From: Sandaracinus amylolyticus
Lineage (GTDB): Bacteria > Myxococcota_A > Polyangia > Polyangiales > Sandaracinaceae
Reading direction: 5' to 3'
Length of the DNA stretch: 64,000 nucleotides
Assembly: GCF_000737325.1 (NCBI RefSeq)
Contig: NZ_CP011125.1
Location: 5,952,001 to 6,016,000, forward strand
The notes beneath the pieces are model-generated. The model saw nothing but the letters and a program-made list of their open reading frames with translations, searched no databases and had not been told where the DNA came from. Made by a program: the position numbers and the translations under genes. Below, piece after piece: positions 1-64,000 of this stretch. The number at the start of each line of letters is the position of its first letter. Positions within the stretch are counted from its first letter, which is position 1.

Positions 1-700
1 ACGCGTGGTTGCTGCCGTCGCGCAGCACGGAGTCGTACTCGGCGGCCTGGCGTCCATCGCGCGTGTCGACGCGTGTGATCGTCGCGAACGCGGTGTTCGC
101 GATCCATGCGAAATAGGTCTCGGTGCGCGAGGTGCTCAGCGTGAGCTCGCCCGACGGATCGACCGTCACGCCGGCCGCGTCACCGTCGGGATCCCATCCG
201 GTCTCGCCCGGCACCGGCACGCGTCGACATCCGGGACGACAGTCGAGGCACTCCGAGAGCGCGCCCTCGTCGATGCGCGCGTCGCAGTCCTGATCGGCGC
301 CGTCGCAGCGCTCGGGGCGGCCCGGCGCGACGTTCGCGTCGCGGTCGTCGCAGTCGCCGGCGCACGAGGAGGCTCCGTCGCCGTCGAGGTCGCGATCCTC
401 GGCGACGTGCGAGCACGCGTCGGCCGCGGGATCGCAGCGATCGATCGTGCACTCGTCGCCGTCGTCGCAGGTCGGAGGCGGCGCGACGATGCAGGTGCCG
501 TCGGGCGCGCAGCCTTCCGCGCCGTTGCAGAAGACGCCGTCGTCGCACGCGGGGCACGGAGGGATCGCCGCGTCGACGCGACCCGCGTCGATGCGTGTGC
601 CGGCATCGACGCCGCGCCGCGGCGGGAAGTCGACGCCGGTGCTCGATCCGCACGCGACGAGCGAGAGCGAGAGCGCGACCACCCATGAGCGCGCGTGCAT
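1..700 (-). CDS. MopE-like metal-binding-motif lipoprotein, 3' end cut by window edge
   Basis: The frame opens at an ATG ending at 700 and runs off the left edge, so about 233 N-terminal residues are visible. The protein starts with a short signal peptide and a lipobox (SLVAC, then GSS), so it is probably an outer-membrane lipoprotein. A Cys/Asp-rich part follows: CDDGVFCNGAEGC, then DRDLDGDG, CAGDCDDRD and DGADQDCD. This spacing of DxDxDG and CDD...DQDCD is the 'putative metal-binding motif' found in MopE and in many myxobacterial surface proteins. A non-repetitive domain begins after residue 165. It lies 40 bp downstream of the MATE gene on the same strand and may share its transcript. The true C-terminus and ligand are unknown. 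Confidence 0.8.
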   Translation of the reverse strand, partial: MHARSWVVALSLSLVACGSSTGVDFPPRRGVDAGTRIDAGRVDAAIPPCPACDDGVFCNGAEGCAPDGTCIVAPPPTCDDGDECTIDRCDPAADACSHVAEDRDLDGDGASSCAGDCDDRDANVAPGRPERCDGADQDCDARIDEGALSECLDCRPGCRRVPVPGETGWDPDGDAAGVTVDPSGELTLSTSRTETYFAWIANTAFATITRVDTRDGRQAAEYDSVLRDGSNHA

Positions 701-713
701 GCCTTCGAGGCTC

Positions 714-732
714 GCATGCACGCGCTGCATGC
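714..732. repeat. Inverted repeat between MATE gene and lipoprotein gene
   Basis: GCATGCA and TGCATGC face each other across a CGCGC spacer, in the 40 bp between two co-directional genes. It has no T-tract. It could be a weak terminator, an mRNA processing hairpin or chance. Confidence 0.3.
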
Positions 733-740
733 GTCGAGCG

Positions 741-2084
741 CTACACCCGCGCGATCGCGCGCCGGCTCAGCCTGACGAAGCGCACCGTCATCGCAATCGC
801 GACGCAAGTGAGCCCCGCGGACAGCCCCCACCACAGGCCCGCCGCGCCGAGATCGAGCACGCCCCACGCGAGCGCGATCCCGAGCGGGAGACCGACCGCG
901 TAGTGCCCGCTCAGGTTGATCACGAGCGGCCAGAACGTGTCGCCGGCACCGCGCAGCGCGCCCTGCGCGATCGTCTGCGCGCCGTCGCTCAGCTGGAAGC
1001 ACGCGGCCACGAAGAGCAGCGGCACCGCGGTGCGGATCACGGCGGGCTCGAGCGTGAAGAGCGACGCGAGGTGCTCGGGGATCGCGAGCAGCACGAGCGC
1101 GCCCACCGTCATGATCGCGGTGCCCGACGCGACTCCGACGAGGCCCGCGCGCCGGGTCGCGACGGCGTCGTCGCGCCCGATCGCGTGGCCGACTCTCACG
1201 CTCGTCGCCGCGCCCACGCCGAGCGCGATCTGGAACGTCGTCGACACGAGCGAGAGCGCGACCTGATGCCCGCCCATCACCTCGGTGCCGAAGCGCGTCA
1301 TCAGCATCGTCACCAGCGAGAACGAGCCCGCCTCGATCAGGAACTGCACCGCGATCGCGCCGCCGATGCGCACCGCGCGCGCGAGCAGCACGCGATCGGG
1401 CGCACGCAGCGAGCCGTCGCCCGGGGGCACGTCGAGCACGGTGATCGGCGCCGCGGCGATCACGAGCTGCACGATCGTCGCGACCGCGGTCGCGTACCCC
1501 GCGCCCGCGATGCCGAACGCCGGCACCCCGAGCGGCGCGTAGCCGAACGAGAGGCCCATCGCGACGGGCACGTTCACGACGTTCGCGACCACCACTGCGA
1601 TCAAGAGCGAGCGCGTGCGGCCGAGCGCCTGGAGGTACGCGCGCGACGCGGCGAGCACGAGGAACGGCAGCAGGCTCGGCAAGCGCGCGTGCAGATAGGT
1701 GCGCGTGAGCGAGAGCACCTCGGGCGTCGCGTCGAATCGATGCAGCTGCTCGCCGATCGCGATGACGATCGCGGAGAGCGGCACCGTCACCGCGACCGCG
1801 AGCCACACGCCTTGCCACAGGATGCGTCGCGCCGTGCGGTGCTCTCCCGCGCCGACCGCCTGCGCGATCAGCGGATCGAGGCCGAACATCAGGCCCATCC
1901 CGAACACCGCGAGCAGGAAGAAGATCGCGTTGCCGAGCCCCGCGGCGGCGAGCTCGGACGCGCCGAGGCGCCCGACGATCGCGATGTCGACGAGGCTCAG
2001 CGCCATGTTGCCGAGGTTCGTGAGCACCAGCGGGGTCGCGAGGCGCGCGAGCTCCGCGAGCTCCTGTTCGATCGCACGGCGCAC
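741..2084 (-). CDS. MATE family multidrug/Na+ efflux transporter
   Basis: A 447-residue polytopic membrane protein with about 12 hydrophobic segments arranged as two homologous halves, the normal MATE size. The N-terminus (ELARLATPLVLTNLGNMALS, then VDIAIVGRLG) matches the TM1-TM2 pattern of NorM/DinF proteins, in which a drug or metabolite is exported in exchange for Na+ or H+. The second half shows GGHQVALSL and the late motif GALRGAGDT, also typical. The start is a GTG; no good Shine-Dalgarno sequence precedes it, but TGCTACG lies 15-20 nt upstream. It is divergent from the S9 peptidase with 50 bp between them. The substrate cannot be inferred. Confidence 0.93.
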   Translation of the reverse strand: MRRAIEQELAELARLATPLVLTNLGNMALSLVDIAIVGRLGASELAAAGLGNAIFFLLAVFGMGLMFGLDPLIAQAVGAGEHRTARRILWQGVWLAVAVTVPLSAIVIAIGEQLHRFDATPEVLSLTRTYLHARLPSLLPFLVLAASRAYLQALGRTRSLLIAVVVANVVNVPVAMGLSFGYAPLGVPAFGIAGAGYATAVATIVQLVIAAAPITVLDVPPGDGSLRAPDRVLLARAVRIGGAIAVQFLIEAGSFSLVTMLMTRFGTEVMGGHQVALSLVSTTFQIALGVGAATSVRVGHAIGRDDAVATRRAGLVGVASGTAIMTVGALVLLAIPEHLASLFTLEPAVIRTAVPLLFVAACFQLSDGAQTIAQGALRGAGDTFWPLVINLSGHYAVGLPLGIALAWGVLDLGAAGLWWGLSAGLTCVAIAMTVRFVRLSRRAIARV

Positions 2085-2119
2085 GGGGGCGGGAGGCGTA
2101 GCACCCTTTTTCGATCGGC

Positions 2120-2125
2120 TATGCT
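2120..2125 (+). promoter_or_regulatory. Candidate -10 element for the S9 peptidase gene
   Basis: TATGCT ends 9 nt before the ATG at 2135. This implies a very short 5' leader. No clear -35 is visible. Confidence 0.4.
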
Positions 2126-2134
2126 CCGCGACCC

Positions 2135-4426
2135 ATGTTCAGAAGGCCCTGGGCGAGCGCGGCGGTGGCAGCGATGGTGATCGGCTGCGGTTCGAATGCG
2201 AGCGAAGAAGAGACCGGCGCGGATCCGACGACCGCACCTCCGATCGAAGCGGCGCCGAGCGCGCCCGCTTCGATCGCCGACCCCGATTTCCTGGAGCAGT
2301 ACGCAGTGACCTACCGCTTCAACCACGGTCACCCCGGCGGCTTCCGGCTCACGCCCGAGGGCGACGCGGTGCTCTTCCTGCGATCGGGCCCGCGCTCGTT
2401 CGTGAACGACCTGTGGACGTTCGACGTCGCGGGCGGCACCGAGCGCGTGCTGCTCACCGCGGATCAGGTGCTCGGCGGCGCCGAGGAAGAGCTCTCCGCG
2501 GAAGAGCGCGCGCGCCGCGAGCGCATGCGCATGACGTCGCGCGGGATCGCGGGGTTCGATCTCTCGCCCGACGGACGCACGCTGCTCGTGCCGCTCTCGG
2601 GTCGTCTCTTCCTCGTGGATCGCGCGCGCGCCGGGCAGGAGGGCTCGGTGCGCGAGCTGATCTCGAGCGCGGGCTTCCCGGTCGACGCGCGCTTCTCGCC
2701 CGACGGCTCGAAGATCGCGGTGGTGCGCGAGGGCGACCTCTACGTGATCGACGTCGCGAGCGGGCGCGAGCGACGCATCACGACGCGCCCGAACGAGCAC
2801 GTCGAGTACGGCAGCGCGGAGTTCGTCGCGCAGGAGGAGATGAGCCGCTACGAGGGCTACTGGTGGTCGCCCGACTCGCGCTCGCTGCTCGTGCAGGAGA
2901 CCGACACGAGCGGCGTCGAGCGGATGCACATCCTCGATCCCTCGCACCCCGAGCAGTCCGCGCACGAGTCGCCCTACCCGCGCCCCGGCATGCCCAACGC
3001 GAGCGTGCGCCTCGCGCTCGTCTCGGCGAACGGCGGCGCGCTGCGCTACGTCGACTGGGACCGCGAGCGCTACCCGTACCTCGCCACGGTGCGCTGGGCG
3101 CAGAACGCGCCGATCACGCTCCTCGTGCAGGATCGCGCTCAGCAGGAGGAACTGCTGCTCGCGATCGATCCGACCTCGCTCGAGCAGCGCACGCTCCTCA
3201 CCGAGCGCGACGACGCGTGGCTCAACCTCGATCAGGACGTGCCGCGATTCATCGCGAACGGCACGCAATTCCTCTGGGCGAGCGAGCGCTCGGGCGAGTG
3301 GCGCCTCGAGCTGCGCAACACCGCGGACGGCGCGCTGATCCGCGAGCTCACGCCGCAGGAATTCGGGTACCACGGCATCGTCGCGGTCGACGAAGCGAGC
3401 GGCAAGGTCTGGGTCGGCGCGTCGAACGAGCCCAGCGAGATGCACGTGTATCGCGTCTCGCTCGACGGCACCGGCGAGCCCGAGCAGATGACCTCGGGGC
3501 GCGCGATGCACGAGGCGGTGGTCGCGCGGAACGGCAGCGCGTGGGTCCACACTTCGCGCACGCTCGAGGGCCCGCGCACCAGCACGGTGAAGCGCGCCGA
3601 CGGCACCGAGGCCGGCGTGGTGCGCTCGTACGCCGAGGAAGCGCCGTTCGCGCCGAACGTGACGATCGAGAACGTCGGCGCGCGCGCGTGGCGCGCGGCG
3701 ATCGTGCGTCCGCGCAACTTCGAGGAAGGCCGCCGCTATCCGGTGCTCGTGCACGTCTACGCGGGCCCCGGCGTGCGCTACGTGAGCGCGGATCGCGACC
3801 GCTGGATGCTCAACCAGTGGTTCGCGGATCACGGCTTCATCGTCGTGACGTTCGACGGTCGCGGCACGCCGGGGCGCGGCCGCGAGTGGGAGCGAGCGAT
3901 CCGCGGGGACTTCATCACCGTGCCGCTCGAGGATCAGGTCGCAGCGCTGCAGGCCGCGGGCGCGGCGCATCCCGAGATGGATCTCGAGCGCGTCGGCATC
4001 TACGGGTGGTCGTTCGGCGGCTACTTCTCGGCGATGGCGGTGCTGCGTCGCCCCGACGTGTTCCGCGCGGGCATCGCCGGCGCGCCGGTGAGCGAGTGGC
4101 GCGACTACGACACGCACTACACCGAGCGGTACCTCGGGCTGCCCGAGGCCGAGGGCCAGGAGGGCGCGTACGCGCAGAGCTCGGTGCTCACCTACGCCGC
4201 GCGCACCGAGGGCGATCAGCGCCCGCTGCTCATCGTCCACGGCACGGCGGACGACAACGTCTACTTCAGCCACGCGATCAAGCTGAGCGACGCGATGTTC
4301 CGCGCCGGGCGCGACCACGAATTCCTGCCGCTCGCCGGGCTCACGCACATGGTCCCGGAGCCGCTCGTCACGCGTCGACTCCAGACGCGCATGATCGAGT
4401 TCTTCCGTCGCAGCCTGGCGCGCTGA
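2135..4426 (+). CDS. S9 family (DPP-IV-like) serine peptidase, lipoprotein
   Basis: A 763-residue secreted peptidase. Residues 1-18 form a signal peptide with a Cys in a MVIGC lipobox. The middle is a beta-propeller of the DPP-IV type, including AEFVAQEEM followed by WWSPD; the paired Glu in this motif binds the free N-terminus of substrates in dipeptidyl peptidases. The C-terminal alpha/beta hydrolase domain has GWSFGGY with nucleophile Ser626, Asp706 or Asp707 in HGTADDN, and His738 in GLTHM. The order and spacing match DPP-IV. It probably removes N-terminal dipeptides from peptides outside the cytoplasm. The start is an ATG with a TATGCT hexamer just upstream and no obvious ribosome binding site. 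Confidence 0.92.
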   Translation: MFRRPWASAAVAAMVIGCGSNASEEETGADPTTAPPIEAAPSAPASIADPDFLEQYAVTYRFNHGHPGGFRLTPEGDAVLFLRSGPRSFVNDLWTFDVAGGTERVLLTADQVLGGAEEELSAEERARRERMRMTSRGIAGFDLSPDGRTLLVPLSGRLFLVDRARAGQEGSVRELISSAGFPVDARFSPDGSKIAVVREGDLYVIDVASGRERRITTRPNEHVEYGSAEFVAQEEMSRYEGYWWSPDSRSLLVQETDTSGVERMHILDPSHPEQSAHESPYPRPGMPNASVRLALVSANGGALRYVDWDRERYPYLATVRWAQNAPITLLVQDRAQQEELLLAIDPTSLEQRTLLTERDDAWLNLDQDVPRFIANGTQFLWASERSGEWRLELRNTADGALIRELTPQEFGYHGIVAVDEASGKVWVGASNEPSEMHVYRVSLDGTGEPEQMTSGRAMHEAVVARNGSAWVHTSRTLEGPRTSTVKRADGTEAGVVRSYAEEAPFAPNVTIENVGARAWRAAIVRPRNFEEGRRYPVLVHVYAGPGVRYVSADRDRWMLNQWFADHGFIVVTFDGRGTPGRGREWERAIRGDFITVPLEDQVAALQAAGAAHPEMDLERVGIYGWSFGGYFSAMAVLRRPDVFRAGIAGAPVSEWRDYDTHYTERYLGLPEAEGQEGAYAQSSVLTYAARTEGDQRPLLIVHGTADDNVYFSHAIKLSDAMFRAGRDHEFLPLAGLTHMVPEPLVTRRLQTRMIEFFRRSLAR

Positions 4427-4433
4427 GCGCGAC

Positions 4434-4469
4434 TGCTACGGAATGTGTAGCGCTACGCATTCCGTAGCA
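4434..4469. promoter_or_regulatory. 36-bp near-perfect palindrome upstream of the SGNH/propeller gene
   Basis: Two 18-nt arms meet with no loop. The outer part is TGCTACGGAATG and its complement, with one mismatched pair near the centre. It lies 7 bp after the peptidase stop and 23 bp before the next GTG start. It lacks a T-tract and a loop, which fits an operator better than an intrinsic terminator, but a terminator role is possible. A related CTACGGAA core occurs in the hairpin at 6419-6453. Confidence 0.6.
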
Positions 4470-4480
4470 CCGCGTCGAGC

Positions 4481-4486
4481 TATCCT
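4481..4486 (+). promoter_or_regulatory. Candidate -10 element for the SGNH/propeller gene
   Basis: TATCCT ends 6 nt before the GTG start at 4493. If used, the transcript would be leaderless. The 36-bp palindrome would then cover the -35 area, so a bound regulator would block polymerase. Confidence 0.4.
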
Positions 4487-4492
4487 GCGCGC

Positions 4493-6421
4493 GTGCTCTC
4501 GTACTGCGCTCGCATCTCGACCCCAGTCGTCGTTTCCGTCGCGCTGGCGGCGTGCGACGGCCGAGCCGCTCCGAGCGACGGCGGCAGCGAGCTGCCCGAC
4601 GCCGTCGCGCAGGACGACGCGCCCGATGCGCCGGCCGACGCCGGGCCGCCCGACGTGCTCTTCGTCGGCAACAGCTACGTCTTCGTGAACGACGTCGCGG
4701 GCCACTACCGCGCGATCGTGCCCGGCGGCCGCGTCGAAGAGGTGACGGAGGGCGGCTACACGTTCGCGCAGCACGCAGCCGACGCGCGCACCGAAGGCAC
4801 CGCGCTCGCGCGCGCGCTCGACGAGGACGGCGCGTTCGACGTCGTCGTGCTCCAGGAGCAGAGCCAGATCGGTGGCTTCTATCCCGTCGACGCCGATCGC
4901 ATCGCGTCGATCGCGGGAGCCTCCGAGCTCGGTGCGCTCGCGCGCGCACGCGGCGCGCGCGTCGTGCTCTACGCGACGTGGGGACGCGAGCGCGGCGACA
5001 CGAGCGGGTTCCCGCCCTACACGACGTATCGATCGATGCAGGCGATGCTCGACGCCGGGTATCTCGGGCTCGCGGCGCTCCTGCGCGACGAGGGCGTCGA
5101 CGTGCGCATCGCGCCCGTCGGCGGCGCGTTCCACGCCGTGCACGACGACGTCGTGCGCGCGGGCGGCGACCCGTACGCGGAGGGCAGCGACTTCGACGCG
5201 CTCTACGAGCCCGACGAGTCGCACCCCTCGCTGCGCGGCGCGTACCTCGCCGCATGCGTGATCGCGGCGACGATCACCGGCGACGATCCGCGCACGTTCG
5301 TCGACGAGCCGACGCTCGGCGCGGACACGTCGAGCGCGCTGCGCGACGCGTGTGCTCGTGCGATCGACGACCCGCGCTGGACCGTGCCCGCGATCGTGCG
5401 GACCGAGCCGCTGATGCTCGACGAGCCGACGACCTACGGGCGCGTCGGGATCACGATCGCGATGTCGTCCGATGGGTCGCGTGTGATCGCGGGCGCGAGC
5501 GCGATGGGCAGCGCGCGTGTCTTCGCGCGCGGCGCGACCGCGTGGGCCGAGGAGATCGCGTGGGCCGACGCCCGCGACGTGATCGCGCTGAGCGGCGACG
5601 GAGTGCGCGCCATCGCGGGCGATCGCATCGTGCGGCGCGAAAACGAGGTGTGGACCGACGAGGCCACGGTCCCGCCCGGCCCGGGAACGTTCGTGGGACG
5701 AGGCGGCAGCGCGGCGCTGAGCGCGGACGGAACGCGCGCCGTCGTCGGTGGGCTCTGGGACGAGACCGGCGAGGGCGCGACGGTGAGCGCGCGCGTGCTC
5801 GTGCGAAGCGGCGAGACGTGGGCCGAGGAAGCGCCGATCCCCGCGAGCGAGGCGTCGCTCTTCACCGCGGTGACGGTGGCGATGGACGCGACCGGCGAGC
5901 GCATCGTGGTGTCGGACGGCGCGGTCCGCGTGTTCGTGCGCGACGGGACGACGTGGAACCTCGAGGGCACGCTCGGGACGGGCCGCTTGCCGGTCGCGAT
6001 CTCGGGCGACGGCACGCGCGCGTTGGTGGGTGACTCCGACGCGCTGCGCGCGATCGCGTACCTGCGAAGCGGCACGACGTGGGCCGAGGAACAAACGCTG
6101 ATCGGATCGCCCGCGAGCCGCTTCGGGAGCGCCGTCGCGCTCAGCGCGGACGGCACGCGCGCGATCGTCGGCGCGCCCGGTGACATGCCCGTCGTCATGC
6201 GCGCGGGCACCGGCAGCGCGCGCGTGTTCGTCCATCGCGACGGCGCGTTCCACGAGGACTTCGTCGTCGTGCCGCGCGAGCCCGCGACCGTCACGCCGAA
6301 CCTCGGCTGGTCGGTCGCGCTCGACGCGACGGGCACGCGCGCCGCGCTCGGCGAGCCCGACCACGACGCAGGCGCAGAGCTCCCGAGCACCGGGCGAGCG
6401 CACGTCGCCGAGCTCCCGTGA
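4493..6421 (+). CDS. Lipoprotein: SGNH-hydrolase-like domain fused to a beta-propeller-like repeat domain
   Basis: A 642-residue protein starting at GTG, with a signal peptide ending in a VALAAC lipobox. Residues 50-275 resemble an SGNH/GDSL hydrolase: LFVGNSYVF near the start (Ser in the block I position), VVVLQEQSQ in the middle, and DESHPSLRGAYLAA near the end, supplying the Asp/His pair. Residues 310-640 are repeats of about 45-60 residues with ALSADGTRAIVG-type blades alternating with SARVFVR..G..W, as in FG-GAP/propeller domains that report 'element name and state'. The fusion suggests a surface esterase with a binding propeller, but the substrate is unknown. The gene is a single transcription unit that ends in a hairpin overlapping its stop codon. 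Confidence 0.75.
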   Translation: MLSYCARISTPVVVSVALAACDGRAAPSDGGSELPDAVAQDDAPDAPADAGPPDVLFVGNSYVFVNDVAGHYRAIVPGGRVEEVTEGGYTFAQHAADARTEGTALARALDEDGAFDVVVLQEQSQIGGFYPVDADRIASIAGASELGALARARGARVVLYATWGRERGDTSGFPPYTTYRSMQAMLDAGYLGLAALLRDEGVDVRIAPVGGAFHAVHDDVVRAGGDPYAEGSDFDALYEPDESHPSLRGAYLAACVIAATITGDDPRTFVDEPTLGADTSSALRDACARAIDDPRWTVPAIVRTEPLMLDEPTTYGRVGITIAMSSDGSRVIAGASAMGSARVFARGATAWAEEIAWADARDVIALSGDGVRAIAGDRIVRRENEVWTDEATVPPGPGTFVGRGGSAALSADGTRAVVGGLWDETGEGATVSARVLVRSGETWAEEAPIPASEASLFTAVTVAMDATGERIVVSDGAVRVFVRDGTTWNLEGTLGTGRLPVAISGDGTRALVGDSDALRAIAYLRSGTTWAEEQTLIGSPASRFGSAVALSADGTRAIVGAPGDMPVVMRAGTGSARVFVHRDGAFHEDFVVVPREPATVTPNLGWSVALDATGTRAALGEPDHDAGAELPSTGRAHVAELP

Positions 6422-6453
6422 CGAGCGCGCTACGGAAATCGTAGCGCTCGTCA
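6419..6453. terminator. Bidirectional terminator-like hairpin between convergent genes
   Basis: TGACGAGCG..CTACG (including the stop codon of the upstream gene) pairs with CGTAGCGCTCGTCA around a GAAAT loop, with a 2-nt bulge in the left arm. It sits between the convergent propeller and BON genes. There is no strong T-run on either side. Confidence 0.55.
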
Positions 6454-6463
6454 CGGCGAGCGC

Positions 6464-7024
6464 TCAGCTCGCGCGTCGACCGTTCTCGTGCCCCTCGGGC
6501 ACGCGCGGCGCGACCTCCGCGGTCGTCTCGCGTCGCACGCGGATGCGGTTCACCACCGAGCGCACGCCGAGCACGTGCTCTGCGATCTCCTCCGCGAGCC
6601 ACTTCTGCTCGCGGTCCGCGACCGTGCCCTCGATCGTCACGCGCTGCTGCTCGACGCGCACCTCGAGATCGCTCGCGTCGAGCCATCCCTCGTGCGTCAT
6701 CGCCTCGCACACGTCGTCGTGAATGCGCGCATCGCTGCGCGTCGCGCGGAACGCGGGCACCCCTTCGCGCGGCGGCAGCTGCCGCATCACCCGCGGCTGC
6801 ATGATCCGCGCGTCGCGCGAAGGCCCGAGCCACGGCGGACGGTGCTCCGCGAACGCGCCGTAGTCGCGCTCGTCGAGGTGCCCGAGCCCGCCGTACGAGT
6901 GGGAGTGCGCGTCCATGCCGTACAGCAGCCCACGACGATCGAGATCGTGATGCGCCTCGTCATCGAGATCGCTCGGCATCCGGAGCCGACGCTTGAACGC
7001 CTCCCACCTGCGATCACGCCGCAT
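6464..7024 (-). CDS. BON domain protein
   Basis: 186 residues from the ATG ending at 7024; a TTG 12 codons further upstream is the alternative start. The N-terminal half is charged and low in complexity, with an HSHSYGG patch, and shows no signal peptide. Residues about 105-175 form a BON domain: DARIHDDVCEAM, then the beta strand VTIEGTVADREQK, and the GVRSVVNRIRV end. BON domains bind phospholipid or other envelope components, or act in osmotic-stress proteins (OsmY, Kbp). It follows the monooxygenase gene on the same strand by 37 bp, but no functional link is clear. Confidence 0.8.
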   Translation of the reverse strand: MRRDRRWEAFKRRLRMPSDLDDEAHHDLDRRGLLYGMDAHSHSYGGLGHLDERDYGAFAEHRPPWLGPSRDARIMQPRVMRQLPPREGVPAFRATRSDARIHDDVCEAMTHEGWLDASDLEVRVEQQRVTIEGTVADREQKWLAEEIAEHVLGVRSVVNRIRVRRETTAEVAPRVPEGHENGRRAS

Positions 7025-7061
7025 GTGACTGGTCGTAGGCGCGCGCCGACGCGCTTCCAAC

Positions 7062-8396
7062 TCAGCGCGCCGCCGCGAACCGCCCTTCGGCGCGCAGATC
7101 GCGCGCCCGCCGTCGCCCTCGCGCGCGCTCCGCGTCGAGGTGCAGCAAGTAGTCGTCGAAGTCGACCTGCATCGTGTGGCGCGGTGACGCGACGTACCGA
7201 TCGAACATCGCCTCGCGCTCGTGCGCGACGTCGCGCTCCATCTCGGATCGCGACGGAAGCGCGTACTCGCCCAGCAGGTAGTCGGCGATCCACGCCGACT
7301 GCACCTCGGCGAGCGGCATGATCGCGCCGAGCGGCTGCAGCAGTCCGACGAAGAACAGGTTCGGGTACGCCGGGTGGAACACGCGCCGGAAGAGCGGCAG
7401 GTCGTTGTCGCGCGCCGACACGAACGACGGATCGAAGAACGGGAACGTCACCTTGTAGCCGGTGCAGTAGACGATCACGTCGACGTCCTCGACGCGTCCG
7501 TCGACGAAGCGCACCCGCTCGCCCTCGAGCCGCTCGATGTTCGGCCGGTACTCGATCGCGCCGTGCGCGAGCCGATCGAGGATGCGCCCGCTGATCGTCG
7601 GATGGGCCGATCCGAACCGGTGATCGGGCATCGGGAGCCCGTAATTCGTGGGCGATCCCGCGGTCATCGCGAGCAGCGTCTCGCCGATGCGGCGCCGGAT
7701 CCGGAACGGCACGCGCGCGTCGGTGATGATCGTGTCGAGCGGCCTGCCGAACATGTGCTTCGGCACGATCCACGCGCCGCGGCGCGACGCGAGGAACGTC
7801 TTCTTCGCGACGTACGAGGCCTCCACCGCGATGTCCATCGCGCTGTTGCCCATGCCGAGCACCAGCACGTTCTGGCCCTTCCACGCGTCGGGCTCGTCGT
7901 ACTCGTGCGCGTGCATCTGCACTCCGTCGAAGTGCCCGGGGAACGCGGGCTCGGGCCAGCGCGGATCCCAGTGGTGCCCGTTCGCGACCGCGAGCGCGTC
8001 GTACGTCTTCGTCTCTCCGCTCGAGAGCGTCACGTCGAAGCGCCCGTCGGCGCGCCGCACCGCGCGCTCGACCGCGGTCTCGAAGCGGATCGAGCCACGG
8101 AACCCGAAGTGATCGACGTAGCGATCGAAGTACGCGGCGATCTGCGAGTGATGGGGAAAGTCCGGATAGTCGGCGGGCATCGGGAAGTCCGAGTACGCCA
8201 TCCGGCCCTTGCTCGTGTTGATGTAGAGCCCGCGATAGCAGGCGCTCATCCCGTTCTTGTTGTGATGGACCCAGTTGCCGCCGACGCGGTCGCTCTTCTC
8301 GTAGCAGTCGAAGGGAAGACCACGCTGGTGCAGCACCTTCGCGGTCGCGATGCCGGAGGACCCGGCGCCGATGATGCAGGTACGGGGCAGGCTCAT
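7062..8396 (-). CDS. Flavin-containing monooxygenase (FAD/NADPH)
   Basis: A 444-residue class B flavoprotein monooxygenase. The start is the ATG ending at 8396, because the FAD fingerprint follows at once: GAGSSG at residues 10-15. The FMO signature F-x-G-x3-H-x3-Y is intact at residues 156-166 and is followed by the NADPH-binding GMGNSAMD at 181-188. Near the C-terminus YCTGYKVTFPF matches the conserved TGY segment. These enzymes insert one oxygen atom into N-, S- or carbonyl compounds. The substrate cannot be predicted. It is divergent from the TPR-like gene, with a 67-bp promoter region between them. Confidence 0.93.
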   Translation of the reverse strand: MSLPRTCIIGAGSSGIATAKVLHQRGLPFDCYEKSDRVGGNWVHHNKNGMSACYRGLYINTSKGRMAYSDFPMPADYPDFPHHSQIAAYFDRYVDHFGFRGSIRFETAVERAVRRADGRFDVTLSSGETKTYDALAVANGHHWDPRWPEPAFPGHFDGVQMHAHEYDEPDAWKGQNVLVLGMGNSAMDIAVEASYVAKKTFLASRRGAWIVPKHMFGRPLDTIITDARVPFRIRRRIGETLLAMTAGSPTNYGLPMPDHRFGSAHPTISGRILDRLAHGAIEYRPNIERLEGERVRFVDGRVEDVDVIVYCTGYKVTFPFFDPSFVSARDNDLPLFRRVFHPAYPNLFFVGLLQPLGAIMPLAEVQSAWIADYLLGEYALPSRSEMERDVAHEREAMFDRYVASPRHTMQVDFDDYLLHLDAERARGRRRARDLRAEGRFAAAR

Positions 8397-8463
8397 CGCT
8401 CTCGAATGCCTCGATTCGTGGGCGTTTAAGGTACACGAGACCCCCACCTCGCGACGAGGCCGC

Positions 8464-9384
8464 TTGCGACGCGCGGTCGCCGGGTCCAGCATCGTGATCG
8501 TGGAGTGGGTGCTGCTGTTCGTGCTCTGGGCTCCCGTCGTCGGCGCGCTCATGCTGCGCGCCGCGATCCACGACCCCGACCGGAGCGCGCAGGCTCTCGC
8601 CGCGTACGTGCGCGCGGCGATCTTCCTGCACGCGCTCGCGCTGCCGCCGATGCTCGTCTCGTACGGCGTCGCGCTGCTGGTGCTCGCGGGGTTCGACGCG
8701 GCGCTCTTGTTGATGGTCTGGGCCGCACGTCGTGACGAGCAGCGGCTCGAGCACGTGCTCGACGCGATGCGCGATCCCGCGCGGCGCGACGACGGCGTGC
8801 GCGACGCGCGCGAGTGGCTCGGCGTGCTGGAAGCACGTCGCGGCGCGAGCGCGCTGCGCGTCGATCACACGCTCGCGATCGCGCGCGCGCTCGACGCGAT
8901 GGGCCGCACGCGCGAGGCGGAGCAGGCGCTCGAGCGACTGCCGCGCACGCTGCTCGCGCCTCGCGAGGCCGCGCGCATCTCGCTGGCCCTCGCACTGCTC
9001 GCGATCGAGCGCGGCGAGATGGCGCGCGCACGAGAGTTCACGGCCCGTGCCCTCGGCCGTGCACCGCTCGGCGCGCCCGAGGTCTCGACGGCGCGCGCGG
9101 TCTGGGCGCTGCTCGACGCGGTCGACGGCCACACGCGACGTGCGCTGATCGGCATCAGCCGGATCACCGGCGTGCTCGCGAGCCCGCTCGATCGCGCGAT
9201 GATCGCGCTCGCCCGCGCGCACGTCCTCGCGGGCCGAGGCGAGCCCCACGGCGCGAGGGCGCTGCTGCGCGAGCTCGACGCCGAGGCGCGCGCGCGCGCC
9301 GAGCGTCTCGCCGCGTCGTGTCCGGGCCCCGCATCGCCGCTCGTGCACGGCCTCGAGCATCCGCTCGAGTCACCCTACCGCTGA
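8464..9384 (+). CDS. Two-TM membrane protein with a helical TPR-like C-terminal domain
   Basis: About 306 residues. Two hydrophobic segments lie at the N-terminus (VLLFVLWAPVVGALML, then VSYGVALLVLAGFDAALLLM). The rest is Ala/Arg/Leu-rich helical sequence with pairs such as ARALDAMGRTREAEQALERL that look like TPR units. The domain probably faces the cytoplasm and scaffolds a partner. The start is uncertain: TTG at 8464 has GAGG 4 nt upstream, and GTG codons at 8494 and 8500 are alternatives. The frame is open further upstream, but that part overlaps the divergent monooxygenase gene. A strong terminator follows. I do not recognise a family. Confidence 0.65.
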   Translation: MRRAVAGSSIVIVEWVLLFVLWAPVVGALMLRAAIHDPDRSAQALAAYVRAAIFLHALALPPMLVSYGVALLVLAGFDAALLLMVWAARRDEQRLEHVLDAMRDPARRDDGVRDAREWLGVLEARRGASALRVDHTLAIARALDAMGRTREAEQALERLPRTLLAPREAARISLALALLAIERGEMARAREFTARALGRAPLGAPEVSTARAVWALLDAVDGHTRRALIGISRITGVLASPLDRAMIALARAHVLAGRGEPHGARALLRELDAEARARAERLAASCPGPASPLVHGLEHPLESPYR

Positions 9385-9408
9385 CGCGCGAGAGAGCGAA
9401 GACGAGGA

Positions 9409-9441
9409 AGCCCCGTCGATCGGCGATCGACGGGGCTCTTT
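9409..9441 (+). terminator. Rho-independent terminator after the TPR-like gene
   Basis: A perfect 13-bp stem, AGCCCCGTCGATC with its complement, closes a GGC loop and is followed by CTTTC. It lies 25 bp after the TGA. This is the most canonical terminator in the window. Confidence 0.85.
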
Positions 9442-9504
9442 CGAGTGGCCGTGTCGCGAGAAGCGCAAGCGGGTGGGGGCCCGCGCGCAGCTCGGCGGTC
9501 GACA

Positions 9505-9523
9505 GGGGGGCGCGCAGCCCCCC
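9505..9523 (-). terminator. G/C hairpin downstream of the cytochrome lipoprotein gene
   Basis: Read on the minus strand, GGGGGG pairs with CCCCCC across a CTGCGCG loop, starting 9 bp after the stop codon and followed by TGT. It is a plausible weak terminator facing the convergent one at 9409-9441. Confidence 0.55.
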
Positions 9524-9531
9524 GGGGAAGC

Positions 9532-9894
9532 TCAGTCCACCGCGCCGATCGTGTTCAGGTACGCGATGACCGCTTCCATGTCGTCGGCGCTCAGGCGGTG
9601 CTCGGGGATCGCGGCCATCTGGCCCGAGCCCTCGCGGATCTGACGCCGCATGCGCTCCGGCGTCCAGTGGATGTTCTCGAGCCGCGGCGCCTCGCCCTCG
9701 TGGCAGCCGGCGCAGCGCGACTGGTACTTCTCCTGACCGAGCGCGACGTCGGTCGATGTGACGCCGCCGGCGTACTCGCCGCCCGCCGTCGCCTCGCCAC
9801 CGCCCGCTTCCTCGCCGCCGGCCGCAGCGCCACCGCCGCCACCGCCGCAGCCCACCGCGAGCACGAGTCCCATCACCGTCATCAGTCTGCGCAT
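9532..9894 (-). CDS. Small c-type cytochrome lipoprotein
   Basis: 120 residues from the ATG ending at 9894, preceded by GGAGG 4 nt upstream. The signal peptide ends in a lipobox (LAVGC) followed by a run of Gly and a Gly/Ala/Glu linker. One haem site, CAGCH, lies at about residue 70. The axial Met is probably in SGQMAAIPEHRLS, and the last helix MEAVIAYLNTIG is typical of class I cytochrome c (COG2010-like). It is a membrane-anchored periplasmic electron carrier; the partner oxidase or dehydrogenase is not nearby. Confidence 0.9.
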   Translation of the reverse strand: MRRLMTVMGLVLAVGCGGGGGGAAAGGEEAGGGEATAGGEYAGGVTSTDVALGQEKYQSRCAGCHEGEAPRLENIHWTPERMRRQIREGSGQMAAIPEHRLSADDMEAVIAYLNTIGAVD

Positions 9895-10006
9895 TCGCCC
9901 TCCGTGGATCGCGGCCAGCGTAGACGATCCGCACGCTCGGATCCAAAGGCGAACCACGGGTTTTTCGGAGCATCGACGAAGAGCGCGGAGCGCTCCGTGC
10001 GCCTCG

Positions 10007-10723
10007 TCAGCGAGGGCGCGTCGCATCGCGCAGGAAGCGATCGCTCAGCACCTCGTCGCCGTCCTCCTCGAGGCCGAGGTCGTGCGAGAGATCGCGCGGC
10101 TCCTCCCGCACCCGATCGCGATCACGATCCCGCCGCCGACGGACCGGCTGCGCGACCTCGACGGCAGGCGACGGCGCGGCCTCGACGATCTCCGCCGCGG
10201 CGCTCGGCTCGACCTGCGGCTCGGGCTCCGGCGCCGCGACCACGACGCGCTCCACGATCGTCGGCGGCGCGCTCGGCGGTGGCGCGCTCGCCTGGACGAC
10301 GAGCACGCCCGCGAGCGCCGCGGCGACGACGCTCGAGAGCCCGAACGCGAGCGCCCACGGTCCGCGGCGCGAGGCCGGCGACGACTCCGCGCTCGCGATG
10401 CGCGCCTCGAGCTCGCCGCGCATCGCCTCGCGCTCCGACTGCACCGCCGCGATCTGCGCGCGCAGCGTGTCGAGCGATCGATCACGCGCGGCCTCGGCCT
10501 CGACGCGCAGCCGCGCCTCGACCTCGATGCGCACCCGCTCGCGCGCTCGCTCCGCCTCCGCGGCCTCGCGCGCCTCGATCTCGCGGCGCGCGGCAGCGGC
10601 AGCGTTCGCCTCCTCGGCGCGACGTCGCTCGTCCGCCTCGCGACGCTGCGCCTCGAGGCGCTCCGACTCGAGCTGTCGGAGCTCCGAGAGGGCCACCATC
10701 ACGCTGTTCTCGCTCGTCGCCAT
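10007..10723 (-). CDS. Coiled-coil membrane protein with acidic/basic C-terminal tail
   Basis: 238 residues from the ATG ending at 10723, which has GGAGG 6 nt upstream. Residues 15-110 are a long charged coiled coil (RQLESERLEAQRREADERRR and similar). One TM helix follows at about 122-143 (ALAFGLSSVVAAALAGVLVV). After it come a Pro/Ala/Glu-rich segment and a tail RRRRDRDRDRVREE. The topology would put the coiled coil in the cytoplasm and the tail outside. No family is recognised. It lies just downstream of the signalling operon on the same strand, 140 bp from it, but no shared transcript is evident. Confidence 0.75.
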   Translation of the reverse strand: MATSENSVMVALSELRQLESERLEAQRREADERRRAEEANAAAAARREIEAREAAEAERARERVRIEVEARLRVEAEAARDRSLDTLRAQIAAVQSEREAMRGELEARIASAESSPASRRGPWALAFGLSSVVAAALAGVLVVQASAPPPSAPPTIVERVVVAAPEPEPQVEPSAAAEIVEAAPSPAVEVAQPVRRRRDRDRDRVREEPRDLSHDLGLEEDGDEVLSDRFLRDATRPR

Positions 10724-10862
10724 CGCCGCCTCCCGCGCCGTGCCGCAGCACGCGCTCTGGCGGACCTCTTCAGCAGCCTCCGAGCCATCGCGACAACCGC
10801 GAGATTTCCTGCGATTCGCGCCCGACCGAGCCAACGACTCTATGAATCGCAGAGCGATGATT

Positions 10863-12563
10863 CTACGATTTGCGACCGCGCCCGACGGGCTTCCGCGCCC
10901 GGAGCCCGAGCTGGTTGAAGCGCAGCCGCACCCGCCGCGCGCCGCTCGGATCGCGACCCGCGAGCAGCCGCTTGGCCATCGCGTCGAAGTCGCCCTTCGT
11001 CTCCACGAAGAGCCGCTCGTAGAGCTGCGCCTCGAGGCTCCGCGCGACCTCGTGCAGCGTCGCGCCGGGGCGCACGTCGAAGGCCGCGGCCACGCGAGGT
11101 CCCTTCCCGCTCGGCGTCTCGTCGGGCGCGAGCGCGCCGAGCAGCTCGCGGATCAGCTTCGCGGGGATCGGGATCGTGCGCGCCGGCTCGCCGCTCGCGC
11201 CGCGTCCTTCGCGCGCGGCCTCGAGCGCGTCGGAGAGCGCGAACACGACCGCGCTCGCGACCAGCAGCTCGAGCTCGCGCACGTTCCCCGGCCACGCATG
11301 CCGCATCAGCTCGTCGAGGCTCGAGCGCGCGAGCACGAACCCCACGCCGCGCGACGGCGGCCTCGGCGCCGCGCGACGCGCGATCTGGAGCTCGGCGTGC
11401 GGCGCCCCGCGGATCCCGGCGACCTCCATGTACTCCGCGAGCAGCGCGCGATCGGCGCCCGCCGCGAGCTTGCGACGCACGAAGACGTGCGCGAGCTCCT
11501 CGAGATCCTCGAGCCGCTCGCGCAGCGGCGGCACCACGAGGCGCGCCGCGGGGTTCAGGCGCGCGTAGAGATCGGCGCGGAACGCGCCGCTCGTCACCTT
11601 CGCGCGCAGGTCCGCGTTCGTCGCCGCGATCAGCTTCACGTCGACCGCGCGTGGCGCGGTCTCACCGAGCCGCGTGATGCGTCCGTCCTGCAGCGCGAGG
11701 AGCAACATGCGCTGCGCCTCGGGCGGCAGGTTCCCGATCTCGTCGAGGAAGAGCGTGCCGCCGCTCGCCTCCTCGAAGCGACCGCGACGATCGACCGCGC
11801 CGCTGAACGCACCGCGTGTCGTGCCGAAGAGCTCCGACGCGATCAGCGTCTCGGGGATCGCCGCGAGGTCGACCGCGACGAAGGGCCCCGTGCGCCGCGT
11901 CGCAGGATGGATGACGCGCTCCGCGAGCGCGCTCTTGCCGGTGCCGGTCTCGCCGAGGATCAACATCGGCAGCGACGTGCGCGCGAGGGCGAGCGCATCG
12001 CGGCGCAGGCGCGCCATCGTCGCGGCGCCGCCCCACGTGTACCCGCCCGCTTCCGGCGAGTCGCGACGTCGCGCGAGCACGCGCTCCACGAGCAGCGAGA
12101 GAGCGCGCGCGTCGTACGCCGCTTCTCCCGCGAGCGTCGCGAACTCGTCGACCGAGAGCGCCTCCGCCGCGTCCTCGAACGCGATCTCCTCCTCCGACGT
12201 CATCAGCACGACGGGCAGCTCGCCGCGCGCGCGCCGCAGGTGCGCGAGGATGTCGATGCCCTGGAGGCGCCGCCGACGCTCGAGGTCCGGCTCGTCGGAC
12301 GGGAGCAAGCGTTCCTCGGGCACGTCGAACGCGACGTCGAGCAGCACGACGTCGACGTCGCGGTGTCGCGCGAGCGCTTCCTCGGCCTCGCGCGCGTCGT
12401 GCGCGTGCGTCAGCGTGCACCCGGTGCGACGCGCGCAGTCCCAGCAAGGCCCGGGCTGATCGCAGCGCGTCGCGTAGTCGTAGTCGCGCAAGAGCGCGTG
12501 GGCGAGCTCGACGTAACGATCCCCGTCGTCGATGACGAGCAGCTTGGGGCGGGTGGCGCTCAT
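10863..12563 (-). CDS. Sigma-54 activator (NtrC-type) with Cys4-insertion receiver and GAFSGA loop
   Basis: 566 residues. The receiver domain (1-165) has the acidic pair at Asp12/Asp13 and phosphoacceptor Asp76 in VVLLDVAFD. It carries two insertions: Cys34, 40, 43 and 49 (C-x5-C-x2-C-x5-C) after the first helix, and a charged loop at 80-100. The AAA+ domain has Walker A GETGTGKS (204-211), Walker B TLFLDE and a sigma-54 contact loop GAFSGA at 251-256, in place of the usual GAFTGA. The C-terminal LFVETKGDFDAMAKRL...RFNQLGL resembles a Fis-type helix-turn-helix. Its ATG overlaps the upstream stop (ATGA). The cysteines suggest metal or redox input, which is inference. Confidence 0.9.
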   Translation of the reverse strand: MSATRPKLLVIDDGDRYVELAHALLRDYDYATRCDQPGPCWDCARRTGCTLTHAHDAREAEEALARHRDVDVVLLDVAFDVPEERLLPSDEPDLERRRRLQGIDILAHLRRARGELPVVLMTSEEEIAFEDAAEALSVDEFATLAGEAAYDARALSLLVERVLARRRDSPEAGGYTWGGAATMARLRRDALALARTSLPMLILGETGTGKSALAERVIHPATRRTGPFVAVDLAAIPETLIASELFGTTRGAFSGAVDRRGRFEEASGGTLFLDEIGNLPPEAQRMLLLALQDGRITRLGETAPRAVDVKLIAATNADLRAKVTSGAFRADLYARLNPAARLVVPPLRERLEDLEELAHVFVRRKLAAGADRALLAEYMEVAGIRGAPHAELQIARRAAPRPPSRGVGFVLARSSLDELMRHAWPGNVRELELLVASAVVFALSDALEAAREGRGASGEPARTIPIPAKLIRELLGALAPDETPSGKGPRVAAAFDVRPGATLHEVARSLEAQLYERLFVETKGDFDAMAKRLLAGRDPSGARRVRLRFNQLGLRARKPVGRGRKS

Positions 12564-12925
12564 GACGTCCGTTCGCGCGCGATCGCGCGCAGCGTCTCCT
12601 CGATCGCGCGCGCGTCGCGGGCGATCGCGCTCAGCGCAGCCGCGTCCCCGGCGCGCGCGTCGGCCTCGCGCGCGTCGATCGCACGAAGGCGCGTGCGCAC
12701 GTCGTCGAGCCGCGCGTCGGGCGCGATCGCCGCGAGCGGCCGCGCGAGCTCCTCGAAGCGCGCCGATGCACGCGCCCCGCGGTACGTCTCGTACACGTCG
12801 CGCAACAACATCGACGCGAAGAGCCCGTCGATCATCTGCCCGTCGCGAAGGTTGCGCGCGGTGCGCGCGACGTACTTGCCGACGTCGTGCAGCAGCGTCG
12901 CGGCGAGCCGTCGCGCCTCGCTCAT
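12560..12925 (-). CDS. Small helical protein with HDVGKY motif (HPt-like or HD-like), in phosphorelay operon
   Basis: 121 residues, starting at the ATG that overlaps the upstream receiver gene's stop. The sequence is nearly all helical. The only striking motif is LLHDVGKYVARTARNL at residues 11-26. Two readings are possible. It may be a short HD-type fragment, since HDxGK is seen in HD-GYP and HDOD proteins, but no further metal ligands are present. Or it may be a histidine-phosphotransfer or DHp-like helix with His14 as acceptor. Its place between two receiver genes and after a histidine kinase favours a phosphotransfer role, but this is inference. Confidence 0.7.
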   Translation of the reverse strand: MSEARRLAATLLHDVGKYVARTARNLRDGQMIDGLFASMLLRDVYETYRGARASARFEELARPLAAIAPDARLDDVRTRLRAIDAREADARAGDAAALSAIARDARAIEETLRAIARERTS

Positions 12926-13359
12926 CGCGCGACTCCGAGCGCCTCGCGGATCGCCGCCGCGTCGAAGCCGGGCACCGCGCGCACGTCGCCGTAGAGACGA
13001 CGCAGGTTCGCGAGCCGCTGCGCCGGGAAGTCGTGCACGAAGAGCGCGGGCTGCGCGTGACCGGCGCGTCGCAGCTCCGCGAGCACCAGCGTGCCCTGCT
13101 GATCCTTCAGCCACCGCAGCGCACGCGCGCGATCACCGCCGAACAGGCGGCGCGCCGTGTCCTCGAGATCGCCGACGAGCGCCTCCTGCGGCGCGCGCTC
13201 GAACCGCAGATCGACGAGGAACGCGTCGAAGCGCGTCTCCGCCGCGCGCGACAGCGCTTCGGACGCGGAGTGCGCCGCCGCGATATCGCACGCATCGGCC
13301 AGGAAGAGCCGCGCGAACTCCTCGTACTCCTGCCCGTCTTCGATCAGCAGGATCTTCAC
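12922..13359 (-). CDS. Divergent stand-alone receiver (pseudo-receiver-like) protein
   Basis: 145 residues. It begins MKILLIEDGQEYEEF, with the acidic pair Glu7/Asp8, and has Asp50 in FLVDLRF as the likely phosphoacceptor. A segment of about 40 residues (rich in Glu, Arg and Leu) is inserted after it. The usual Thr/Ser after beta-4 is in LFVHDFP, so His takes that place. The conserved Lys of KPF is replaced in RAVPGF. These changes imply that phosphorylation-coupled switching is altered or lost. Both ends overlap neighbours by four bases (ATGA), so it is translationally coupled in the operon. Confidence 0.85.
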   Translation of the reverse strand: MKILLIEDGQEYEEFARLFLADACDIAAAHSASEALSRAAETRFDAFLVDLRFERAPQEALVGDLEDTARRLFGGDRARALRWLKDQQGTLVLAELRRAGHAQPALFVHDFPAQRLANLRRLYGDVRAVPGFDAAAIREALGVAR

Positions 13360-14915
13360 GCGGCCTCCGCGCGCGACGAGGGCTCGTCGTACACACGAAA
13401 GAAGCGCAGCGCGACCGCCTTCGACCAGCCCGTCTCACCCGGCTCGACCACGATCGCGCCATCGTATCGGCTCAGCGCCGCGGTCACGAGCCCGAGCCCG
13501 CTGCCCACGCGTCGCTCGTAGATCGCCTCGGTCGTCAGCGCGTCGGGGCTCGTGTCGTGCACCCGCACCACGACGTTCTCCTCGCCCGTCGGCTCGAGCT
13601 CGGTGCGCACGTCGAGCCGGATGCGACGCGGCGCATCGCTCCGACCCACCGCGAGGATCGCGTTGCGCACCACGTTCTTCAGCACGAGCACGAGATCGAC
13701 CCGGAACACCTCGATCGCCGGCGCGGGATCGGGCGCTTCGATCGCGAGTGCGTCGAGCGCCACGCGCGACGGCGCGTACTCCTTGCGCACCTCGTCGACG
13801 ACGTCTCGCAACAACCCTGCGTCGACCTTCGTGCGCACCAGCTTCGCGACGAGCGTGGCGAGCCGCCGATCGAGCGCGCGCAGCTCCTCGTGCGCGCGGC
13901 GCAGCTTCGCCATCGCCCTCGCATCGCCCGCGCGCAGCGCGCCCTCCAGCTTCGCGATCGCGACGATCGCCTTACCGGCGCGCGCGAATTCGCGATCGCG
14001 CCGATGCAGATCGAGCTCCGGCCCGAGCGCTCGCTCGAACGCGCGCAGGTGCCCGTCCCACGCATCGCGCAGCGGCTCGCCGCCGAAGAGCCGACCGCTC
14101 ACGAACTCGCGCTGCGGCACGCTCGCGCGCCCCTCCGCGAGCGCCTCCACCGCGCTCGCGACCGCGCCGATGCGATGCTTGAGCAGCTCGTGCCGCAGGC
14201 CCGACACGAGGTACGCGATCGCCGGATGCAGCTCGGGGCGCGACGACGCGAGCTCTTCGAGCGACCGCATCCGACGGCTCGGCCGCAGCACCAGGAGCAC
14301 GAGCGCGATCAGCGCGAGCACCAGCGACGTGAGCGCGAGCCACGACGCGGCATCCGCGCCGCTCGTCGTGCTCGTCGCTTGCGGCTCGGGCCCCAGCGCG
14401 TCGAGCCAGGCCGCGGCCTCTGGGTCGAGCTGCTCGAGCTCGCGGCGCGCGATCGCCGCGTCGGGATCGTCGGGCACGAGCAGCAAGAACTTCCGGTACG
14501 TGAACGCCGCGCGGATGAAGAGGTGCGGGTTCTCGGGGTCCAGATCGGCGCGCCGCCGGAACGCGCGCGCGAGCGGAAGGTTCAGCCGCGGATCCATCGG
14601 CGCGAGCAAGAGCGCGTCCTCGAACGATCGCCGCGCGTCGGGATCGCCCTCGTCGACGCGCGCGATCCCCTCGCGATAGAGCGCGTCCGCCTCGGCGAGC
14701 AGTCGGTGCGCCTCGCGTCCCTCGGGCGTCGCCCGATCGATCGCGTCCCACGCGCGCCACGCGTCGGGATCGCGCTGCGTGTGCCATCGCTCTTGCGCGT
14801 CGGACCACGCGCGCGGGGCGTCACGCCACGTCTGTCGATCGCACGCGACCATCCCCATGATGGCGACGAGCACGAGAGACGCGGCGCGCGAGCGCATCGC
14901 CGATCGAGAGTGCAT
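13356..14915 (-). CDS. Membrane-bound sensor histidine kinase with lipoprotein-like N-terminus
   Basis: 519 residues. Residues 1-25 form a signal sequence ending in a Cys (AIMGMVAC), so the N-terminus may be lipidated. Residues 30-175 are TPR-like helices outside the membrane (EADALYREGIARVDEGDPDA and following). One TM helix lies at 190-209. The kinase core has His241 in SGLRHELLKH, an N-box VLKNVVRNAI and a G-box VGSGLGL; the D-box is degenerate (VHDTSPDAL). The phosphorylated partner is probably the receiver encoded next. ATG codons at 14915 and 14897 are both possible starts. First gene of a four-gene operon. Confidence 0.88.
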   Translation of the reverse strand: MHSRSAMRSRAASLVLVAIMGMVACDRQTWRDAPRAWSDAQERWHTQRDPDAWRAWDAIDRATPEGREAHRLLAEADALYREGIARVDEGDPDARRSFEDALLLAPMDPRLNLPLARAFRRRADLDPENPHLFIRAAFTYRKFLLLVPDDPDAAIARRELEQLDPEAAAWLDALGPEPQATSTTSGADAASWLALTSLVLALIALVLLVLRPSRRMRSLEELASSRPELHPAIAYLVSGLRHELLKHRIGAVASAVEALAEGRASVPQREFVSGRLFGGEPLRDAWDGHLRAFERALGPELDLHRRDREFARAGKAIVAIAKLEGALRAGDARAMAKLRRAHEELRALDRRLATLVAKLVRTKVDAGLLRDVVDEVRKEYAPSRVALDALAIEAPDPAPAIEVFRVDLVLVLKNVVRNAILAVGRSDAPRRIRLDVRTELEPTGEENVVVRVHDTSPDALTTEAIYERRVGSGLGLVTAALSRYDGAIVVEPGETGWSKAVALRFFRVYDEPSSRAEAA

Positions 14916-14923
14916 CAGCGTGT

Positions 14924-14942
14924 GATCGCTTGGGAAGCGATC
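14924..14942. promoter_or_regulatory. Inverted repeat in the shared divergent promoter region
   Basis: GATCGCTT and AAGCGATC flank a GGG spacer, 9 bp upstream of the histidine kinase ATG and 20 bp from the -35 hexamer of the divergent response regulator. The position suits an operator controlling both directions. Confidence 0.45.
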
Positions 14943-14961
14943 GAGCGTGAGCGAAGGGCGA

Positions 14962-14991
14962 TTGAATTTTGCGCCCTCATGTTGCTAGGCT
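14962..14991 (+). promoter_or_regulatory. Candidate sigma-70-type promoter for the single-domain response regulator
   Basis: TTGAAT (14962-14967) and TAGGCT (14986-14991) are 18 bp apart. The local stretch is unusually AT-rich for this genome. The coding start is 37 nt further on. Confidence 0.5.
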
Positions 14992-15027
14992 GCCCCTCTG
15001 CCCGGGGGGGCGGGAGTGGGGGGTAAA

Positions 15028-15441
15028 ATGGACATGGCGAGCATCTCGACCGAGAAGCCCGCTCGGCAGGGGCGCCGTCGGCGTCTCCTGATCGTCGACG
15101 ACGAGCCGCACCTCGCGCGGACGCTTCAGATCCTGCTCGGCGACGAGCACGACGTGGACGTGGTCACGTCGGGATCCGCAGCACGCGAGCGGCTCGAGCG
15201 CGACGCGAGCTTCGATGCGATCCTCTGCGACCTCGCGATGCGCGACGTCTCGGGGATGGACCTTCACGACTGGCTCTCGGGCACCCTGCCCGACGTCGCC
15301 GCCCGCATGATCTTCATGACGGGCGGGGCGTACACGCCGGAGGCGCGCGCGTTCCTCGATCGCGTGCCCAACCCGCGCGTGGAGAAGCCGTTCCGCCTCG
15401 AGGAGCTGCAAGCGCTCGTGCGAGACGTCGCCGAGAGCTGA
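15028..15441 (+). CDS. Single-domain response regulator
   Basis: 137 residues from the ATG at 15028, which has GGAGTGGGGGG ending 4 nt upstream; a GTG 12 nt earlier is less likely. All receiver residues are present: Asp24/Asp25, phosphoacceptor Asp68 in ILCDLAMRD, Thr98 in FMTGG and Lys120 in VEKPF. There is no output domain. It closely resembles the receiver domains found at the C-terminus of hybrid kinases. It is divergent from the histidine kinase operon and shares its regulatory region. It may serve as the competent receiver that the operon's own degenerate receiver is not. Confidence 0.92.
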   Translation: MDMASISTEKPARQGRRRRLLIVDDEPHLARTLQILLGDEHDVDVVTSGSAARERLERDASFDAILCDLAMRDVSGMDLHDWLSGTLPDVAARMIFMTGGAYTPEARAFLDRVPNPRVEKPFRLEELQALVRDVAES

Positions 15442-15464
15442 GCTCCGATGCGGCTCGATCGGTA

Positions 15465-15493
15465 GCGCGCCCGGCCGACGTCGCCGGGCGCGC
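15465..15493. terminator. Bidirectional hairpin between convergent response regulator and mutS2
   Basis: GCGCGCCCGGC pairs perfectly with its complement around a CGACGTC loop (11-bp stem). It lies 23 bp after one stop and 7 bp after the other. No T-tract follows. Confidence 0.6.
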
Positions 15494-15500
15494 GCTCGGG

Positions 15501-17984
15501 TCAGGCGATCTGCACCACGGTCACGCGATCGCCGCCCTCGTCGCTCTCCCCCGGGCGCCATCGCTTCACGTAGCGCGTCGCGCCGCGCAGGTAGTCGCGC
15601 ACCGCATCGCGCAGCGCGCCAGTGCCGACGCCGTGCACCAGGAAGCCGATCTTCTCGCCGCTCCCGTAGAGGCGATCGAGGAACGACTCCGCCAGCCCGA
15701 GCGCCTCGTCGACGCGCAGACCACGGAGATCGAGCGTGTTCGAGTCGGTGCGCACCGCGATCGGCTCCGCCGCGGGCGGCGGTGCGTGCGCAGGGGTCGG
15801 CGTCTCGCGACGCTTCTCGGTCTTCGCCGGCTCGGCGGCCTTGCTCGCCGCGCCCTCGCCGCCGCCGTCCGCGCCCAGCACGCGCACTTCGTCGACGTTC
15901 GCCCAGAGCTTCACCGCGCCCGACGCGACGCGCACGCGGCCGCGGGTCGGCCCCTCGACGATCTCGAGCTCCGCGCGAAGCCGCGGGACCCACACGCGCA
16001 CGCCGGGCCCGAGCGCGCCCGCCGTCGCGGGCGCTCCGCGCTCCTCGGGCGCGGCCTCGGGCGCGATCGCCCCCGCGAGATCGCCCTCGCGCGTGCGCAG
16101 CGCCGCGCGCTCGACCGCCTTGCGCGCCTCCTCGACGAGCGCCTGATCGCCTTCCTTCTTGCGCATCGCCGTGCGCGCGGAGCGCACCTCGTCACGCGTC
16201 TCGCGGATCATCTTGAGCAGGCGCTGGCCCTCGTCGGTCAGCTTCCGCTCCTCGCGCTCCTTCAGCTTGCGCAGCTCGTCCTGCACGCGCGTCCGCTCGC
16301 TCTCGAGCGCGCGACGCTCGAGCGCGAGCGCCTCGCGCTCCCTCGAGACCTCGTCGTGCTGCTGCTCGAGCCGCCGCACCAGCGCGTCGAACGTGCGCGC
16401 CTGCTCGGGGAGCATCTCCTTCGCGCGCTCGATCACCACACGATCGAGCCCGAAGCGCTGCGCCACCGCGAGCGCGCTCGACGCGCCCGGCACGTCCATC
16501 CGCACGTGGAACGTCGGCGCCATGCGCGCCACGTCGAAGCCCACCGACGCGTTGCGCAGCCGCGCATCGCTCAGCGCCATCGCCTTGAGCGGCTCGTAGT
16601 GCGTCGTCACCGCGAGCGCCGCGCCGCGCCGGCACAGTGAGTCCACCACCGCGCACGCGAGCGCCGCGCCCTCGCCGGGATCGGTGCCCGTCGCGACCTC
16701 GTCGAGCAGCACCAGCGCGTGCGGTCCCGCCTCGTCGAGGATCGTCGCGAGGCGCCGCACGTGCGCCGAGAACGTGCTGAGGTTCTTCTCGATCGACTGC
16801 TCGTCGCCGACGTCGCTGAGCACCGGATCGAAGAACCCGACGACCGCGCCCTCCTGCGCCGGCACCGGCAGTCCCGCGCGCACCATCAGCGCGAACACGC
16901 CCATCAGCTTGAGCGCGACCGTCTTGCCGCCCGCGTTCGGCCCCGAGAGCACCAGCGCGTTCCCCGCGGCGAGCGCGAGATCGTTCGGCACCACGTCGAT
17001 CCCCTCGAGGATCAAGAGCGGATGCCGCGCGTCCTTCACGTCGATGCGCGCCTCGGGCACCAGGTCCGGCACCCGCGCCTTCAGGTCCTCCGCGAGCCGC
17101 GCCGACGCGCTCCGCAGATCCGCGCGATCGAGCGCGTCCACCGCCGCGCGCAGCTCGGGCAGGCGCTCTCGCACCAGCTCGCTCAGCTGCGCGAGGATGC
17201 GCGCCTCCTCGGCCTCCATCTCGCCGAGCGCGAGCGTCAGCCGGTTCTGCTGCTCGATCAGCGAGCGCGGCTCGATGAACACCGTCGCGCCGCTGCCGCT
17301 CGTGCCGTGCACGATGCCTGGGATCTTGTCGTGCGCGTCGGTGCGCATCGGCAGCACGTAGCGGCCGTCGCGGATCGTGTGGAAGCGATCCTGCACGACG
17401 TCGCCGTGCTCGATCAGCATCTGCTCGAGGCGCGCGATGATCTTCGCGCGGAGGTTCGCGACCTCCTGACGCAGCCGGCGCAGCTCGGGCGACGCGTGAT
17501 CGCTCACCGTCCCGTCGGCCTCGATCGCCGCGCCGATCTCCTCCTCGAGCGAGTCGAGCGTCGGATCGATCGGGCACGCCGCGACCAGCGCGGGCGCGCG
17601 ATCCCGCCGCCGCGCCAGGAAGAGCCGCAGCGTGCGCGCCGCGCCCAGCGTCACCCGCAGATCGCGCAGCGCGATCCCCTCGAGCGAGCCCGCGCGCGCC
17701 ACCCGATCGAGGCTCGACCGCACGTCGCGGATCCCGCTCAGCGGCAGCGGCTCGCCGTCGTTGCGCAGCGCGAGCGCCTCGCGCGTCTCCTCCATCGACA
17801 CCCGCGCGGTCGCGAGATCGGGCGCGAGCGCGAGCGAGGTCAGCCGGGCGCCGAGCGGCCCCGCGCAGCGCGCCGCGACCGCCTCCACCACGCGCGACCA
17901 CTGCAGGTCGCGCAACGTCTTCGCGAGGCCGAGATCGCCGGCCTCCGCACTCGATCGCGTCGAGTGCGTCTCGATCGTCTCCAT
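15501..17984 (-). CDS. mutS2: Endonuclease MutS2
   Basis: 827 residues, the full length for the family. The N-terminal clamp region is followed by the MutS ATPase: Walker A SGPNAGGKT, the Q-loop region VGDEQSIEKNLSTFSAH and Walker B LVLLDEVATGTDPGEG. A coiled coil rich in Glu and Arg follows, then a KOW-like segment and a C-terminal Smr nuclease domain (LDLRGLRVDEAL and LVHGVGTGALRDAV). MutS2 acts on branched DNA to suppress recombination or rescues collided ribosomes; it lacks the mismatch-recognition domain. The start is the ATG ending at 17984, although a GTG two codons earlier overlaps the preceding gene's stop (GTGA), which suggests translational coupling. Confidence 0.95.
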   Translation of the reverse strand: METIETHSTRSSAEAGDLGLAKTLRDLQWSRVVEAVAARCAGPLGARLTSLALAPDLATARVSMEETREALALRNDGEPLPLSGIRDVRSSLDRVARAGSLEGIALRDLRVTLGAARTLRLFLARRRDRAPALVAACPIDPTLDSLEEEIGAAIEADGTVSDHASPELRRLRQEVANLRAKIIARLEQMLIEHGDVVQDRFHTIRDGRYVLPMRTDAHDKIPGIVHGTSGSGATVFIEPRSLIEQQNRLTLALGEMEAEEARILAQLSELVRERLPELRAAVDALDRADLRSASARLAEDLKARVPDLVPEARIDVKDARHPLLILEGIDVVPNDLALAAGNALVLSGPNAGGKTVALKLMGVFALMVRAGLPVPAQEGAVVGFFDPVLSDVGDEQSIEKNLSTFSAHVRRLATILDEAGPHALVLLDEVATGTDPGEGAALACAVVDSLCRRGAALAVTTHYEPLKAMALSDARLRNASVGFDVARMAPTFHVRMDVPGASSALAVAQRFGLDRVVIERAKEMLPEQARTFDALVRRLEQQHDEVSREREALALERRALESERTRVQDELRKLKEREERKLTDEGQRLLKMIRETRDEVRSARTAMRKKEGDQALVEEARKAVERAALRTREGDLAGAIAPEAAPEERGAPATAGALGPGVRVWVPRLRAELEIVEGPTRGRVRVASGAVKLWANVDEVRVLGADGGGEGAASKAAEPAKTEKRRETPTPAHAPPPAAEPIAVRTDSNTLDLRGLRVDEALGLAESFLDRLYGSGEKIGFLVHGVGTGALRDAVRDYLRGATRYVKRWRPGESDEGGDRVTVVQIA

Positions 17985-17986
17985 GG

Positions 17987-18178
17987 TCACCGCGTGGCGT
18001 TCGAGGGAGGATTGGAAGAATCGTCGCGTCCGGAGAGCGAGCGCACCACGGTGCGAGGACCGCGGCGCTCCGCGCGCTTGCCGATCACATAGAGCCCGAT
18101 GCCGATCGCCGAGAGGAACAGCACGACCGACGCGCAGCCCAGGATGGCCCAGACGTATCCGACGTAACCGAACGTCAC
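17987..18178 (-). CDS. Small single-pass membrane protein
   Basis: About 63 residues if it starts at the GTG ending at 18178. It has one TM helix (YVWAILGCASVVLFLSAIG, then IGLYVIG) and a basic cytoplasmic tail. Its stop overlaps the GTG of mutS2, so the two are probably one operon. No family is recognised and the start is not certain, since no ribosome binding site is visible. Confidence 0.55.
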   Translation of the reverse strand: MTFGYVGYVWAILGCASVVLFLSAIGIGLYVIGKRAERRGPRTVVRSLSGRDDSSNPPSNATR

Positions 18179-18237
18179 CGCGGCGAATCTGTCATGGGCG
18201 CAGAGCTGCGGCCACCGTGCGCGAGAGCCGGTTCTGA

Positions 18238-18243
18238 TACGAT
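18238..18243 (+). promoter_or_regulatory. Candidate -10 element for the large Cys-rich lipoprotein gene
   Basis: TACGAT (within TGATACGATGCT) ends 6 nt before the GTG at 18250, so the mRNA would be nearly leaderless. Confidence 0.35.
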
Positions 18244-18249
18244 GCTCGC

Positions 18250-21200
18250 GTGTCGCCAGGTCGCGCGCGCGCGCTCTTCGCTTCGATCCTCGTCTGCACC
18301 GCCGCAACACTGCCGGGCTGCGCCCAGCCCGAGCACGCGGTGCTGATCGAGGCCCGCTCCCAGGGCGACGTCGAGACGCTGCAGGTCACGGTCATCGATC
18401 TCTCGGGCGAGCGCCCGCCCACGCGCACCAGCCCGCGCCCGGTGCGCCGCAGCGCCGAGGACATCCAGACCGGCGAGCCGGTGCGCATCGCAGTGCCGCT
18501 GCCGGGCCCGATGCGCGCGCTCGTGCACGTCGTCGCGACCGGGCGAGACGCGACCCAGCGCTTCGTCGCCACGCGCTGCTACGACGCGGGCGGCGTCGTG
18601 CGCGACACCGTGCTGCTCGTCGGTCCGATCGGCGCGGACCTCGACGCCGACGGCGACGCGTTCCCCGTCGATCCCGGCGCGACCTGCCGCGACCCCGGCG
18701 AAGAAGGCCGCACCACGTCGTGCGACTTCGCGTGCGACGCCTCCGAGGGCGCCGACTGCGACGACGCGGACGCCACGATCCACCCCGGCGCGCCCGAGCT
18801 CTGCCGCGACGACGTCGATCAGGACTGCGACGGCCGCGACGCCGAGTGCGAGGACCGCGACCGCGACGACTGGCGCTCCTGCAGCGCGGCCGACGCGCCC
18901 GGCACCTGCGACTGCGAGGACGGCGTCCGCGAGATCAACCCGGGCGCGACCGAGATCTGTCGCGACGGCGTCGACCAGGACTGCGACGGCCGCGACGGCA
19001 TCTGCGATCAGGACGGCGACGGCTTCGAGGCCGATCGCGAGACCGGCGGCTCGCCCGACTGCGACGACACCGACCCCGAGATCTTCCCGGGCGCGGTCGA
19101 GGTGTGCACCCCGCGCGACGATCCGGACGCCGTCGCGCGCGACGAGGACTGCAACGGGTTCGTCGACGACGCGCCCGACTGCACCGACGACGATCTCGAC
19201 CGCGACGGCTCGCCCGCGTGCACCGACGTCGCCCCCGGCGCGGGCTGCGCGCGCACCGACTGCGACTGCGACGACTGCGACGCCGGCATCCACCCCGGCG
19301 CGATCGACTTCTGCGGCAACGGGCTCGACGAGGACCAGAACGGCACCGACTCCGCGTGCCCCTCGGGCGACGCCGATCTCGACGGCTTCGCGTCGCTCGC
19401 CGCCGGCGGCGCCGACTGCGACGACACCAGCGCGAGCATCTACCCCGGCGCGCCCGAGCGCTGCGGCGACGGCATCGCGCAGAGCTGCATCGCCGACGTC
19501 GACTGCGCGGGCGGCGACACCGACGCCGATCAGTACGTCCCGCCCGCCGACTGCGGCCCGGACGACGCAGCGCAGGCGCCGGGCCAGGCCGAGGTCTGCA
19601 ACACGCTCGACGACGACTGCGACGGCACCACCAACGAGGTGCTCGGCACCCCGGTCGCGGGCCTGCCCTACGGCCCGAGCGGCTGCGTGCTCGGCGACGC
19701 GCGCCTCGGCCCGACGTGCGCGGGCACCGGCGCGTGCGTCACCGACTTCCTCACGAGCGTCTTCCACTGCGGCGGCTGCCGCGTCGCGTGCAACGTGCCC
19801 GGCGGCGACGTCGTCGCGGACGTGTGCATCGGCGGCGTGTGCGACTGCAGCTCGCAGGGCGGCGCGCTCGGCGCGTGCACCAGCGGCACCACGTGCTGCA
19901 GCGGCGCGGGCTGCCGCGATCTCCAGACCGACGTCGACAACTGCGGCTTCTGCGGCCTCGCCTGCGACGACGCGTCCGATCGCTGCGTCGACGGGTCGTG
20001 CTCGTGCGGCACGCTCGGCCGCCCCTGCGACAGCGGCGCGACGTGCTGCGGCGCGGGCTGCGTCGACACCCAGACCGACGAGAACAACTGCGGCGTCTGC
20101 GGCAACGTCTGCGGCGTGAGCTCGAGCTGCGTCGCCGGCCGCTGCACCTGCGACGCCGGCTTCGCCGACTGCGACGCGAACCCCGCGACCGGCTGCGAGG
20201 TCGACACCCGCACCGACTCGAGCCACTGCGGCGCGTGCCGCAACGTCTGCATGCGCGCCGGCGCGAGCGCGGTGTGCGTCGACAGCACCTGCCAGACCGG
20301 CAGCTGCACCGCGGCCCGCGCCAACTGCGACGGCGTCGACAGCAACGGATGCGAGGTCGACACCCGCAGCGACGAGCTCCACTGCGGCGGGTGCGGCAAC
20401 GAGTGCGGCACCAACGCGACGTGCTCGAGCGGCGGGTGCGCGTGCGACACCAACTTCGGCGACTGCAGCGCCGCGACGCTCGGGTGCGAGACCGACCTCC
20501 GCACCTCGGTCTCGAACTGCGGCGGCTGCGGCATCGCGTGCAGCGCCAACCAGACGTGCAGCGCGCGCAGCTGCGTCTGCCTCCCCAGCTTCGGCGACTG
20601 CAACGCGAGCGCGGGCTGCGAGACCGATCTCCGCACCACCGCCGCGCACTGCGGCCGCTGCGGCAACGACTGCGGCCCCAACGCGACGTGCGCCGGCGGC
20701 GCGTGCATGTGCGCGCCGAGCTTCGGCGACTGCAGCGCGGTCGCGGGGTGCGAGACCGACCTCCGCACCACCGCCGCGCACTGCGGCATGTGCGGCAACA
20801 ACTGCGGCCCGAACGCGAGCTGCGTCGGCAGCGGCTGCGTGTGCGCGCCGAGCTTCGGCAACTGCACCGCGGCCGCAGGGTGCGAGACCGACCTGCGCAT
20901 CACCCCGACGAGCTGCGGCGGCTGCGGCAACGACTGCGGTCCGAACTCCACGTGCGCCGGCAGCGCGTGCGGCTGCGCCGCCAACTTCGGCGACTGCACC
21001 GCGGCGGCAGGGTGCGAGACCGATCTCCGCACCAACGACGCGCACTGCGGCATGTGCGGCAACGCGTGCGGACCGGGCTCCGACTGCGTCGGCAGCAACT
21101 GCAGCTGCACGCCGAGCTTCGGCGACTGCACCGCGACCGCGGGCTGCGAGACCGACCTCCGCACCACCGACGCGCACTGCGGCATGTGCGGCAACGACTG

Positions 21201-21441
21201 CGGCCCGAACGCGGGCTGCAGCGGCAGCACGTGCAGCTGCGACGCGGACTTCGACGACTGCACGACGGCCGCGGGCTGCGAGACCGACACCTCGTCGTCG
21301 CTCGCGCACTGCGGCGCGTGCAACAGCCCCTGCGACGCGATGCGCGCCGACTCGTGCGTCGACGGCGACTGCCAGTGCGGCGACGGCCCGCCCTGCAACG
21401 CCGGTCAGACCTGCACCGGCGGCGCCTGCACGATGATGTGA
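18250..21441 (+). CDS. Giant Cys-rich MopE-type lipoprotein with tandem 44-residue repeats
   Basis: 1063 residues starting at GTG. The signal peptide ends in TLPGC, a lipobox. Residues 20-130 are a small beta domain. Residues 135-430 hold at least six MopE-type motifs (DLDADGDAFP, DCDDADATIHPGAPE, DVDQDCDGRD and variants) that bind Ca or other metals. From residue 440 to the end comes a Cys-rich array; its last part is a 44-residue unit GCETDLRT..HCG.CGN.CGPNA.C.G..C.C...FGDC.A. Cys pairs suggest disulfides, so the array is an extracellular rod. Proteins of this kind occur as expanded families in Polyangia and may work in adhesion or metal handling. The start has no ribosome binding site. Confidence 0.88.
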   Translation: MSPGRARALFASILVCTAATLPGCAQPEHAVLIEARSQGDVETLQVTVIDLSGERPPTRTSPRPVRRSAEDIQTGEPVRIAVPLPGPMRALVHVVATGRDATQRFVATRCYDAGGVVRDTVLLVGPIGADLDADGDAFPVDPGATCRDPGEEGRTTSCDFACDASEGADCDDADATIHPGAPELCRDDVDQDCDGRDAECEDRDRDDWRSCSAADAPGTCDCEDGVREINPGATEICRDGVDQDCDGRDGICDQDGDGFEADRETGGSPDCDDTDPEIFPGAVEVCTPRDDPDAVARDEDCNGFVDDAPDCTDDDLDRDGSPACTDVAPGAGCARTDCDCDDCDAGIHPGAIDFCGNGLDEDQNGTDSACPSGDADLDGFASLAAGGADCDDTSASIYPGAPERCGDGIAQSCIADVDCAGGDTDADQYVPPADCGPDDAAQAPGQAEVCNTLDDDCDGTTNEVLGTPVAGLPYGPSGCVLGDARLGPTCAGTGACVTDFLTSVFHCGGCRVACNVPGGDVVADVCIGGVCDCSSQGGALGACTSGTTCCSGAGCRDLQTDVDNCGFCGLACDDASDRCVDGSCSCGTLGRPCDSGATCCGAGCVDTQTDENNCGVCGNVCGVSSSCVAGRCTCDAGFADCDANPATGCEVDTRTDSSHCGACRNVCMRAGASAVCVDSTCQTGSCTAARANCDGVDSNGCEVDTRSDELHCGGCGNECGTNATCSSGGCACDTNFGDCSAATLGCETDLRTSVSNCGGCGIACSANQTCSARSCVCLPSFGDCNASAGCETDLRTTAAHCGRCGNDCGPNATCAGGACMCAPSFGDCSAVAGCETDLRTTAAHCGMCGNNCGPNASCVGSGCVCAPSFGNCTAAAGCETDLRITPTSCGGCGNDCGPNSTCAGSACGCAANFGDCTAAAGCETDLRTNDAHCGMCGNACGPGSDCVGSNCSCTPSFGDCTATAGCETDLRTTDAHCGMCGNDCGPNAGCSGSTCSCDADFDDCTTAAGCETDTSSSLAHCGACNSPCDAMRADSCVDGDCQCGDGPPCNAGQTCTGGACTMM
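20482..21273 (+). repeat. Six in-frame 132-bp tandem repeats inside the Cys-rich lipoprotein gene
   Basis: Units begin at the GC of GCETD at 20482, 20614, 20746, 20878, 21010 and 21142, each exactly 132 bp. A seventh, divergent unit starts at 21274, and earlier units at 20347 and 20191 have other lengths (135 and 156 bp). Differences are mostly conservative, so repeat number could vary by recombination or slippage. Confidence 0.9.
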
Positions 21442-21488
21442 TCACGCGGCCCGGATCTCACCGCACCGCGACGTCGATCCCGTGGGCT

Positions 21489-21597
21489 CACCAGGTCGAT
21501 CCGGACCACGCACCAGGTCGACCTGGACCACGCACCGGCTCGACCTGGACCACCCACCAGCTCGACCTGGACCACGCACCAGGTCCGACCCCTCGCG
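21489..21597. repeat. 22-bp tandem repeat, five copies, with a palindromic core
   Basis: Copies start at 21489, 21511, 21533, 21555 and 21577. Each contains the near-palindrome CCAGGTCGACCTGG and then ACCACG. The last copy is partly degenerate. It begins 48 bp after the stop of the Cys-rich lipoprotein gene. Each copy could form a hairpin or bind a dimeric protein. Confidence 0.85.
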
Positions 21598-21600
21598 CGA

Positions 21601-21725
21601 CCACCGCCGACGTCACCATCGTTGGGAACGGCGCTGGTCGGACGACCACCGAGGACGTCACCATCGTTGGGATCGGACCCCATCGGATCACCACCGAGGA
21701 CCCCACCCGATCACCACCGCGAACC
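21601..21725. repeat. 45-bp direct repeat, about two and a half copies
   Basis: CCACCG..GACGTCACCATC and GTTGGGA recur at 21601 and 21646, and CCACCGAGGA again at 21691. An inverted partial copy (AATGGTGACGTC) lies at 21731-21742. Together with the 22-bp array it fills the first half of the 581-bp region 21442-22022, in which I see no gene; the second half (21750-22000) is rich in GATC and TCGA but holds nothing I can name. Confidence 0.7.
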
Positions 21726-22007
21726 CCAAGAATGGTGACGTCCCTCGAGATCGGCCGGTTTGCCCGAGAAAACTGCGATCTCCGGAGGTCCGCCGACGTC
21801 GATCTCGTCGACTCTCGATCGAGATCGCACGAACGTGACGTCGATCCGCGTCGAGATCGCGATCGATCACTGCGGCTCCGGGGCGTTCGCGCACCTCGCG
21901 AGCCCGATCCGGCTCGGAGTCTCGGCACGACGCCGTGCGATCTCGACGACGATCGCAGCGCGCGACGGCCGGATCGCTCCCGGATCGTGCTCGCGCTCGT
22001 GATCCGC

Positions 22008-22013
22008 TAGAAC
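22008..22013 (+). promoter_or_regulatory. Candidate -10 element for the ion transporter gene
   Basis: TAGAAC, within GCTAGAAC, ends 9 nt before the ATG at 22023. Confidence 0.35.
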
Positions 22014-22022
22014 GCGGCTGCG

Positions 22023-23267
22023 ATGCACGGTCTCGGCGCGTCCACTCCGCTCTGGTCGGTGATCCCGTTCGCGCTGATGCTCGGCGGGATCGCGGTGCTG
22101 CCCCTCGCGCTCTCGCACTGGTGGGAGTCGAACCGCAACCGCGCGATCTACACGGCCGCGGTGTCGCTGCCGATCGCGCTGTGGCTGCTGTTCGTCGACT
22201 CGCACGCGCTCGCGCACAGCATGCTCGAGTACGTCTCGTTCCTCGTGCTGCTGGGATCGCTCTACGTGATCGCGGGCGGCATCCACGTGAGCGGCGATCT
22301 CGAGGGCACGCCGGGCCGCAACGCGGGGCTGCTCGCGCTCGGCGCGGTGCTCGCGAACTTCGTCGGCACGACCGGCGCGAGCATGCTGCTGATCCGCACG
22401 CTGCTGCGCACCAACAAGCAGCGGAAGAACAACACGCACGTCCCCTTCTTCTTCATCCTGATCGTGTCGAACTGCGGCGGGCTGCTCACGCCGCTCGGCG
22501 ATCCGCCGCTCTTCCTCGGCTACCTGCGCGGCGTGCCGTTCACCTGGACGCTGGGGCTCGCGCCGTACTGGGTGCTCGCGGTCGGGTACCTCGTCGCGCT
22601 CTTCTGGGTCGTCGATCGCCGCGCGTACGCGCTCGAGACGCGCGACACCCTCGCGCGAGATCGCGCCGAGGCGGTGCCGGTGCGGGTGGGCGGCGCGATC
22701 AACGTCGTGTACCTCGCGGGCGTGATCGCGGCGGTGTTCCTGCCGTCGCCGTGGCGCGAGATCGTGATGGTCGGGATGGCGCTGCTGAGCCTGCGCGCCG
22801 CGCCGCGCGAGGCGCGCACCGCGAACGGCTTCACGTGGGCGCCGATCCTCGAGGTCGCGATCCTCTTCGCGGGGATCTTCGTGACGATGGTGCCGGCGCT
22901 CGCGCTGCTCGAGGCGCGCGGCGACGAGCTCGGCCTCGGGGCGCCGTGGCAATTCTTCGTGGTCACCGGCGCGCTGTCGTCGGTGCTCGACAACGCGCCG
23001 ACGTACCTGACGTTCCTCAGCGCCGCGCAGGCGCTTCAGCTCCCGGCGGACGTGGTCGGCGTGCCCGCGACGTTCCTGACCGCGATCTCGCTGGGCGCGG
23101 TCTTCATGGGCGCGAACACGTACATCGGGAACGGCCCGAACTTCATGGTGAAGGCGATCGCCGAGGAGTCGGGCTACCGGATGCCGCTCTTCTTCGGGTA
23201 TGCGCTGCAGGCGATCGCGGTGCTGGTTCCGTTGTACGTGCTGATCGCGATGTGGCTGGCCTGGTGA
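22023..23267 (+). CDS. CitMHS/NhaD-type ion transporter (putative Na+/H+ antiporter)
   Basis: 414 residues with about 11 TM segments. The re-entrant motifs are ANFVGTTGASMLLIR and SNCGGLLTPLGDPPL in the first half, and SSVLDNAPTYLTF with GANTYIGNGPNFMVK in the second. This pairing is typical of the ion transporter superfamily (ArsB/NhaD/CitMHS), whose members move Na+, citrate or oxyanions. The GDPP and NGPN signatures point to the subgroup usually annotated as sodium:proton antiporter. The gene stands alone between the repeat region and a structured intergenic element. The substrate is uncertain. Confidence 0.85.
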   Translation: MHGLGASTPLWSVIPFALMLGGIAVLPLALSHWWESNRNRAIYTAAVSLPIALWLLFVDSHALAHSMLEYVSFLVLLGSLYVIAGGIHVSGDLEGTPGRNAGLLALGAVLANFVGTTGASMLLIRTLLRTNKQRKNNTHVPFFFILIVSNCGGLLTPLGDPPLFLGYLRGVPFTWTLGLAPYWVLAVGYLVALFWVVDRRAYALETRDTLARDRAEAVPVRVGGAINVVYLAGVIAAVFLPSPWREIVMVGMALLSLRAAPREARTANGFTWAPILEVAILFAGIFVTMVPALALLEARGDELGLGAPWQFFVVTGALSSVLDNAPTYLTFLSAAQALQLPADVVGVPATFLTAISLGAVFMGANTYIGNGPNFMVKAIAEESGYRMPLFFGYALQAIAVLVPLYVLIAMWLAW

Positions 23268-23301
23268 GGGCGCTCGGAAGAGCGGTGAGCTCTCGGTGGA
23301 T

Positions 23302-23485
23302 GGCGTGAGGGGATGGGTCCGGCAGCCGGGTGCTCGCGGGCTGCCTCACGCGCGGCCGTGAGCGTCGGGACGCGGTGGGCGCATCGCGGCGCGCGCTTCG
23401 CGCTCTGCCGCGATGCTGTCGTCAGTCCGTGGTCGGCCTCGGAGGCCCCCGTCGCACGAGGCCGCCGGACCCATCCCCTCACGCC
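23302..23485. ncRNA. 184-nt multi-branched structured element closed by a 22-bp perfect stem
   Basis: The segment 23302-23323 (GGCGTGAGGGGATGGGTCC..) and 23464-23485 are exact reverse complements over 22 bp. Between them lie three hairpins: CTCACG/CGTGAG (23345-23362), GCATCGCGGC/GCCGCGATGC (23381-23416) and GGCCTC/GAGGCC (23435-23447). The predicted fold is a cloverleaf-like structure. It starts 34 bp after the transporter stop. It could be a non-coding RNA, a processing element or a small non-autonomous repeat. No coding frame in it looks real. The strand is unknown. Confidence 0.45.
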
Positions 23486-23567
23486 CGGTACGCGGGGTCT
23501 GCCGCCTCGCTGGCTGAGGTGTCGATGGCTCGCGGCCGGTCCGCGCTTCGCCGCGGCCCGGACGCTC

Positions 23568-23590
23568 GCGCGTAGCACCGCGCTACGCGC
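23568..23590. repeat. Short hairpin in the same gene-free region
   Basis: GCGCGTAGC pairs with GCTACGCGC around ACCGC. It is 111 bp before the end of the convergent kinase gene and may be that gene's terminator. The remainder of 23268-23701 contains no gene that I can support. Confidence 0.4.
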
Positions 23591-23701
23591 GTGTGCGCGC
23601 TTCGCGCGGGATTGGAGAGCGCGGTCGACCTGATGTCGTGGTGTTCGGGAACGACGCGCGCGTCGTCGCTCGAGCGTGATCCGCGCAGGCGGGCGGAACG
23701 G

Positions 23702-25360
<1,659 letters not shown>

Positions 25361-25474
25361 CACGGCCACGAGCGGATCCCTCGGTGAGCGAGGCGACGCT
25401 ACACCCGTTCCGCGCGGCGGGTCAATCGAGACACCTGGGTCGATCGTGTGAAAGCGCGTGTGATTTCCAGCTCT

Positions 25475-25504
25475 TTGGGCGCAGATCCGCGAGGCTGGTA
25501 GAGT
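25475..25504 (+). promoter_or_regulatory. Candidate promoter of the mutL-miaA operon
   Basis: TTGGGC (25475-25480) and TAGAGT (25499-25504) are 18 bp apart; the -10 ends 8 nt before the mutL ATG. Confidence 0.45.
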
Positions 25505-25512
25505 CGCCCGCC

Positions 25513-27303
25513 ATGCGACCGGTGCGCATCCTGCCCGACGACCTCGCCGATCAGATCGCGGCGGGCGAAGTCGTCGAGCGACCGGCGAGCGTCGTGAAGG
25601 AGCTCGTCGAGAACGCGATCGACGCGGGCGCGCGCACGATCAAGGTCGAGATCGAGGGCGGCGGGATCGCGCTCGTGCGCGTGAGCGACGACGGGCACGG
25701 GATGCGCGAGGACGACGCGCGCCTCGCGGTGCGGCGCCACGCGACGAGCAAGATCGCGGCGCGCGAGGACCTCGAGCGCATCGCGACGCTCGGGTTCCGC
25801 GGCGAGGCGCTGCCGTCGATCGCGTCGGTGTCGCGCTTCTCGCTGGCGACGCGCACCCGCGACGCGGTCGCGGGCACCGAGGTGCGCATCGAGGGCGGCG
25901 CCGAGCCCGACGTGCGCGACATCGGATGCGCGCCGGGCACGACGGTCACGGTGCGCGATCTGTTCTTCAACGTGCCCGCGCGACGGAAGTTCTTGAAGGC
26001 GGTCGGCACCGAGAGCGCGCACGTGCGCGAGGCGCTGGTGCGCGCGGCGCTCGCGGACGCGTCGCTGCGACTGACGCTGGTGCGCGATGGGCGCGTGGCG
26101 CTCGAGCTCCTGCCGACGAGCGAGCTCGGCAAGCGCGCGGCGCTGCTCTTCCCCGAAGAGTCGCTGGCGCGCATCGAGGGCGTGCGCGACGCGATCGAGA
26201 TCGAGGCGTTCCTCTCGGCGCCGGAGCGCGCGAGGAACGGCGCGGCGCAGCTGCACCTGTACGTGAACGGTCGTCCGGTGCGCGATCGTGCGCTCGCTCG
26301 CGCGGTGGCGTTCGCGTACGGGAGCGTGCTGCCCGCGGGGCGCTATCCGGTCGGCGTGGTGTACGTGCGGATCGCGCCCGAGCGCGTCGACGTGAACGTG
26401 CACCCGCAGAAGGCCGAGGTGCGCTTCGACGATGCGCGCGCGGTGCTCGACGCGATCACGCGCGTGCTCGCGCAGGGGCTCGGCACGTCGCCGTTCCGCG
26501 GGCCGTCGTCGCGCGGCGCGGACTTCTGGGCGCAGCGCCTCGGGGTGGGCCCGAAGGAGGAGAGCACGCCCGAGAGCGACCCGTGGGGGCTCGCGGTCGA
26601 CTCGCCCGCGCCGGCGAGGACCATCGAGCCCGCGGCTGCGCCGAGCACGCCGCTGCCCTACTCCGCGCTGAGCGCGCTGACGTCGCGCGCCGCGGAAGGT
26701 CCGTCGCTGCTCCCGAAGCCGGGGTTCTTCGGCGCGCTGCGCGTCGTGGGGCAGGTCGCGCGCACGTACGTCGTGTGCGAGGCGCACGACGGGCTGTACG
26801 TGCTCGATCAGCACGCGGCCGACGAGCGCGTGCGGTTCGATCGCCTGAGGCAGCAGCACGAGTCGCGCGAGATCGCGATGCAGCGCCTCCTGATCCCGGA
26901 GCGCGTCGAGGTCGCGCCGTCGGAGGCGACGCTCGTCGAGGAGCGCGCGGAGACGTTGCTCGCGCTGGGCCTCGAGCTCGCGCGCATCGGCGACACGACG
27001 CTCGCGGTGCACGCGGTGCCCGCGCTGGTGAAGCGCGCGTCGCCCGAGCGCCTCGTGCACGACGTGCTCGCGCAGCTCGCGATGAGCGGCGAGCGCGCGT
27101 TCGGCGACGCGATCGACACCGCGATCGCGACGATGGCGTGCCACGGCGCGATCCGCGCGGGCGACACGCTCTCGCCGCGCGAGTGCGAGGAGCTGCTGCG
27201 CGCGCTCGATCGCGTGGGCGACTTCGCGCGGCACTGCCCGCACGGTCGCCCGGTGGCCTACGAGATCTCGTTCCTCGAGCTCGCGCGTCGTGTGGGACGT
27301 TAG
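25513..27303 (+). CDS. mutL: DNA mismatch repair protein MutL
   Basis: 596 residues from the ATG at 25513, where the conserved IRILPDDLADQIAAGEV-like start begins. The GHKL ATPase motifs are complete: ELVENAIDAG, DDGHGM, RHATSK and TLGFRGEALPSI. The C-terminal dimerisation/endonuclease domain has DQHAADERVRFD at 432-443, ACHGAIRAGD and CPHGRP. The nuclease motif is normally DQHA-x2-E-x4-E; here the last Glu is Asp443. MutL couples mismatch recognition to strand incision. The gene overlaps miaA by 14 bp, a common arrangement in bacteria. MutS itself is not in the window. Confidence 0.96.
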   Translation: MRPVRILPDDLADQIAAGEVVERPASVVKELVENAIDAGARTIKVEIEGGGIALVRVSDDGHGMREDDARLAVRRHATSKIAAREDLERIATLGFRGEALPSIASVSRFSLATRTRDAVAGTEVRIEGGAEPDVRDIGCAPGTTVTVRDLFFNVPARRKFLKAVGTESAHVREALVRAALADASLRLTLVRDGRVALELLPTSELGKRAALLFPEESLARIEGVRDAIEIEAFLSAPERARNGAAQLHLYVNGRPVRDRALARAVAFAYGSVLPAGRYPVGVVYVRIAPERVDVNVHPQKAEVRFDDARAVLDAITRVLAQGLGTSPFRGPSSRGADFWAQRLGVGPKEESTPESDPWGLAVDSPAPARTIEPAAAPSTPLPYSALSALTSRAAEGPSLLPKPGFFGALRVVGQVARTYVVCEAHDGLYVLDQHAADERVRFDRLRQQHESREIAMQRLLIPERVEVAPSEATLVEERAETLLALGLELARIGDTTLAVHAVPALVKRASPERLVHDVLAQLAMSGERAFGDAIDTAIATMACHGAIRAGDTLSPRECEELLRALDRVGDFARHCPHGRPVAYEISFLELARRVGR

Positions 27304-28231
27304 ACCTCCGGTGCTCGTGGTCGCGGGCACGACCGCGTCGGGCAAGACCGGCGCGGCGATCGAGCTCGCGCGGACGCTCGGCGGCGAGCTGATCGGCTGC
27401 GACAGCGTGCAGGTCTATCGCGGGTTCGACATCGGCTCGGCGAAGGCGACGCCCGAGGAGCTCGGCGGCATCGCGCACCACCTCGTCGACGTGATCGATC
27501 CCGACGAGGAGATCGACGCCGCGCGGTACGCCGCGCTCGCCGACGCGGCGATCGCGGATCTCGACGCGCGCGGGAAGATCGCGATCGTCGTCGGAGGCAC
27601 CGGGCTCTGGCAGCGCGCGCTCTTGCGTGGGCTCGTCGACCTGCCGGCGCCCAATCCCGCGATCCGCGCGCGGCTGGAGGCCGACGCGCGCACGCTCGGC
27701 ACCGCGGCGCTCCACGCGCGACTGCGCGAGATCGATCCGCGCGCGGCGTCCGCGATCCACGAGAACGACGAGCTGCGCATCGTGCGCGCGCTCGAGGTCT
27801 TCGAGCAGACGGGACGCCCGCTCGGCGAGCTGCGCGCGGAGCACGCGCTCGGTGCGCCGCGCTATCCGTACCTGCACGTCGCCCTCGACCTCCCGCGTGA
27901 CGAGCTCTATGCCCGGATCGACGCGAGGATCGACGCGATGATCGCCGCAGGCTGGCTCGACGAGGCGCGCGCGCTGCTCGCGCGATGGGGCGCGGACGTT
28001 CGTCCGTTCGGCAGCGTCGGGTATCGCGAGCTGCGCGATCACCTCGTGCACGGCGTGCCGTGGGACGAGACCGTGCAGCACGTGCGCAAGTCGACGCGCG
28101 TCTACACGAGGCGCCAGCGCACGTGGCTGGGCAACGAGCCCGACGTCGCGTGGCGCACCGACGCGAAGACGCTGCTCTCGCCCGAGGGCGAGGCGCGCAT
28201 CCGCGCGTTCTTCGCGGAGCACGGGCGATGA
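27290..28231 (+). CDS. miaA: tRNA dimethylallyltransferase
   Basis: 313 residues. The GTG start lies within the end of mutL. It has the P-loop GTTASGKT at residues 13-20, DSVQVYRGFDIGSAKAT, VVGGTGLWQRALLRGL and QRTWLGNE near the end, all MiaA signatures. The enzyme adds a dimethylallyl group to N6 of A37 in tRNAs that read codons starting with U. Operon order is mutL-miaA-AcpH-like, with an ATGA overlap to the next gene. Confidence 0.96.
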   Translation: MWDVRPPVLVVAGTTASGKTGAAIELARTLGGELIGCDSVQVYRGFDIGSAKATPEELGGIAHHLVDVIDPDEEIDAARYAALADAAIADLDARGKIAIVVGGTGLWQRALLRGLVDLPAPNPAIRARLEADARTLGTAALHARLREIDPRAASAIHENDELRIVRALEVFEQTGRPLGELRAEHALGAPRYPYLHVALDLPRDELYARIDARIDAMIAAGWLDEARALLARWGADVRPFGSVGYRELRDHLVHGVPWDETVQHVRKSTRVYTRRQRTWLGNEPDVAWRTDAKTLLSPEGEARIRAFFAEHGR

Positions 28232-28866
28232 ACTTCGTGGGCCACGCGCACGTCGCGCTCGATCACGGCGACGCGCCGGCGTTCGTGCTGGGCTCGATGC
28301 TGCCGGACTTCGCGTCGATGTCGCGCGCGCGCCTCGAGACGCCGTCGCACCACGAGCTCGCGGCGGGCGTCGCGCTGCATCACCGCACCGACGACGCGTT
28401 CCACTCGGCGCCGGCGTTCGTGCGCATCTGCGCGACGTGGGGCGCGGAGCTCGAGCAGCGCGGCATCGGATGGGGCGCGGCGCGCGCGGTCGCGCACGTC
28501 GGCACCGAGATGCTGCTCGACGGGCTGCTCCTCGATCACGACGCGACGCGACGCGCGTACCTCGACGCGGTCGCGACGCTGCACGACGCGCAGATCGTCG
28601 CCGCGCTGCGGGTGTCGGGCCCGGGCGCGGAGCGGTGGCCCGGCGTGCTCGAGCGGGTGCGCGGGCACGGCACGCCGGACTTCTATCGGGAGCCCGAGGT
28701 GGTCGCGGATCGGCTGATCCAGATCCTCGCGGCCCGCCCGCGCCTCGCGATCGACACCGCGCACCGTGAGACGCTGCGCGCGGCGATGCACGCGCTGCGC
28801 GGAGACGTGGAGGGCGCGGCCGCCGAGCTCGTCGGCACCACGCGCGCGGCGCTCGTGACGCTCTGA
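28228..28866 (+). CDS. ACP phosphodiesterase-like (AcpH/DUF479-type) protein
   Basis: 212 residues, with its ATG overlapping the miaA stop. The N-terminus MNFVGHAHVA, the motif GVALHHRTDDAFHSAP and the segment AHVGTEMLLDGLLLD have the spacing of AcpH-type proteins (MNFLAH.., G..HRR.D..TD and the D-x-F helix). AcpH removes phosphopantetheine from acyl carrier protein. The match is by pattern only, and the family includes members of unknown role. It ends the mutL-miaA operon. Confidence 0.6.
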   Translation: MNFVGHAHVALDHGDAPAFVLGSMLPDFASMSRARLETPSHHELAAGVALHHRTDDAFHSAPAFVRICATWGAELEQRGIGWGAARAVAHVGTEMLLDGLLLDHDATRRAYLDAVATLHDAQIVAALRVSGPGAERWPGVLERVRGHGTPDFYREPEVVADRLIQILAARPRLAIDTAHRETLRAAMHALRGDVEGAAAELVGTTRAALVTL

Positions 28867-28906
28867 TCTTCGAAGCATTCCGCGGTTTGCGCACATCCGA
28901 CCACCC

Positions 28907-28929
28907 ATTCGGGGAAAATTTCCCCGAAT
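28907..28929. promoter_or_regulatory. 23-bp perfect palindrome upstream of the SulP transporter gene
   Basis: ATTCGGGGAAA, a central A, and TTTCCCCGAAT form 11-bp arms with almost no loop. It lies 40 bp after the upstream stop and 28 bp before the -10-like TAGGTT. The absence of a loop and of a T-run favours an operator for SulP expression over a terminator. Confidence 0.55.
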
Positions 28930-28956
28930 CGTCTGGAACCGATGCCGGCCGTCCAT

Positions 28957-28962
28957 TAGGTT
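28957..28962 (+). promoter_or_regulatory. Candidate -10 element for the SulP gene
   Basis: TAGGTT ends 10 nt before the ATG at 28973. Confidence 0.35.
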
Positions 28963-28972
28963 CGCGACGCCG

Positions 28973-30628
28973 ATGAGTGCTTCGTCCAATTCCGCCGAGA
29001 GCTCGTCCTCGTCCACCACGTCGGGCCGCAGCAGCCGTCCCCCCGCGCGCCCCTCGGTCGGCCCGCACGTCGAGCCGCCGAGGCCGCTGTCGCAGCTGAA
29101 GCACGACCTGCCGGCGTCGGTCGTCGTGTTCCTGGTCGCGCTGCCGCTCTGCCTCGGTATCGCGCTCGCGTCCGGTGCCCCGCTGCTCGCCGGCATGATC
29201 ACCGGCATCGTGGGCGGCATGGTGGTCTCGCTCGTGAGCGGGTCCGCGCTCGCGGTGAGCGGACCGGCCGCGGGCCTCGCCGTGATCGTGATGAGCGGCA
29301 TCGAGTCGCTCGGGAGCTACGAGTCGTTCCTGCTCGCCGTGGTGCTCGCGGGCGCGTTCCAGATCGGGCTCGGCGCGCTGCGCGCGGGGATCATCGGCTG
29401 GTACTTCCCGGCGACCGTGATCCGCGGCCTGCTCGCGGCGATCGGCGCGCTGCTGATCCTCAAGCAGTTCCCCCACGCGATCGGGCTCGACACCGACTAC
29501 ATGGGCGACGAGTCGTTCGTCGGCTCGGACTCGCGCAACACGATCGAGGAGATCTGGTACGCGATCACGAACCTGCGCTTCGGCGCGCTGATCGTCGCGG
29601 CGATCGGCCTGGCGATCCTGTTCGGGTGGGAGCGCATCCCGGCCGCGAAGAGGCCGAAGTGGCTGCCCGCGCCGCTGCTCGTCGTGACCCTCGGCGCGGT
29701 CGCGAACTTCGTGTTCGGGGCGATCGCGCCCGGCCTCGTGATCACGGCCGAGCACTCGGTGCAGCTCCCGACCGGCGGGCCCGGCGCGCTGCTCGAGTCG
29801 CTGCGCTTCCCCGACTTCTCGCGCATCGGCGACATCGCGATCTGGACGACGGGCGCGACGCTCGCGGTGGTCGCGAGCATCGAGACGCTGCTGAGCATCG
29901 AGGCGATCGACAAGATCGATCCCTACAAGCGCACGACGCCGACCAACCGCGAGCTGGTCGCGCAGGGCCTCGGCAACATGATCGCCGGCCTGATCGGCGG
30001 CCTGCCGATGACCGCGGTGATCGTGCGCGGCTCGGCGAACGTGCAGTCGGGCGCGCGCACGAAGGCGAGCGCGTTCGCCCACGGCGCGCTGCTGCTGCTC
30101 GCAGTGCTCGCGCTGCCCGCGGTGCTGAACCTGATCCCGCTCGCGGCGCTCGCCGCGGTGCTGCTGCACGTCGGCTACAAGCTCTCGCCGGTCAGCCTGT
30201 TCCGGCAGATGTTCCGGCGCGGGTGGAGCGAGTTCCTGCCCTTCCTCGCGACGTTCCTCGGGATCCTGCTGACGGACCTGCTGAAGGGCGTCGCGATCGG
30301 CATGGCGGTCGCGATCTTCTTCATCCTGAAGCGCAACTTCGAGATGCCCTTCTACATCACGAAGGAGAAGCACACGGACGCGGGCATGCCCTACGTGCGC
30401 ATCGAGCTCTCGGAGAACGTCACGTTCCTGAACAAGGCGGCGGTGATCAAGGCGCTGCAGGAGATCCCGACGGGCGCGGTGGTCGAGATCGACGGGACGC
30501 GCTCGCGCTTCATCCACCCCGACGTGATCGACGCGATCCACGACTACCGCACGGAAGCGAAGCTGAAGAACGTGGACGTCGTGCTGATCCGGGTGCCGCA
30601 TCCGGCCGGCCCGGCGATGGGGCACTGA
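28973..30628 (+). CDS. SulP family anion transporter with STAS domain
   Basis: 551 residues. A Ser/Pro-rich cytoplasmic tail of about 40 residues precedes a SulP core of about 12-14 TM segments: LPASVVVFLVALPLCLGIAL, ALAVSGPAAGLAV, and GLGNMIAGLIGGLPMTAVIV followed by RGSANVQSGA. The C-terminal STAS domain (about 455-545) ends with GAVVEIDGTRSRFIHPDVIDA. The sequence is close to the bacterial subgroup that carries bicarbonate or sulfate and is often paired with a carbonic anhydrase; none is adjacent here. It is probably a Na+- or H+-coupled anion importer. Confidence 0.92.
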   Translation: MSASSNSAESSSSSTTSGRSSRPPARPSVGPHVEPPRPLSQLKHDLPASVVVFLVALPLCLGIALASGAPLLAGMITGIVGGMVVSLVSGSALAVSGPAAGLAVIVMSGIESLGSYESFLLAVVLAGAFQIGLGALRAGIIGWYFPATVIRGLLAAIGALLILKQFPHAIGLDTDYMGDESFVGSDSRNTIEEIWYAITNLRFGALIVAAIGLAILFGWERIPAAKRPKWLPAPLLVVTLGAVANFVFGAIAPGLVITAEHSVQLPTGGPGALLESLRFPDFSRIGDIAIWTTGATLAVVASIETLLSIEAIDKIDPYKRTTPTNRELVAQGLGNMIAGLIGGLPMTAVIVRGSANVQSGARTKASAFAHGALLLLAVLALPAVLNLIPLAALAAVLLHVGYKLSPVSLFRQMFRRGWSEFLPFLATFLGILLTDLLKGVAIGMAVAIFFILKRNFEMPFYITKEKHTDAGMPYVRIELSENVTFLNKAAVIKALQEIPTGAVVEIDGTRSRFIHPDVIDAIHDYRTEAKLKNVDVVLIRVPHPAGPAMGH

Positions 30629-30634
30629 GTTTGC

Positions 30635-30660
30635 GGGAGGGGTCTTGGAAGACCCCTCCC
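30635..30660 (+). terminator. Strong hairpin after the SulP gene
   Basis: GGGAGGGGTCTT pairs perfectly with AAGACCCCTCCC with a 2-nt turn, beginning 6 bp after the stop. It lacks a T-tract but is followed by C-rich single-stranded sequence. It probably terminates the SulP transcript. Confidence 0.65.
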
Positions 30661-30780
30661 CCCGACCGGCGGAGCCGGATCGGGGCCCCCCACCCCAAAC
30701 GCTGCGCGCGGGGCCCCAGCCCCGCTTGCTCTCGCTCGGGTAGGGCTCCTCGGCTGGGCCGGCGGCGGCGCCGCCGAGGG

Positions 30781-30906
30781 GCCGACCGCGCGCCCGGGGC
30801 CGACCGCGCGCCCGGGGCCGACCGCGCGCCCGGGGCCGACCGCGCACGACGGGCCGACGGCGCGCGTGGGGCCGACGGCGCGCGTGGGGCCGACGGCGCG
30901 CATGGG
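30781..30906. repeat. 18-bp tandem repeat, seven copies
   Basis: Units start at 30781, 30799, 30817, 30835, 30853, 30871 and 30889. The first three are GCCGACCGCGCGCCCGGG; later copies drift (GCCGACGGCGCGCGTGGG). It sits in the 410-bp gene-free stretch 30629-31038 between the SulP hairpin and the kinase. Frames through it give repetitive hexapeptides on both strands but no credible gene. Confidence 0.85.
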
Positions 30907-31038
30907 GGCCAAGCCCAAGCGTTTCGGCCCGATTTCGGGGCGCGGGGGTCCTCACATGACCTACTGGCGCGGACGCGTGCACGATTGACACGTGCTCGAT
31001 TCGGCGTGCCATACTGCGGGCCGTCCCCGAGGTTCGTC

Positions 31039-33219
31039 GTGACCACTGCTCGCGCGTCCGTCCCGAACCCGCCTCCCGTCCCGCCCGGCGCGGCAGGCAG
31101 CGGCGGCGCCAGCGACATCGACGGGATGCCGCGGCGCTTCGGCAAATACACGCTGATGCGCAAGCTCGCGACCGGCGGCATGGCGGAGCTCTTCCTCGCT
31201 CTGCAGCGCAGCGTCGCCGGCTTCGAGAAGCTGATCGTCGTCAAGCGCGTGCTTCCGAACCTCGCGCAGGATCGCTCGTTCATCGAGCTCCTGCTCACCG
31301 AGGCGCGCATCGCCGCGACGCTCAACCACCCGAACGTCGCGCACATCTACGACGTCGGCGAGGTCGAGGGGCAGTTCTACATCGCCATGGAGCACATCCA
31401 CGGCGAGGACCTGCGCTCGATCGTGCGCCAGATGAAGAAGGTCGGGGTCACCGCCTTCCCGCTCGAGCACGCGCTCGCGATCGTGCTCGGGTGCTGCGCC
31501 GGTCTCGCCTACGCGCACGAGAAGCGCGACCTCGACGGCGAGCCGATGAACATCGTCCATCGCGACGTCTCGCCGCAGAACATCCTCGTCACGTTCACCG
31601 GCGACGTGAAGCTCGTCGACTTCGGCATCGCGAAGGCGGGCCGCAGTCACATGGAGGACACCGGCTCGGGGCAGCTCAAGGGCAAGGTGCCCTACATGAG
31701 CCCGGAGCAGGCGCAGGGCCTCCCGCTCGACGGGCGCAGCGACATCTTCTCGCTCGGGATCATGCTGTTCGAGCTCTGCACCGGGAAGCGGCTGTTCCGC
31801 GGTGCGAGCGAGATGGACACGCTGAAGATGATCGTGGAGGGCCAGTATCCTCGCCCTCGCGCGCTCAACCCGAACCTCCATCCGAAGCTCGAGCAGATCA
31901 TCCTTCGATCGCTCGAGAAGGACCCGGGGCGCCGCTACCAGAGCGCGCGCGACATGCAGGCGGAGCTCGAGGACTACATCCGCGAGAACCAGCTGAAGGT
32001 GTCGCCGCTCTCGCTGGCCGCGTGGATGCAGCAGCTCTTCGGCGAGAAGCTGCAGCAGCAGCGCCAGATGCTGCAGGAGGGCCGCCAGCTCGCCGAGGTG
32101 ATCGCGGCGCAGGCAGCGGCCGAGGAAGAAGCGCGCCACTCGCACGAGGGCACGAGCTCGGGCGTGCGCACCAAGCAGCCGAGCCGCGCGCCGTGGATCG
32201 TGATGGCGATGATGGGCCTGGTCGCGGCCGTGGGCGCGGTGTGGTTCGCGATGACGCAAGGCGCGTCGTCGGCGCCGACCGGGCCGGGCGTGCTCGCGCT
32301 CTCGAGCACGCCGCCGGGCGCGGCGATCCTGATCGACGGATCGCGACGCGAGGAGCGCACGCCCGCGACGATCGAGCACCTGCCGCTCGGGCGCTACGCG
32401 GTGACGATCACCGCGGACGGGTTCGCGCCGTTCCGCCAGGAGGTCGAGCTCACGGAGAGCGCGGCGCGCGCGGAGATCGCGGCGACGCTCGAGCGGCCGA
32501 GCGCGAGCGCGATGGGTGTGGCGCGCATCGAGACGACGCCGCCCGGCGCGCGCATCCTGCTCGACGGCGCGGACACCGACCTCGTCTCGCCCGCGACGGT
32601 CTCGGGCATCGAGCCCGGCGTGCAGCACACGATCGTCGTGTCGCTCGACGGGTGGGTCACCCAGACGGCGCCGGTGATGGTCTCGGCGGGCGCCGTGCAA
32701 GAGGTGCGGCTCACGCTCGAGCGCACGCCGCTCGCGGCGACCGAGCACCTCGTGACGATCACGACCGATCCGCCCGAGGCGCGGGTGCAGCTCGACACCG
32801 AGTGGCACTCCGGGGGCAGCCCGTACGTGCTGCGCGTGCCGGCGCGTCGTTATCGACTGCGCGTCGCGCGTGACGGGTTCCGCACGCACGAGCGCGAGAT
32901 CGCGCTCGCTGGCGGCGAGCAGAGCGAGCTCCGCATCGATCTCGAGCGCGAGCGTCGCGCGGCGGGCGGCGGTGGTGGGGGTGGCGGCGGCGGAGAGGCC
33001 GCGGCGGCGGGCGGGCCCGGCAACGTGACGATCGACGCGCGTCCGTGGTGCAACGTGACGCTCGATGGTCGCCCGCTCGGTCAGACGCCGATCGTCAACC
33101 GGAGCGTCGCGTCGGGCCGTCACACCGTCGTGTGCACGAACCCCGACTCGGGCCAGAGCCGCACGATGCAGATCGACGTGCACCCCGGCCAGACCACGCG
33201 CACGCGCATCACGCTTTGA
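31039..33219 (+). CDS. Ser/Thr protein kinase with multiple C-terminal PEGA domains
   Basis: 726 residues from the GTG at 31039 (GAGG 6 nt upstream). The kinase domain (34-310) has the Gly loop ATGGMAELFLA, Lys69, HRDVSPQN with Asp176 and DFGIAKA at 194-200. HRDVSPQN in place of HRDLKPEN is frequent in myxobacterial kinases. A cytoplasmic linker of helices, a TM helix (WIVMAMMGLVAAVGAVWFAM) and at least three PEGA repeats follow (STPPGAAILIDG, TTPPGARILLDG, TDPPEARVQLD), then a Gly run and a fourth PEGA-like unit. PEGA domains probably bind surface structures. Its stop overlaps the TTG of the DUF2723 gene, so it may head the glycan operon. Confidence 0.93.
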   Translation: MTTARASVPNPPPVPPGAAGSGGASDIDGMPRRFGKYTLMRKLATGGMAELFLALQRSVAGFEKLIVVKRVLPNLAQDRSFIELLLTEARIAATLNHPNVAHIYDVGEVEGQFYIAMEHIHGEDLRSIVRQMKKVGVTAFPLEHALAIVLGCCAGLAYAHEKRDLDGEPMNIVHRDVSPQNILVTFTGDVKLVDFGIAKAGRSHMEDTGSGQLKGKVPYMSPEQAQGLPLDGRSDIFSLGIMLFELCTGKRLFRGASEMDTLKMIVEGQYPRPRALNPNLHPKLEQIILRSLEKDPGRRYQSARDMQAELEDYIRENQLKVSPLSLAAWMQQLFGEKLQQQRQMLQEGRQLAEVIAAQAAAEEEARHSHEGTSSGVRTKQPSRAPWIVMAMMGLVAAVGAVWFAMTQGASSAPTGPGVLALSSTPPGAAILIDGSRREERTPATIEHLPLGRYAVTITADGFAPFRQEVELTESAARAEIAATLERPSASAMGVARIETTPPGARILLDGADTDLVSPATVSGIEPGVQHTIVVSLDGWVTQTAPVMVSAGAVQEVRLTLERTPLAATEHLVTITTDPPEARVQLDTEWHSGGSPYVLRVPARRYRLRVARDGFRTHEREIALAGGEQSELRIDLERERRAAGGGGGGGGGGEAAAAGGPGNVTIDARPWCNVTLDGRPLGQTPIVNRSVASGRHTVVCTNPDSGQSRTMQIDVHPGQTTRTRITL

Positions 33220-35198
33220 GCTCGACCCGCGGGCTCGAAGCAGCGCTGCTCGTCGTCGCGGGGATCGCGCTCACGTGGGGCGCGGCCGCGAGCCCGCACG
33301 TCTTCGACGCGGGCGAGCTCGTCGCGGCAGCCGCGCAGCTGGGCGCGGGGCATCCGCCCGGGCAGCCGCTGCACGCGCTGCTCGGATACGCCGCGACCCT
33401 CGTGCCGCTCGGTCCGCTCGCGTGGCGCATCGCGCTGCTGAGCGCGGCGATGGGGCTCTGGGCGGCGCACGAGGCCGCCGGGATCGTGCGGGACGCGATC
33501 GAGCGCGACGATCGCGGCGCGCGCGTGCTCCCGGCGGTGACCGCGCTCGCGGTGCTCGTCGCGCCTGCGATCGCGCCGCAGCTCGCGCGTCCCGAGGTGT
33601 ACACGCTCGCGCTCGCGCTGGCGCTCGCGGGCGCGCGACGGCTGATCGCTTGGGCGTGCGGAGATCGTCGGGCGCTTCGGATCGCGGCGATGCTCGCGGG
33701 GCTCGCGGTCGCGGTGCATCCGCCGCACGCGCTCGCGCTGGTCGCGATCGGCGCGGTGGCGTTGATCGGGTGGCGGCGCGACGCGTGGCGTGGGGTCGGG
33801 TGGGCCGCGCTCGCGTGCGTGATCGGGCTCGGCGCGATCGCGTATTTGCCGGTCCGCGCGATCGCAGGCGCGCGCACGTGGGGCGATCCCACGACGCTCG
33901 ACGGCATCGTCGCGTACCTCTCGGGACGCGCGTACGGCGCGAACCTCGGCGCGCGCAGCGGGTCGTGGGCCGCGGTGATCGTCGAGCCGATCGTGTACGT
34001 GCTGATCGGCGCGGGCGTTGGGGTCGCGATCGCGGTGCTCGCGCGCGCGCGCTCGAAGCGCGTCGTGGTGATCGGTGCGGCCGCGTGCGCTGCGATCGTC
34101 GGTGCGTGCCTCCAGCCGCACGAGCCCGCGAACCCCGACAACGTCGCGTACGCCGCGCCCGCGATGGCGCTCCTGCTCGCGCTCGGCGGGGCCGCGCTCG
34201 CGACGTCGCGCGCGCATCGCGGGGCGCTCTCGGTCGGTGCCCTCGCGCTCGTGATCGCACCGCTCGCGACGAGCGACGTCGCGAGCGCGCTGCGCGCGGA
34301 GCAGACGCACCTCGAGACGCTCGCGTTCTCGCTGGTCGACGCGCCTCCGCCGCGCGCGCTCGTCGTGACGCGCAGCGACTTCGTCGCGGCCGCGTGGATG
34401 CAGGCGCGCGACGTCGAAGGTGCGCGCCCCGACGTCGCGGTGATGGTCGAAGGGCTCGCGACGTCGTCGTGGCACTGGCGGTCGCTCGCCGGTCATCCGC
34501 GCTTCGACGGAACGCCCGCGCGCGGCGCGGGCAGCGGGCGCGCGGCGTGGGTGCGGGGCGCGATCGATCGCGCGCTCGGGCACGTCGCGATCGTGTCGGA
34601 GCACGACGAGCCGGTGTCGGGCCGCGGGACCGTGCTCGGCGCGTACCTCGTGCTCCCCACCGACGCGACCGGCGTCGAGCGCGCGTTCGCGGAGCGCACC
34701 GCGGGCGCGTCGGCGCGCGCGATGCGCGACGTGCCCGCGTGGTACGGCGGTCTCGGGCACGGCGTGGTGCGCGACGTCGAGCTCGCCCGCGCCAGCCGAT
34801 GGCTGGTGCGGGATCACGCGCCGCTCGCGATCGCCGCGCTGCGACGCGCGTCGGCGCCGCTGCCGCCCGACGTGACCGCGATCGCCGAGGGCATCACCGC
34901 CTCGCCGCGACGCGCGCCTCCGCCCCGCGTCGACGATCCCACCGCGATCTTCGCGACCGCGGAGGACGCGGTGCGCGCCCTCGCCACGGTCCTCGTCGCG
35001 CTGGGCGAGCCCGAGCGCGCGATGCAGCTCCTCGAAGCACAAGCGACGCGCGGGGACGATCGCGCGCTGCTGCAGCTCGCGTGGATCCAGCTCGGAGACG
35101 GGCTCGTCGAGCCCGCGCGCGCCGCCGTCTCGCGATACCGCGCGCTCCATCCGGATCGCGAGCACGAGCTCGAGGCGCTCGGAGCGCGTCTCCGATGA
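33216..35198 (+). CDS. DUF2723 family membrane protein (O-mannosyltransferase-like)
   Basis: 660 residues if it starts at the TTG overlapping the kinase stop (TTGA). The first 80 residues hold the DUF2723 signature: SPHVFDAGELVAAAAQLG and then GHPPGQPLHALLG, which matches ...D.GEF..A...LGVGHPPG.PL. About 10-12 TM helices follow, then a soluble domain of about 270 residues with a terminal TPR-like pair. DUF2723 proteins, including human TMEM260, are GT-C-fold glycosyltransferases that modify secreted proteins. It probably glycosylates envelope proteins or lipids in the periplasm. No other start fits the N-terminal domain. Confidence 0.82.
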   Translation: MSSTRGLEAALLVVAGIALTWGAAASPHVFDAGELVAAAAQLGAGHPPGQPLHALLGYAATLVPLGPLAWRIALLSAAMGLWAAHEAAGIVRDAIERDDRGARVLPAVTALAVLVAPAIAPQLARPEVYTLALALALAGARRLIAWACGDRRALRIAAMLAGLAVAVHPPHALALVAIGAVALIGWRRDAWRGVGWAALACVIGLGAIAYLPVRAIAGARTWGDPTTLDGIVAYLSGRAYGANLGARSGSWAAVIVEPIVYVLIGAGVGVAIAVLARARSKRVVVIGAAACAAIVGACLQPHEPANPDNVAYAAPAMALLLALGGAALATSRAHRGALSVGALALVIAPLATSDVASALRAEQTHLETLAFSLVDAPPPRALVVTRSDFVAAAWMQARDVEGARPDVAVMVEGLATSSWHWRSLAGHPRFDGTPARGAGSGRAAWVRGAIDRALGHVAIVSEHDEPVSGRGTVLGAYLVLPTDATGVERAFAERTAGASARAMRDVPAWYGGLGHGVVRDVELARASRWLVRDHAPLAIAALRRASAPLPPDVTAIAEGITASPRRAPPPRVDDPTAIFATAEDAVRALATVLVALGEPERAMQLLEAQATRGDDRALLQLAWIQLGDGLVEPARAAVSRYRALHPDREHELEALGARLR

Positions 35199-35205
35199 CC
35201 CGTGC

Positions 35206-35211
35206 TACAAG
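35206..35211 (+). promoter_or_regulatory. Candidate internal -10 element
   Basis: TACAAG within TGCTACAAG ends 9 nt before the ATG of the flippase-like gene. It would allow its expression independently of the DUF2723 gene. Confidence 0.3.
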
Positions 35212-35220
35212 CCCGGCGCG

Positions 35221-36180
35221 ATGAGCGAGACCCCGACGCCCAAGGCGACGTCGCGCCAGTGGATCTGGCGAATCGTGCGCGTCGTCGTGACGGTGCTCGC
35301 GTTCGCGTGGGTGCTCTCGCGCGTCAGCCTCGACGCGCTCGGCGCTGCGTTCCTGCGCGTCTCGTGGCTCGCGTTCGTGCTCGCGATCGCGGTCACGATG
35401 GTGAACATGGGCGTCGGCACGCTGCGATGGCGCGCGCTGCTCGCGGCGTACGGGGCGCCGAAGCTGCCCTCGTTCGCGCTGCTCTATCGCCTCTATCTCA
35501 TCGGCTTCTTCTACAACGTCTGGCTCCCCGGCGGCGTCGGTGGTGACGTGGTGCGCGGCGTCGCGTCGCGCGCCGCGTTCGGTCCCGCGGGCGCGACGAG
35601 CGGTGTCGCGGTGGTGTTCGTCGAGCGCGTGCTCGGCCTCGTCGGTCTGCTCCTGATCGTCGGCACGGCGTCGATCGTCCATCCGATCCGAGGCGTCGAC
35701 GGAGTGCTGATGTGGAGCGCGATCGGCATCGCGGCGGGCGCCGGCGCGGTGCTCGCGATCGCGCTCGGCCGTCAGCTCGCGGCGCGCGCGCCGGGGCCGA
35801 TCGCGCGCATCCTCGCGGGACTGCCGGTGATCTCGCGCCCGTGGCCGTTCGTCTTCGCGCTCGCGCTCTCGCTGGTGACGCAGTCATTCGTCGCGCTCAC
35901 CGGACACGTGTTCGTCGCGGCGCTGCACCCGGAGCTGCCGCTCGTCACGTCGTTCGCGATCGTGCCGCTCGCGATGTCGACCTCGTACCTACCGATCACG
36001 GCGGGCGGCGCAGGCGCGCGCGAAGCCGCGTTCCAGGAGCTCTACTCGCACGTCGGCGTGTCGTTCGAGGACGCGACCGCCGCGTCGCTGATGCTCGCCG
36101 CGACCTACTATCTGATCGGCGCGCTCGGAGGGCTCTTGCGCATCCCGCCGAGCGACGAGACGACGCCGCCCAGCGCCTGA
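35221..36180 (+). CDS. Flippase-like membrane protein (lysylphosphatidylglycerol synthase TM region / UPF0104)
   Basis: 319 residues, about 8 TM helices. The motifs WRALLAAYG, GFFYNVWLPGGVGGDVVRG, VVFVERVLGL and ITAGGAGAREAAF are the core of the AglD/MprF-type integral domain. Members translocate lipid-linked intermediates across the inner membrane, or are transferase partners. It lies 22 bp downstream of the DUF2723 gene and 3 bp before the acyltransferase, in a glycan cassette. Confidence 0.88.
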   Translation: MSETPTPKATSRQWIWRIVRVVVTVLAFAWVLSRVSLDALGAAFLRVSWLAFVLAIAVTMVNMGVGTLRWRALLAAYGAPKLPSFALLYRLYLIGFFYNVWLPGGVGGDVVRGVASRAAFGPAGATSGVAVVFVERVLGLVGLLLIVGTASIVHPIRGVDGVLMWSAIGIAAGAGAVLAIALGRQLAARAPGPIARILAGLPVISRPWPFVFALALSLVTQSFVALTGHVFVAALHPELPLVTSFAIVPLAMSTSYLPITAGGAGAREAAFQELYSHVGVSFEDATAASLMLAATYYLIGALGGLLRIPPSDETTPPSA

Positions 36181-36183
36181 GAC

Positions 36184-36702
36184 ATGCCTCCTCGCAGCCA
36201 CGGCACCGGTCGCTTCCGCATCGAGGATCTCGCGTCGTGCGGCGAGGGCTGCGTGCTCGAGGAGGGCTGCCTCGTCTTCCATCCCGAGCGCGTGCACCTC
36301 GGTCGCGACGTCTACGTCGGGCACCTCGCGATGCTGAAGGGCTACTACAAGAACGACCTGCGCATCGGCGACGGGACGTGGATCGGACAGGGCGTGTTCC
36401 TGCACGCCGCGGGTGGGCTCACGATCGGCGCGAACGTCGGCATCGGCCCGGGCGTGCACGTGATCACGTCGTCGCACCGCGAGGCCGGCCGCGCGATCCC
36501 GATCCTCCACGCGCCGATCGACTTCGCGCCGGTGGTGATCGAGGACGACGTCGATCTCGGTGTCGGCGCGATCGTGCTCCCCGGCGTGCGCATCGGCCGC
36601 GGCGTGCAAGTCGGCGCGGGCGCGGTGGTCACGCGCGACGTCGCGCCCTACTCCGTCGTCGCGGGCAACCCCGCGCGCGTGCTCCGAGAGCGCCCCGAAT
36701 GA
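36184..36702 (+). CDS. Hexapeptide-repeat (left-handed beta-helix) acyltransferase
   Basis: 172 residues of hexapeptide repeats: VHLGRDVYVG, LRIGDGTWIGQGVFL, LTIGANVGIGPGVHV, then SSHREAG with a probable catalytic His, VIEDDVDLGVGAIVLPG and VAGNPARVL. This is the LbH fold of the NodL/LacA/WbbJ type, which uses acetyl-CoA to modify sugars. It overlaps the glycosyltransferase by four bases (ATGA), so the pair is co-translated. Confidence 0.92.
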   Translation: MPPRSHGTGRFRIEDLASCGEGCVLEEGCLVFHPERVHLGRDVYVGHLAMLKGYYKNDLRIGDGTWIGQGVFLHAAGGLTIGANVGIGPGVHVITSSHREAGRAIPILHAPIDFAPVVIEDDVDLGVGAIVLPGVRIGRGVQVGAGAVVTRDVAPYSVVAGNPARVLRERPE

Positions 36703-37400
36703 ACGAAGAAGTCCCGCTCAGCATCATCGTCTTCGCGTTCGACGAGGAAGAGAACATCGGGCCCGTGCTCGGCGAGCTGCGGGCGTGGCTCGAGCAGCAC
36801 GAGCCGGGCGCGGAGATCGTGTTCGTCGACGACGGCTCGCGCGACCGCACCGCCGACGCCGCGGGTCGCGCGCTGCGTGGCATGCCGCACGCGGTGCTCC
36901 GTCACGAACGAAACCGAGGGATCGGCGCGGCGCTCAAGACCGGGGTGATGGCGGCGCGCGGTGAGCTCGTCACGTTCCTCCCCGCCGACGGTCAGATCGC
37001 GCCCGACGCGGTCGCGACGTTGCGCGAAGCGCAGGCGCGAAGCGGCGCGGACGTCGTGCTCTCCGTCTACGACCGCCGCGACGACGGAGTCGATCGCAAG
37101 GTGTTCTCGTTCGGCGTGCGCGCGCTGATCGCCGCGGTGCACGGCGTGTGGCTCAAGAGCGACGGTCCGTATCTCTTCCGGCGTCGCCTCTTCGATCCCG
37201 ATCAGCTGCGCCCCGACACGTTCTTCCTGAACTTCGAGTTCCCGATCCGCGCGCTCTCGGCGGGACTGCGCATCGACACCGTCGTCATCGCGTGTCGTCC
37301 GCGACGCGCGGGGCACAGCAAGAGCACGCAGTGGCACCGCATCGTCGGCGTCGCGCGCGATCTCGTCGATCTCCGCGTGCGCCGCTTCCGCGGGCTCTGA
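36699..37400 (+). CDS. Glycosyltransferase family 2 (dolichyl/undecaprenyl phosphate sugar synthase-like)
   Basis: 233 residues. The GT-A signature is clear: LSIIVFAFDEEENIGPV, IVFVDDGSRDRTAD, HERNRGIGAALKTGV and FLPADGQIAPD (the DXD-like position). There is no C-terminal membrane domain. This resembles soluble synthases that load a sugar on polyprenyl phosphate, which would supply the DUF2723-type transferase encoded upstream. Final gene of the cassette; its stop faces that of gmk by 3 bp. Confidence 0.9.
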   Translation: MNEEVPLSIIVFAFDEEENIGPVLGELRAWLEQHEPGAEIVFVDDGSRDRTADAAGRALRGMPHAVLRHERNRGIGAALKTGVMAARGELVTFLPADGQIAPDAVATLREAQARSGADVVLSVYDRRDDGVDRKVFSFGVRALIAAVHGVWLKSDGPYLFRRRLFDPDQLRPDTFFLNFEFPIRALSAGLRIDTVVIACRPRRAGHSKSTQWHRIVGVARDLVDLRVRRFRGL

Positions 37401-37403
37401 TCG

Positions 37404-38027
37404 TCAGCGCGCCTTGAGCAGCAGCTCGGCCGTGGGCGCGAGACGCCACCGGCGATGACGTTCGGCGAGCGCGATGCCGAGCACCGCGGCCTTCGCGCGA
37501 TCGAGATCGTCGTTCACGACGAGGTAGTCGAAGAAGCCGTAGTGCTCGATCTCGTGCCACGCGTTCGCGAAGCGACGCTCGACCGCCGCCGCGTCCTCGG
37601 TGCCGCGCCCTTCGAGCCGACGGCGCAGCTCGTCCATCGAGGGCGGCAGCACGAACACGCCGATCGCATCACGCAGCTTCGCCTTGATCTGGCGCGCGCC
37701 CTGGTAGTCGACGTCGAACACGATCCCGCGCTTGCCCTCGGCGCGCGCGCGCTCGATCTCGCGCACGCTCGTCCCGTAGAGGTTGCCGTGGACCTCGGCC
37801 CACTCCGCGAACTCGCCTTCCGCGATCAACGTCTGGAACCGCACGCGATCGACGAAGTGATACTCGCGCCCGTCCTGCTCGCCCGCGCGCGGCCTGCGCG
37901 TCGTGTGTGAGACCGAGAACGTGAAGTCCTTCAGGTTGTCGAGCAGGTGGCGCGTCAGCGTGGTCTTCCCGGCGCCTGACGGAGAGCAGAGGATCAGCAG
38001 GACCAGGTCGTCCATCGCAGGGCGCAT
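37404..38027 (-). CDS. gmk: Guanylate kinase
   Basis: 207 residues; an ATG four codons later is an equally good start. The P-loop is SPSGAGKTTLT, followed by SVSHTTRRPRAGEQDGREYHFV, the GMP-binding segment, and GTSVREIERA with VFDVDYQGARQIK. The length is normal. It converts GMP to GDP. It stands between convergent and divergent neighbours, without the usual rpoZ partner. Confidence 0.96.
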   Translation of the reverse strand: MRPAMDDLVLLILCSPSGAGKTTLTRHLLDNLKDFTFSVSHTTRRPRAGEQDGREYHFVDRVRFQTLIAEGEFAEWAEVHGNLYGTSVREIERARAEGKRGIVFDVDYQGARQIKAKLRDAIGVFVLPPSMDELRRRLEGRGTEDAAAVERRFANAWHEIEHYGFFDYLVVNDDLDRAKAAVLGIALAERHRRWRLAPTAELLLKAR

Positions 38028-38041
38028 GGTACGAGATCCCC

Positions 38042-38929
38042 GTGCTGCGCGCTCTTCTCCAGGCGACTCGTCCGCTCGCGCACGCCAACGTCGCGCCGCC
38101 GATCCTCTACGGACAGGCGCTCGCGTACGCGATGACCGGTGCGTTCTCGTGGCGCGCGCTCGCGCTCGCGCAGATCTTCGGGCTCGTCGATCACCTCTTC
38201 ATCGTGTTCGCGAACGACTTCGCCGACCGTGAGGCCGATGCGCGCAACGACGGGTTCAACGCGTTCTCCGGCGGCTCACGCGTGCTCCCGGAGGGTCGCC
38301 TCGCGCCGCGCGTGATCCTCGGCCTCGCGATCGCGTGCTCGATCGTGCTCGTCGCAGGCACGATCCCCTTCGCGCTCGAGCGACCGCTCCTGCCGGTGCT
38401 CGCGTGCGCCGCGATCGCGCTGATGGTGATGTACAGCTATCCGCCGCTCGCGCTCTCGTATCGCGGCGGCGGCGAGTGGCTGCAGGCGATCGGCGTCGGG
38501 CTCGTGCTCCCGCTCGTCGGGTTCCACGCGCAGGAGCCCTCACTGCGCGCGATCCCGTGGCTCGCGCTCGTGCCCACGATCGTGCTCGGGCTCGCGGGCA
38601 ACGTGCTCACCGCGCTGCCCGACGAGCCCGCCGATCGCGCGACGTCGAAGCGAACCTGGGCGGTGCGCCGCGGCGTGCCGCGTGCGGCGCGGGATCTCGT
38701 CGCGCTCGTCGCGCTCGCGATCGTGCTCGGCGGGATCGTGCTGCCCTTCCCCACGCATCTCGCGCGCGTCGTCGCGACCGCGCTCCCGCTCGGCGTGCTC
38801 GGCGCGTCACTCCCGCTCCTGCCGCGCGAGGTCATGCGCCGGAGCGAGCTCCTGGTGTTCATGATCGTCGCCGGCGCCGCGAGCACCGGCGCGCTCGTCG
38901 CGTGGACGATCGCGCTCGCCTGCGGGTGA
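38042..38929 (+). CDS. UbiA family prenyltransferase (first copy)
   Basis: 295 residues from a GTG, with about 8-9 TM helices. The first Asp-rich motif is ANDFADREADARND; the second, LPDEPADRATSKRTW, is in the place of DxxxD. YSYPPLALSYRGGGEW also fits MenA/UbiA enzymes. It transfers a polyprenyl chain to an aromatic or other acceptor, as in menaquinone synthesis. It is divergent from gmk and convergent with the unknown gene next to a second UbiA. Confidence 0.9.
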   Translation: MLRALLQATRPLAHANVAPPILYGQALAYAMTGAFSWRALALAQIFGLVDHLFIVFANDFADREADARNDGFNAFSGGSRVLPEGRLAPRVILGLAIACSIVLVAGTIPFALERPLLPVLACAAIALMVMYSYPPLALSYRGGGEWLQAIGVGLVLPLVGFHAQEPSLRAIPWLALVPTIVLGLAGNVLTALPDEPADRATSKRTWAVRRGVPRAARDLVALVALAIVLGGIVLPFPTHLARVVATALPLGVLGASLPLLPREVMRRSELLVFMIVAGAASTGALVAWTIALACG

Positions 38930-38937
38930 CTCGCGCT

Positions 38938-39669
38938 TCAGCCGATCGTCAGCCCGAGCTCGCGCGCCCGTCGCTCGCGCTCGTACGTGTAGTCGCGATC
39001 CCAGCGGGGCGCGGCATCGCGCTTCCACGCCTCGACGGGGACCCATCCACGCACCGCGAGATCCGAGAGCAGCCGCGTCTCCGACGCGGGGTCGCGCTGG
39101 AACGCGAACGGGTTGCGATCCCGTCCGCGCGGGATGCGGTGGTACTTGTCGTCGTCCTGCGCGATCAGCTCGACGAGCTCTGCGCCGCGCCTCCGCGCGT
39201 ACGCGAGGAACCCGGGATCGAACGGCCCGATCACGCGCCGCGTCTCGGGATCGCGGCGCACCCAGCGTGCCCAGTCGAACCCGTAGAGGAAGTCGTGCAC
39301 GTAGCGGAACTGGATCGACGTCCCGTGACCGAACAGATCGTGGAGGTCGACGACGGTCGACACCGTCGCATCGACCCACGCGACGCCGTGGGTCGCGCCG
39401 CCGCGCTCGAGCCGCGCGAGCACGAGCTCGAGATCGCAGAACAGGTTGTCCGGGAAGTTGCGGTGCACCGCCTCCGCGATCGTCGCGATGCCGCGCGCCG
39501 CCGCGAGCCGCAGGTCGCTCGGCAGCGCGCGATCCGGGATCAGCTCGCGGAGCGGACGCGCGAGCTCGCGCCCAGGACAGAGCGATCGCCAGCGCACGCC
39601 GAGCGCCGCGTCGCGCTCCGCGAGCAGCGCCTCGATGTCTTCGTGCGCGTGGGTCTGGGTCGTCGTCAT
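38938..39669 (-). CDS. Conserved-looking protein of unknown function beside a UbiA gene
   Basis: 243 residues, soluble and without a signal peptide. Its most notable segment is VDLHDLFGHGTSIQFRYVH, which superficially recalls the His-x4-His iron site of aromatic amino acid hydroxylases, but the rest of that fold and its Glu ligand are not visible. Acidic and aromatic residues are frequent (DDDKYHRIP, RDRDYTYERER-like tail). Its ATG directly abuts the stop of the second UbiA gene, so the two are co-transcribed and may act on the same prenylated product. No family assigned. Confidence 0.75.
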   Translation of the reverse strand: MTTTQTHAHEDIEALLAERDAALGVRWRSLCPGRELARPLRELIPDRALPSDLRLAAARGIATIAEAVHRNFPDNLFCDLELVLARLERGGATHGVAWVDATVSTVVDLHDLFGHGTSIQFRYVHDFLYGFDWARWVRRDPETRRVIGPFDPGFLAYARRRGAELVELIAQDDDKYHRIPRGRDRNPFAFQRDPASETRLLSDLAVRGWVPVEAWKRDAAPRWDRDYTYERERRARELGLTIG

Positions 39670-40623
39670 TCAGAAGCCGAGCAGGGGTCCGATCGCCATC
39701 CCGACAGCGAGCACGATGCTCGATTCCCAGACGAGCCGGTGCAACGACGACTTGTAGCTGCGCTGCGCGTCGAACGCATCGGTCACCGCGGCCGCGCTCG
39801 CGCGCCGCACTCCGTCCCACGCGAGCAACGCGCTCGCCGCCGCCGCGACGAGCGGGATCGTCGGCGTCCCGCGCGCACCGATCCACGCCGTGAGCGCCCA
39901 CACGAGCCCGCCCGCGAGCGCGAGGAGGTTCGTCAGCCGACGCGCGAGCGTGTTGCCGAGCACCGTCGTGAACGTCCGCTTGCCGCCGATGCGATCACTG
40001 CGCTCGTCGGCGAGACCGCTCGCCACCGCCGACGACAGCGCGAACGCGGCGAACCCCGGCAGCACGATCAGCGCCGGCGGCAACGCGCGACCGCTCTGCG
40101 CGTACGCGTTGATCCACGGCAGCGCGATCCCGACGCCGAACGCCTCGAGCAGCTCGCCGCCGCCGCGATAGTTGAGGCGGAGCGGAGGCAACGTGTACGC
40201 GACGAAGAGCCCGAGCGACGCGACCGCCGCGACGGTGAGCCACGGACGGTCGAGCGCGATCTCGCCCGCGAGCGCGACCATCGCCGCGCCGAAGCCCGCG
40301 AGCCCGCCGACGAAGAGCAACGTCGGAGCGGGCAGGACCCCGTCGGGGATCGTCTTCTTCGACGAGTGGGGGAACATCGATCGCTTCACGCGATCGACCT
40401 CCTGATCACCCCAGTCGTTCAGCAGCACGACGAACACGAGATCGAGCACCGTGAACAGCGCGCCGATCACCAGGCCCGCGATCGAAACCTCGCCGTTCGC
40501 GTCGATCCCGATGGCCTGTCCGAGCGCCATCGGCACGAGCAGCTTCGGCCAGCTCGCAGGCTTGAGGGCGAACGCCCAGCGCGCGCGTGTGGTCATCGAG
40601 CTCGCAGCGGACACCGAGGGCAT
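39670..40623 (-). CDS. UbiA family prenyltransferase (second copy)
   Basis: 317 residues, about 9 TM helices. Motif I is LNDWGDQEVDRVKR, and motif II is in ADERSDRIGGKRTF, both in register for UbiA enzymes. YTLPPLRLNYRGGGELLEAF is the conserved part between them. It differs strongly from the copy at 38042. An ATG nine codons later (MTTRARW) is a possible start. It is the first gene of a pair with the unknown protein, and is preceded by a TATA-like sequence directly at the start codon. Confidence 0.9.
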   Translation of the reverse strand: MPSVSAASSMTTRARWAFALKPASWPKLLVPMALGQAIGIDANGEVSIAGLVIGALFTVLDLVFVVLLNDWGDQEVDRVKRSMFPHSSKKTIPDGVLPAPTLLFVGGLAGFGAAMVALAGEIALDRPWLTVAAVASLGLFVAYTLPPLRLNYRGGGELLEAFGVGIALPWINAYAQSGRALPPALIVLPGFAAFALSSAVASGLADERSDRIGGKRTFTTVLGNTLARRLTNLLALAGGLVWALTAWIGARGTPTIPLVAAAASALLAWDGVRRASAAAVTDAFDAQRSYKSSLHRLVWESSIVLAVGMAIGPLLGF

Positions 40624-40653
40624 ATAGTCCCGCGTCTCGCCACGCGCGACCCG

Positions 40654-42201
<1,548 letters not shown>

Positions 42202-42316
42202 AGGCGTGGCCGCGCTATCGGCGTCGATCTCCCACCGTTGCGCACCCGCGTGAGCAGTGCGCGTCACGCCTGCAGGAGGCGCCTCGGAGCGCCTTGAACG
42301 CGCCCGATCACGCCGC

Positions 42317-42322
42317 TAATGT
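42317..42322 (+). promoter_or_regulatory. Candidate -10 element for gcvT
   Basis: TAATGT within GCTAATGT ends 12 nt before the ATG at 42335. No glycine riboswitch fold is evident in the 130-bp spacer. Confidence 0.35.
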
Positions 42323-42334
42323 CCGGCGCCTTCG

Positions 42335-43459
42335 ATGACCGACCTTCGCCGTACTCCCCTCTTCGACGAGCACAAGGCGCTCGGCGCCCGCATCGTCCCC
42401 TTCGCCGGCTGGAGCATGCCGGTCCAGTACGCCGGGCTCGTCAAGGAGCACCACGCGGTGCGCACCGCGGCGGGTCTCTTCGACGTCTCGCACATGGGCG
42501 AGCTGCTGCTCGAAGGGCCGGAGAGCGAGGCGGTGATCGACGAGCTCGTCACCGCGGATCTCACGAAGCTGCCCGACGGCAAGGCCGTGTACTGCGTCGC
42601 GTGCAACGAGCAGGGCACGATCCTCGACGACCTGATCGTCTATCGCCGCGGCCGCGAGAAGTTCCTCGTCGTGTGCAACGCGTCGAACCGCGACAAGATC
42701 GCGGCGCACTTCGCGAAGCACGCGCAGGGTCGCCAGACGAGCTTCGAGGACGCGTCGGATCGCTTCTCCCTCATCGCGCTCCAGGGCCCGAAGGCGATCG
42801 ACGTCGCGCGCGCGGCGGGCGCGGACGACGCGATCACCTCGCTCGCGTCGTTCTCGCTGACCGACGGCAAGATCGCGGGCGTGCCCGTGATCGCCGCGCG
42901 CACCGGCTACACCGCCGAGGACGGCTTCGAGCTCTTCTGCGCGAACGAGCACGCGGCGACGCTGTGGCGCGCGCTGATCGAAGCGGGCAAGCCGCTCGGC
43001 CTCGAGCCCGCGGGCCTCGGCGCGCGCGACACGCTGCGCCTCGAGGGTCGTCTCTCGCTCTACGGCAACGAGATCGACGAGACGACGAACCCGCTCGAGG
43101 CGGGCCTCGCGTGGGTCGTGAAGCTCGACAAGCCGCGCGACTTCCTGGGCAAGGCCGCGCTCCAGAAGATCAAGGCGGCGGGCAACGACCGCCGCATGGT
43201 CGGCTTCGAGATGCTCGGCCGCGGCATCGCGCGCCACGGTCACGCGATCGTCGAGTGGACCGGCAGCGAGACCCCGGGCAAGACGATCGGCCTCGTGACG
43301 AGCGGTTCGCCCGCGCCGACGCTCGACAAGAACATCGGCCTCGGGTACGTCCCGGCCGCGCTGGCGGAGATCGGCTCGCGGATCGGGATCGAAGTGCGTC
43401 CCGGTCGCTCGATCGAAGCCGTCGTGGTGAAGACGCCGTTCTACAAGCGCCCTCGCTGA
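42335..43459 (+). CDS. gcvT: Aminomethyltransferase (glycine cleavage T protein)
   Basis: 374 residues. The sequence runs through FAGWSMPVQYAG, GLFDVSHMGELLLEGPES, CNASNRDK, ARTGYTAEDGFELF and GLGARDTLRLEGRLSLYG, all folate-binding T-protein motifs. It transfers the methylene group from the H-protein-bound aminomethyl to tetrahydrofolate. It heads the gcvT-gcvH-gcvPA operon, with gaps of 85 and 81 bp. Confidence 0.97.
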   Translation: MTDLRRTPLFDEHKALGARIVPFAGWSMPVQYAGLVKEHHAVRTAAGLFDVSHMGELLLEGPESEAVIDELVTADLTKLPDGKAVYCVACNEQGTILDDLIVYRRGREKFLVVCNASNRDKIAAHFAKHAQGRQTSFEDASDRFSLIALQGPKAIDVARAAGADDAITSLASFSLTDGKIAGVPVIAARTGYTAEDGFELFCANEHAATLWRALIEAGKPLGLEPAGLGARDTLRLEGRLSLYGNEIDETTNPLEAGLAWVVKLDKPRDFLGKAALQKIKAAGNDRRMVGFEMLGRGIARHGHAIVEWTGSETPGKTIGLVTSGSPAPTLDKNIGLGYVPAALAEIGSRIGIEVRPGRSIEAVVVKTPFYKRPR

Positions 43460-43544
43460 GCGAGCGCGCGTCCGTCCGTTTCCGATCGCGAGTCGCTCGA
43501 GTCGGCTCGCGAGTCGCACGCATCGACCCTCGAGGAGAAGAGCC

Positions 43545-43934
43545 ATGGCGAGCTACCCGAGCGATCTGAAGTACACGAAGGACCACGAGTGGGCGCGTCT
43601 CGAGGCGGACGGCACCGTTCGCGTCGGCGTCACCGCGTACGCGGTCGAGCAGCTCGGCGACGTGACGCTCGTCGATCTGCCGAAGGTGGGCACGAAGCTC
43701 GAGGAGCACGGGCGCTTCGGCGACATCGAGTCGGTGAAGACCGTGAGCGAGCTCTTCTCGCCGATCGCCGGTGAGGTCGTCGCGGTGAACGACGCGCTCG
43801 ACGGCAAGCCCGAGCTCGTCAACGAGGGCCCGTACGACAAGGGCTGGATGATCGCGATCAAGCCCGCCGGTGGCCTCGACGGCCTGATGGACGCGGCGGC
43901 GTACGAAGCGTTCCTGGGAACTCTCGATCACTGA
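43545..43934 (+). CDS. gcvH: Glycine cleavage system H protein
   Basis: 129 residues, with GAGGAGAAG 6 nt upstream of the ATG. The lipoyl attachment site is Lys65 in GDIESVKTVSELFSPI. DHEWARLE and GVTAYAVEQLGDVTLVDLP are standard. It shuttles the aminomethyl group between P, T and L proteins. Confidence 0.97.
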   Translation: MASYPSDLKYTKDHEWARLEADGTVRVGVTAYAVEQLGDVTLVDLPKVGTKLEEHGRFGDIESVKTVSELFSPIAGEVVAVNDALDGKPELVNEGPYDKGWMIAIKPAGGLDGLMDAAAYEAFLGTLDH

Positions 43935-44015
43935 CGCTTCGCGGCGTCCGCGAACCAGCTAACACAGCGGGCCGTTGCCGATCGTCGGCAGCGGCTCCAG
44001 CAAAGGCGACGGCAC

Positions 44016-45368
44016 ATGCGGTACCTGCCCCATACCGACGACGAGATCCGCGCGATGCTGGCCACGATCGGCGTGCAGTCGATCGACGACCTCTTCGCCG
44101 ACATCCCGAAGGCGCACCGCCTCGGGCGTCCGCTCGCGGTCGAGCCCGCGCTCGACGAGCCCACGCTGATGGCGCACCTCGAGGCGCTCGCGTCGAAGAA
44201 CGAGGCGGCGCGCGCGCTCTCGTTCCTCGGCGCCGGCATCTACGACCACCACGTGCCGCCGGCCGTCGACCAGCTCCTGCTCCGCAGCGAGTTCTACACG
44301 GCGTACACGCCGTACCAGGCCGAGGTCTCGCAGGGCACGCTGCAGTCGATCTTCGAGTTCCAGACGACGGTCTGCGAGCTGCTCGGGATGGAGGTCTCGA
44401 ACGCGTCGATGTACGACGCGGCGAGCGCCGTCGCCGAGGCGGCGCTGATGGCGCGCCGCGTGACCGGCAAGAAGCACGTGATCCTCTCGGGCGCGCTCCA
44501 CCCCGAGTACGTGCACACCGTGCAGACCTACGTGCGCGGCTTCGACTCCGGCGAGATCGAGGTCCGCATCGCGAAGGTCGCGGACGACGGACGCACGGAC
44601 GTGGCGTCGGTCGTCGAGCTGCTGGACGGGAACGTGGCCGCGGTGATCGTCGGCTATCCGAACTTCTTCGGCGCGGTCGAGGATCTCGCGACGCTGCGCG
44701 AGAAGACGCGCGCCGCGGGCGCGCTGCTCGTGACCGCGACGGCCGAGCCCTACGCGCTCTCGGTGATCAAGCCGCCGGGCGCGTACGGCGTCGACATCGC
44801 GGTGGGCGAGGGCCAGCCGCTCGCGTGCCCGCCGCAGCTCGGCGGACCGGGCGTCGGCCTCTTCGCGACGAAGATGGAGTTCATCCGCGAGATGCCGGGC
44901 CGCATCTGCGGCGAGACCGTCGACCAGGCGGGCGAGCGCGGCTTCGTGCTCACGCTGAGCACGCGCGAGCAGCACATCCGCCGCGAGCGCGCGACCTCGA
45001 ACATCTGCACGAACCACGGGCTCATCGCGCTCGCGATGACGATCCGCTGCTCGATGCTCGGCAAGAAGGGCTTCGAGCAGGTCGGCCGCGCGTGCCTCGC
45101 GAAGGCCGAGTACCTGAAGAAGAAGATCGCGGAGACCGGGCGCTTCACGATCGCGACGACGGCGCCGACGTTCAACGAGTTCGTCGTGCGTCGCAACGAC
45201 GGCGCGGCGGCCCCGCTGCTCGCGGCGCTCGCGGCGAAGCACATCCTCGCGGGCGTGGATCTCGGGAAGTCGTTCCCGGGCCGCGAGCGCGAGCTCCTCG
45301 TCGCGGTGACCGAGCGTCACTCGAAGGAAGACCTCGATCGCTTCGTGGCCGCGCTCTCGGCGGTCTGA
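44016..45368 (+). CDS. gcvPA: Glycine dehydrogenase (decarboxylating) subunit 1
   Basis: 450 residues, the full length of the alpha subunit of two-subunit P protein. Motifs include RYLPHTDDEIRAML, SFLGAGIYDHHVP, YTAYTPYQAEVSQGTLQ and GRICGETVDQAGERGFVLTL. The PLP lysine is carried by the beta subunit, GcvPB, which is expected next but is absent: the operon ends here at a hairpin. The beta subunit must be encoded elsewhere for P-protein activity. Confidence 0.95.
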   Translation: MRYLPHTDDEIRAMLATIGVQSIDDLFADIPKAHRLGRPLAVEPALDEPTLMAHLEALASKNEAARALSFLGAGIYDHHVPPAVDQLLLRSEFYTAYTPYQAEVSQGTLQSIFEFQTTVCELLGMEVSNASMYDAASAVAEAALMARRVTGKKHVILSGALHPEYVHTVQTYVRGFDSGEIEVRIAKVADDGRTDVASVVELLDGNVAAVIVGYPNFFGAVEDLATLREKTRAAGALLVTATAEPYALSVIKPPGAYGVDIAVGEGQPLACPPQLGGPGVGLFATKMEFIREMPGRICGETVDQAGERGFVLTLSTREQHIRRERATSNICTNHGLIALAMTIRCSMLGKKGFEQVGRACLAKAEYLKKKIAETGRFTIATTAPTFNEFVVRRNDGAAAPLLAALAAKHILAGVDLGKSFPGRERELLVAVTERHSKEDLDRFVAALSAV

Positions 45369-45380
45369 AGAATTCACCAC

Positions 45381-45437
45381 GGAGGGCCGCAGAGGACCTC
45401 AGAGAAGACTCTTCTCTGTGGCTCTCTGCGGCCCTCT
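45381..45437. terminator. Compound nested hairpin (REP-like) between gcvPA and the acyl-CoA dehydrogenase
   Basis: An outer stem GGAGGGCCGCAGAG / CTCTGCGGCCCTCT encloses an inner perfect stem CAGAGAAG / CTTCTCTG with an ACT loop. It resembles the 'GGAGG..CAGAGAAGA..TCTTCTCTG..CCTCC' intergenic repeats that I recall from many deltaproteobacterial and planctomycete genomes. It separates convergent genes and is probably a bidirectional terminator. Confidence 0.7.
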
Positions 45438-45454
45438 GCGTTTCATGCTGCTCT

Positions 45455-46609
45455 TCAGTACGACTTCGGCAGCCCCAGCGAGTGCTGCGACACGAAGTTG
45501 AGCACCATCTCGCGGCTCACCGGCGCGATGCGCTGCAATCGCGCGAAGCCCCAGAGATCCGCGAGCCCGTACTCCGACGCGAGACCGTTCCCGCCGTGCG
45601 TCTGGATCGCCGCGTCGAGCGACTCGATCGCCGCGTCGGCCGCCGACAGGCGCGCCATGTTCGACGCCTCGCCCGCGTCCTTGCCGGCGTCGTGCAGCCA
45701 CGCCGCCTTCTGCGTCATCAGCTTCGCGAGCTCCATCTGGATGCACGCGCGCGCGAGAGGATGCGCGATGCCCTGGTGCGCGCCGATCGGCGTCGACCAC
45801 ACCTTGCGCTCGCGCGCGTACGCCGCGCCCTTGTCGAGCGCGTAGCGCGCGAGCCCCACGCAGTACGCCGCCGACGTGATGCGCTCGGGGTTGAGCCCGT
45901 GGAACAGCGCCTTGAGGCCGTTGCCCTCGCCGCCGATCAGCCGATCCGCGGGCACGCGCACGTCGTCGAAGAACAGCGTGAACTGCTTCTCGGGCGAGAC
46001 GATCTCCATCGGGATCGCATCGCGCTTCAGCCCCGGCGCGTCGGTGTCGACGACGAAGAGCGAGAGCTGCCCGCGCCCGGTGCGCGCGTCGGTCCCGGTG
46101 CGCGCGACGAGCAGCATCTGCTCGGCCTCGTCGACGCCCGAGATGTAGTACTTCTGGCCGGAGATCCGCCATCCGTCGCCGTCGCGCACCGCGGTGGTCG
46201 ACACCTGGTGCGAGTTCGAGCCCGCGTCGGGCTCGGTGAGCGCGAACACCATCGTCGCGCTCCCCTTCGCGAGGCCGGGCAGCCATCGCGCGCGCTGCGC
46301 GTCGTCGCCGAAGCGCGCGATCACCGTCCCGCAGATCGCGGGTGACACGACGAGCAGCAGCAGCGGGCAGCCCTGCGTGCTGAGCTCCTCGCACACGATG
46401 CAGAGCTCGGTGATCCCGAGCCCTCCGCCGCCGTACTGCTCGGGCAGGCTCACGCCGAGGTAGCCCTCGCGCGCGAGCGCGTCCCAGAGCTCTTTCGTCT
46501 TCTCGCCGCGCCGCGCGCGCTCGACGTACCAGCGATGTCCGAACGACGTCGCGATGCGACGCACGCCCTCGCGCAACATCCGCTGCTCTTCTCGTTCTTC
46601 GAAGTCCAT
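45455..46609 (-). CDS. Acyl-CoA dehydrogenase
   Basis: 384 residues. The domains run in the usual order: N-terminal helices to LGVSLPEQYGGGGLG, the FAD region MVFALTEPDAGSN with YYISG, and a C-terminal bundle with VAR. IQTHGGNGLASEYGLADLW contains the likely catalytic Glu (in ASEYG), in the position of short- and medium-chain enzymes. It oxidises an acyl-CoA to the enoyl-CoA with FAD, passing electrons to ETF. The substrate is unknown. It is divergent from the secreted-protein gene at 46760. Confidence 0.95.
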   Translation of the reverse strand: MDFEEREEQRMLREGVRRIATSFGHRWYVERARRGEKTKELWDALAREGYLGVSLPEQYGGGGLGITELCIVCEELSTQGCPLLLLVVSPAICGTVIARFGDDAQRARWLPGLAKGSATMVFALTEPDAGSNSHQVSTTAVRDGDGWRISGQKYYISGVDEAEQMLLVARTGTDARTGRGQLSLFVVDTDAPGLKRDAIPMEIVSPEKQFTLFFDDVRVPADRLIGGEGNGLKALFHGLNPERITSAAYCVGLARYALDKGAAYARERKVWSTPIGAHQGIAHPLARACIQMELAKLMTQKAAWLHDAGKDAGEASNMARLSAADAAIESLDAAIQTHGGNGLASEYGLADLWGFARLQRIAPVSREMVLNFVSQHSLGLPKSY

Positions 46610-46759
46610 GCGGACGGAGGAGACCGCGTCGCGCGCCGGACCTCAAGCGTCAGCGCGCGTTCACACTGTCGCGCGCGCCGCACACGCGATGGATCGATGT
46701 CTCTTCGATCCCGCGGACGAAATCGCGGCGGCACTCGTGTTGCTCTGCGCGAGACCGCC

Positions 46760-47614
46760 ATGAGCCCACGCCTGCTCGCCTCGCTCGCCCTGGTCCTCGC
46801 GCTCGCGCCCTCGCCGCGCGCCGCCGCGCAGCTGCTCGATCGTGCGTCGGACACCGTGCGCTCCGACGAGCCGAGCCGCTCGAGCTCGAGCGACGACGAC
46901 TCCGGATCGAGCAGCGGCAGCAGCAGCTCCGACGACGACTCGACGCTCGGCCGCGCGTCGTCGACGGTGCGCGGCGACGGTGGTGGTCGCCCCCGCGCGC
47001 GCTACGCGCCGCGACGCTGGTACGTCGAGGAGCAGTACGCGCCGAGCTACGGCGTGTACGCGTCGGGCTCGGTGTACGTCGCGAGCGACGAGCCCGAGCC
47101 GCTGCTCGAGACGATGGTGGTGGCGCAGCTCGAGGGCTCGTACGTGATCGACGACGTTGGTCGCGGCACCGCGAGCGTGCGCGTGCTCTTGCCGTGGCCC
47201 GCCGAGATCTTCGCGGGGTACTCGCTCTACCTCGAGCCGCGCGAGCGCGGAGAGACCGACTTCGTCGCGCTCGGTCGCCTCGGCGCTGCCTGGCGCGCGG
47301 TCGACGACGAGGCGATCCAGGTGCGCATCGGCGGCTCGCTGCGTCACTGGCAGGACGCGGAGGGCGCGCGCTTCGGCGGCGAGGCGCTCGCCGGCGTCGA
47401 CATGTTCCCGGGCGAGCCGCTCGTGCTGAGCTTCGAGGGCGCGGCCGGCATCGTGGGCGACGCGTGGGTGTTCGAGGCGCGCGGCACGATCGGCGTGCTC
47501 ATGGGCCCGGTCGAGCTCTACGCAGGCTGGCACCACGTCGCGCTCGAAGCGACGAACGGGAGCGGCGGCGTCGAGCTCACGGGCCCGGTCGGCGGCCTGC
47601 GCCTCTGGCTGTGA
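46760..47614 (+). CDS. Secreted protein with Ser/Asp-rich linker and beta-rich C-terminal domain
   Basis: 284 residues from the ATG at 46760. The signal peptide is LLASLALVLALAPSPRAAAQ. Residues 25-80 are an unstructured linker of Ser and Asp (SSSSDDDSGSSSG). Residues 95-284 alternate strands (VYVASDEPEP.., GGSLRHWQDAEG, VELYAGWHHVALEA) and end in RLWL, as in outer-membrane beta-barrel or beta-sandwich proteins. The family is not recognised. The same reading frame stays open after its TGA and enters the heptad repeat described next. Confidence 0.75.
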   Translation: MSPRLLASLALVLALAPSPRAAAQLLDRASDTVRSDEPSRSSSSDDDSGSSSGSSSSDDDSTLGRASSTVRGDGGGRPRARYAPRRWYVEEQYAPSYGVYASGSVYVASDEPEPLLETMVVAQLEGSYVIDDVGRGTASVRVLLPWPAEIFAGYSLYLEPRERGETDFVALGRLGAAWRAVDDEAIQVRIGGSLRHWQDAEGARFGGEALAGVDMFPGEPLVLSFEGAAGIVGDAWVFEARGTIGVLMGPVELYAGWHHVALEATNGSGGVELTGPVGGLRLWL

Positions 47615-47977
47615 TCGACGTCGCGCTCGGGTCGAGACGCGGCGGGTGAGCGAGGCGACGCGCGGGAGGCCGCGGGGCCCGCGGAGGAGATCGACGCGAC
47701 GGCGGACGAGGTCGCGGCGCGCGCGCAGCAGGCCACGGGGACGGCGCAGCAACTCGCGGCGGCGGCGCAGGAGGTCGCGGCGACGGCGCAGCAACTCGCG
47801 GCGCCGCCGCAGGAGGTCACGGCGACGGCGCAGGAGCTCGCGGCGACGGCGCAGGAGCTCGCTTCCCGCCCGGAGGAAGTCCCGGTCTCGACGGAGGAGG
47901 TCGCCGGCTCGGCGAACGAAGTCGGGGAACGGGCGGAGGAGGTGCCGGGACTGACGAAGGAAGTTCCGGAAACGACG
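47615..47977 (+). other. Start-less open frame with thirteen 21-bp/7-residue repeats
   Basis: Copies start every 21 bp from 47705 to 47957 and encode heptads such as QEVAATA, QELAATA, EEVAGSA, NEVGERA and KEVPETT. The E-V (or Q-L) core is kept while third positions vary (GAA/GAG, GTC/GTG/GTT), as expected for protein-level selection. No ATG, GTG or TTG precedes the array in this frame back to the TGA at 47612. It lies in frame with the upstream secreted-protein gene. Read-through, a start elsewhere, a sequence error or decay are possible. On the other strand a TTG at 47982 starts a Cys/Ser/Ala heptad frame. Remaining bases 47978-48040 carry nothing clear. Confidence 0.45.
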
Positions 47978-48040
47978 ATCAATCTCGAAGGTATCGGAAC
48001 GACGTCGGTTTTCGCTGGTGTCAGCGCCGAGACATTCCGC

Positions 48041-48577
48041 TCACTCGCAGCTGCAGCCGACCACGCCGGCGCTCACCCGCACCGCGCACGGGGCCTCGCA
48101 CGTCTCCATCAGGGAGTAGTCGAGCACACGCTCGGCGCGGCAGTCGCTCTCCGGCGCGGCGGGCATGCGGTCGCGCGCCGCGTCGCATCCCGCGAGGCCC
48201 GTCCACTCCTCGGTCATCGCGAGCCCGAAGCCCGACGACGTCGTCTCCAGCAGCGTCCACGCGCGGCGCACGCTCGCGCCGTCGCACCCTTCGATCGCGG
48301 TGATCGCCTCGCTGTGGAAGCCCGCGGTCGCCGCGAGCGACACGCGCGACATCGCGAGCGACGTCACGTCGGGCACGCCGACGTTCACCACGCCCGAGCC
48401 CGACACGATCCCGACGAGGCCCATCTCGCCGGTGGCGCGCGAGGGCGAGCACGCATCGACCTCGCCGCGCACGCGCAGATCGTAGATGCCGGTCGCGACG
48501 TCGCGCGGCTCGTGCGCCGCCGAGCAGCCGATGCCGAGGAGCGCGGAGATCACGAGCGTCACGAGCGATCGGTGCAT
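48041..48577 (-). CDS. Hypothetical lipoprotein
   Basis: 178 residues, with a signal peptide and a lipobox at ALLGIGC. The mature part is a small beta-rich domain with several cysteines (VDACSPS, AIEGCDG, AGCDAARDRM, VVGCSCE). No family is recognised. It is convergent with the heptad repeat and divergent from the next lipoprotein gene, with 78 bp between. Confidence 0.8.
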   Translation of the reverse strand: MHRSLVTLVISALLGIGCSAAHEPRDVATGIYDLRVRGEVDACSPSRATGEMGLVGIVSGSGVVNVGVPDVTSLAMSRVSLAATAGFHSEAITAIEGCDGASVRRAWTLLETTSSGFGLAMTEEWTGLAGCDAARDRMPAAPESDCRAERVLDYSLMETCEAPCAVRVSAGVVGCSCE

Positions 48578-48643
48578 GGCGATGCCTCCGGAGACGCCGG
48601 TACTACGCCGCGCGATCGCGGGTCAAAAAAGCGACGCGTGCGC

Positions 48644-48649
48644 CATACT
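48644..48649 (+). promoter_or_regulatory. Candidate -10 element for the VHEWG lipoprotein gene
   Basis: CATACT ends 6 nt before the GTG at 48656; an A-rich run (48623-48630) lies near the -35 position. Confidence 0.4.
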
Positions 48650-48655
48650 CGCGCC

Positions 48656-49813
48656 GTGCGTCACGCCTTGCTCGCGCTCCTCGCGCTCTCGCTCGCCGCA
48701 TGCGGCGAGGATCGTCCCGCGCCCACGACGACCGAAGCCCCCACGCCCGCGCCGCTGAGCGACGTCGAGGTGATCCCCGGGCTCGCCGTGCACGAGTGGG
48801 GCGTGATCGACGTGCGCGCGGATCGCGGTCCGCTCGGAGCGCTCGCGCTCTCGGGCGTGCCGGGGCGCGGCGTGCCGCGCGACGAGCTGATGCGCGACGT
48901 GCCGGTGCCGCTCGGTCTCACGCCGACGCCGACGCCCACGCCGCCGCATCCTCCGGTGGGTCGTCCGCGCGCGCCGCTGCTCTACGTGCACCTGCCGCCT
49001 GGTCACGCGCCGATCGATCTCAGCGTGCGCGTCGAGCTCCCCGGCGGGACGATCGAAGAGCACTGGCCGCTCACCTCCGATCACGACGAGCGCCCGCAGT
49101 GGGTGCGCTGGCGCGCGACCGCGCGCACCGAATCGTGCACCGGCTCGTCGTATCCCGCGCCCGGAGAAGCACCGTGCGACGAAGCGCTGCGCTTCTACTG
49201 CGAAGCGTCGGAGCTGCGTCGCTACGAAGCGTCCGACGCGGCGTGCCTCGAGGTCGACGGTCGCGACTTCAACCACCTCTTCTATCGCGGCGCGCTCCCC
49301 GCGCGGCTGCCGATCCAGATCACGCGCGGCGAGGACGGAACGCTGCGCGTGCACCACGCGGGCGAGAGCGCGCTGCCGGGGCGGCTCGTGCTCGTGCATC
49401 GCGAGGACGATCCGAGCGCGACGCGCGCGCGTGTCGTCGACGTGCCCGCGCCGGGCGCGACCGTCTCGATCGCCGCGCCCGACGTGGCGATCGATCCCGC
49501 GCGCGACGCGATCTACGGCGCGCTGCGCGAGACGTTCGCGCTCACCGACGCCGAGGTCGCGGCGTTCCGCGCGGCGTGGGACGTGTCGTTCTTCGGCGGC
49601 GCGCGCGCCGAGATCGAAGGGCTGCGGCGACAGGCGTTCGTGCCGCCCGTCGACTCGCTCTTCTACTGGCTCCCCGAGCGCGAGGTGGAGCGCATCGCGC
49701 CGCTCACGATCGAGCCGCGCCCCGAGCACGTGCGACGCGCGATGTTGATCCGCGTCGACCTCGACGAGCGCCCGCGCTCGTACCTCGAAGCACCCACGTC
49801 GGCGACCCCTTGA
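48656..49813 (+). CDS. Lipoprotein of the VHEWG-type (unknown function)
   Basis: 385 residues from the GTG at 48656. The signal peptide ends in LSLAAC. The mature protein begins with a Thr/Pro-rich stretch and then GLAVHEWGVIDVRADRG, a motif that recurs in secreted proteins of Polyangia. A Pro/Thr linker (TPTPTPTPPHPP) follows, then beta-rich sequence and a C-terminal helical part. I do not know the role. The same frame is open far upstream, but only from here does it have a signal peptide. Confidence 0.78.
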   Translation: MRHALLALLALSLAACGEDRPAPTTTEAPTPAPLSDVEVIPGLAVHEWGVIDVRADRGPLGALALSGVPGRGVPRDELMRDVPVPLGLTPTPTPTPPHPPVGRPRAPLLYVHLPPGHAPIDLSVRVELPGGTIEEHWPLTSDHDERPQWVRWRATARTESCTGSSYPAPGEAPCDEALRFYCEASELRRYEASDAACLEVDGRDFNHLFYRGALPARLPIQITRGEDGTLRVHHAGESALPGRLVLVHREDDPSATRARVVDVPAPGATVSIAAPDVAIDPARDAIYGALRETFALTDAEVAAFRAAWDVSFFGGARAEIEGLRRQAFVPPVDSLFYWLPEREVERIAPLTIEPRPEHVRRAMLIRVDLDERPRSYLEAPTSATP

Positions 49814-49856
49814 TCGCCCACGCGCGTCATCTCTTCTCACGCCGCGGTGCGTCGAT

Positions 49857-49876
49857 CCGGTGAGCATGCTCACCGG
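49857..49876. promoter_or_regulatory. 20-bp perfect palindrome upstream of the tyrosine-catabolism genes
   Basis: CCGGTGAGCA and TGCTCACCGG meet without a loop, 44 bp after the lipoprotein stop and 37 bp before the TAGACT hexamer. It could be the operator for the homogentisate operon, or a terminator. Confidence 0.5.
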
Positions 49877-49913
49877 CGCGGATCGCCGTCGAAGCTCGCT
49901 GCGAAGCGAGGAG

Positions 49914-49919
49914 TAGACT
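49914..49919 (+). promoter_or_regulatory. Candidate -10 element for the tyrosine-catabolism operon
   Basis: TAGACT ends 9 nt before the ATG at 49929. Confidence 0.4.
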
Positions 49920-49928
49920 GCCCCGCCC

Positions 49929-50939
49929 ATGAAGCTCGCCACGCTGAGGAACGGCACGCGCGACGGAGCTCTCGTCGTCGTTCGTCGCGACGGAACGCGC
50001 TACGCGCCCGCCACCGAGATCGCGCCGACGCTGCAGCGCGCGCTCGACGAGTGGGACGCGGTCGAGCCCGCGCTCCGCGCCGTCGCCGATCGGCTCGAGC
50101 ACGATCAGATCGAGTCGCGCCCGCTCGACGTCGCGCAGCTGCGCGCGCCGCTGCCGCGCGCGTACGAGTGGGTCGACGGCTCGGCGTACATCAATCACAT
50201 CGTGCTCGTCCGGAAGGCGCGCGGCGCGCAGCCGCCGGCGACGCTCGAGACCGATCCCCTCGTGTACCAGGGCGGCTCGAGCGACTTCCTCGGACCGACC
50301 GACGACATCCCGCTCGCCGACGTCGCGTGGGGCTGCGACTTCGAGTCCGAGGTCTGCGTGATCCTCGGCGACACGCCGCAGGGCACGACGATGGAGGAGG
50401 CTGCGCGCCACGTGCGCCTCCTCATGCTCGCGAACGACGTCACGCTGCGGAACCTGGTGCCCGACGAGCTCGCGAAGGGCTTCGGCTTCTTCGGCAGCAA
50501 GCCCGCGACCGCGTTCTCGCCCTTCGCGATCACGCCCGACGAGCTCGGCGACGCGTGGAAGGACGGCCGCGTGCACCTGCGCCTGCGCACCTGGCTCGAC
50601 GGTCGCCTCGTCGGTGATCCCGAGGCGGGCCCGGAGATGCACTTCTCCTTCTACGATCTGATCGCGCACGTCACGAAGACGCGCGCGTTCGGCGCGGGCA
50701 CGATCCTCGGCAGCGGCACGGTGAGCAACGCCGATCCCGCGCGCGGGATCTCGTGCCTCGCCGAGCGCCGGATGCGCGAGATCCTCGACACGGGCGCGCC
50801 GAGCACGCCGTTCCTCACGTACGGCAACCGCGTCGAGATCGAGATGAGCGACGCGTCGGGACGGAGCCTCTTCGGCCGAATCGCACAGACCGTCGTGCCT
50901 TTCGAGAAGCGCAGCGACACGCGTCGCACGAAAGTCTGA
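49929..50939 (+). CDS. Fumarylacetoacetate hydrolase family protein (last step of tyrosine degradation)
   Basis: 336 residues. The fold signature runs from YEWVDGSAYINHIVLVRKARG through DVAWGCDFESEVCVIL, which carries metal ligands, to LANDVTLRNLVPDE and GTGSGTVSNADPARG-like FGAGTILGSGTVSN. It lacks the N-terminal domain of animal FAH, as is usual for the shorter bacterial form. It cleaves fumarylacetoacetate to fumarate and acetoacetate. First gene of a four-gene cluster, 2 bp before maiA. Confidence 0.9.
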   Translation: MKLATLRNGTRDGALVVVRRDGTRYAPATEIAPTLQRALDEWDAVEPALRAVADRLEHDQIESRPLDVAQLRAPLPRAYEWVDGSAYINHIVLVRKARGAQPPATLETDPLVYQGGSSDFLGPTDDIPLADVAWGCDFESEVCVILGDTPQGTTMEEAARHVRLLMLANDVTLRNLVPDELAKGFGFFGSKPATAFSPFAITPDELGDAWKDGRVHLRLRTWLDGRLVGDPEAGPEMHFSFYDLIAHVTKTRAFGAGTILGSGTVSNADPARGISCLAERRMREILDTGAPSTPFLTYGNRVEIEMSDASGRSLFGRIAQTVVPFEKRSDTRRTKV

Positions 50940-50941
50940 GC

Positions 50942-51592
50942 ATGAAGCTCTACAACTACTGGCGTTCGTCCGCGTCGTGGCGTGTGCGCACCGCGCTCGC
51001 GCTCAAGGGCCTCTCGTACGAGTACGTGCCCGTGCACATCGCGCAGGGCGAGCAGCGCAGCGCGGAGCACCACGCGCGCAACCCGATGGACCAGGTGCCC
51101 GCGCTCGAGCTCGAGGTGAACGGCGAGCGCGTCGTCGTCTCGCAGTCGATCGCGATCATCGAGCTGCTCGACGAGCTGCACCCCGAGCCCGCGCTGCTCC
51201 CGCGTGATCCGTACCTGCGCTGCCGCGCGCGCGAGCTCGCGGAGATCGTCAACTCGGGCATCCAGCCGCACCAGAACCTCGCCCCGATGGCGCGCATGGA
51301 CGCGCTCCAGGCGGGCGCGGGGCGCGCGCACGCGCGGCACTTCAACGAGCTCGGCCTGGCCGCGTACGAAGCGCGCGCGAAGGACGTCGCGGGCCGCTTC
51401 TCGGTGGGTGACTCGCCGACGATCGCGGACCTCTGCCTGGTGCCCCAGCTCAACGCGGCGCGCCGCTTCGAGGTGCCCGATCTCGAGGCGCGCTTCCCGC
51501 TGCTCATCCGCGTCGAGGCCGCGTGCCTCGCGCTCCCCGCGTTCCAGCAAGCGCACCCCGATGCGCAGCAGGACGCCGTCAAGCCCGTTTGA
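50942..51592 (+). CDS. maiA: Maleylacetoacetate isomerase (zeta-class GST)
   Basis: 216 residues from the ATG at 50942, two bases after the FAH stop. The active-site segment YWRSSASWRVRTALALKG matches SSxSWRVRIAL of zeta GSTs. NPMDQVPALE, VSQSIAIIELLDE and GDSPTIADLCLVPQ are the other family motifs. It isomerises maleylacetoacetate to fumarylacetoacetate with glutathione, supplying the enzyme encoded before it. Confidence 0.95.
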   Translation: MKLYNYWRSSASWRVRTALALKGLSYEYVPVHIAQGEQRSAEHHARNPMDQVPALELEVNGERVVVSQSIAIIELLDELHPEPALLPRDPYLRCRARELAEIVNSGIQPHQNLAPMARMDALQAGAGRAHARHFNELGLAAYEARAKDVAGRFSVGDSPTIADLCLVPQLNAARRFEVPDLEARFPLLIRVEAACLALPAFQQAHPDAQQDAVKPV

Positions 51593-51618
51593 GCTCCAAC
51601 GATTTTTCCGGAGACCCA

Positions 51619-52770
51619 ATGACCTCGCGTGAGCCCGTCGGAATTCGTCGCCTCGAAGCGATCCACTACTACGTCCACGATCTCGATCGCAGCCGCCGCT
51701 TCTACACGGGCGCGCTCGACTTCGCGGAGACGGCGGTGTCCGACGACGCGCTCGCCGCGCGCGGCAAGCAGAAGAGCGTGATCTTCGAGGCAGGCGCGGT
51801 GCGCGTGCTCGTCAGCCAGCCGGTCGGCGAAGGCGGGCGCGCGTGGCGCTGGCTGCAGAAGCACCCGGACGGCGTCGGCACGCTGATCTTCGAGGTCGAG
51901 GACGCGGCGCACACGCTGCGCGTGCTCGAGTCGCGCGGCGCGACGCCGATCTCCGACGTGATCGAGACGAAGGACGATCTCGGCACGTTCAAGACGTTCT
52001 CGATCACCACGCCGTTCGGCGGCAGCACGTTCCGCTTCGTGCAGCGCGATCGCTACGACGGCACGTACCCCGGCATGAAGAAGCACGCGACGCCGCAGGG
52101 CGGGAAGAACGCGTTCGGCTTCCTCGGCATCGATCACATCACGTCGAACTTCGAGACGATGTCGCCCGCGCTGCTCTGGATGGAGCACGTGATGGGCTTC
52201 GAGCGCTTCTGGGACATCCAGTTCCACACGAATGACGTCGCGGGAGAGCGCGAGAGCGGCTCGGGCCTCAAGTCGACGGTCATGTGGGATCGCAAGAGCG
52301 GCGCGAAGTTCGCGAACAACGAGCCCAAGCGCCCGTTCTTCCGCGCGTCGCAGATCAACCTCTTCCACGAGGACCAGAAGGGCGACGGCATCCAGCACGC
52401 GGCGCTCGGCGTGAAGGACATCATCCCGGCGGTGCGCGGCCTGCGCGAGCGCGGCGTGCGCTTCATGCCGACGCCCGGGACCTACTACGACATGCTCCCG
52501 CAGCGCCTCGAAGAGACCGGCGTGAAGGAGATCGACGAGAAAAGCGACATCCTCCGCGAGCTCGAGATCCTCGTCGACGGCGAGGGCCTCAAGAAGTACC
52601 TGCTGCAGATCTTCCTGCAGGACTCGGCGGGTCTCTACGGCGAGCGCGAGGCGGGTCCGTTCTTCTACGAGATCATCCAGCGCAAGGGCTCGCAGGGCTT
52701 CGGCGGCGGCAACTTCCGCGCGCTGTTCGAGAGCATCGAGCGCCAGCACAAGATGGAAGGTCGTATTTGA
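51619..52770 (+). CDS. hppD: 4-Hydroxyphenylpyruvate dioxygenase
   Basis: 383 residues from the ATG at 51619 (GGAG 6 nt upstream). The Fe(II) ligands are His173 in LGIDHIT, His260 in GIQHAAL and Glu351 in FFYEIIQRKG. The tail GFGGGNFRALFESIE is diagnostic. It converts 4-hydroxyphenylpyruvate to homogentisate. It is the third gene of the cluster, 26 bp after maiA. Confidence 0.97.
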   Translation: MTSREPVGIRRLEAIHYYVHDLDRSRRFYTGALDFAETAVSDDALAARGKQKSVIFEAGAVRVLVSQPVGEGGRAWRWLQKHPDGVGTLIFEVEDAAHTLRVLESRGATPISDVIETKDDLGTFKTFSITTPFGGSTFRFVQRDRYDGTYPGMKKHATPQGGKNAFGFLGIDHITSNFETMSPALLWMEHVMGFERFWDIQFHTNDVAGERESGSGLKSTVMWDRKSGAKFANNEPKRPFFRASQINLFHEDQKGDGIQHAALGVKDIIPAVRGLRERGVRFMPTPGTYYDMLPQRLEETGVKEIDEKSDILRELEILVDGEGLKKYLLQIFLQDSAGLYGEREAGPFFYEIIQRKGSQGFGGGNFRALFESIERQHKMEGRI

Positions 52771-52834
52771 TCGAGGTGCGCTTCCTCAGCGCGCCTCGGA
52801 GCTCCACGCGCAGTTACGAGCGCCGGAGGCACCG

Positions 52835-53998
52835 ATGATCGAGCGTCTCGCGTTCGGCGACATCCCTGCGAAGCACCACATCGCGCTCACCGGCTCGGAC
52901 GGTGAGCTGCGATGGGAGGAGTGCATCACGCAGCAGGGCTTCGAGGGCCCGTACACGATCGCGTACCACCTGCATCGCCCGCACGAGCAGCGGCTCGTCG
53001 CAACGACGCACGGGTGGACGATCCCGACGAACGCGAGCGCGTCCGAGGATCACCGCCTGCTCAAGCGTCACTACAAGACGAACGAGCTGAAGGTGAAGGG
53101 CACCGCGCCGATCGATGCGCGCGAGCCGCTGCTCTTCAACGCCGACGTCACGATCTCGATCGCGAAGCCGAGCACGCCCGATCCCGTCTACTTCGTCGAC
53201 GGCGACGCGGACACGCTCGTCTACGTGTTCGAGGGGCGCGGCACGCTGCGCACGATGCTCGGCGACGTGCGCTACGAGCAGGACGACTACGTGTTCGTGC
53301 CGCGCGGGCTCCTGCACCGGTGGATCCCCGAGGGCGCGCAGAGCTGGCTGATCTTCGAGTGCCACGGCGGGCTGCACCTGCCGCGTCAGTGGCGCAACGA
53401 GGTCGGGCAGCTCCGGATGGACGCGCCCTACTCGCACCGTGACTTCCGCCGCCCCGACTTCGTCGGACCGGTCGACGAGAGCATCCGCACCCAGGTCGTG
53501 CGCAAGAACGGCCGCTTCCACGCGTTCGCGCTCACGCACTCGCCGCTCGACGTCGTCGGCTGGGACGGCTCGATCTATCCGTGGGCGTTCCCGATCCTCA
53601 ACTTCCAGCCGCGCGCCGGGCTCGTGCACCTTCCGCCGACGTGGCACGGCACGTTCGCGATCCGCGGCGGGCTCATCTGCTCGTTCGTGCCGCGCGTCGT
53701 CGACTTCCATCCCGACGCGATCGCCTGCCCCTACCCGCACTCGAGCGTCGACGTCGACGAGTTCCTCTTCTACGTGCGCGGCAACTTCACGTCGCGTCGC
53801 GGCGTCGGGCCTGGAAGCGTCTCGTTCCACCCCGCCGGCATCCCGCACGGCCCGCACCCCGGCGCGTACGAGAAGAGCCGCGGCGCGCACCGCACCGACG
53901 AGCTCGCGGTGATGCTCGACTGCTTCCTCCCGCTGCGCCCGACGAACGCCGCGCGCGGCGTGGAGGACGCGGCGTACCAGGACAGCTTCGTCGAGTGA
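52835..53998 (+). CDS. hmgA: Homogentisate 1,2-dioxygenase
   Basis: 387 residues, with GGAGG 5 nt upstream of the ATG. The double cupin ends in the iron site: His302 in PHSSVDVDEF, Glu309, and His338 in HPAGIPHGPHPGA. It is shorter than the animal enzyme but typical of the bacterial branch. It opens the homogentisate ring to maleylacetoacetate. With hppD, maiA and the FAH gene it makes the whole route from 4-hydroxyphenylpyruvate to fumarate and acetoacetate. A tyrosine aminotransferase is not present in the window. Confidence 0.95.
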   Translation: MIERLAFGDIPAKHHIALTGSDGELRWEECITQQGFEGPYTIAYHLHRPHEQRLVATTHGWTIPTNASASEDHRLLKRHYKTNELKVKGTAPIDAREPLLFNADVTISIAKPSTPDPVYFVDGDADTLVYVFEGRGTLRTMLGDVRYEQDDYVFVPRGLLHRWIPEGAQSWLIFECHGGLHLPRQWRNEVGQLRMDAPYSHRDFRRPDFVGPVDESIRTQVVRKNGRFHAFALTHSPLDVVGWDGSIYPWAFPILNFQPRAGLVHLPPTWHGTFAIRGGLICSFVPRVVDFHPDAIACPYPHSSVDVDEFLFYVRGNFTSRRGVGPGSVSFHPAGIPHGPHPGAYEKSRGAHRTDELAVMLDCFLPLRPTNAARGVEDAAYQDSFVE

Positions 53999-54128
53999 GG
54001 GACTGTCGCGTCGTGGCGTGAGGCCGCATAGCCTCGCGCCATGACGAAGACGGGACTGGTCACCGGCGGGACCGACGGCATGCCGCCCGACAATCGTTGG
54101 AGCTCCAACGATCTCGGTGGCGCGCGGG

Positions 54129-54626
54129 TCACGTCGATGCGGGCGCGGCCCAAGCGCCCTCGACGAGCTCGCCGCCCGCGAACGTCGCGCGCACCGAGCC
54201 GCCGCCGCCGCTCGTGAGAACGACCTCGCCCGAGATCGCGCACTCGTAGCCCGGCTCGCACTCGTCGCCTCGGACGTCGGTCACGTGCATGCGGCAGAAA
54301 CGGGCGCGGCCGCGATCGCGCGCGTCGCTCTCGAGCCGATAGAACCAACCGAACAGGCGCGGTGGAGTGGTCGCGACCACGTCGGCATGACCGCCCGACC
54401 ATCGATGCGTCGCGTCGAGCGCGACCGCCTCGTTGCACGCGTCGGACGGGACCGCGAACCCGTCGCACGCGAAGAAAGGTGGCGCGTCCGGTGCGTCGCT
54501 CGACTGCACCACGAGCGGTGCGTCGCAGCCCGAGTCGCACTGCGCGAGCGGCTCGGGCCGGGTCTCGGGGCAACCGCACGCGCTCGTCACGAGCGCCGCG
54601 ATGAGCAGGAGTGGTCGGGCGCGCAT
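54129..54626 (-). CDS. Hypothetical Cys-containing lipoprotein
   Basis: 165 residues with a lipobox at LVTSAC. The mature part begins with GCPETRPEP and has Cys pairs (CDSGCDAP, ACDGFAVPSDAC, CEPGYEC). Beta-strand patterns fill the rest. No family recognised. It starts opposite the SGNH gene; the 115-bp spacer between the two is AT-rich for this genome. Confidence 0.75.
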   Translation of the reverse strand: MRARPLLLIAALVTSACGCPETRPEPLAQCDSGCDAPLVVQSSDAPDAPPFFACDGFAVPSDACNEAVALDATHRWSGGHADVVATTPPRLFGWFYRLESDARDRGRARFCRMHVTDVRGDECEPGYECAISGEVVLTSGGGGSVRATFAGGELVEGAWAAPAST

Positions 54627-54741
54627 CGGTCGCAGCGTCTGCGATCGAACGACACGTGTCGAGTGCTCGCATGAATGAGCGCATCGCACATGTGACCTCG
54701 TAGAATTTGACGAGGCCGCTCCGTCTCTACATTTTCTTTCG

Positions 54742-56166
54742 GTGGGCTTCTCTCGTCGCTCGGCGCGCGATGCGCTGTCGGCGCTCCTGATCGCGGGCAC
54801 CCTGATCGGGTGTGGCGCGGAAGCGGAGGCGCAGCCGCAGGTGCGGAGGGGCGCGCCCCTCGAAGGCGACGTGACCGCGGCCCTCGATCCCCGCACCGAT
54901 CGCCTCGCCGATGCGATCGCCGAAGAGAGCGGCCCCGAGGGATCGATCGAGGGTGAAGCGCCGGTGCTCGACGAGAACGGCGAGATCGTCCTCGGCCTGC
55001 AGACGCCGCTCTTCGATCCGAGCGGCACCGCGATGCGCTCGTTCCACGCGGCGCTGCGTCGCGCGGCGATGGGCGAAGGACAAGCGCGCGTCGTGGTGTA
55101 CGGCGCCTCGCACGTCGCGGGAGACTTCGCGACGGGCACGCTGCGCCGGATGCTGCAGCAGGAGTTCGGGGACGCGGGCCACGGCTTCGTGATGCCCGCG
55201 CATCCGTGGCCGCACTATCGCCACCTCGACATCACCGTCGAGAGCAACCACCGCCTCTGGGAAGCGTCGCGCGTGCGCGTCGGCGAGAGCGTCGCGGGGC
55301 TGTACGGGCTCGCGGGCGTCGCGCTGACGTCGAGCTCGTCGCGCGCGTTCGGTCGCGTGGTCACGGGCGAGCGCCACGCGAGCCGCTTCGAGCTCTTCTA
55401 TCTGCGCCAGCCCGAGGGCGGCACGCTCGAGGTGCGCATCGACGATCGCGTCGTCGGTCGGGTGCGCACGCGCGGCGCGGACACCGGCGGCGACTACGCG
55501 CTCTTCACGGTGCCGGACGGCCCGCACAGCTTCGAGATCCGTCCGCGCGGCGACGGGCCCGTCACGGTCTACGGCGTCGCCGTCGAGCGCGAGGTGCCCG
55601 GGGTGGTGATCGACACGCTCGGGATCAACGGTGCGCGCGCCGCGGCGCAGCTGCTCTGGGACGAGACGCTGTGGGCCGAGCACGTGCGTCGCCGCAATCC
55701 CGATCTCGTGGTGCTCGCGTACGGGACGAACGAGAGCGGTGACGACGATCAGCCGATCGAGATCTACGAGCGCGATCTGCGTCGCGTGGTGGCGCGCGCG
55801 CGCGCGACGACGCCGAACGCGTCGTGCTTGTTGATCGGTCCGAGCGATCGTCCGATCGCGAACCGCGACGGCACCTTCTCGGAGCGTCCGCGCACCGCGA
55901 TGGTGATCGACACGCAGCGTCGCGTCGCGTCGGAGATGGGCTGCGCGTTCTTCGATCTCGTCGGCTTCGGCGGAGGCCCGATGCACATGGTGCAGTGGGC
56001 CGCGCAGGACCCGGCGTGGGCGCAGCGCGATCACGTGCACTACACGCTCCGTGGGTACCAGCGCCTCGGCGAGGTGCTCCACGGCGCGCTGCTCGACGGC
56101 TACGACGGCCCGACCGCGATGATCGCGGCGACCGAGCGCCCCGCGGCGCCGACTGCGACGCCCTGA
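54742..56166 (+). CDS. SGNH/GDSL hydrolase family lipoprotein
   Basis: 474 residues from a GTG. The signal peptide ends in TLIGC. The catalytic site is assembled from Ser123 in VVVYGASHVAGDF, Asn in AYGTNESGDD, and Asp430/His433 in QRDHVHYTLRGY. The domain is split by a carbohydrate-binding-like beta insertion, as in Ape1-type peptidoglycan O-acetylesterases and AlgX-like proteins. It probably deacetylates a cell-wall or surface polymer. TACATT 20 nt before the start, with TTGACG 15 bp upstream of it, is a weak promoter candidate. Confidence 0.85.
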   Translation: MGFSRRSARDALSALLIAGTLIGCGAEAEAQPQVRRGAPLEGDVTAALDPRTDRLADAIAEESGPEGSIEGEAPVLDENGEIVLGLQTPLFDPSGTAMRSFHAALRRAAMGEGQARVVVYGASHVAGDFATGTLRRMLQQEFGDAGHGFVMPAHPWPHYRHLDITVESNHRLWEASRVRVGESVAGLYGLAGVALTSSSSRAFGRVVTGERHASRFELFYLRQPEGGTLEVRIDDRVVGRVRTRGADTGGDYALFTVPDGPHSFEIRPRGDGPVTVYGVAVEREVPGVVIDTLGINGARAAAQLLWDETLWAEHVRRRNPDLVVLAYGTNESGDDDQPIEIYERDLRRVVARARATTPNASCLLIGPSDRPIANRDGTFSERPRTAMVIDTQRRVASEMGCAFFDLVGFGGGPMHMVQWAAQDPAWAQRDHVHYTLRGYQRLGEVLHGALLDGYDGPTAMIAATERPAAPTATP

Positions 56167-56249
56167 GCTCCCGGGCTCGCGCGGAGCTCTCGACTTCGTC
56201 GATCGTGCGCGCGGCGCGTATGCTCCACGGAAGTCGTGGAGGTGCCGCC

Positions 56250-57215
56250 ATGGACGTCGCTCGGATGCTCGAGATGTGCCGTCGCGATCAGTGGCGGATC
56301 GAGGACCTCGACTGGTCGGTCACGCCGCGCGCGCTCTCGCGCGAGGACGAGATCGCGGTCTGCCAGTACTTCACCGACATGAGCGGCATCGAGCTGCTCG
56401 CGGGCGCGCTCTTCGAGGTGCAGCGCGATCAGGCGCGCGACGCCACGCTGCGCAAGATCTTCTCGACGTTCGTGGTCGACGAGGAGCGTCACTCGCGCGT
56501 CGCGACGCTGCTCGCGCGTCACTACGACGTGCATCGCTACCAGCGCTACGAGCTGAACCCGCACCTCGTGCGCTTCCAGAAGCACTTCGTGAACGCGGTC
56601 CAGCACCTCGCGCCGGACATCGCGAACGCGTACATCACGACGGGCGAGCTGCTCCTCGACGTCGCGCTGCTGCGCTCTCTCGACGACTACGTCGACGACG
56701 AGATGAGCCACCAGGCGATGAAGCTCATCAACCGCGACGAGTCGCGGCACATCGCGGTCGACTACCACATGAGCGAGTACTACGCGTCGCCCGAGTACGA
56801 GGCGTGGCTCGCGTCGCGACCGAAGAAGTCGGTGCTCGAGGAAGCGCGCGCGGCGTGGGCGCTCGTGGGCTTCATGTACCACGCGCAGCCCTTCTTCCGT
56901 GACGTGTTCTTCCGGCCGATGGAGCTCGTCGATCCGACGAACAGGCGATTGATCGAGGCGTTCAAGCGCATCCAGCTGCTCGGTCGGAAGACCGATCACG
57001 TGAACCGCCCGTTCACGCGCTTCCTCCGCGCGCTGCAGGACCTCTTCAACCACCCGGTGAGCGGTCCGATCCTCGGGCCTGCGATCAGTCGGATCATGGG
57101 CGTCGATCCCAAGGTGATCCGCGTGCTCTACGACGAGGAAGAAGAGCGACGCGCGCGCGCCGCGAGCTTCGACGCGCTCGCGCAGGAAGCGCTCGAGGCG
57201 AAGACGCTGAGTTGA
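56250..57215 (+). CDS. Ferritin-like diiron protein
   Basis: 321 residues from the ATG at 56250, with GGAGG 8 nt upstream. The helical core carries two ExxH motifs, Glu78-His81 (VVDEERHSRV) and Glu164-His167 (RDESRHIAV), with Glu48 and Glu133 as further ligands. This is the arrangement of ferritin-like oxygenases such as AurF-type N-oxygenases and fatty-acid desaturase-like proteins. The substrate is unknown. It lies alone, 83 bp after the SGNH gene and 63 bp before the cyclophilin. Confidence 0.85.
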   Translation: MDVARMLEMCRRDQWRIEDLDWSVTPRALSREDEIAVCQYFTDMSGIELLAGALFEVQRDQARDATLRKIFSTFVVDEERHSRVATLLARHYDVHRYQRYELNPHLVRFQKHFVNAVQHLAPDIANAYITTGELLLDVALLRSLDDYVDDEMSHQAMKLINRDESRHIAVDYHMSEYYASPEYEAWLASRPKKSVLEEARAAWALVGFMYHAQPFFRDVFFRPMELVDPTNRRLIEAFKRIQLLGRKTDHVNRPFTRFLRALQDLFNHPVSGPILGPAISRIMGVDPKVIRVLYDEEEERRARAASFDALAQEALEAKTLS

Positions 57216-57278
57216 CCCGCTCGCTCGTGCCTATGGCATCCTCGCGCTCCATCCGAGCCAACGAGGAGACCTAGAGCG

Positions 57279-57848
57279 ATGGCTGCCAATCCCGACACTC
57301 CTGCTCCGCCGATCGAGACACTCGTCCCCGGCACCGGCGAGCTCCGCGCGACGTTCAAGACGTCGATGGGCGACATCACCGTGAAGCTCTTCGAGGCGGA
57401 GGCGCCGCGCACCGTCGCGAACTTCGTCGCGCTCGCGACCGGTCAGGTCGAGTGGACGGATCCGAAGACGAACCAGAAGACGAAGCGCCCGCTCTACTCG
57501 GGCACGATCTTCCACCGCGTGATCCCCGAGTTCATGATCCAGGGCGGCGATCCCACGGGCACCGGGCGTGGCGGTCCGGGCTGGCGCTTCGGCGACGAGA
57601 TCCACCCGAAGCTGCGCCACGATCGTCCGGGCGTGCTCTCGATGGCGAACGCCGGCCCGAACACGAACGGCTCGCAGTTCTTCCTCTGCGAGGTGCCGAC
57701 GCCGTGGCTCGACGGCAAGCACGCCGTGTTCGGTCACGTGATCTCGGGGCAGGAGCTGATCAGCAAGATCACGCACTCGCCGCGCGACGCGCAGGACCGT
57801 CCGCGCACGCCGATCACGCTGAACGAGATCGTCATCTCGCGCGCCTGA
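57279..57848 (+). CDS. Cyclophilin-type peptidylprolyl isomerase
   Basis: 189 residues, with GAGGAGACC before the ATG. TIFHRVIPEFMIQGGDPTGTGRGGPG contains the catalytic Arg, and SMANAGPNTNGSQFFLC and WLDGKHAVFGHVI are the other family motifs. No signal peptide, so it is cytoplasmic. It catalyses cis-trans isomerisation of peptidyl-proline bonds. Confidence 0.95.
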   Translation: MAANPDTPAPPIETLVPGTGELRATFKTSMGDITVKLFEAEAPRTVANFVALATGQVEWTDPKTNQKTKRPLYSGTIFHRVIPEFMIQGGDPTGTGRGGPGWRFGDEIHPKLRHDRPGVLSMANAGPNTNGSQFFLCEVPTPWLDGKHAVFGHVISGQELISKITHSPRDAQDRPRTPITLNEIVISRA

Positions 57849-57859
57849 TCACGACGACG

Positions 57860-57892
57860 ACGAGCGCGCTCCTCGCGAGAGGGCGCGCTCGT
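57860..57892. terminator. Bidirectional hairpin after the cyclophilin gene
   Basis: ACGAGCGCGC pairs with GCGCGCTCGT around a 13-nt loop that can itself pair (CTCGCGAG). It separates convergent cyclophilin and tonB genes. No T-tract. Confidence 0.55.
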
Positions 57893-57902
57893 TCGCGTTC
57901 CG

Positions 57903-58910
57903 TCAGCGCGTGATCTCGAACGTGACGGGGATGACGAGGTCGCGGTTGCTGTCCCACGCCACGAGCGACGGCGGCGCCGGTACCTGGCGCAGCTCGTTCG
58001 CTGCCTCGAGCGCGGCGTCGTCGAGCAGCGCATAGCCGCACGACGTCCTCACGCGCGCCGACAGGAGCCGACCGTCGTTCGCGATGCGCAGCGCGACCAC
58101 CACGCGGCCCTCGATGCCACTACGACTCGCGGGCACCGGGTACCGCACGATGCGAGCGAGCAGGTCGCGCACGCGCTCCTTGTAGGCGTTGAGCGCGCGC
58201 CGCACGTCCTCCGCGCTCGGGCCCGACGTGCCCGCGCCCGTCCCGTTGCCGCTGCCGACGCCCGACGCACCGACCGCGCGACCGCGACCGCCCGGCACGC
58301 CACCCGCGGCACCATCGGGCGAGCCCGCGGCCACGGTGAAGGCTCCGGCCTCACCACCCGCTGCGGTCAGCGACGGCAGCGGCGGGGGCGGCTCGCCGAA
58401 CACCTCGTCGAGCGACGGCGGCGCGCTCGAGGGCGGCTCCGGCGCGGGCGGAGGAGGCTCGGCAGCCGCCGGCTCGGGCTCGCGCTCCGGGCGCGGGGCA
58501 GCGGCCACGCGCGGCTGCTCGCGGACCGGCTCGGGCACTGCCTCGGGCTCGGGCTCGGGGACGATCTCGGGCTCGGGCTCGGGCGGCGCGATCGTGGGCT
58601 CCGGCATGGAGACCTCGATCTCGATCATCGGCGCGCCGAGCGAGAGGCTCGCGGACGCGGGCAGCGCGGTGAGCACCACCGCGAGGAGCGCGTGCGCGCC
58701 GAGCGAGGCCATCAGGACGAGCGGGATGCTCGCGCCGGCCTCGCCGTGCTCACGACGCTCGCGGGGCGTCGGCGCAGGCGGCGTGACGCGCGGCCCGTGT
58801 GGGCGTCGCGATCGCGGCTCCGCGTCGATGTCGGGCATCTCGCCGACGCGCTCGACGCGCTCGTTCGCGAGATCCGGGGCCGCGTCCAACCGGGGGCTTG
58901 CTGCGTCCAT
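57903..58910 (-). CDS. TonB family energy-transducing protein
   Basis: 335 residues. A cytoplasmic N-terminus of about 60 residues is followed by one TM helix (SIPLVLMASLGAHALLAVVL), a periplasmic Glu/Pro-rich spacer (PEPEPEIVPEPEPEAVPEP), a Gly-rich linker and a C-terminal TonB domain at about 245-335 (GIEGRVVVALRIANDGRL). ExbB/ExbD are not in the window. It couples inner-membrane proton motive force to outer-membrane receptors, for example siderophore or haem importers. A Fur-like inverted repeat lies upstream. Confidence 0.9.
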   Translation of the reverse strand: MDAASPRLDAAPDLANERVERVGEMPDIDAEPRSRRPHGPRVTPPAPTPRERREHGEAGASIPLVLMASLGAHALLAVVLTALPASASLSLGAPMIEIEVSMPEPTIAPPEPEPEIVPEPEPEAVPEPVREQPRVAAAPRPEREPEPAAAEPPPPAPEPPSSAPPSLDEVFGEPPPPLPSLTAAGGEAGAFTVAAGSPDGAAGGVPGGRGRAVGASGVGSGNGTGAGTSGPSAEDVRRALNAYKERVRDLLARIVRYPVPASRSGIEGRVVVALRIANDGRLLSARVRTSCGYALLDDAALEAANELRQVPAPPSLVAWDSNRDLVIPVTFEITR

Positions 58911-58943
58911 GCTGGGTGCTGCGTCGATGGCTGCGGGAGCCTA

Positions 58944-58969
58944 GAGAACGAATCCGAGAATCGTTCTCA
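58944..58969 (-). promoter_or_regulatory. Fur-like operator upstream of tonB
   Basis: Outer arms GAGAACGA and TCGTTCTC enclose 9 bp, and the minus-strand 15-mer TGAGAACGATTCTCG (58955-58969) matches 11 of 15 positions of the 7-1-7 Fur consensus TGATAATGATTATCA. It is 34-59 bp before the tonB ATG, where it would overlap the promoter. Confidence 0.55.
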
Positions 58970-59019
58970 CGCCTGGTATGTGCGATCCCGACCCGGTCCG
59001 TCAAGTGCGAACGACGCGC

Positions 59020-60336
59020 TCACTCGAGCGGCGCTTCGTCACGGCGGTAGACCCACGCGTATCCGCCGAGCCCGTCGTCCTGCGACGCGAGGTCGACCTC
59101 GGGGTCGACCAGGCGCCGGCTGCGACGTCCGTTGAGCGAGACGAACACGTCCGCGTGCACGCGCACGTGCTCGCCGCGCCGCGCGTGCTCGTCGCGCACG
59201 TGGTGCGCGTAGCGGAGCAAGAGGTCGGGCTCGATCGCCATCATCCGCACCTGCAGCGGCGTGAGCTCGCGTGACGGATCGATCGTGTAGCTGCGGCCCT
59301 CGTCGTCGATCGCGCGCAGCTCGGCGAGCCCCGCTCGCTCCGAGATCATCACGTGCCACGCCCAGCGCATGCCCTCGCCGGTCCAGAGGCGATCGCCCGC
59401 GTACACGTCGCGGTCGTACGCGAGGTGACGCAGCGGCAGCGCGATCTGCACGAGCATCCACGCGCCGAGCGCGGCGAGCACGAGCGGCGAGATCACGATC
59501 CGCTCGCGGGCGCGCTCGATCGGTGCGGCGCGACGCAGACGTCGCGGCCAGTCGGGCGCGAAGAAGATCGGCGTCAGCGCGATCATCACCCACGGGAACA
59601 TCCCGATGCGGAAGAGCGCGGCGGTCGTGAGGTGGAACGCGACGACCGCCACGTACGCGAGCGCGCGCGTGCGACGCGACGAGAGCAGGAACGGGATCGA
59701 GAGATCGAAGAGCGCGCCCGCCCAGCTCATCGCGAGCGCGACTTCGTGGTGCACGAAGAGCGGGCCGAGGATCGGCACGTCGGTGCGCGCGAGGAGCCAC
59801 GTGCGGAGCGGCTCGCCGTGCACGAGCCAGTCGGCGTTCAGCTTCGCGAGCCCGGCGAACACGTAGACGATGCCGAGCTGCGCGCGCAGCGCGAGGATCG
59901 CGGCGAAGGGCACGTCGTGATCGCGACGGCCGCGCGCGTCCCACGCGAAGACGCGATCACAGGGCGTCGCCGCGAGCAGCGCGCCGAAGAGCACGATCGC
60001 GTAGTAGTGGTTCAGGTAGTACGTCGCGTCGCAGAGCTCGACGTACGCGAAGCCGATCGTGAAGAGCAGCGCGGCGACGCGCGCGCGCACGCCGAGCGCG
60101 ATCATCGCGGCGAGCACGCCGAGGGCCGCGAAGTGGACGTGCATGCCGATGCCCGGCCAGGGGCGCACCCACTCGAAGCCCCAGAACGCGAAGTGGAACG
60201 TGGGGCGGACGTAGAGCTCGTCGATCCAGCCCATCGCGGCGAAGCGCACGATCGCGATCAGCATCACGACGCCGAACGCGATGCGGAACATCGCGAGCGA
60301 CGCGCCGTCGACGGGCCTCTCGAGCGTCGCGCGCAC
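59020..60336 (-). CDS. HTTM domain membrane protein (vitamin K gamma-carboxylase-like)
   Basis: 438 residues starting at a GTG that directly abuts the upstream stop. It has about 8-9 TM helices. FRIAFGVVMLIAIVRF, the region FAYVELCDATYYLNHYYAIV and FAGLAKLNADWL are the HTTM (horizontally transferred transmembrane) hallmarks. A soluble C-terminal part (YTIDPSRELTPLQVRMM) follows. Bacterial HTTM proteins have no proved role; here the operon context with imelysins and a diheme protein points to iron uptake or redox use. Confidence 0.88.
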   Translation of the reverse strand: MRATLERPVDGASLAMFRIAFGVVMLIAIVRFAAMGWIDELYVRPTFHFAFWGFEWVRPWPGIGMHVHFAALGVLAAMIALGVRARVAALLFTIGFAYVELCDATYYLNHYYAIVLFGALLAATPCDRVFAWDARGRRDHDVPFAAILALRAQLGIVYVFAGLAKLNADWLVHGEPLRTWLLARTDVPILGPLFVHHEVALAMSWAGALFDLSIPFLLSSRRTRALAYVAVVAFHLTTAALFRIGMFPWVMIALTPIFFAPDWPRRLRRAAPIERARERIVISPLVLAALGAWMLVQIALPLRHLAYDRDVYAGDRLWTGEGMRWAWHVMISERAGLAELRAIDDEGRSYTIDPSRELTPLQVRMMAIEPDLLLRYAHHVRDEHARRGEHVRVHADVFVSLNGRRSRRLVDPEVDLASQDDGLGGYAWVYRRDEAPLE

Positions 60337-61404
60337 TCAGTCTCCGTCGTTGTCGGTGAACATCACCGAGAGCGCGATCGCGCCCGAGACGTCGGTGGCG
60401 AGCGTGCGCTCGAGCGCGCGCAGCGCGGTGAACGCGGTCTCGCCGGCGGTGAGATCGCCGGACTCCACGTACGTCGACAGCGGCTCGGGGATCGCGCGCA
60501 GCGCGGTGATCACGGCGTCGATCTCCACGAGCACACGATCGGCGAGCGCGAGGTCGCGCTCGCGCACCCACTCGTCGAGCCCCTCGCCTCCTTCGACGAG
60601 CCAGAGCGCGCGTAGCCCTTCGAGCGTCGCGATCATCGCGTCGATCGAGACGTGCGCGTACGGGAGCTCGACCGCGCTCGGCTGGGGCACGCCGCCGGTG
60701 TCCTTTCCCAGCGGCGCGCCGATCTTCATCAGCTTCGCGGTCTGCACCGCGGCGATCATCTCGGTGAGCATCGCGGAGAGCGCGTCGAGCTGGGTCCGCC
60801 ACGCGGTGCTGCCGCGCCCCGCGGTCGCGAACGACTCGGTGTAGCCGCCCTCCCACGCGTCCACGAGGCGCTGGGTGGTGCGCGCGAGGTGCGCGCCGAG
60901 CGCGGCGGCGTACGCGCAGCGTCGCGCGTCCTCGAGGACCGCGTCGCGCTCGAAGAGCAGGTACTCGAGCGCCGGCAGGCCCTTCGCGGTCGCGCCGAGG
61001 CCGTCGACCCACGCGTCGTCGATCGTCGTCGCCGATGCGAGGCTCGACTCGATCGTCGTCGGGCGCGTGGGCCAGAACGCGATGTCGCCCTCGATGCGCT
61101 CGTCCACGATCGGGCCGATCGCCCACGGCAGCGTGCGCTCCCACGCGCGTGAGGTCGCGCGGAACGCGGTGCGCGCGCCCTCGAGCGACTCGGCGTCGGG
61201 CGCGGCGCAGAGCGTGTCGAGCGACTCGCGCAGCGTGACCGCCTCGGCCGCGAGCGCGCGATAGCCGGGCACGATCACGAGCTCCGCGGAGTCGCGCAGC
61301 ACCGGCGCGCGATCGACGCCGCCACCGTTGCTGCTGATGATCACGCACGCCGTCGCGACGATCGCCGTCGCGCCCGCGATCACGGCCGGACGAAGCTTCT
61401 TCAC
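60337..61404 (-). CDS. Imelysin family protein (second, GxHxxE motif degenerate)
   Basis: 355 residues from the GTG ending at 61404, which overlaps the diheme gene's stop. The lipobox AIVATAC is at residue 20. It has the imelysin helical bundle, but the characteristic GxHxxE becomes GLPALEYLLF, so the His is lost. Related pairs exist in other genomes, where the second imelysin is a divergent partner of the first. It is periplasmic, lipid anchored. Iron or haem binding is expected for the family. Confidence 0.85.
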   Translation of the reverse strand: MKKLRPAVIAGATAIVATACVIISSNGGGVDRAPVLRDSAELVIVPGYRALAAEAVTLRESLDTLCAAPDAESLEGARTAFRATSRAWERTLPWAIGPIVDERIEGDIAFWPTRPTTIESSLASATTIDDAWVDGLGATAKGLPALEYLLFERDAVLEDARRCAYAAALGAHLARTTQRLVDAWEGGYTESFATAGRGSTAWRTQLDALSAMLTEMIAAVQTAKLMKIGAPLGKDTGGVPQPSAVELPYAHVSIDAMIATLEGLRALWLVEGGEGLDEWVRERDLALADRVLVEIDAVITALRAIPEPLSTYVESGDLTAGETAFTALRALERTLATDVSGAIALSVMFTDNDGD

Positions 61405-62774
61405 AACGACTCCAGGAAACGCAGGAGCGCCTCGCGCTCGTCGCGCGACATCGCGCGGAACGCCTCGCGCGACGCCTCGGCCTCGCCGCCGTGCCAGAGG
61501 ATCGCCTCGGCGAGCCCGCGCGCGCGTCCGTCGTGCATCAGCAGCTGGTGGCGGTTCACGGTCTGCAGCAGTCCGATCCCCCAGAGCGGCGGCGTGCGCC
61601 ACTCGCGGCCGTCGGCCTCGAAGTCGGGGCGATGATCGGCGAGGCCTTCGCCGACGTCGTGCAGCAGCATGTCGGTGTACGGGTAGATGATCTGATCGGC
61701 GAGCGCGGTGATCTCGTGCTCGCCGGTCTCGAGGCGCGGCACGTGGCACGACGCGCAGCCCGCGTCGCGGAAGAGGCGCTTGCCGTGCAGCACGTCGGGA
61801 TCGTCGGCGTCGCGTCGCGCAGGCACCGCGAGCGTCTGGCCGTAGAACACGACGAAGTCGAGGATGTCGTCCTCGCACTCGGGCTCTCCGCCGGTCGTCG
61901 CGGCGCGACACTCGGCCTCGCGTTCGCTGCACTCCTGCGACGGGAAGAGCGACGTCGTGATGCCGAGATCGCCGAGGAACGCGCCCGCGGTCTGTTGGTG
62001 GATCGAGGGCTGCGTCGCCTTCCACCCAAAGCGTCCGATCGCCGTCTCGCCGCGCGCCGCGTCCCACACGTGGTTGATGCGGCCCGAGATCCCGTCGCCA
62101 TCGGCGTCGTTCGGATCGGCGAGCGCGAGCAGCGTCGCGTCGGGCACCGCTTCGAGCAGGCCGAGCCCGTAGACCGGCGGCGCCACGCGCGCGCTGGTCA
62201 TCACGTCGTCGTGCATCGGGCCGTACGCGAGCGTGTCGATCGTGAGGATCGGACGGCGCAGCGAGTACGCCTCGCCGTCCTCGTACGCGCCGGGGACCTC
62301 TTCCCACGCGAGGTGCGTCGCGCCCTCGGCGGGCACACCGGGGATCGCGCGCGGCTGCAGCTGACCGCCGTACGTCGGCTCGCCGAGCGGCCCTCCGTGC
62401 GCGTCCTGGCCGGGCACGCTGAGGCGCACGAGCATCGACACCATCTCCTCGCCTTCGCCCGGTGGCTCACCGCGACCGTCGAAGAGATGGCACGAGCCGC
62501 ACGAGAGCGCGTTGTGCAGCGGGCCGAGGCCGTCGCGCGCCGAGGTCGACGAGGGCGCGACGACCCAGTTGTCGCCGAAGAAGTTGTTGCCGACGAGGAA
62601 GCGCGAGCGCTCGTCGAAGGTGAGGTTGCGCGCGGAGATGGAGTACGCGGCGCGCGACGTGTCGAAGACCGTCGTGTCCCCGCCCGAGCGCTCCTCACCG
62701 GGCTCGTAGCCGGAGGGATCCGCGGGCGCGCACGCGAGCACGAGCATCGACACGATCAGCGCCGCGCGTTCCAT
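61401..62774 (-). CDS. Di-heme oxidoreductase (DUF1111 / COG3488, putative thiol oxidoreductase)
   Basis: 457 residues from the ATG ending at 62774 (a GTG one codon earlier is possible). The lipobox is LVLAC at residue 15. Two c-type haem sites are CGSCH (92-96) and CASCH (340-344). SALSCGSCHLFDGRG-like and HVGEGLADHR-like stretches match the DUF1111 family, related to MauG and cytochrome c peroxidases. Its role may be to reduce or oxidise iron or haem for the imelysin proteins around it. Both flanking junctions overlap. Confidence 0.92.
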   Translation of the reverse strand: MERAALIVSMLVLACAPADPSGYEPGEERSGGDTTVFDTSRAAYSISARNLTFDERSRFLVGNNFFGDNWVVAPSSTSARDGLGPLHNALSCGSCHLFDGRGEPPGEGEEMVSMLVRLSVPGQDAHGGPLGEPTYGGQLQPRAIPGVPAEGATHLAWEEVPGAYEDGEAYSLRRPILTIDTLAYGPMHDDVMTSARVAPPVYGLGLLEAVPDATLLALADPNDADGDGISGRINHVWDAARGETAIGRFGWKATQPSIHQQTAGAFLGDLGITTSLFPSQECSEREAECRAATTGGEPECEDDILDFVVFYGQTLAVPARRDADDPDVLHGKRLFRDAGCASCHVPRLETGEHEITALADQIIYPYTDMLLHDVGEGLADHRPDFEADGREWRTPPLWGIGLLQTVNRHQLLMHDGRARGLAEAILWHGGEAEASREAFRAMSRDEREALLRFLESL

Positions 62775-63982
62775 CACTCCTCGAGGTTGATGGTCACACC
62801 GAGGAGCGCCGCGATCTCCGCGATCGTGCGCGTCTGCGCGCGCAGCGCGTCGACCGCAGCGGCGATCGCGACACGGCCCGAAGCCTCGTCGTTGCCGAGG
62901 ATCGCCTGATCGAAGGGCCCCGGGATCGCCTCGATCGCGGCGATCGACGCGTCGAGCTGCTCGCGCATGCGCGTGTCGAGCGCGGCGTCACGCGACGCGA
63001 CGAGATCCGAGAGGCTCGCGCCCTCGACCACGCTGCCGTCGGTGCGCGTGTAGCGACCGAGGTAGACGTTGCGGATGCCGATCGCGTCGTGGAGCTGGTC
63101 CTGGAGCGTCGTGTCGCTGAAGCACGAGTGCTCGTCCTCCTGCTCCTTCGTCATGTACGCGACGTTCATCCGCTCGCCCGCGAGCTCGGCGCCGCTGAGG
63201 CTGCCCATGCCCACGAGGATGCGGCGCAGCGGCTCGCGCGGGTCTTCGTCGGCGGCGGCGATCATCTCGGCGCGGTAGTTCCCGGCGGACTCGCTCCACG
63301 CGTCGCGCACCTCCTCGAGGTGCGTGACGAGCAGCGACGAGGTCGCCACGAGGTACGCACGACGGCGCGCGACGCCAGTCGCCTCGCCGCCCTCGACGTA
63401 GTCCGTGTGCGCGCGCGCGCCCGCGCCCGTGGTGCTGAGGTCCTGGCCCCAGAGGAGGAACTCGATCGCGTGATAGCCGGTCGAGACGTTCTCCTCCGAG
63501 CCCACCTGGTTGCGCTCCGCGAGCGAGGCTGCGTCGATCGTGGGCAGCTCCGTGTCGTCGTAGATCAAGCCGCCCTCCACGGGCGCGCCCGACGCGTCGA
63601 CGACGTAGTCGATGTACGCCTCGTCGAGCGGCCACGCGTTCACGAGACCCTCGGGGCCGGTCTCGGGGTCGTCGATCGGGCCGTCGTAGAAGCGCGCGAC
63701 CTCGGTCTCGAGGTACGCGGGACGGCTCTCGGTCCACGCGGTGCGCGCGGCGGCGAGCGTGGTCTCGGAGGGCGACGCGAGCATCGCGTCGATCGCGCCG
63801 TCGAGCGTCTGCGCGCCCGTGACCGCGTCGGAGTACGCGGCGTGGAGGATGCTCGCGTAGGTCTCGGTGACCTCGAGCGACTCTTCGGCGGTGACCGATG
63901 GAGTGCTCTCACCGTCGCAGGCGCCCAGCGCGAGCGCGATCAGAGGAGCACGAAATAGCTGACCCTTGGTCGGAAAACCCAT
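62774..63982 (-). CDS. Imelysin family iron-regulated lipoprotein (first copy)
   Basis: 402 residues from the ATG ending at 63982, which has GAGAG 8 nt upstream; an ATG at 63997 would place the operator inside the coding region. Lipobox ALGAC at Cys22. The imelysin signature is intact, with GYHAIE at 169-174 (GxHxxE). Imelysin proteins (IrpA, EfeO and relatives) bind iron or haem in the periplasm and are iron-regulated. It heads the operon imelysin-DUF1111-imelysin-HTTM. Anything upstream is beyond the window edge. Confidence 0.93.
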   Translation of the reverse strand: MGFPTKGQLFRAPLIALALGACDGESTPSVTAEESLEVTETYASILHAAYSDAVTGAQTLDGAIDAMLASPSETTLAAARTAWTESRPAYLETEVARFYDGPIDDPETGPEGLVNAWPLDEAYIDYVVDASGAPVEGGLIYDDTELPTIDAASLAERNQVGSEENVSTGYHAIEFLLWGQDLSTTGAGARAHTDYVEGGEATGVARRRAYLVATSSLLVTHLEEVRDAWSESAGNYRAEMIAAADEDPREPLRRILVGMGSLSGAELAGERMNVAYMTKEQEDEHSCFSDTTLQDQLHDAIGIRNVYLGRYTRTDGSVVEGASLSDLVASRDAALDTRMREQLDASIAAIEAIPGPFDQAILGNDEASGRVAIAAAVDALRAQTRTIAEIAALLGVTINLEE

Positions 63983-63996
63983 GATAACGACTCTCA
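63982..63996 (-). promoter_or_regulatory. Fur-like operator at the start of the imelysin operon
   Basis: The minus-strand 15-mer TGAGAGTCGTTATCA matches 12 of 15 positions of a Fur-type palindrome (TGATAATCATTATCA). Its end touches the start codon. The position is unusual but could repress by roadblock, or the transcript may start very close to the ATG. Confidence 0.6.
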
Positions 63997-64000
63997 TTTG

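Follow-up and report, generated by a model that had tools for sequence, protein, structure and literature searches.

A candidate four-step phosphorelay in Myxococcota with a free-standing relative of the kinase DHp domain

A locus of Sandaracinus amylolyticus encodes a membrane histidine kinase, an atypical receiver, a small helical protein and a sigma-54 activator, and raises the question of whether phosphate passes from the kinase to the activator through the two proteins encoded with them. The locus was analysed within a window of 64,000 nucleotides (the whole stretch of DNA under study) from a genome assembled as a single contig of 10,327,335 bases. The genes are referred to as follows.

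HK: 13356..14915, minus strand, 519-aa sensor histidine kinase
REC: 12922..13359, minus strand, 145-aa single-domain atypical receiver
SMALL: 12560..12925, minus strand, 121-aa helical protein
EBP: 10863..12563, minus strand, 566-aa sigma-54 activator
REC2: 15016..15441, plus strand, divergent canonical receiver

Gene set and conservation across Myxococcota

Open reading frames and coordinates were as given in the first-pass annotation, which had also described exact four-base overlaps (ATGA) between adjacent genes. Read from the sequence, the overlap was four bases at all three junctions, with ATGA at REC/SMALL (12922-12925) and SMALL/EBP (12560-12563), but GTGA at HK/REC (13356-13359). HK was present as a single copy in the genome.

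Within the order, a search of 183 genomes detected SMALL in 14, and at 13 of these 14 loci REC (61-92% identical) and EBP (52-95%) adjoined SMALL (38-87%), with HK recognisable in 10 of the 13. LRHELLKHR in the kinase and HDV.K in SMALL were invariant at the order-level loci. For the phylum, 377 genomes were surveyed with a REC profile (match at E 1e-10 or better), which matched in 107 of them, and 60 REC-matched loci were fetched, with the SMALL profile iterated before scoring. All four genes were present at 46 of these loci, REC alone at 9, HK-REC near contig ends at 3, and EBP-HK-REC without SMALL at 2, where SMALL was encoded elsewhere in the genome. Together with the 14 loci of the window clade, this gave 60 four-gene loci (58 independent, as 2 come from repeat records of an identical or almost identical genome). 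The first-pass annotation had asked whether the four genes stay together in Myxococcota or are scattered; they are not scattered, and since the set recurs throughout the phylum, a chance origin was dismissed. A narrow pattern scan not confined to the phylum returned 15 loci, almost all of them with myxobacterial or deltaproteobacterial labels.

The order of the genes at the 60 four-gene loci was SMALL-EBP-HK-REC (41 loci), HK-REC-SMALL-EBP (12), SMALL-EBP-REC-HK (5), or one of two rearranged forms (1 each). Because the order is permuted in relatives, it was rejected as evidence for the order of a relay. SMALL lay directly 5' of EBP on the same strand at 63 of the 63 loci carrying both. Across the 377 genomes, SMALL and REC occurred together in 91, REC only in 16, SMALL only in 5, and neither in 265, used here as a plain count, since a Fisher test ignores shared ancestry; a few genomes thus have REC without SMALL. 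In 16 regions where SMALL lay apart from REC or in a genome lacking REC, EBP stood directly behind SMALL in most, with HK further downstream in 2. The retention of SMALL-EBP as a rule in split loci, together with the permuted orders, indicates that the locus breaks and permutes at the boundary of two units, SMALL-EBP and HK-REC.

The kinase and the receivers

The residues and motifs on which the reading of the four proteins depends are given below, with their conservation among relatives.

HK His242, phospho-acceptor, in LRHELLKHRIGA: 14190..14192, minus strand, invariant in 66/66
REC Asp50, phospho-acceptor, in LVDLRFER: 13210..13212, minus strand, invariant in 78/78
SMALL His13, phospho-acceptor candidate, in LLHDVGKYVARTARN: 12887..12889, minus strand, His in 62/62
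EBP Asp76, phospho-acceptor, in VLLDVAF: 12336..12338, minus strand, 65/65
EBP receiver insert, C-x5-C-x2-C-x5-C (Cys34, 40, 43, 49): 12417..12464, minus strand, in 22/65 relatives

HK begins with a signal peptide carrying a lipobox-like Cys, followed by an extracytoplasmic TPR-type region (TPR profile matches were obtained for this region in distant relatives only) and one transmembrane helix at about residues 190-208. Next come an extended DHp domain and a Bergerat-type ATPase domain with conserved N-box and G-box residues, and the phospho-acceptor motif was conserved almost throughout (His 66/66, Glu 65/66, Lys 64/66). An AlphaFold2 model of the cytoplasmic part (pLDDT 89.9) contained helices at 13-46, 52-63, 68-83, 94-108, 110-114 and 118-146 (model numbering), the last DHp helix continuing into the ATPase domain, and the fold of model residues 146-295 matched catalytic domains of kinases over 140 residues (Z about 16). 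A standard HisKA-type DHp domain is a helical hairpin, and relative to it the modelled helices between the first DHp helix, which carries His242, and the last are extra, a reading that draws on what is known of HisKA kinases together with the catalytic-domain match of residues 146-295. In family f56, the kinase part lies near the N-terminus instead, and a long C-terminal part is without matches.

REC retains Asp50 and an acidic pair (E7, D8) that is conserved in relatives. As the first-pass annotation had it, the switch Lys is gone and His occupies the Ser/Thr site; among relatives this site most often holds His, Thr or Tyr, and the loss of the Lys is family-wide. EBP consists of a receiver with the Cys4 insert, an AAA+ domain and a divergent C-terminal DNA-binding region. 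In its receiver, Asp12, Asp13, Asp76 and Thr122 were each invariant (65/65), and the Lys is absent here too. The four Cys on which the description as a Cys4 receiver was based are real and are possibly a metal site, but they mark a minority of relatives rather than the family. By profile, the EBP receiver is closely related to REC (score 108), and both have extra residues inserted after the acceptor Asp and before the QG that starts the next helix; in REC this is a beta3-alpha3 insertion. Given this kinship and the shared type of insertion, one DHp-type surface could serve both receivers.

The AAA+ loop of EBP reads GAFSGA in the window protein and mostly GAYTGA in distant relatives, and the C-terminus holds a conserved GDF.AMA..LL...RRVR.RFNQLGL, in which a scan of the window protein and relatives gave no Pfam HTH match. 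The count of sigma-54 promoter sites in the window was no higher than chance, and among the neighbours identified (all but one large hit group), no conserved target gene was found beside the locus beyond clade-specific ones. REC2 is indeed a canonical receiver on the plus strand, as first described, but it occurs near the locus only in part of the window clade and at one distant locus; with so patchy a presence among relatives, it was rejected as a fifth component in general.

SMALL and the kinase DHp domain

The single conspicuous His of SMALL (HDVGKY) noticed at first reading proved to be invariant in the 62 relatives in which it was scored. The neighbouring Asp (62/63) and Lys (59/63, plus 4 Arg) were nearly so, and His13 was the sole invariant residue across 36 diverse members of a family whose sequence, in the window clade, is far more variable than that of REC or EBP. 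The surrounding H-box-like motif, HD[L/V]GKY, resembles [R/H]HE.[L/I]KH of the kinase. SMALL had no Pfam or NCBIfam family match, the 17 members scanned against Pfam including none that matched the HPt profile (PF01627), and comparison of SMALL with PDB sequences gave no meaningful match.

Profile-profile comparison of 63 SMALL sequences with 66 kinase DHp regions gave a score of 38.8 (P 6.5e-6, probability 85) over 118 columns, in which the two His aligned with each other, as did the two Lys. Controls with 100 column shuffles (score at most 13.7) and reversed alignments (10.3 and 11.9) scored far lower, as did the SMALL profile against other parts of the system (kinase ATPase domain, 9.8; REC, 15.7). 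After the H-box had been cut from both sides, the score was 30.3; shuffles then reached 16.1 at most and the reversed alignment 10.1. Smaller sub-clade subsets gave modest scores (24-27), and the alignments as given to the comparison tool a weaker match (score 29.7, probability 25, P 7.5e-4); the strength of the match varies with alignment depth, and its direction was the same in every comparison. By these profiles, SMALL is related to the DHp (phospho-acceptor) domain of the kinase but stands alone, which gives it a DHp-like helical phosphotransfer domain, and it is a predicted histidine phosphotransferase.

An AlphaFold2 model of SMALL was an all-helical bundle (mean pLDDT 97) with helices at 3-20, 34-45, 53-67, 71-85, 87-91 and 95-120. 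This series agrees with that of the kinase model, including a helix of five residues that precedes the last long one. The bundle takes up the whole 121 residues, and a second, degenerate ATPase-like domain is absent from the model. A fold search with the model listed generic, unrelated helical bundles and, as the single phosphotransferase among the listed matches, a weak one from rice; since the fold of SMALL is a common helical bundle, such a search does not single out a phosphotransferase, nor does the scarcity of phosphotransferases among its matches count against one. The first-pass annotation had suggested comparing the protein with HPt and HD folds: a bundle that also matches unrelated bundles speaks neither for nor against the HPt four-helix fold, the HPt profile is unmatched, and HD is taken up below.

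Proposed relay, alternatives and known systems

A four-step phosphorelay from the His of HK to the Asp of REC, the His of SMALL and the Asp of EBP is in our judgement the probable function of the locus. We infer each phosphotransfer step, its direction and its effect on EBP from sequence. The membrane kinase, with its extracytoplasmic TPR-type sensor, would autophosphorylate on His242 in a DHp domain whose two hairpin helices are separated by extra ones, and the phosphate would pass to Asp50 of REC. As a predicted intermediary, REC would act as a carrier only and would for that reason have lost the allosteric switch residues. SMALL, a DHp relative without an ATPase domain, would take the phosphate from REC on His13 and hand it to Asp76 of the EBP receiver, and phosphorylated EBP would then activate sigma-54 promoters. 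The two gene pairs, HK with REC and SMALL with EBP, match the opening and closing transfers of such a relay. The sequence kinase, receiver, phosphotransfer protein, activator had been proposed at first reading from gene order; that argument falls away, and the proposal is supported by the recurrence of the set, the DHp kinship of SMALL and the invariant acceptors. Against it stands the loss of Lys from both receivers, which is unusual and, in EBP, the presumed terminal receiver, leaves activation without an obvious mechanism. The weaker profile matches, the commonness of the SMALL fold, the few genomes with REC but no SMALL and the two loci where SMALL is missing beside EBP-HK-REC also count against it. 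With somewhat less assurance, we favour the view that a DHp domain with extra helices, present inside the kinase as well as in a free-standing carrier, is a phosphotransfer domain of its own type, serving a hitherto undescribed, phylum-wide phosphorelay of Myxococcota with two related, Lys-less receivers.

Two other arrangements of the same proteins were weighed. SMALL may serve EBP (or REC) as a DHp-like adaptor, inhibitor or phosphatase, with HK phosphorylating EBP and/or REC directly. Its attachment to EBP in every locus with both would be expected of any dedicated partner, DHp domains can act as phosphatases too, and SMALL varies much more than REC or EBP, as binding proteins do. This arrangement is nevertheless unlikely, because a mere adaptor would not need the one His that is invariant across the 36 diverse members, and because HisKA-type phosphatases use an E/D-x-x-T/N pattern after the His, where SMALL has D-x-x-K. 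Less likely still is a branched two-component system in which HK phosphorylates EBP directly; REC, alone or along with SMALL, would then drain phosphate as a sink or tune the kinase as a pseudo-receiver. Such a role would suit a receiver without Thr and Lys, and the kinase might recognise both REC and the closely related EBP receiver; however, the REC Asp is invariant in 78/78 together with the acidic pair, and a sink alone leaves a DHp relative beside EBP unexplained. An HD-type hydrolase, as which LLHDVGKY can be read by eye, was rejected as highly improbable: a Pfam scan of 17 members gave no HD profile match, His13 is close to the N-terminus, no conserved upstream His or any other conserved His could complete the H...HD...D metal ligands, and the profile kinship is with the kinase DHp domain.

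Under the phosphorelay reading, the logic of the system is already known from the Spo0 and CckA-ChpT-CtrA relays, and the variant lies in the proteins. Bacillus Spo0 (KinA-Spo0F-Spo0B-Spo0A) likewise has a separate kinase, a single-domain receiver, a DHp-like phosphotransferase and an output regulator in a His-Asp-His-Asp series. Spo0B has a C-terminal domain, whereas SMALL, at 121 residues, has no second domain but carries additional helices within the hairpin; Spo0F retains Thr and Lys, both of which REC lacks; and the locus described here differs further in its sigma-54 activator output and in having its four genes together. The four-helix bundle of Spo0B is formed by hairpins from two subunits (PMC3433190).

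In the Caulobacter CckA-ChpT-CtrA/CpdR relay, the phosphotransferase also resembles a histidine kinase DHp domain, but ChpT keeps a degenerate Bergerat domain (PMC3433190), and SMALL has no such second, ATPase-like domain. The intermediary receiver is fused to CckA there, and there is no sigma-54 output. That receiver is without allosteric response (PMC9981736), which fits a REC without Thr and Lys beside an EBP receiver that keeps Thr in 65/65.

NtrB-NtrC type systems share the histidine kinase and the receiver-AAA+ sigma-54 activator. Here, in contrast, two extra proteins stand between kinase and activator, the receivers are Lys-less, and EBP has a GAFSGA or GAYTGA loop and a divergent C-terminus without a Pfam HTH match. 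In LuxU/LuxO-type relays, a phosphotransfer protein feeds an NtrC-family sigma-54 activator, as proposed here for SMALL and EBP. LuxU is a canonical HPt protein and its kinases are hybrid, whereas SMALL has no HPt profile match and differs from HPt proteins in profile and motif. A full-text literature search, with subscription papers mostly outside it, found no description of a myxobacterial system of this kind, in agreement with the initial remark that no described system has this exact set.

The occurrence of a kinase DHp domain and a carrier DHp domain as relatives in one locus makes the origin of a phosphotransferase from a kinase a question that can be asked, as is that of how two Lys-less receivers split carrier and output roles. 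A domain-based census of myxobacterial two-component genes counted few phosphotransfer proteins (PMC4603909) and, judged by the profile scores obtained here, likely overlooks SMALL. Signalling systems are counted by domain profiles, and since three of the four proteins fall below the cut-offs, a phylum-conserved relay can be missed. HK scored 18.7 bits with the HATPase_c profile (Pfam cut-off 26.4) and REC 19 bits with Response_reg (cut-off 30.2); of the four window proteins, EBP was the only one recognised above Pfam cut-offs, its sigma-54 interaction AAA+ domain matching PF00158 with 184.9 bits.

Activator EBP and divergent receiver REC2

Two features of the window are considered here.

12417–12464 (−), Cys4 insert, C-x5-C-x2-C-x5-C, in the receiver domain of the sigma-54 activator EBP
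15016–15441 (+), REC2, the receiver gene divergent from the four-gene set

The Cys4 insert was present in 22 of 65 EBPs, and those 22 belonged to the window clade or to family f56. Across the same 65 loci, the contact loop of the EBP AAA+ domain deviated from GAFTGA: members of the window clade had GAFSGA, and most of the others had GAYTGA. REC2 retained the canonical receiver residues, and its sequence was similar to the receiver domains of EspA and EspC, which are hybrid kinases. In part of the clade it adjoined the four-gene locus.

Kinase architecture and spacing

In family f56 (L054, 6325–9096), the core of the histidine kinase HK lay close to the N-terminus, followed by a long part unmatched in Pfam, with no N-terminal TPR sensor in place. 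The gap between HK and the atypical single-domain receiver REC was approximately 1.2–1.5 kb in some Sandaracinaceae (L028, L040, L050).

Split and partial loci

In family f40, the set was often split, with REC by itself and the genes for EBP and SMALL, the predicted phosphotransferase (121 residues in the window), on a different contig (L057, L058, L059, L061, L062, L113–L117, L126–L128). Family f45 genomes (L108–L110) encoded a REC-like receiver, with SMALL, EBP and HK all absent nearby; there, the same receiver may serve another purpose. A second SMALL-like ORF, with a weaker match (1e-9) and without an EBP, was found at L125 (8729–9028), in a genome that also carried a full locus.
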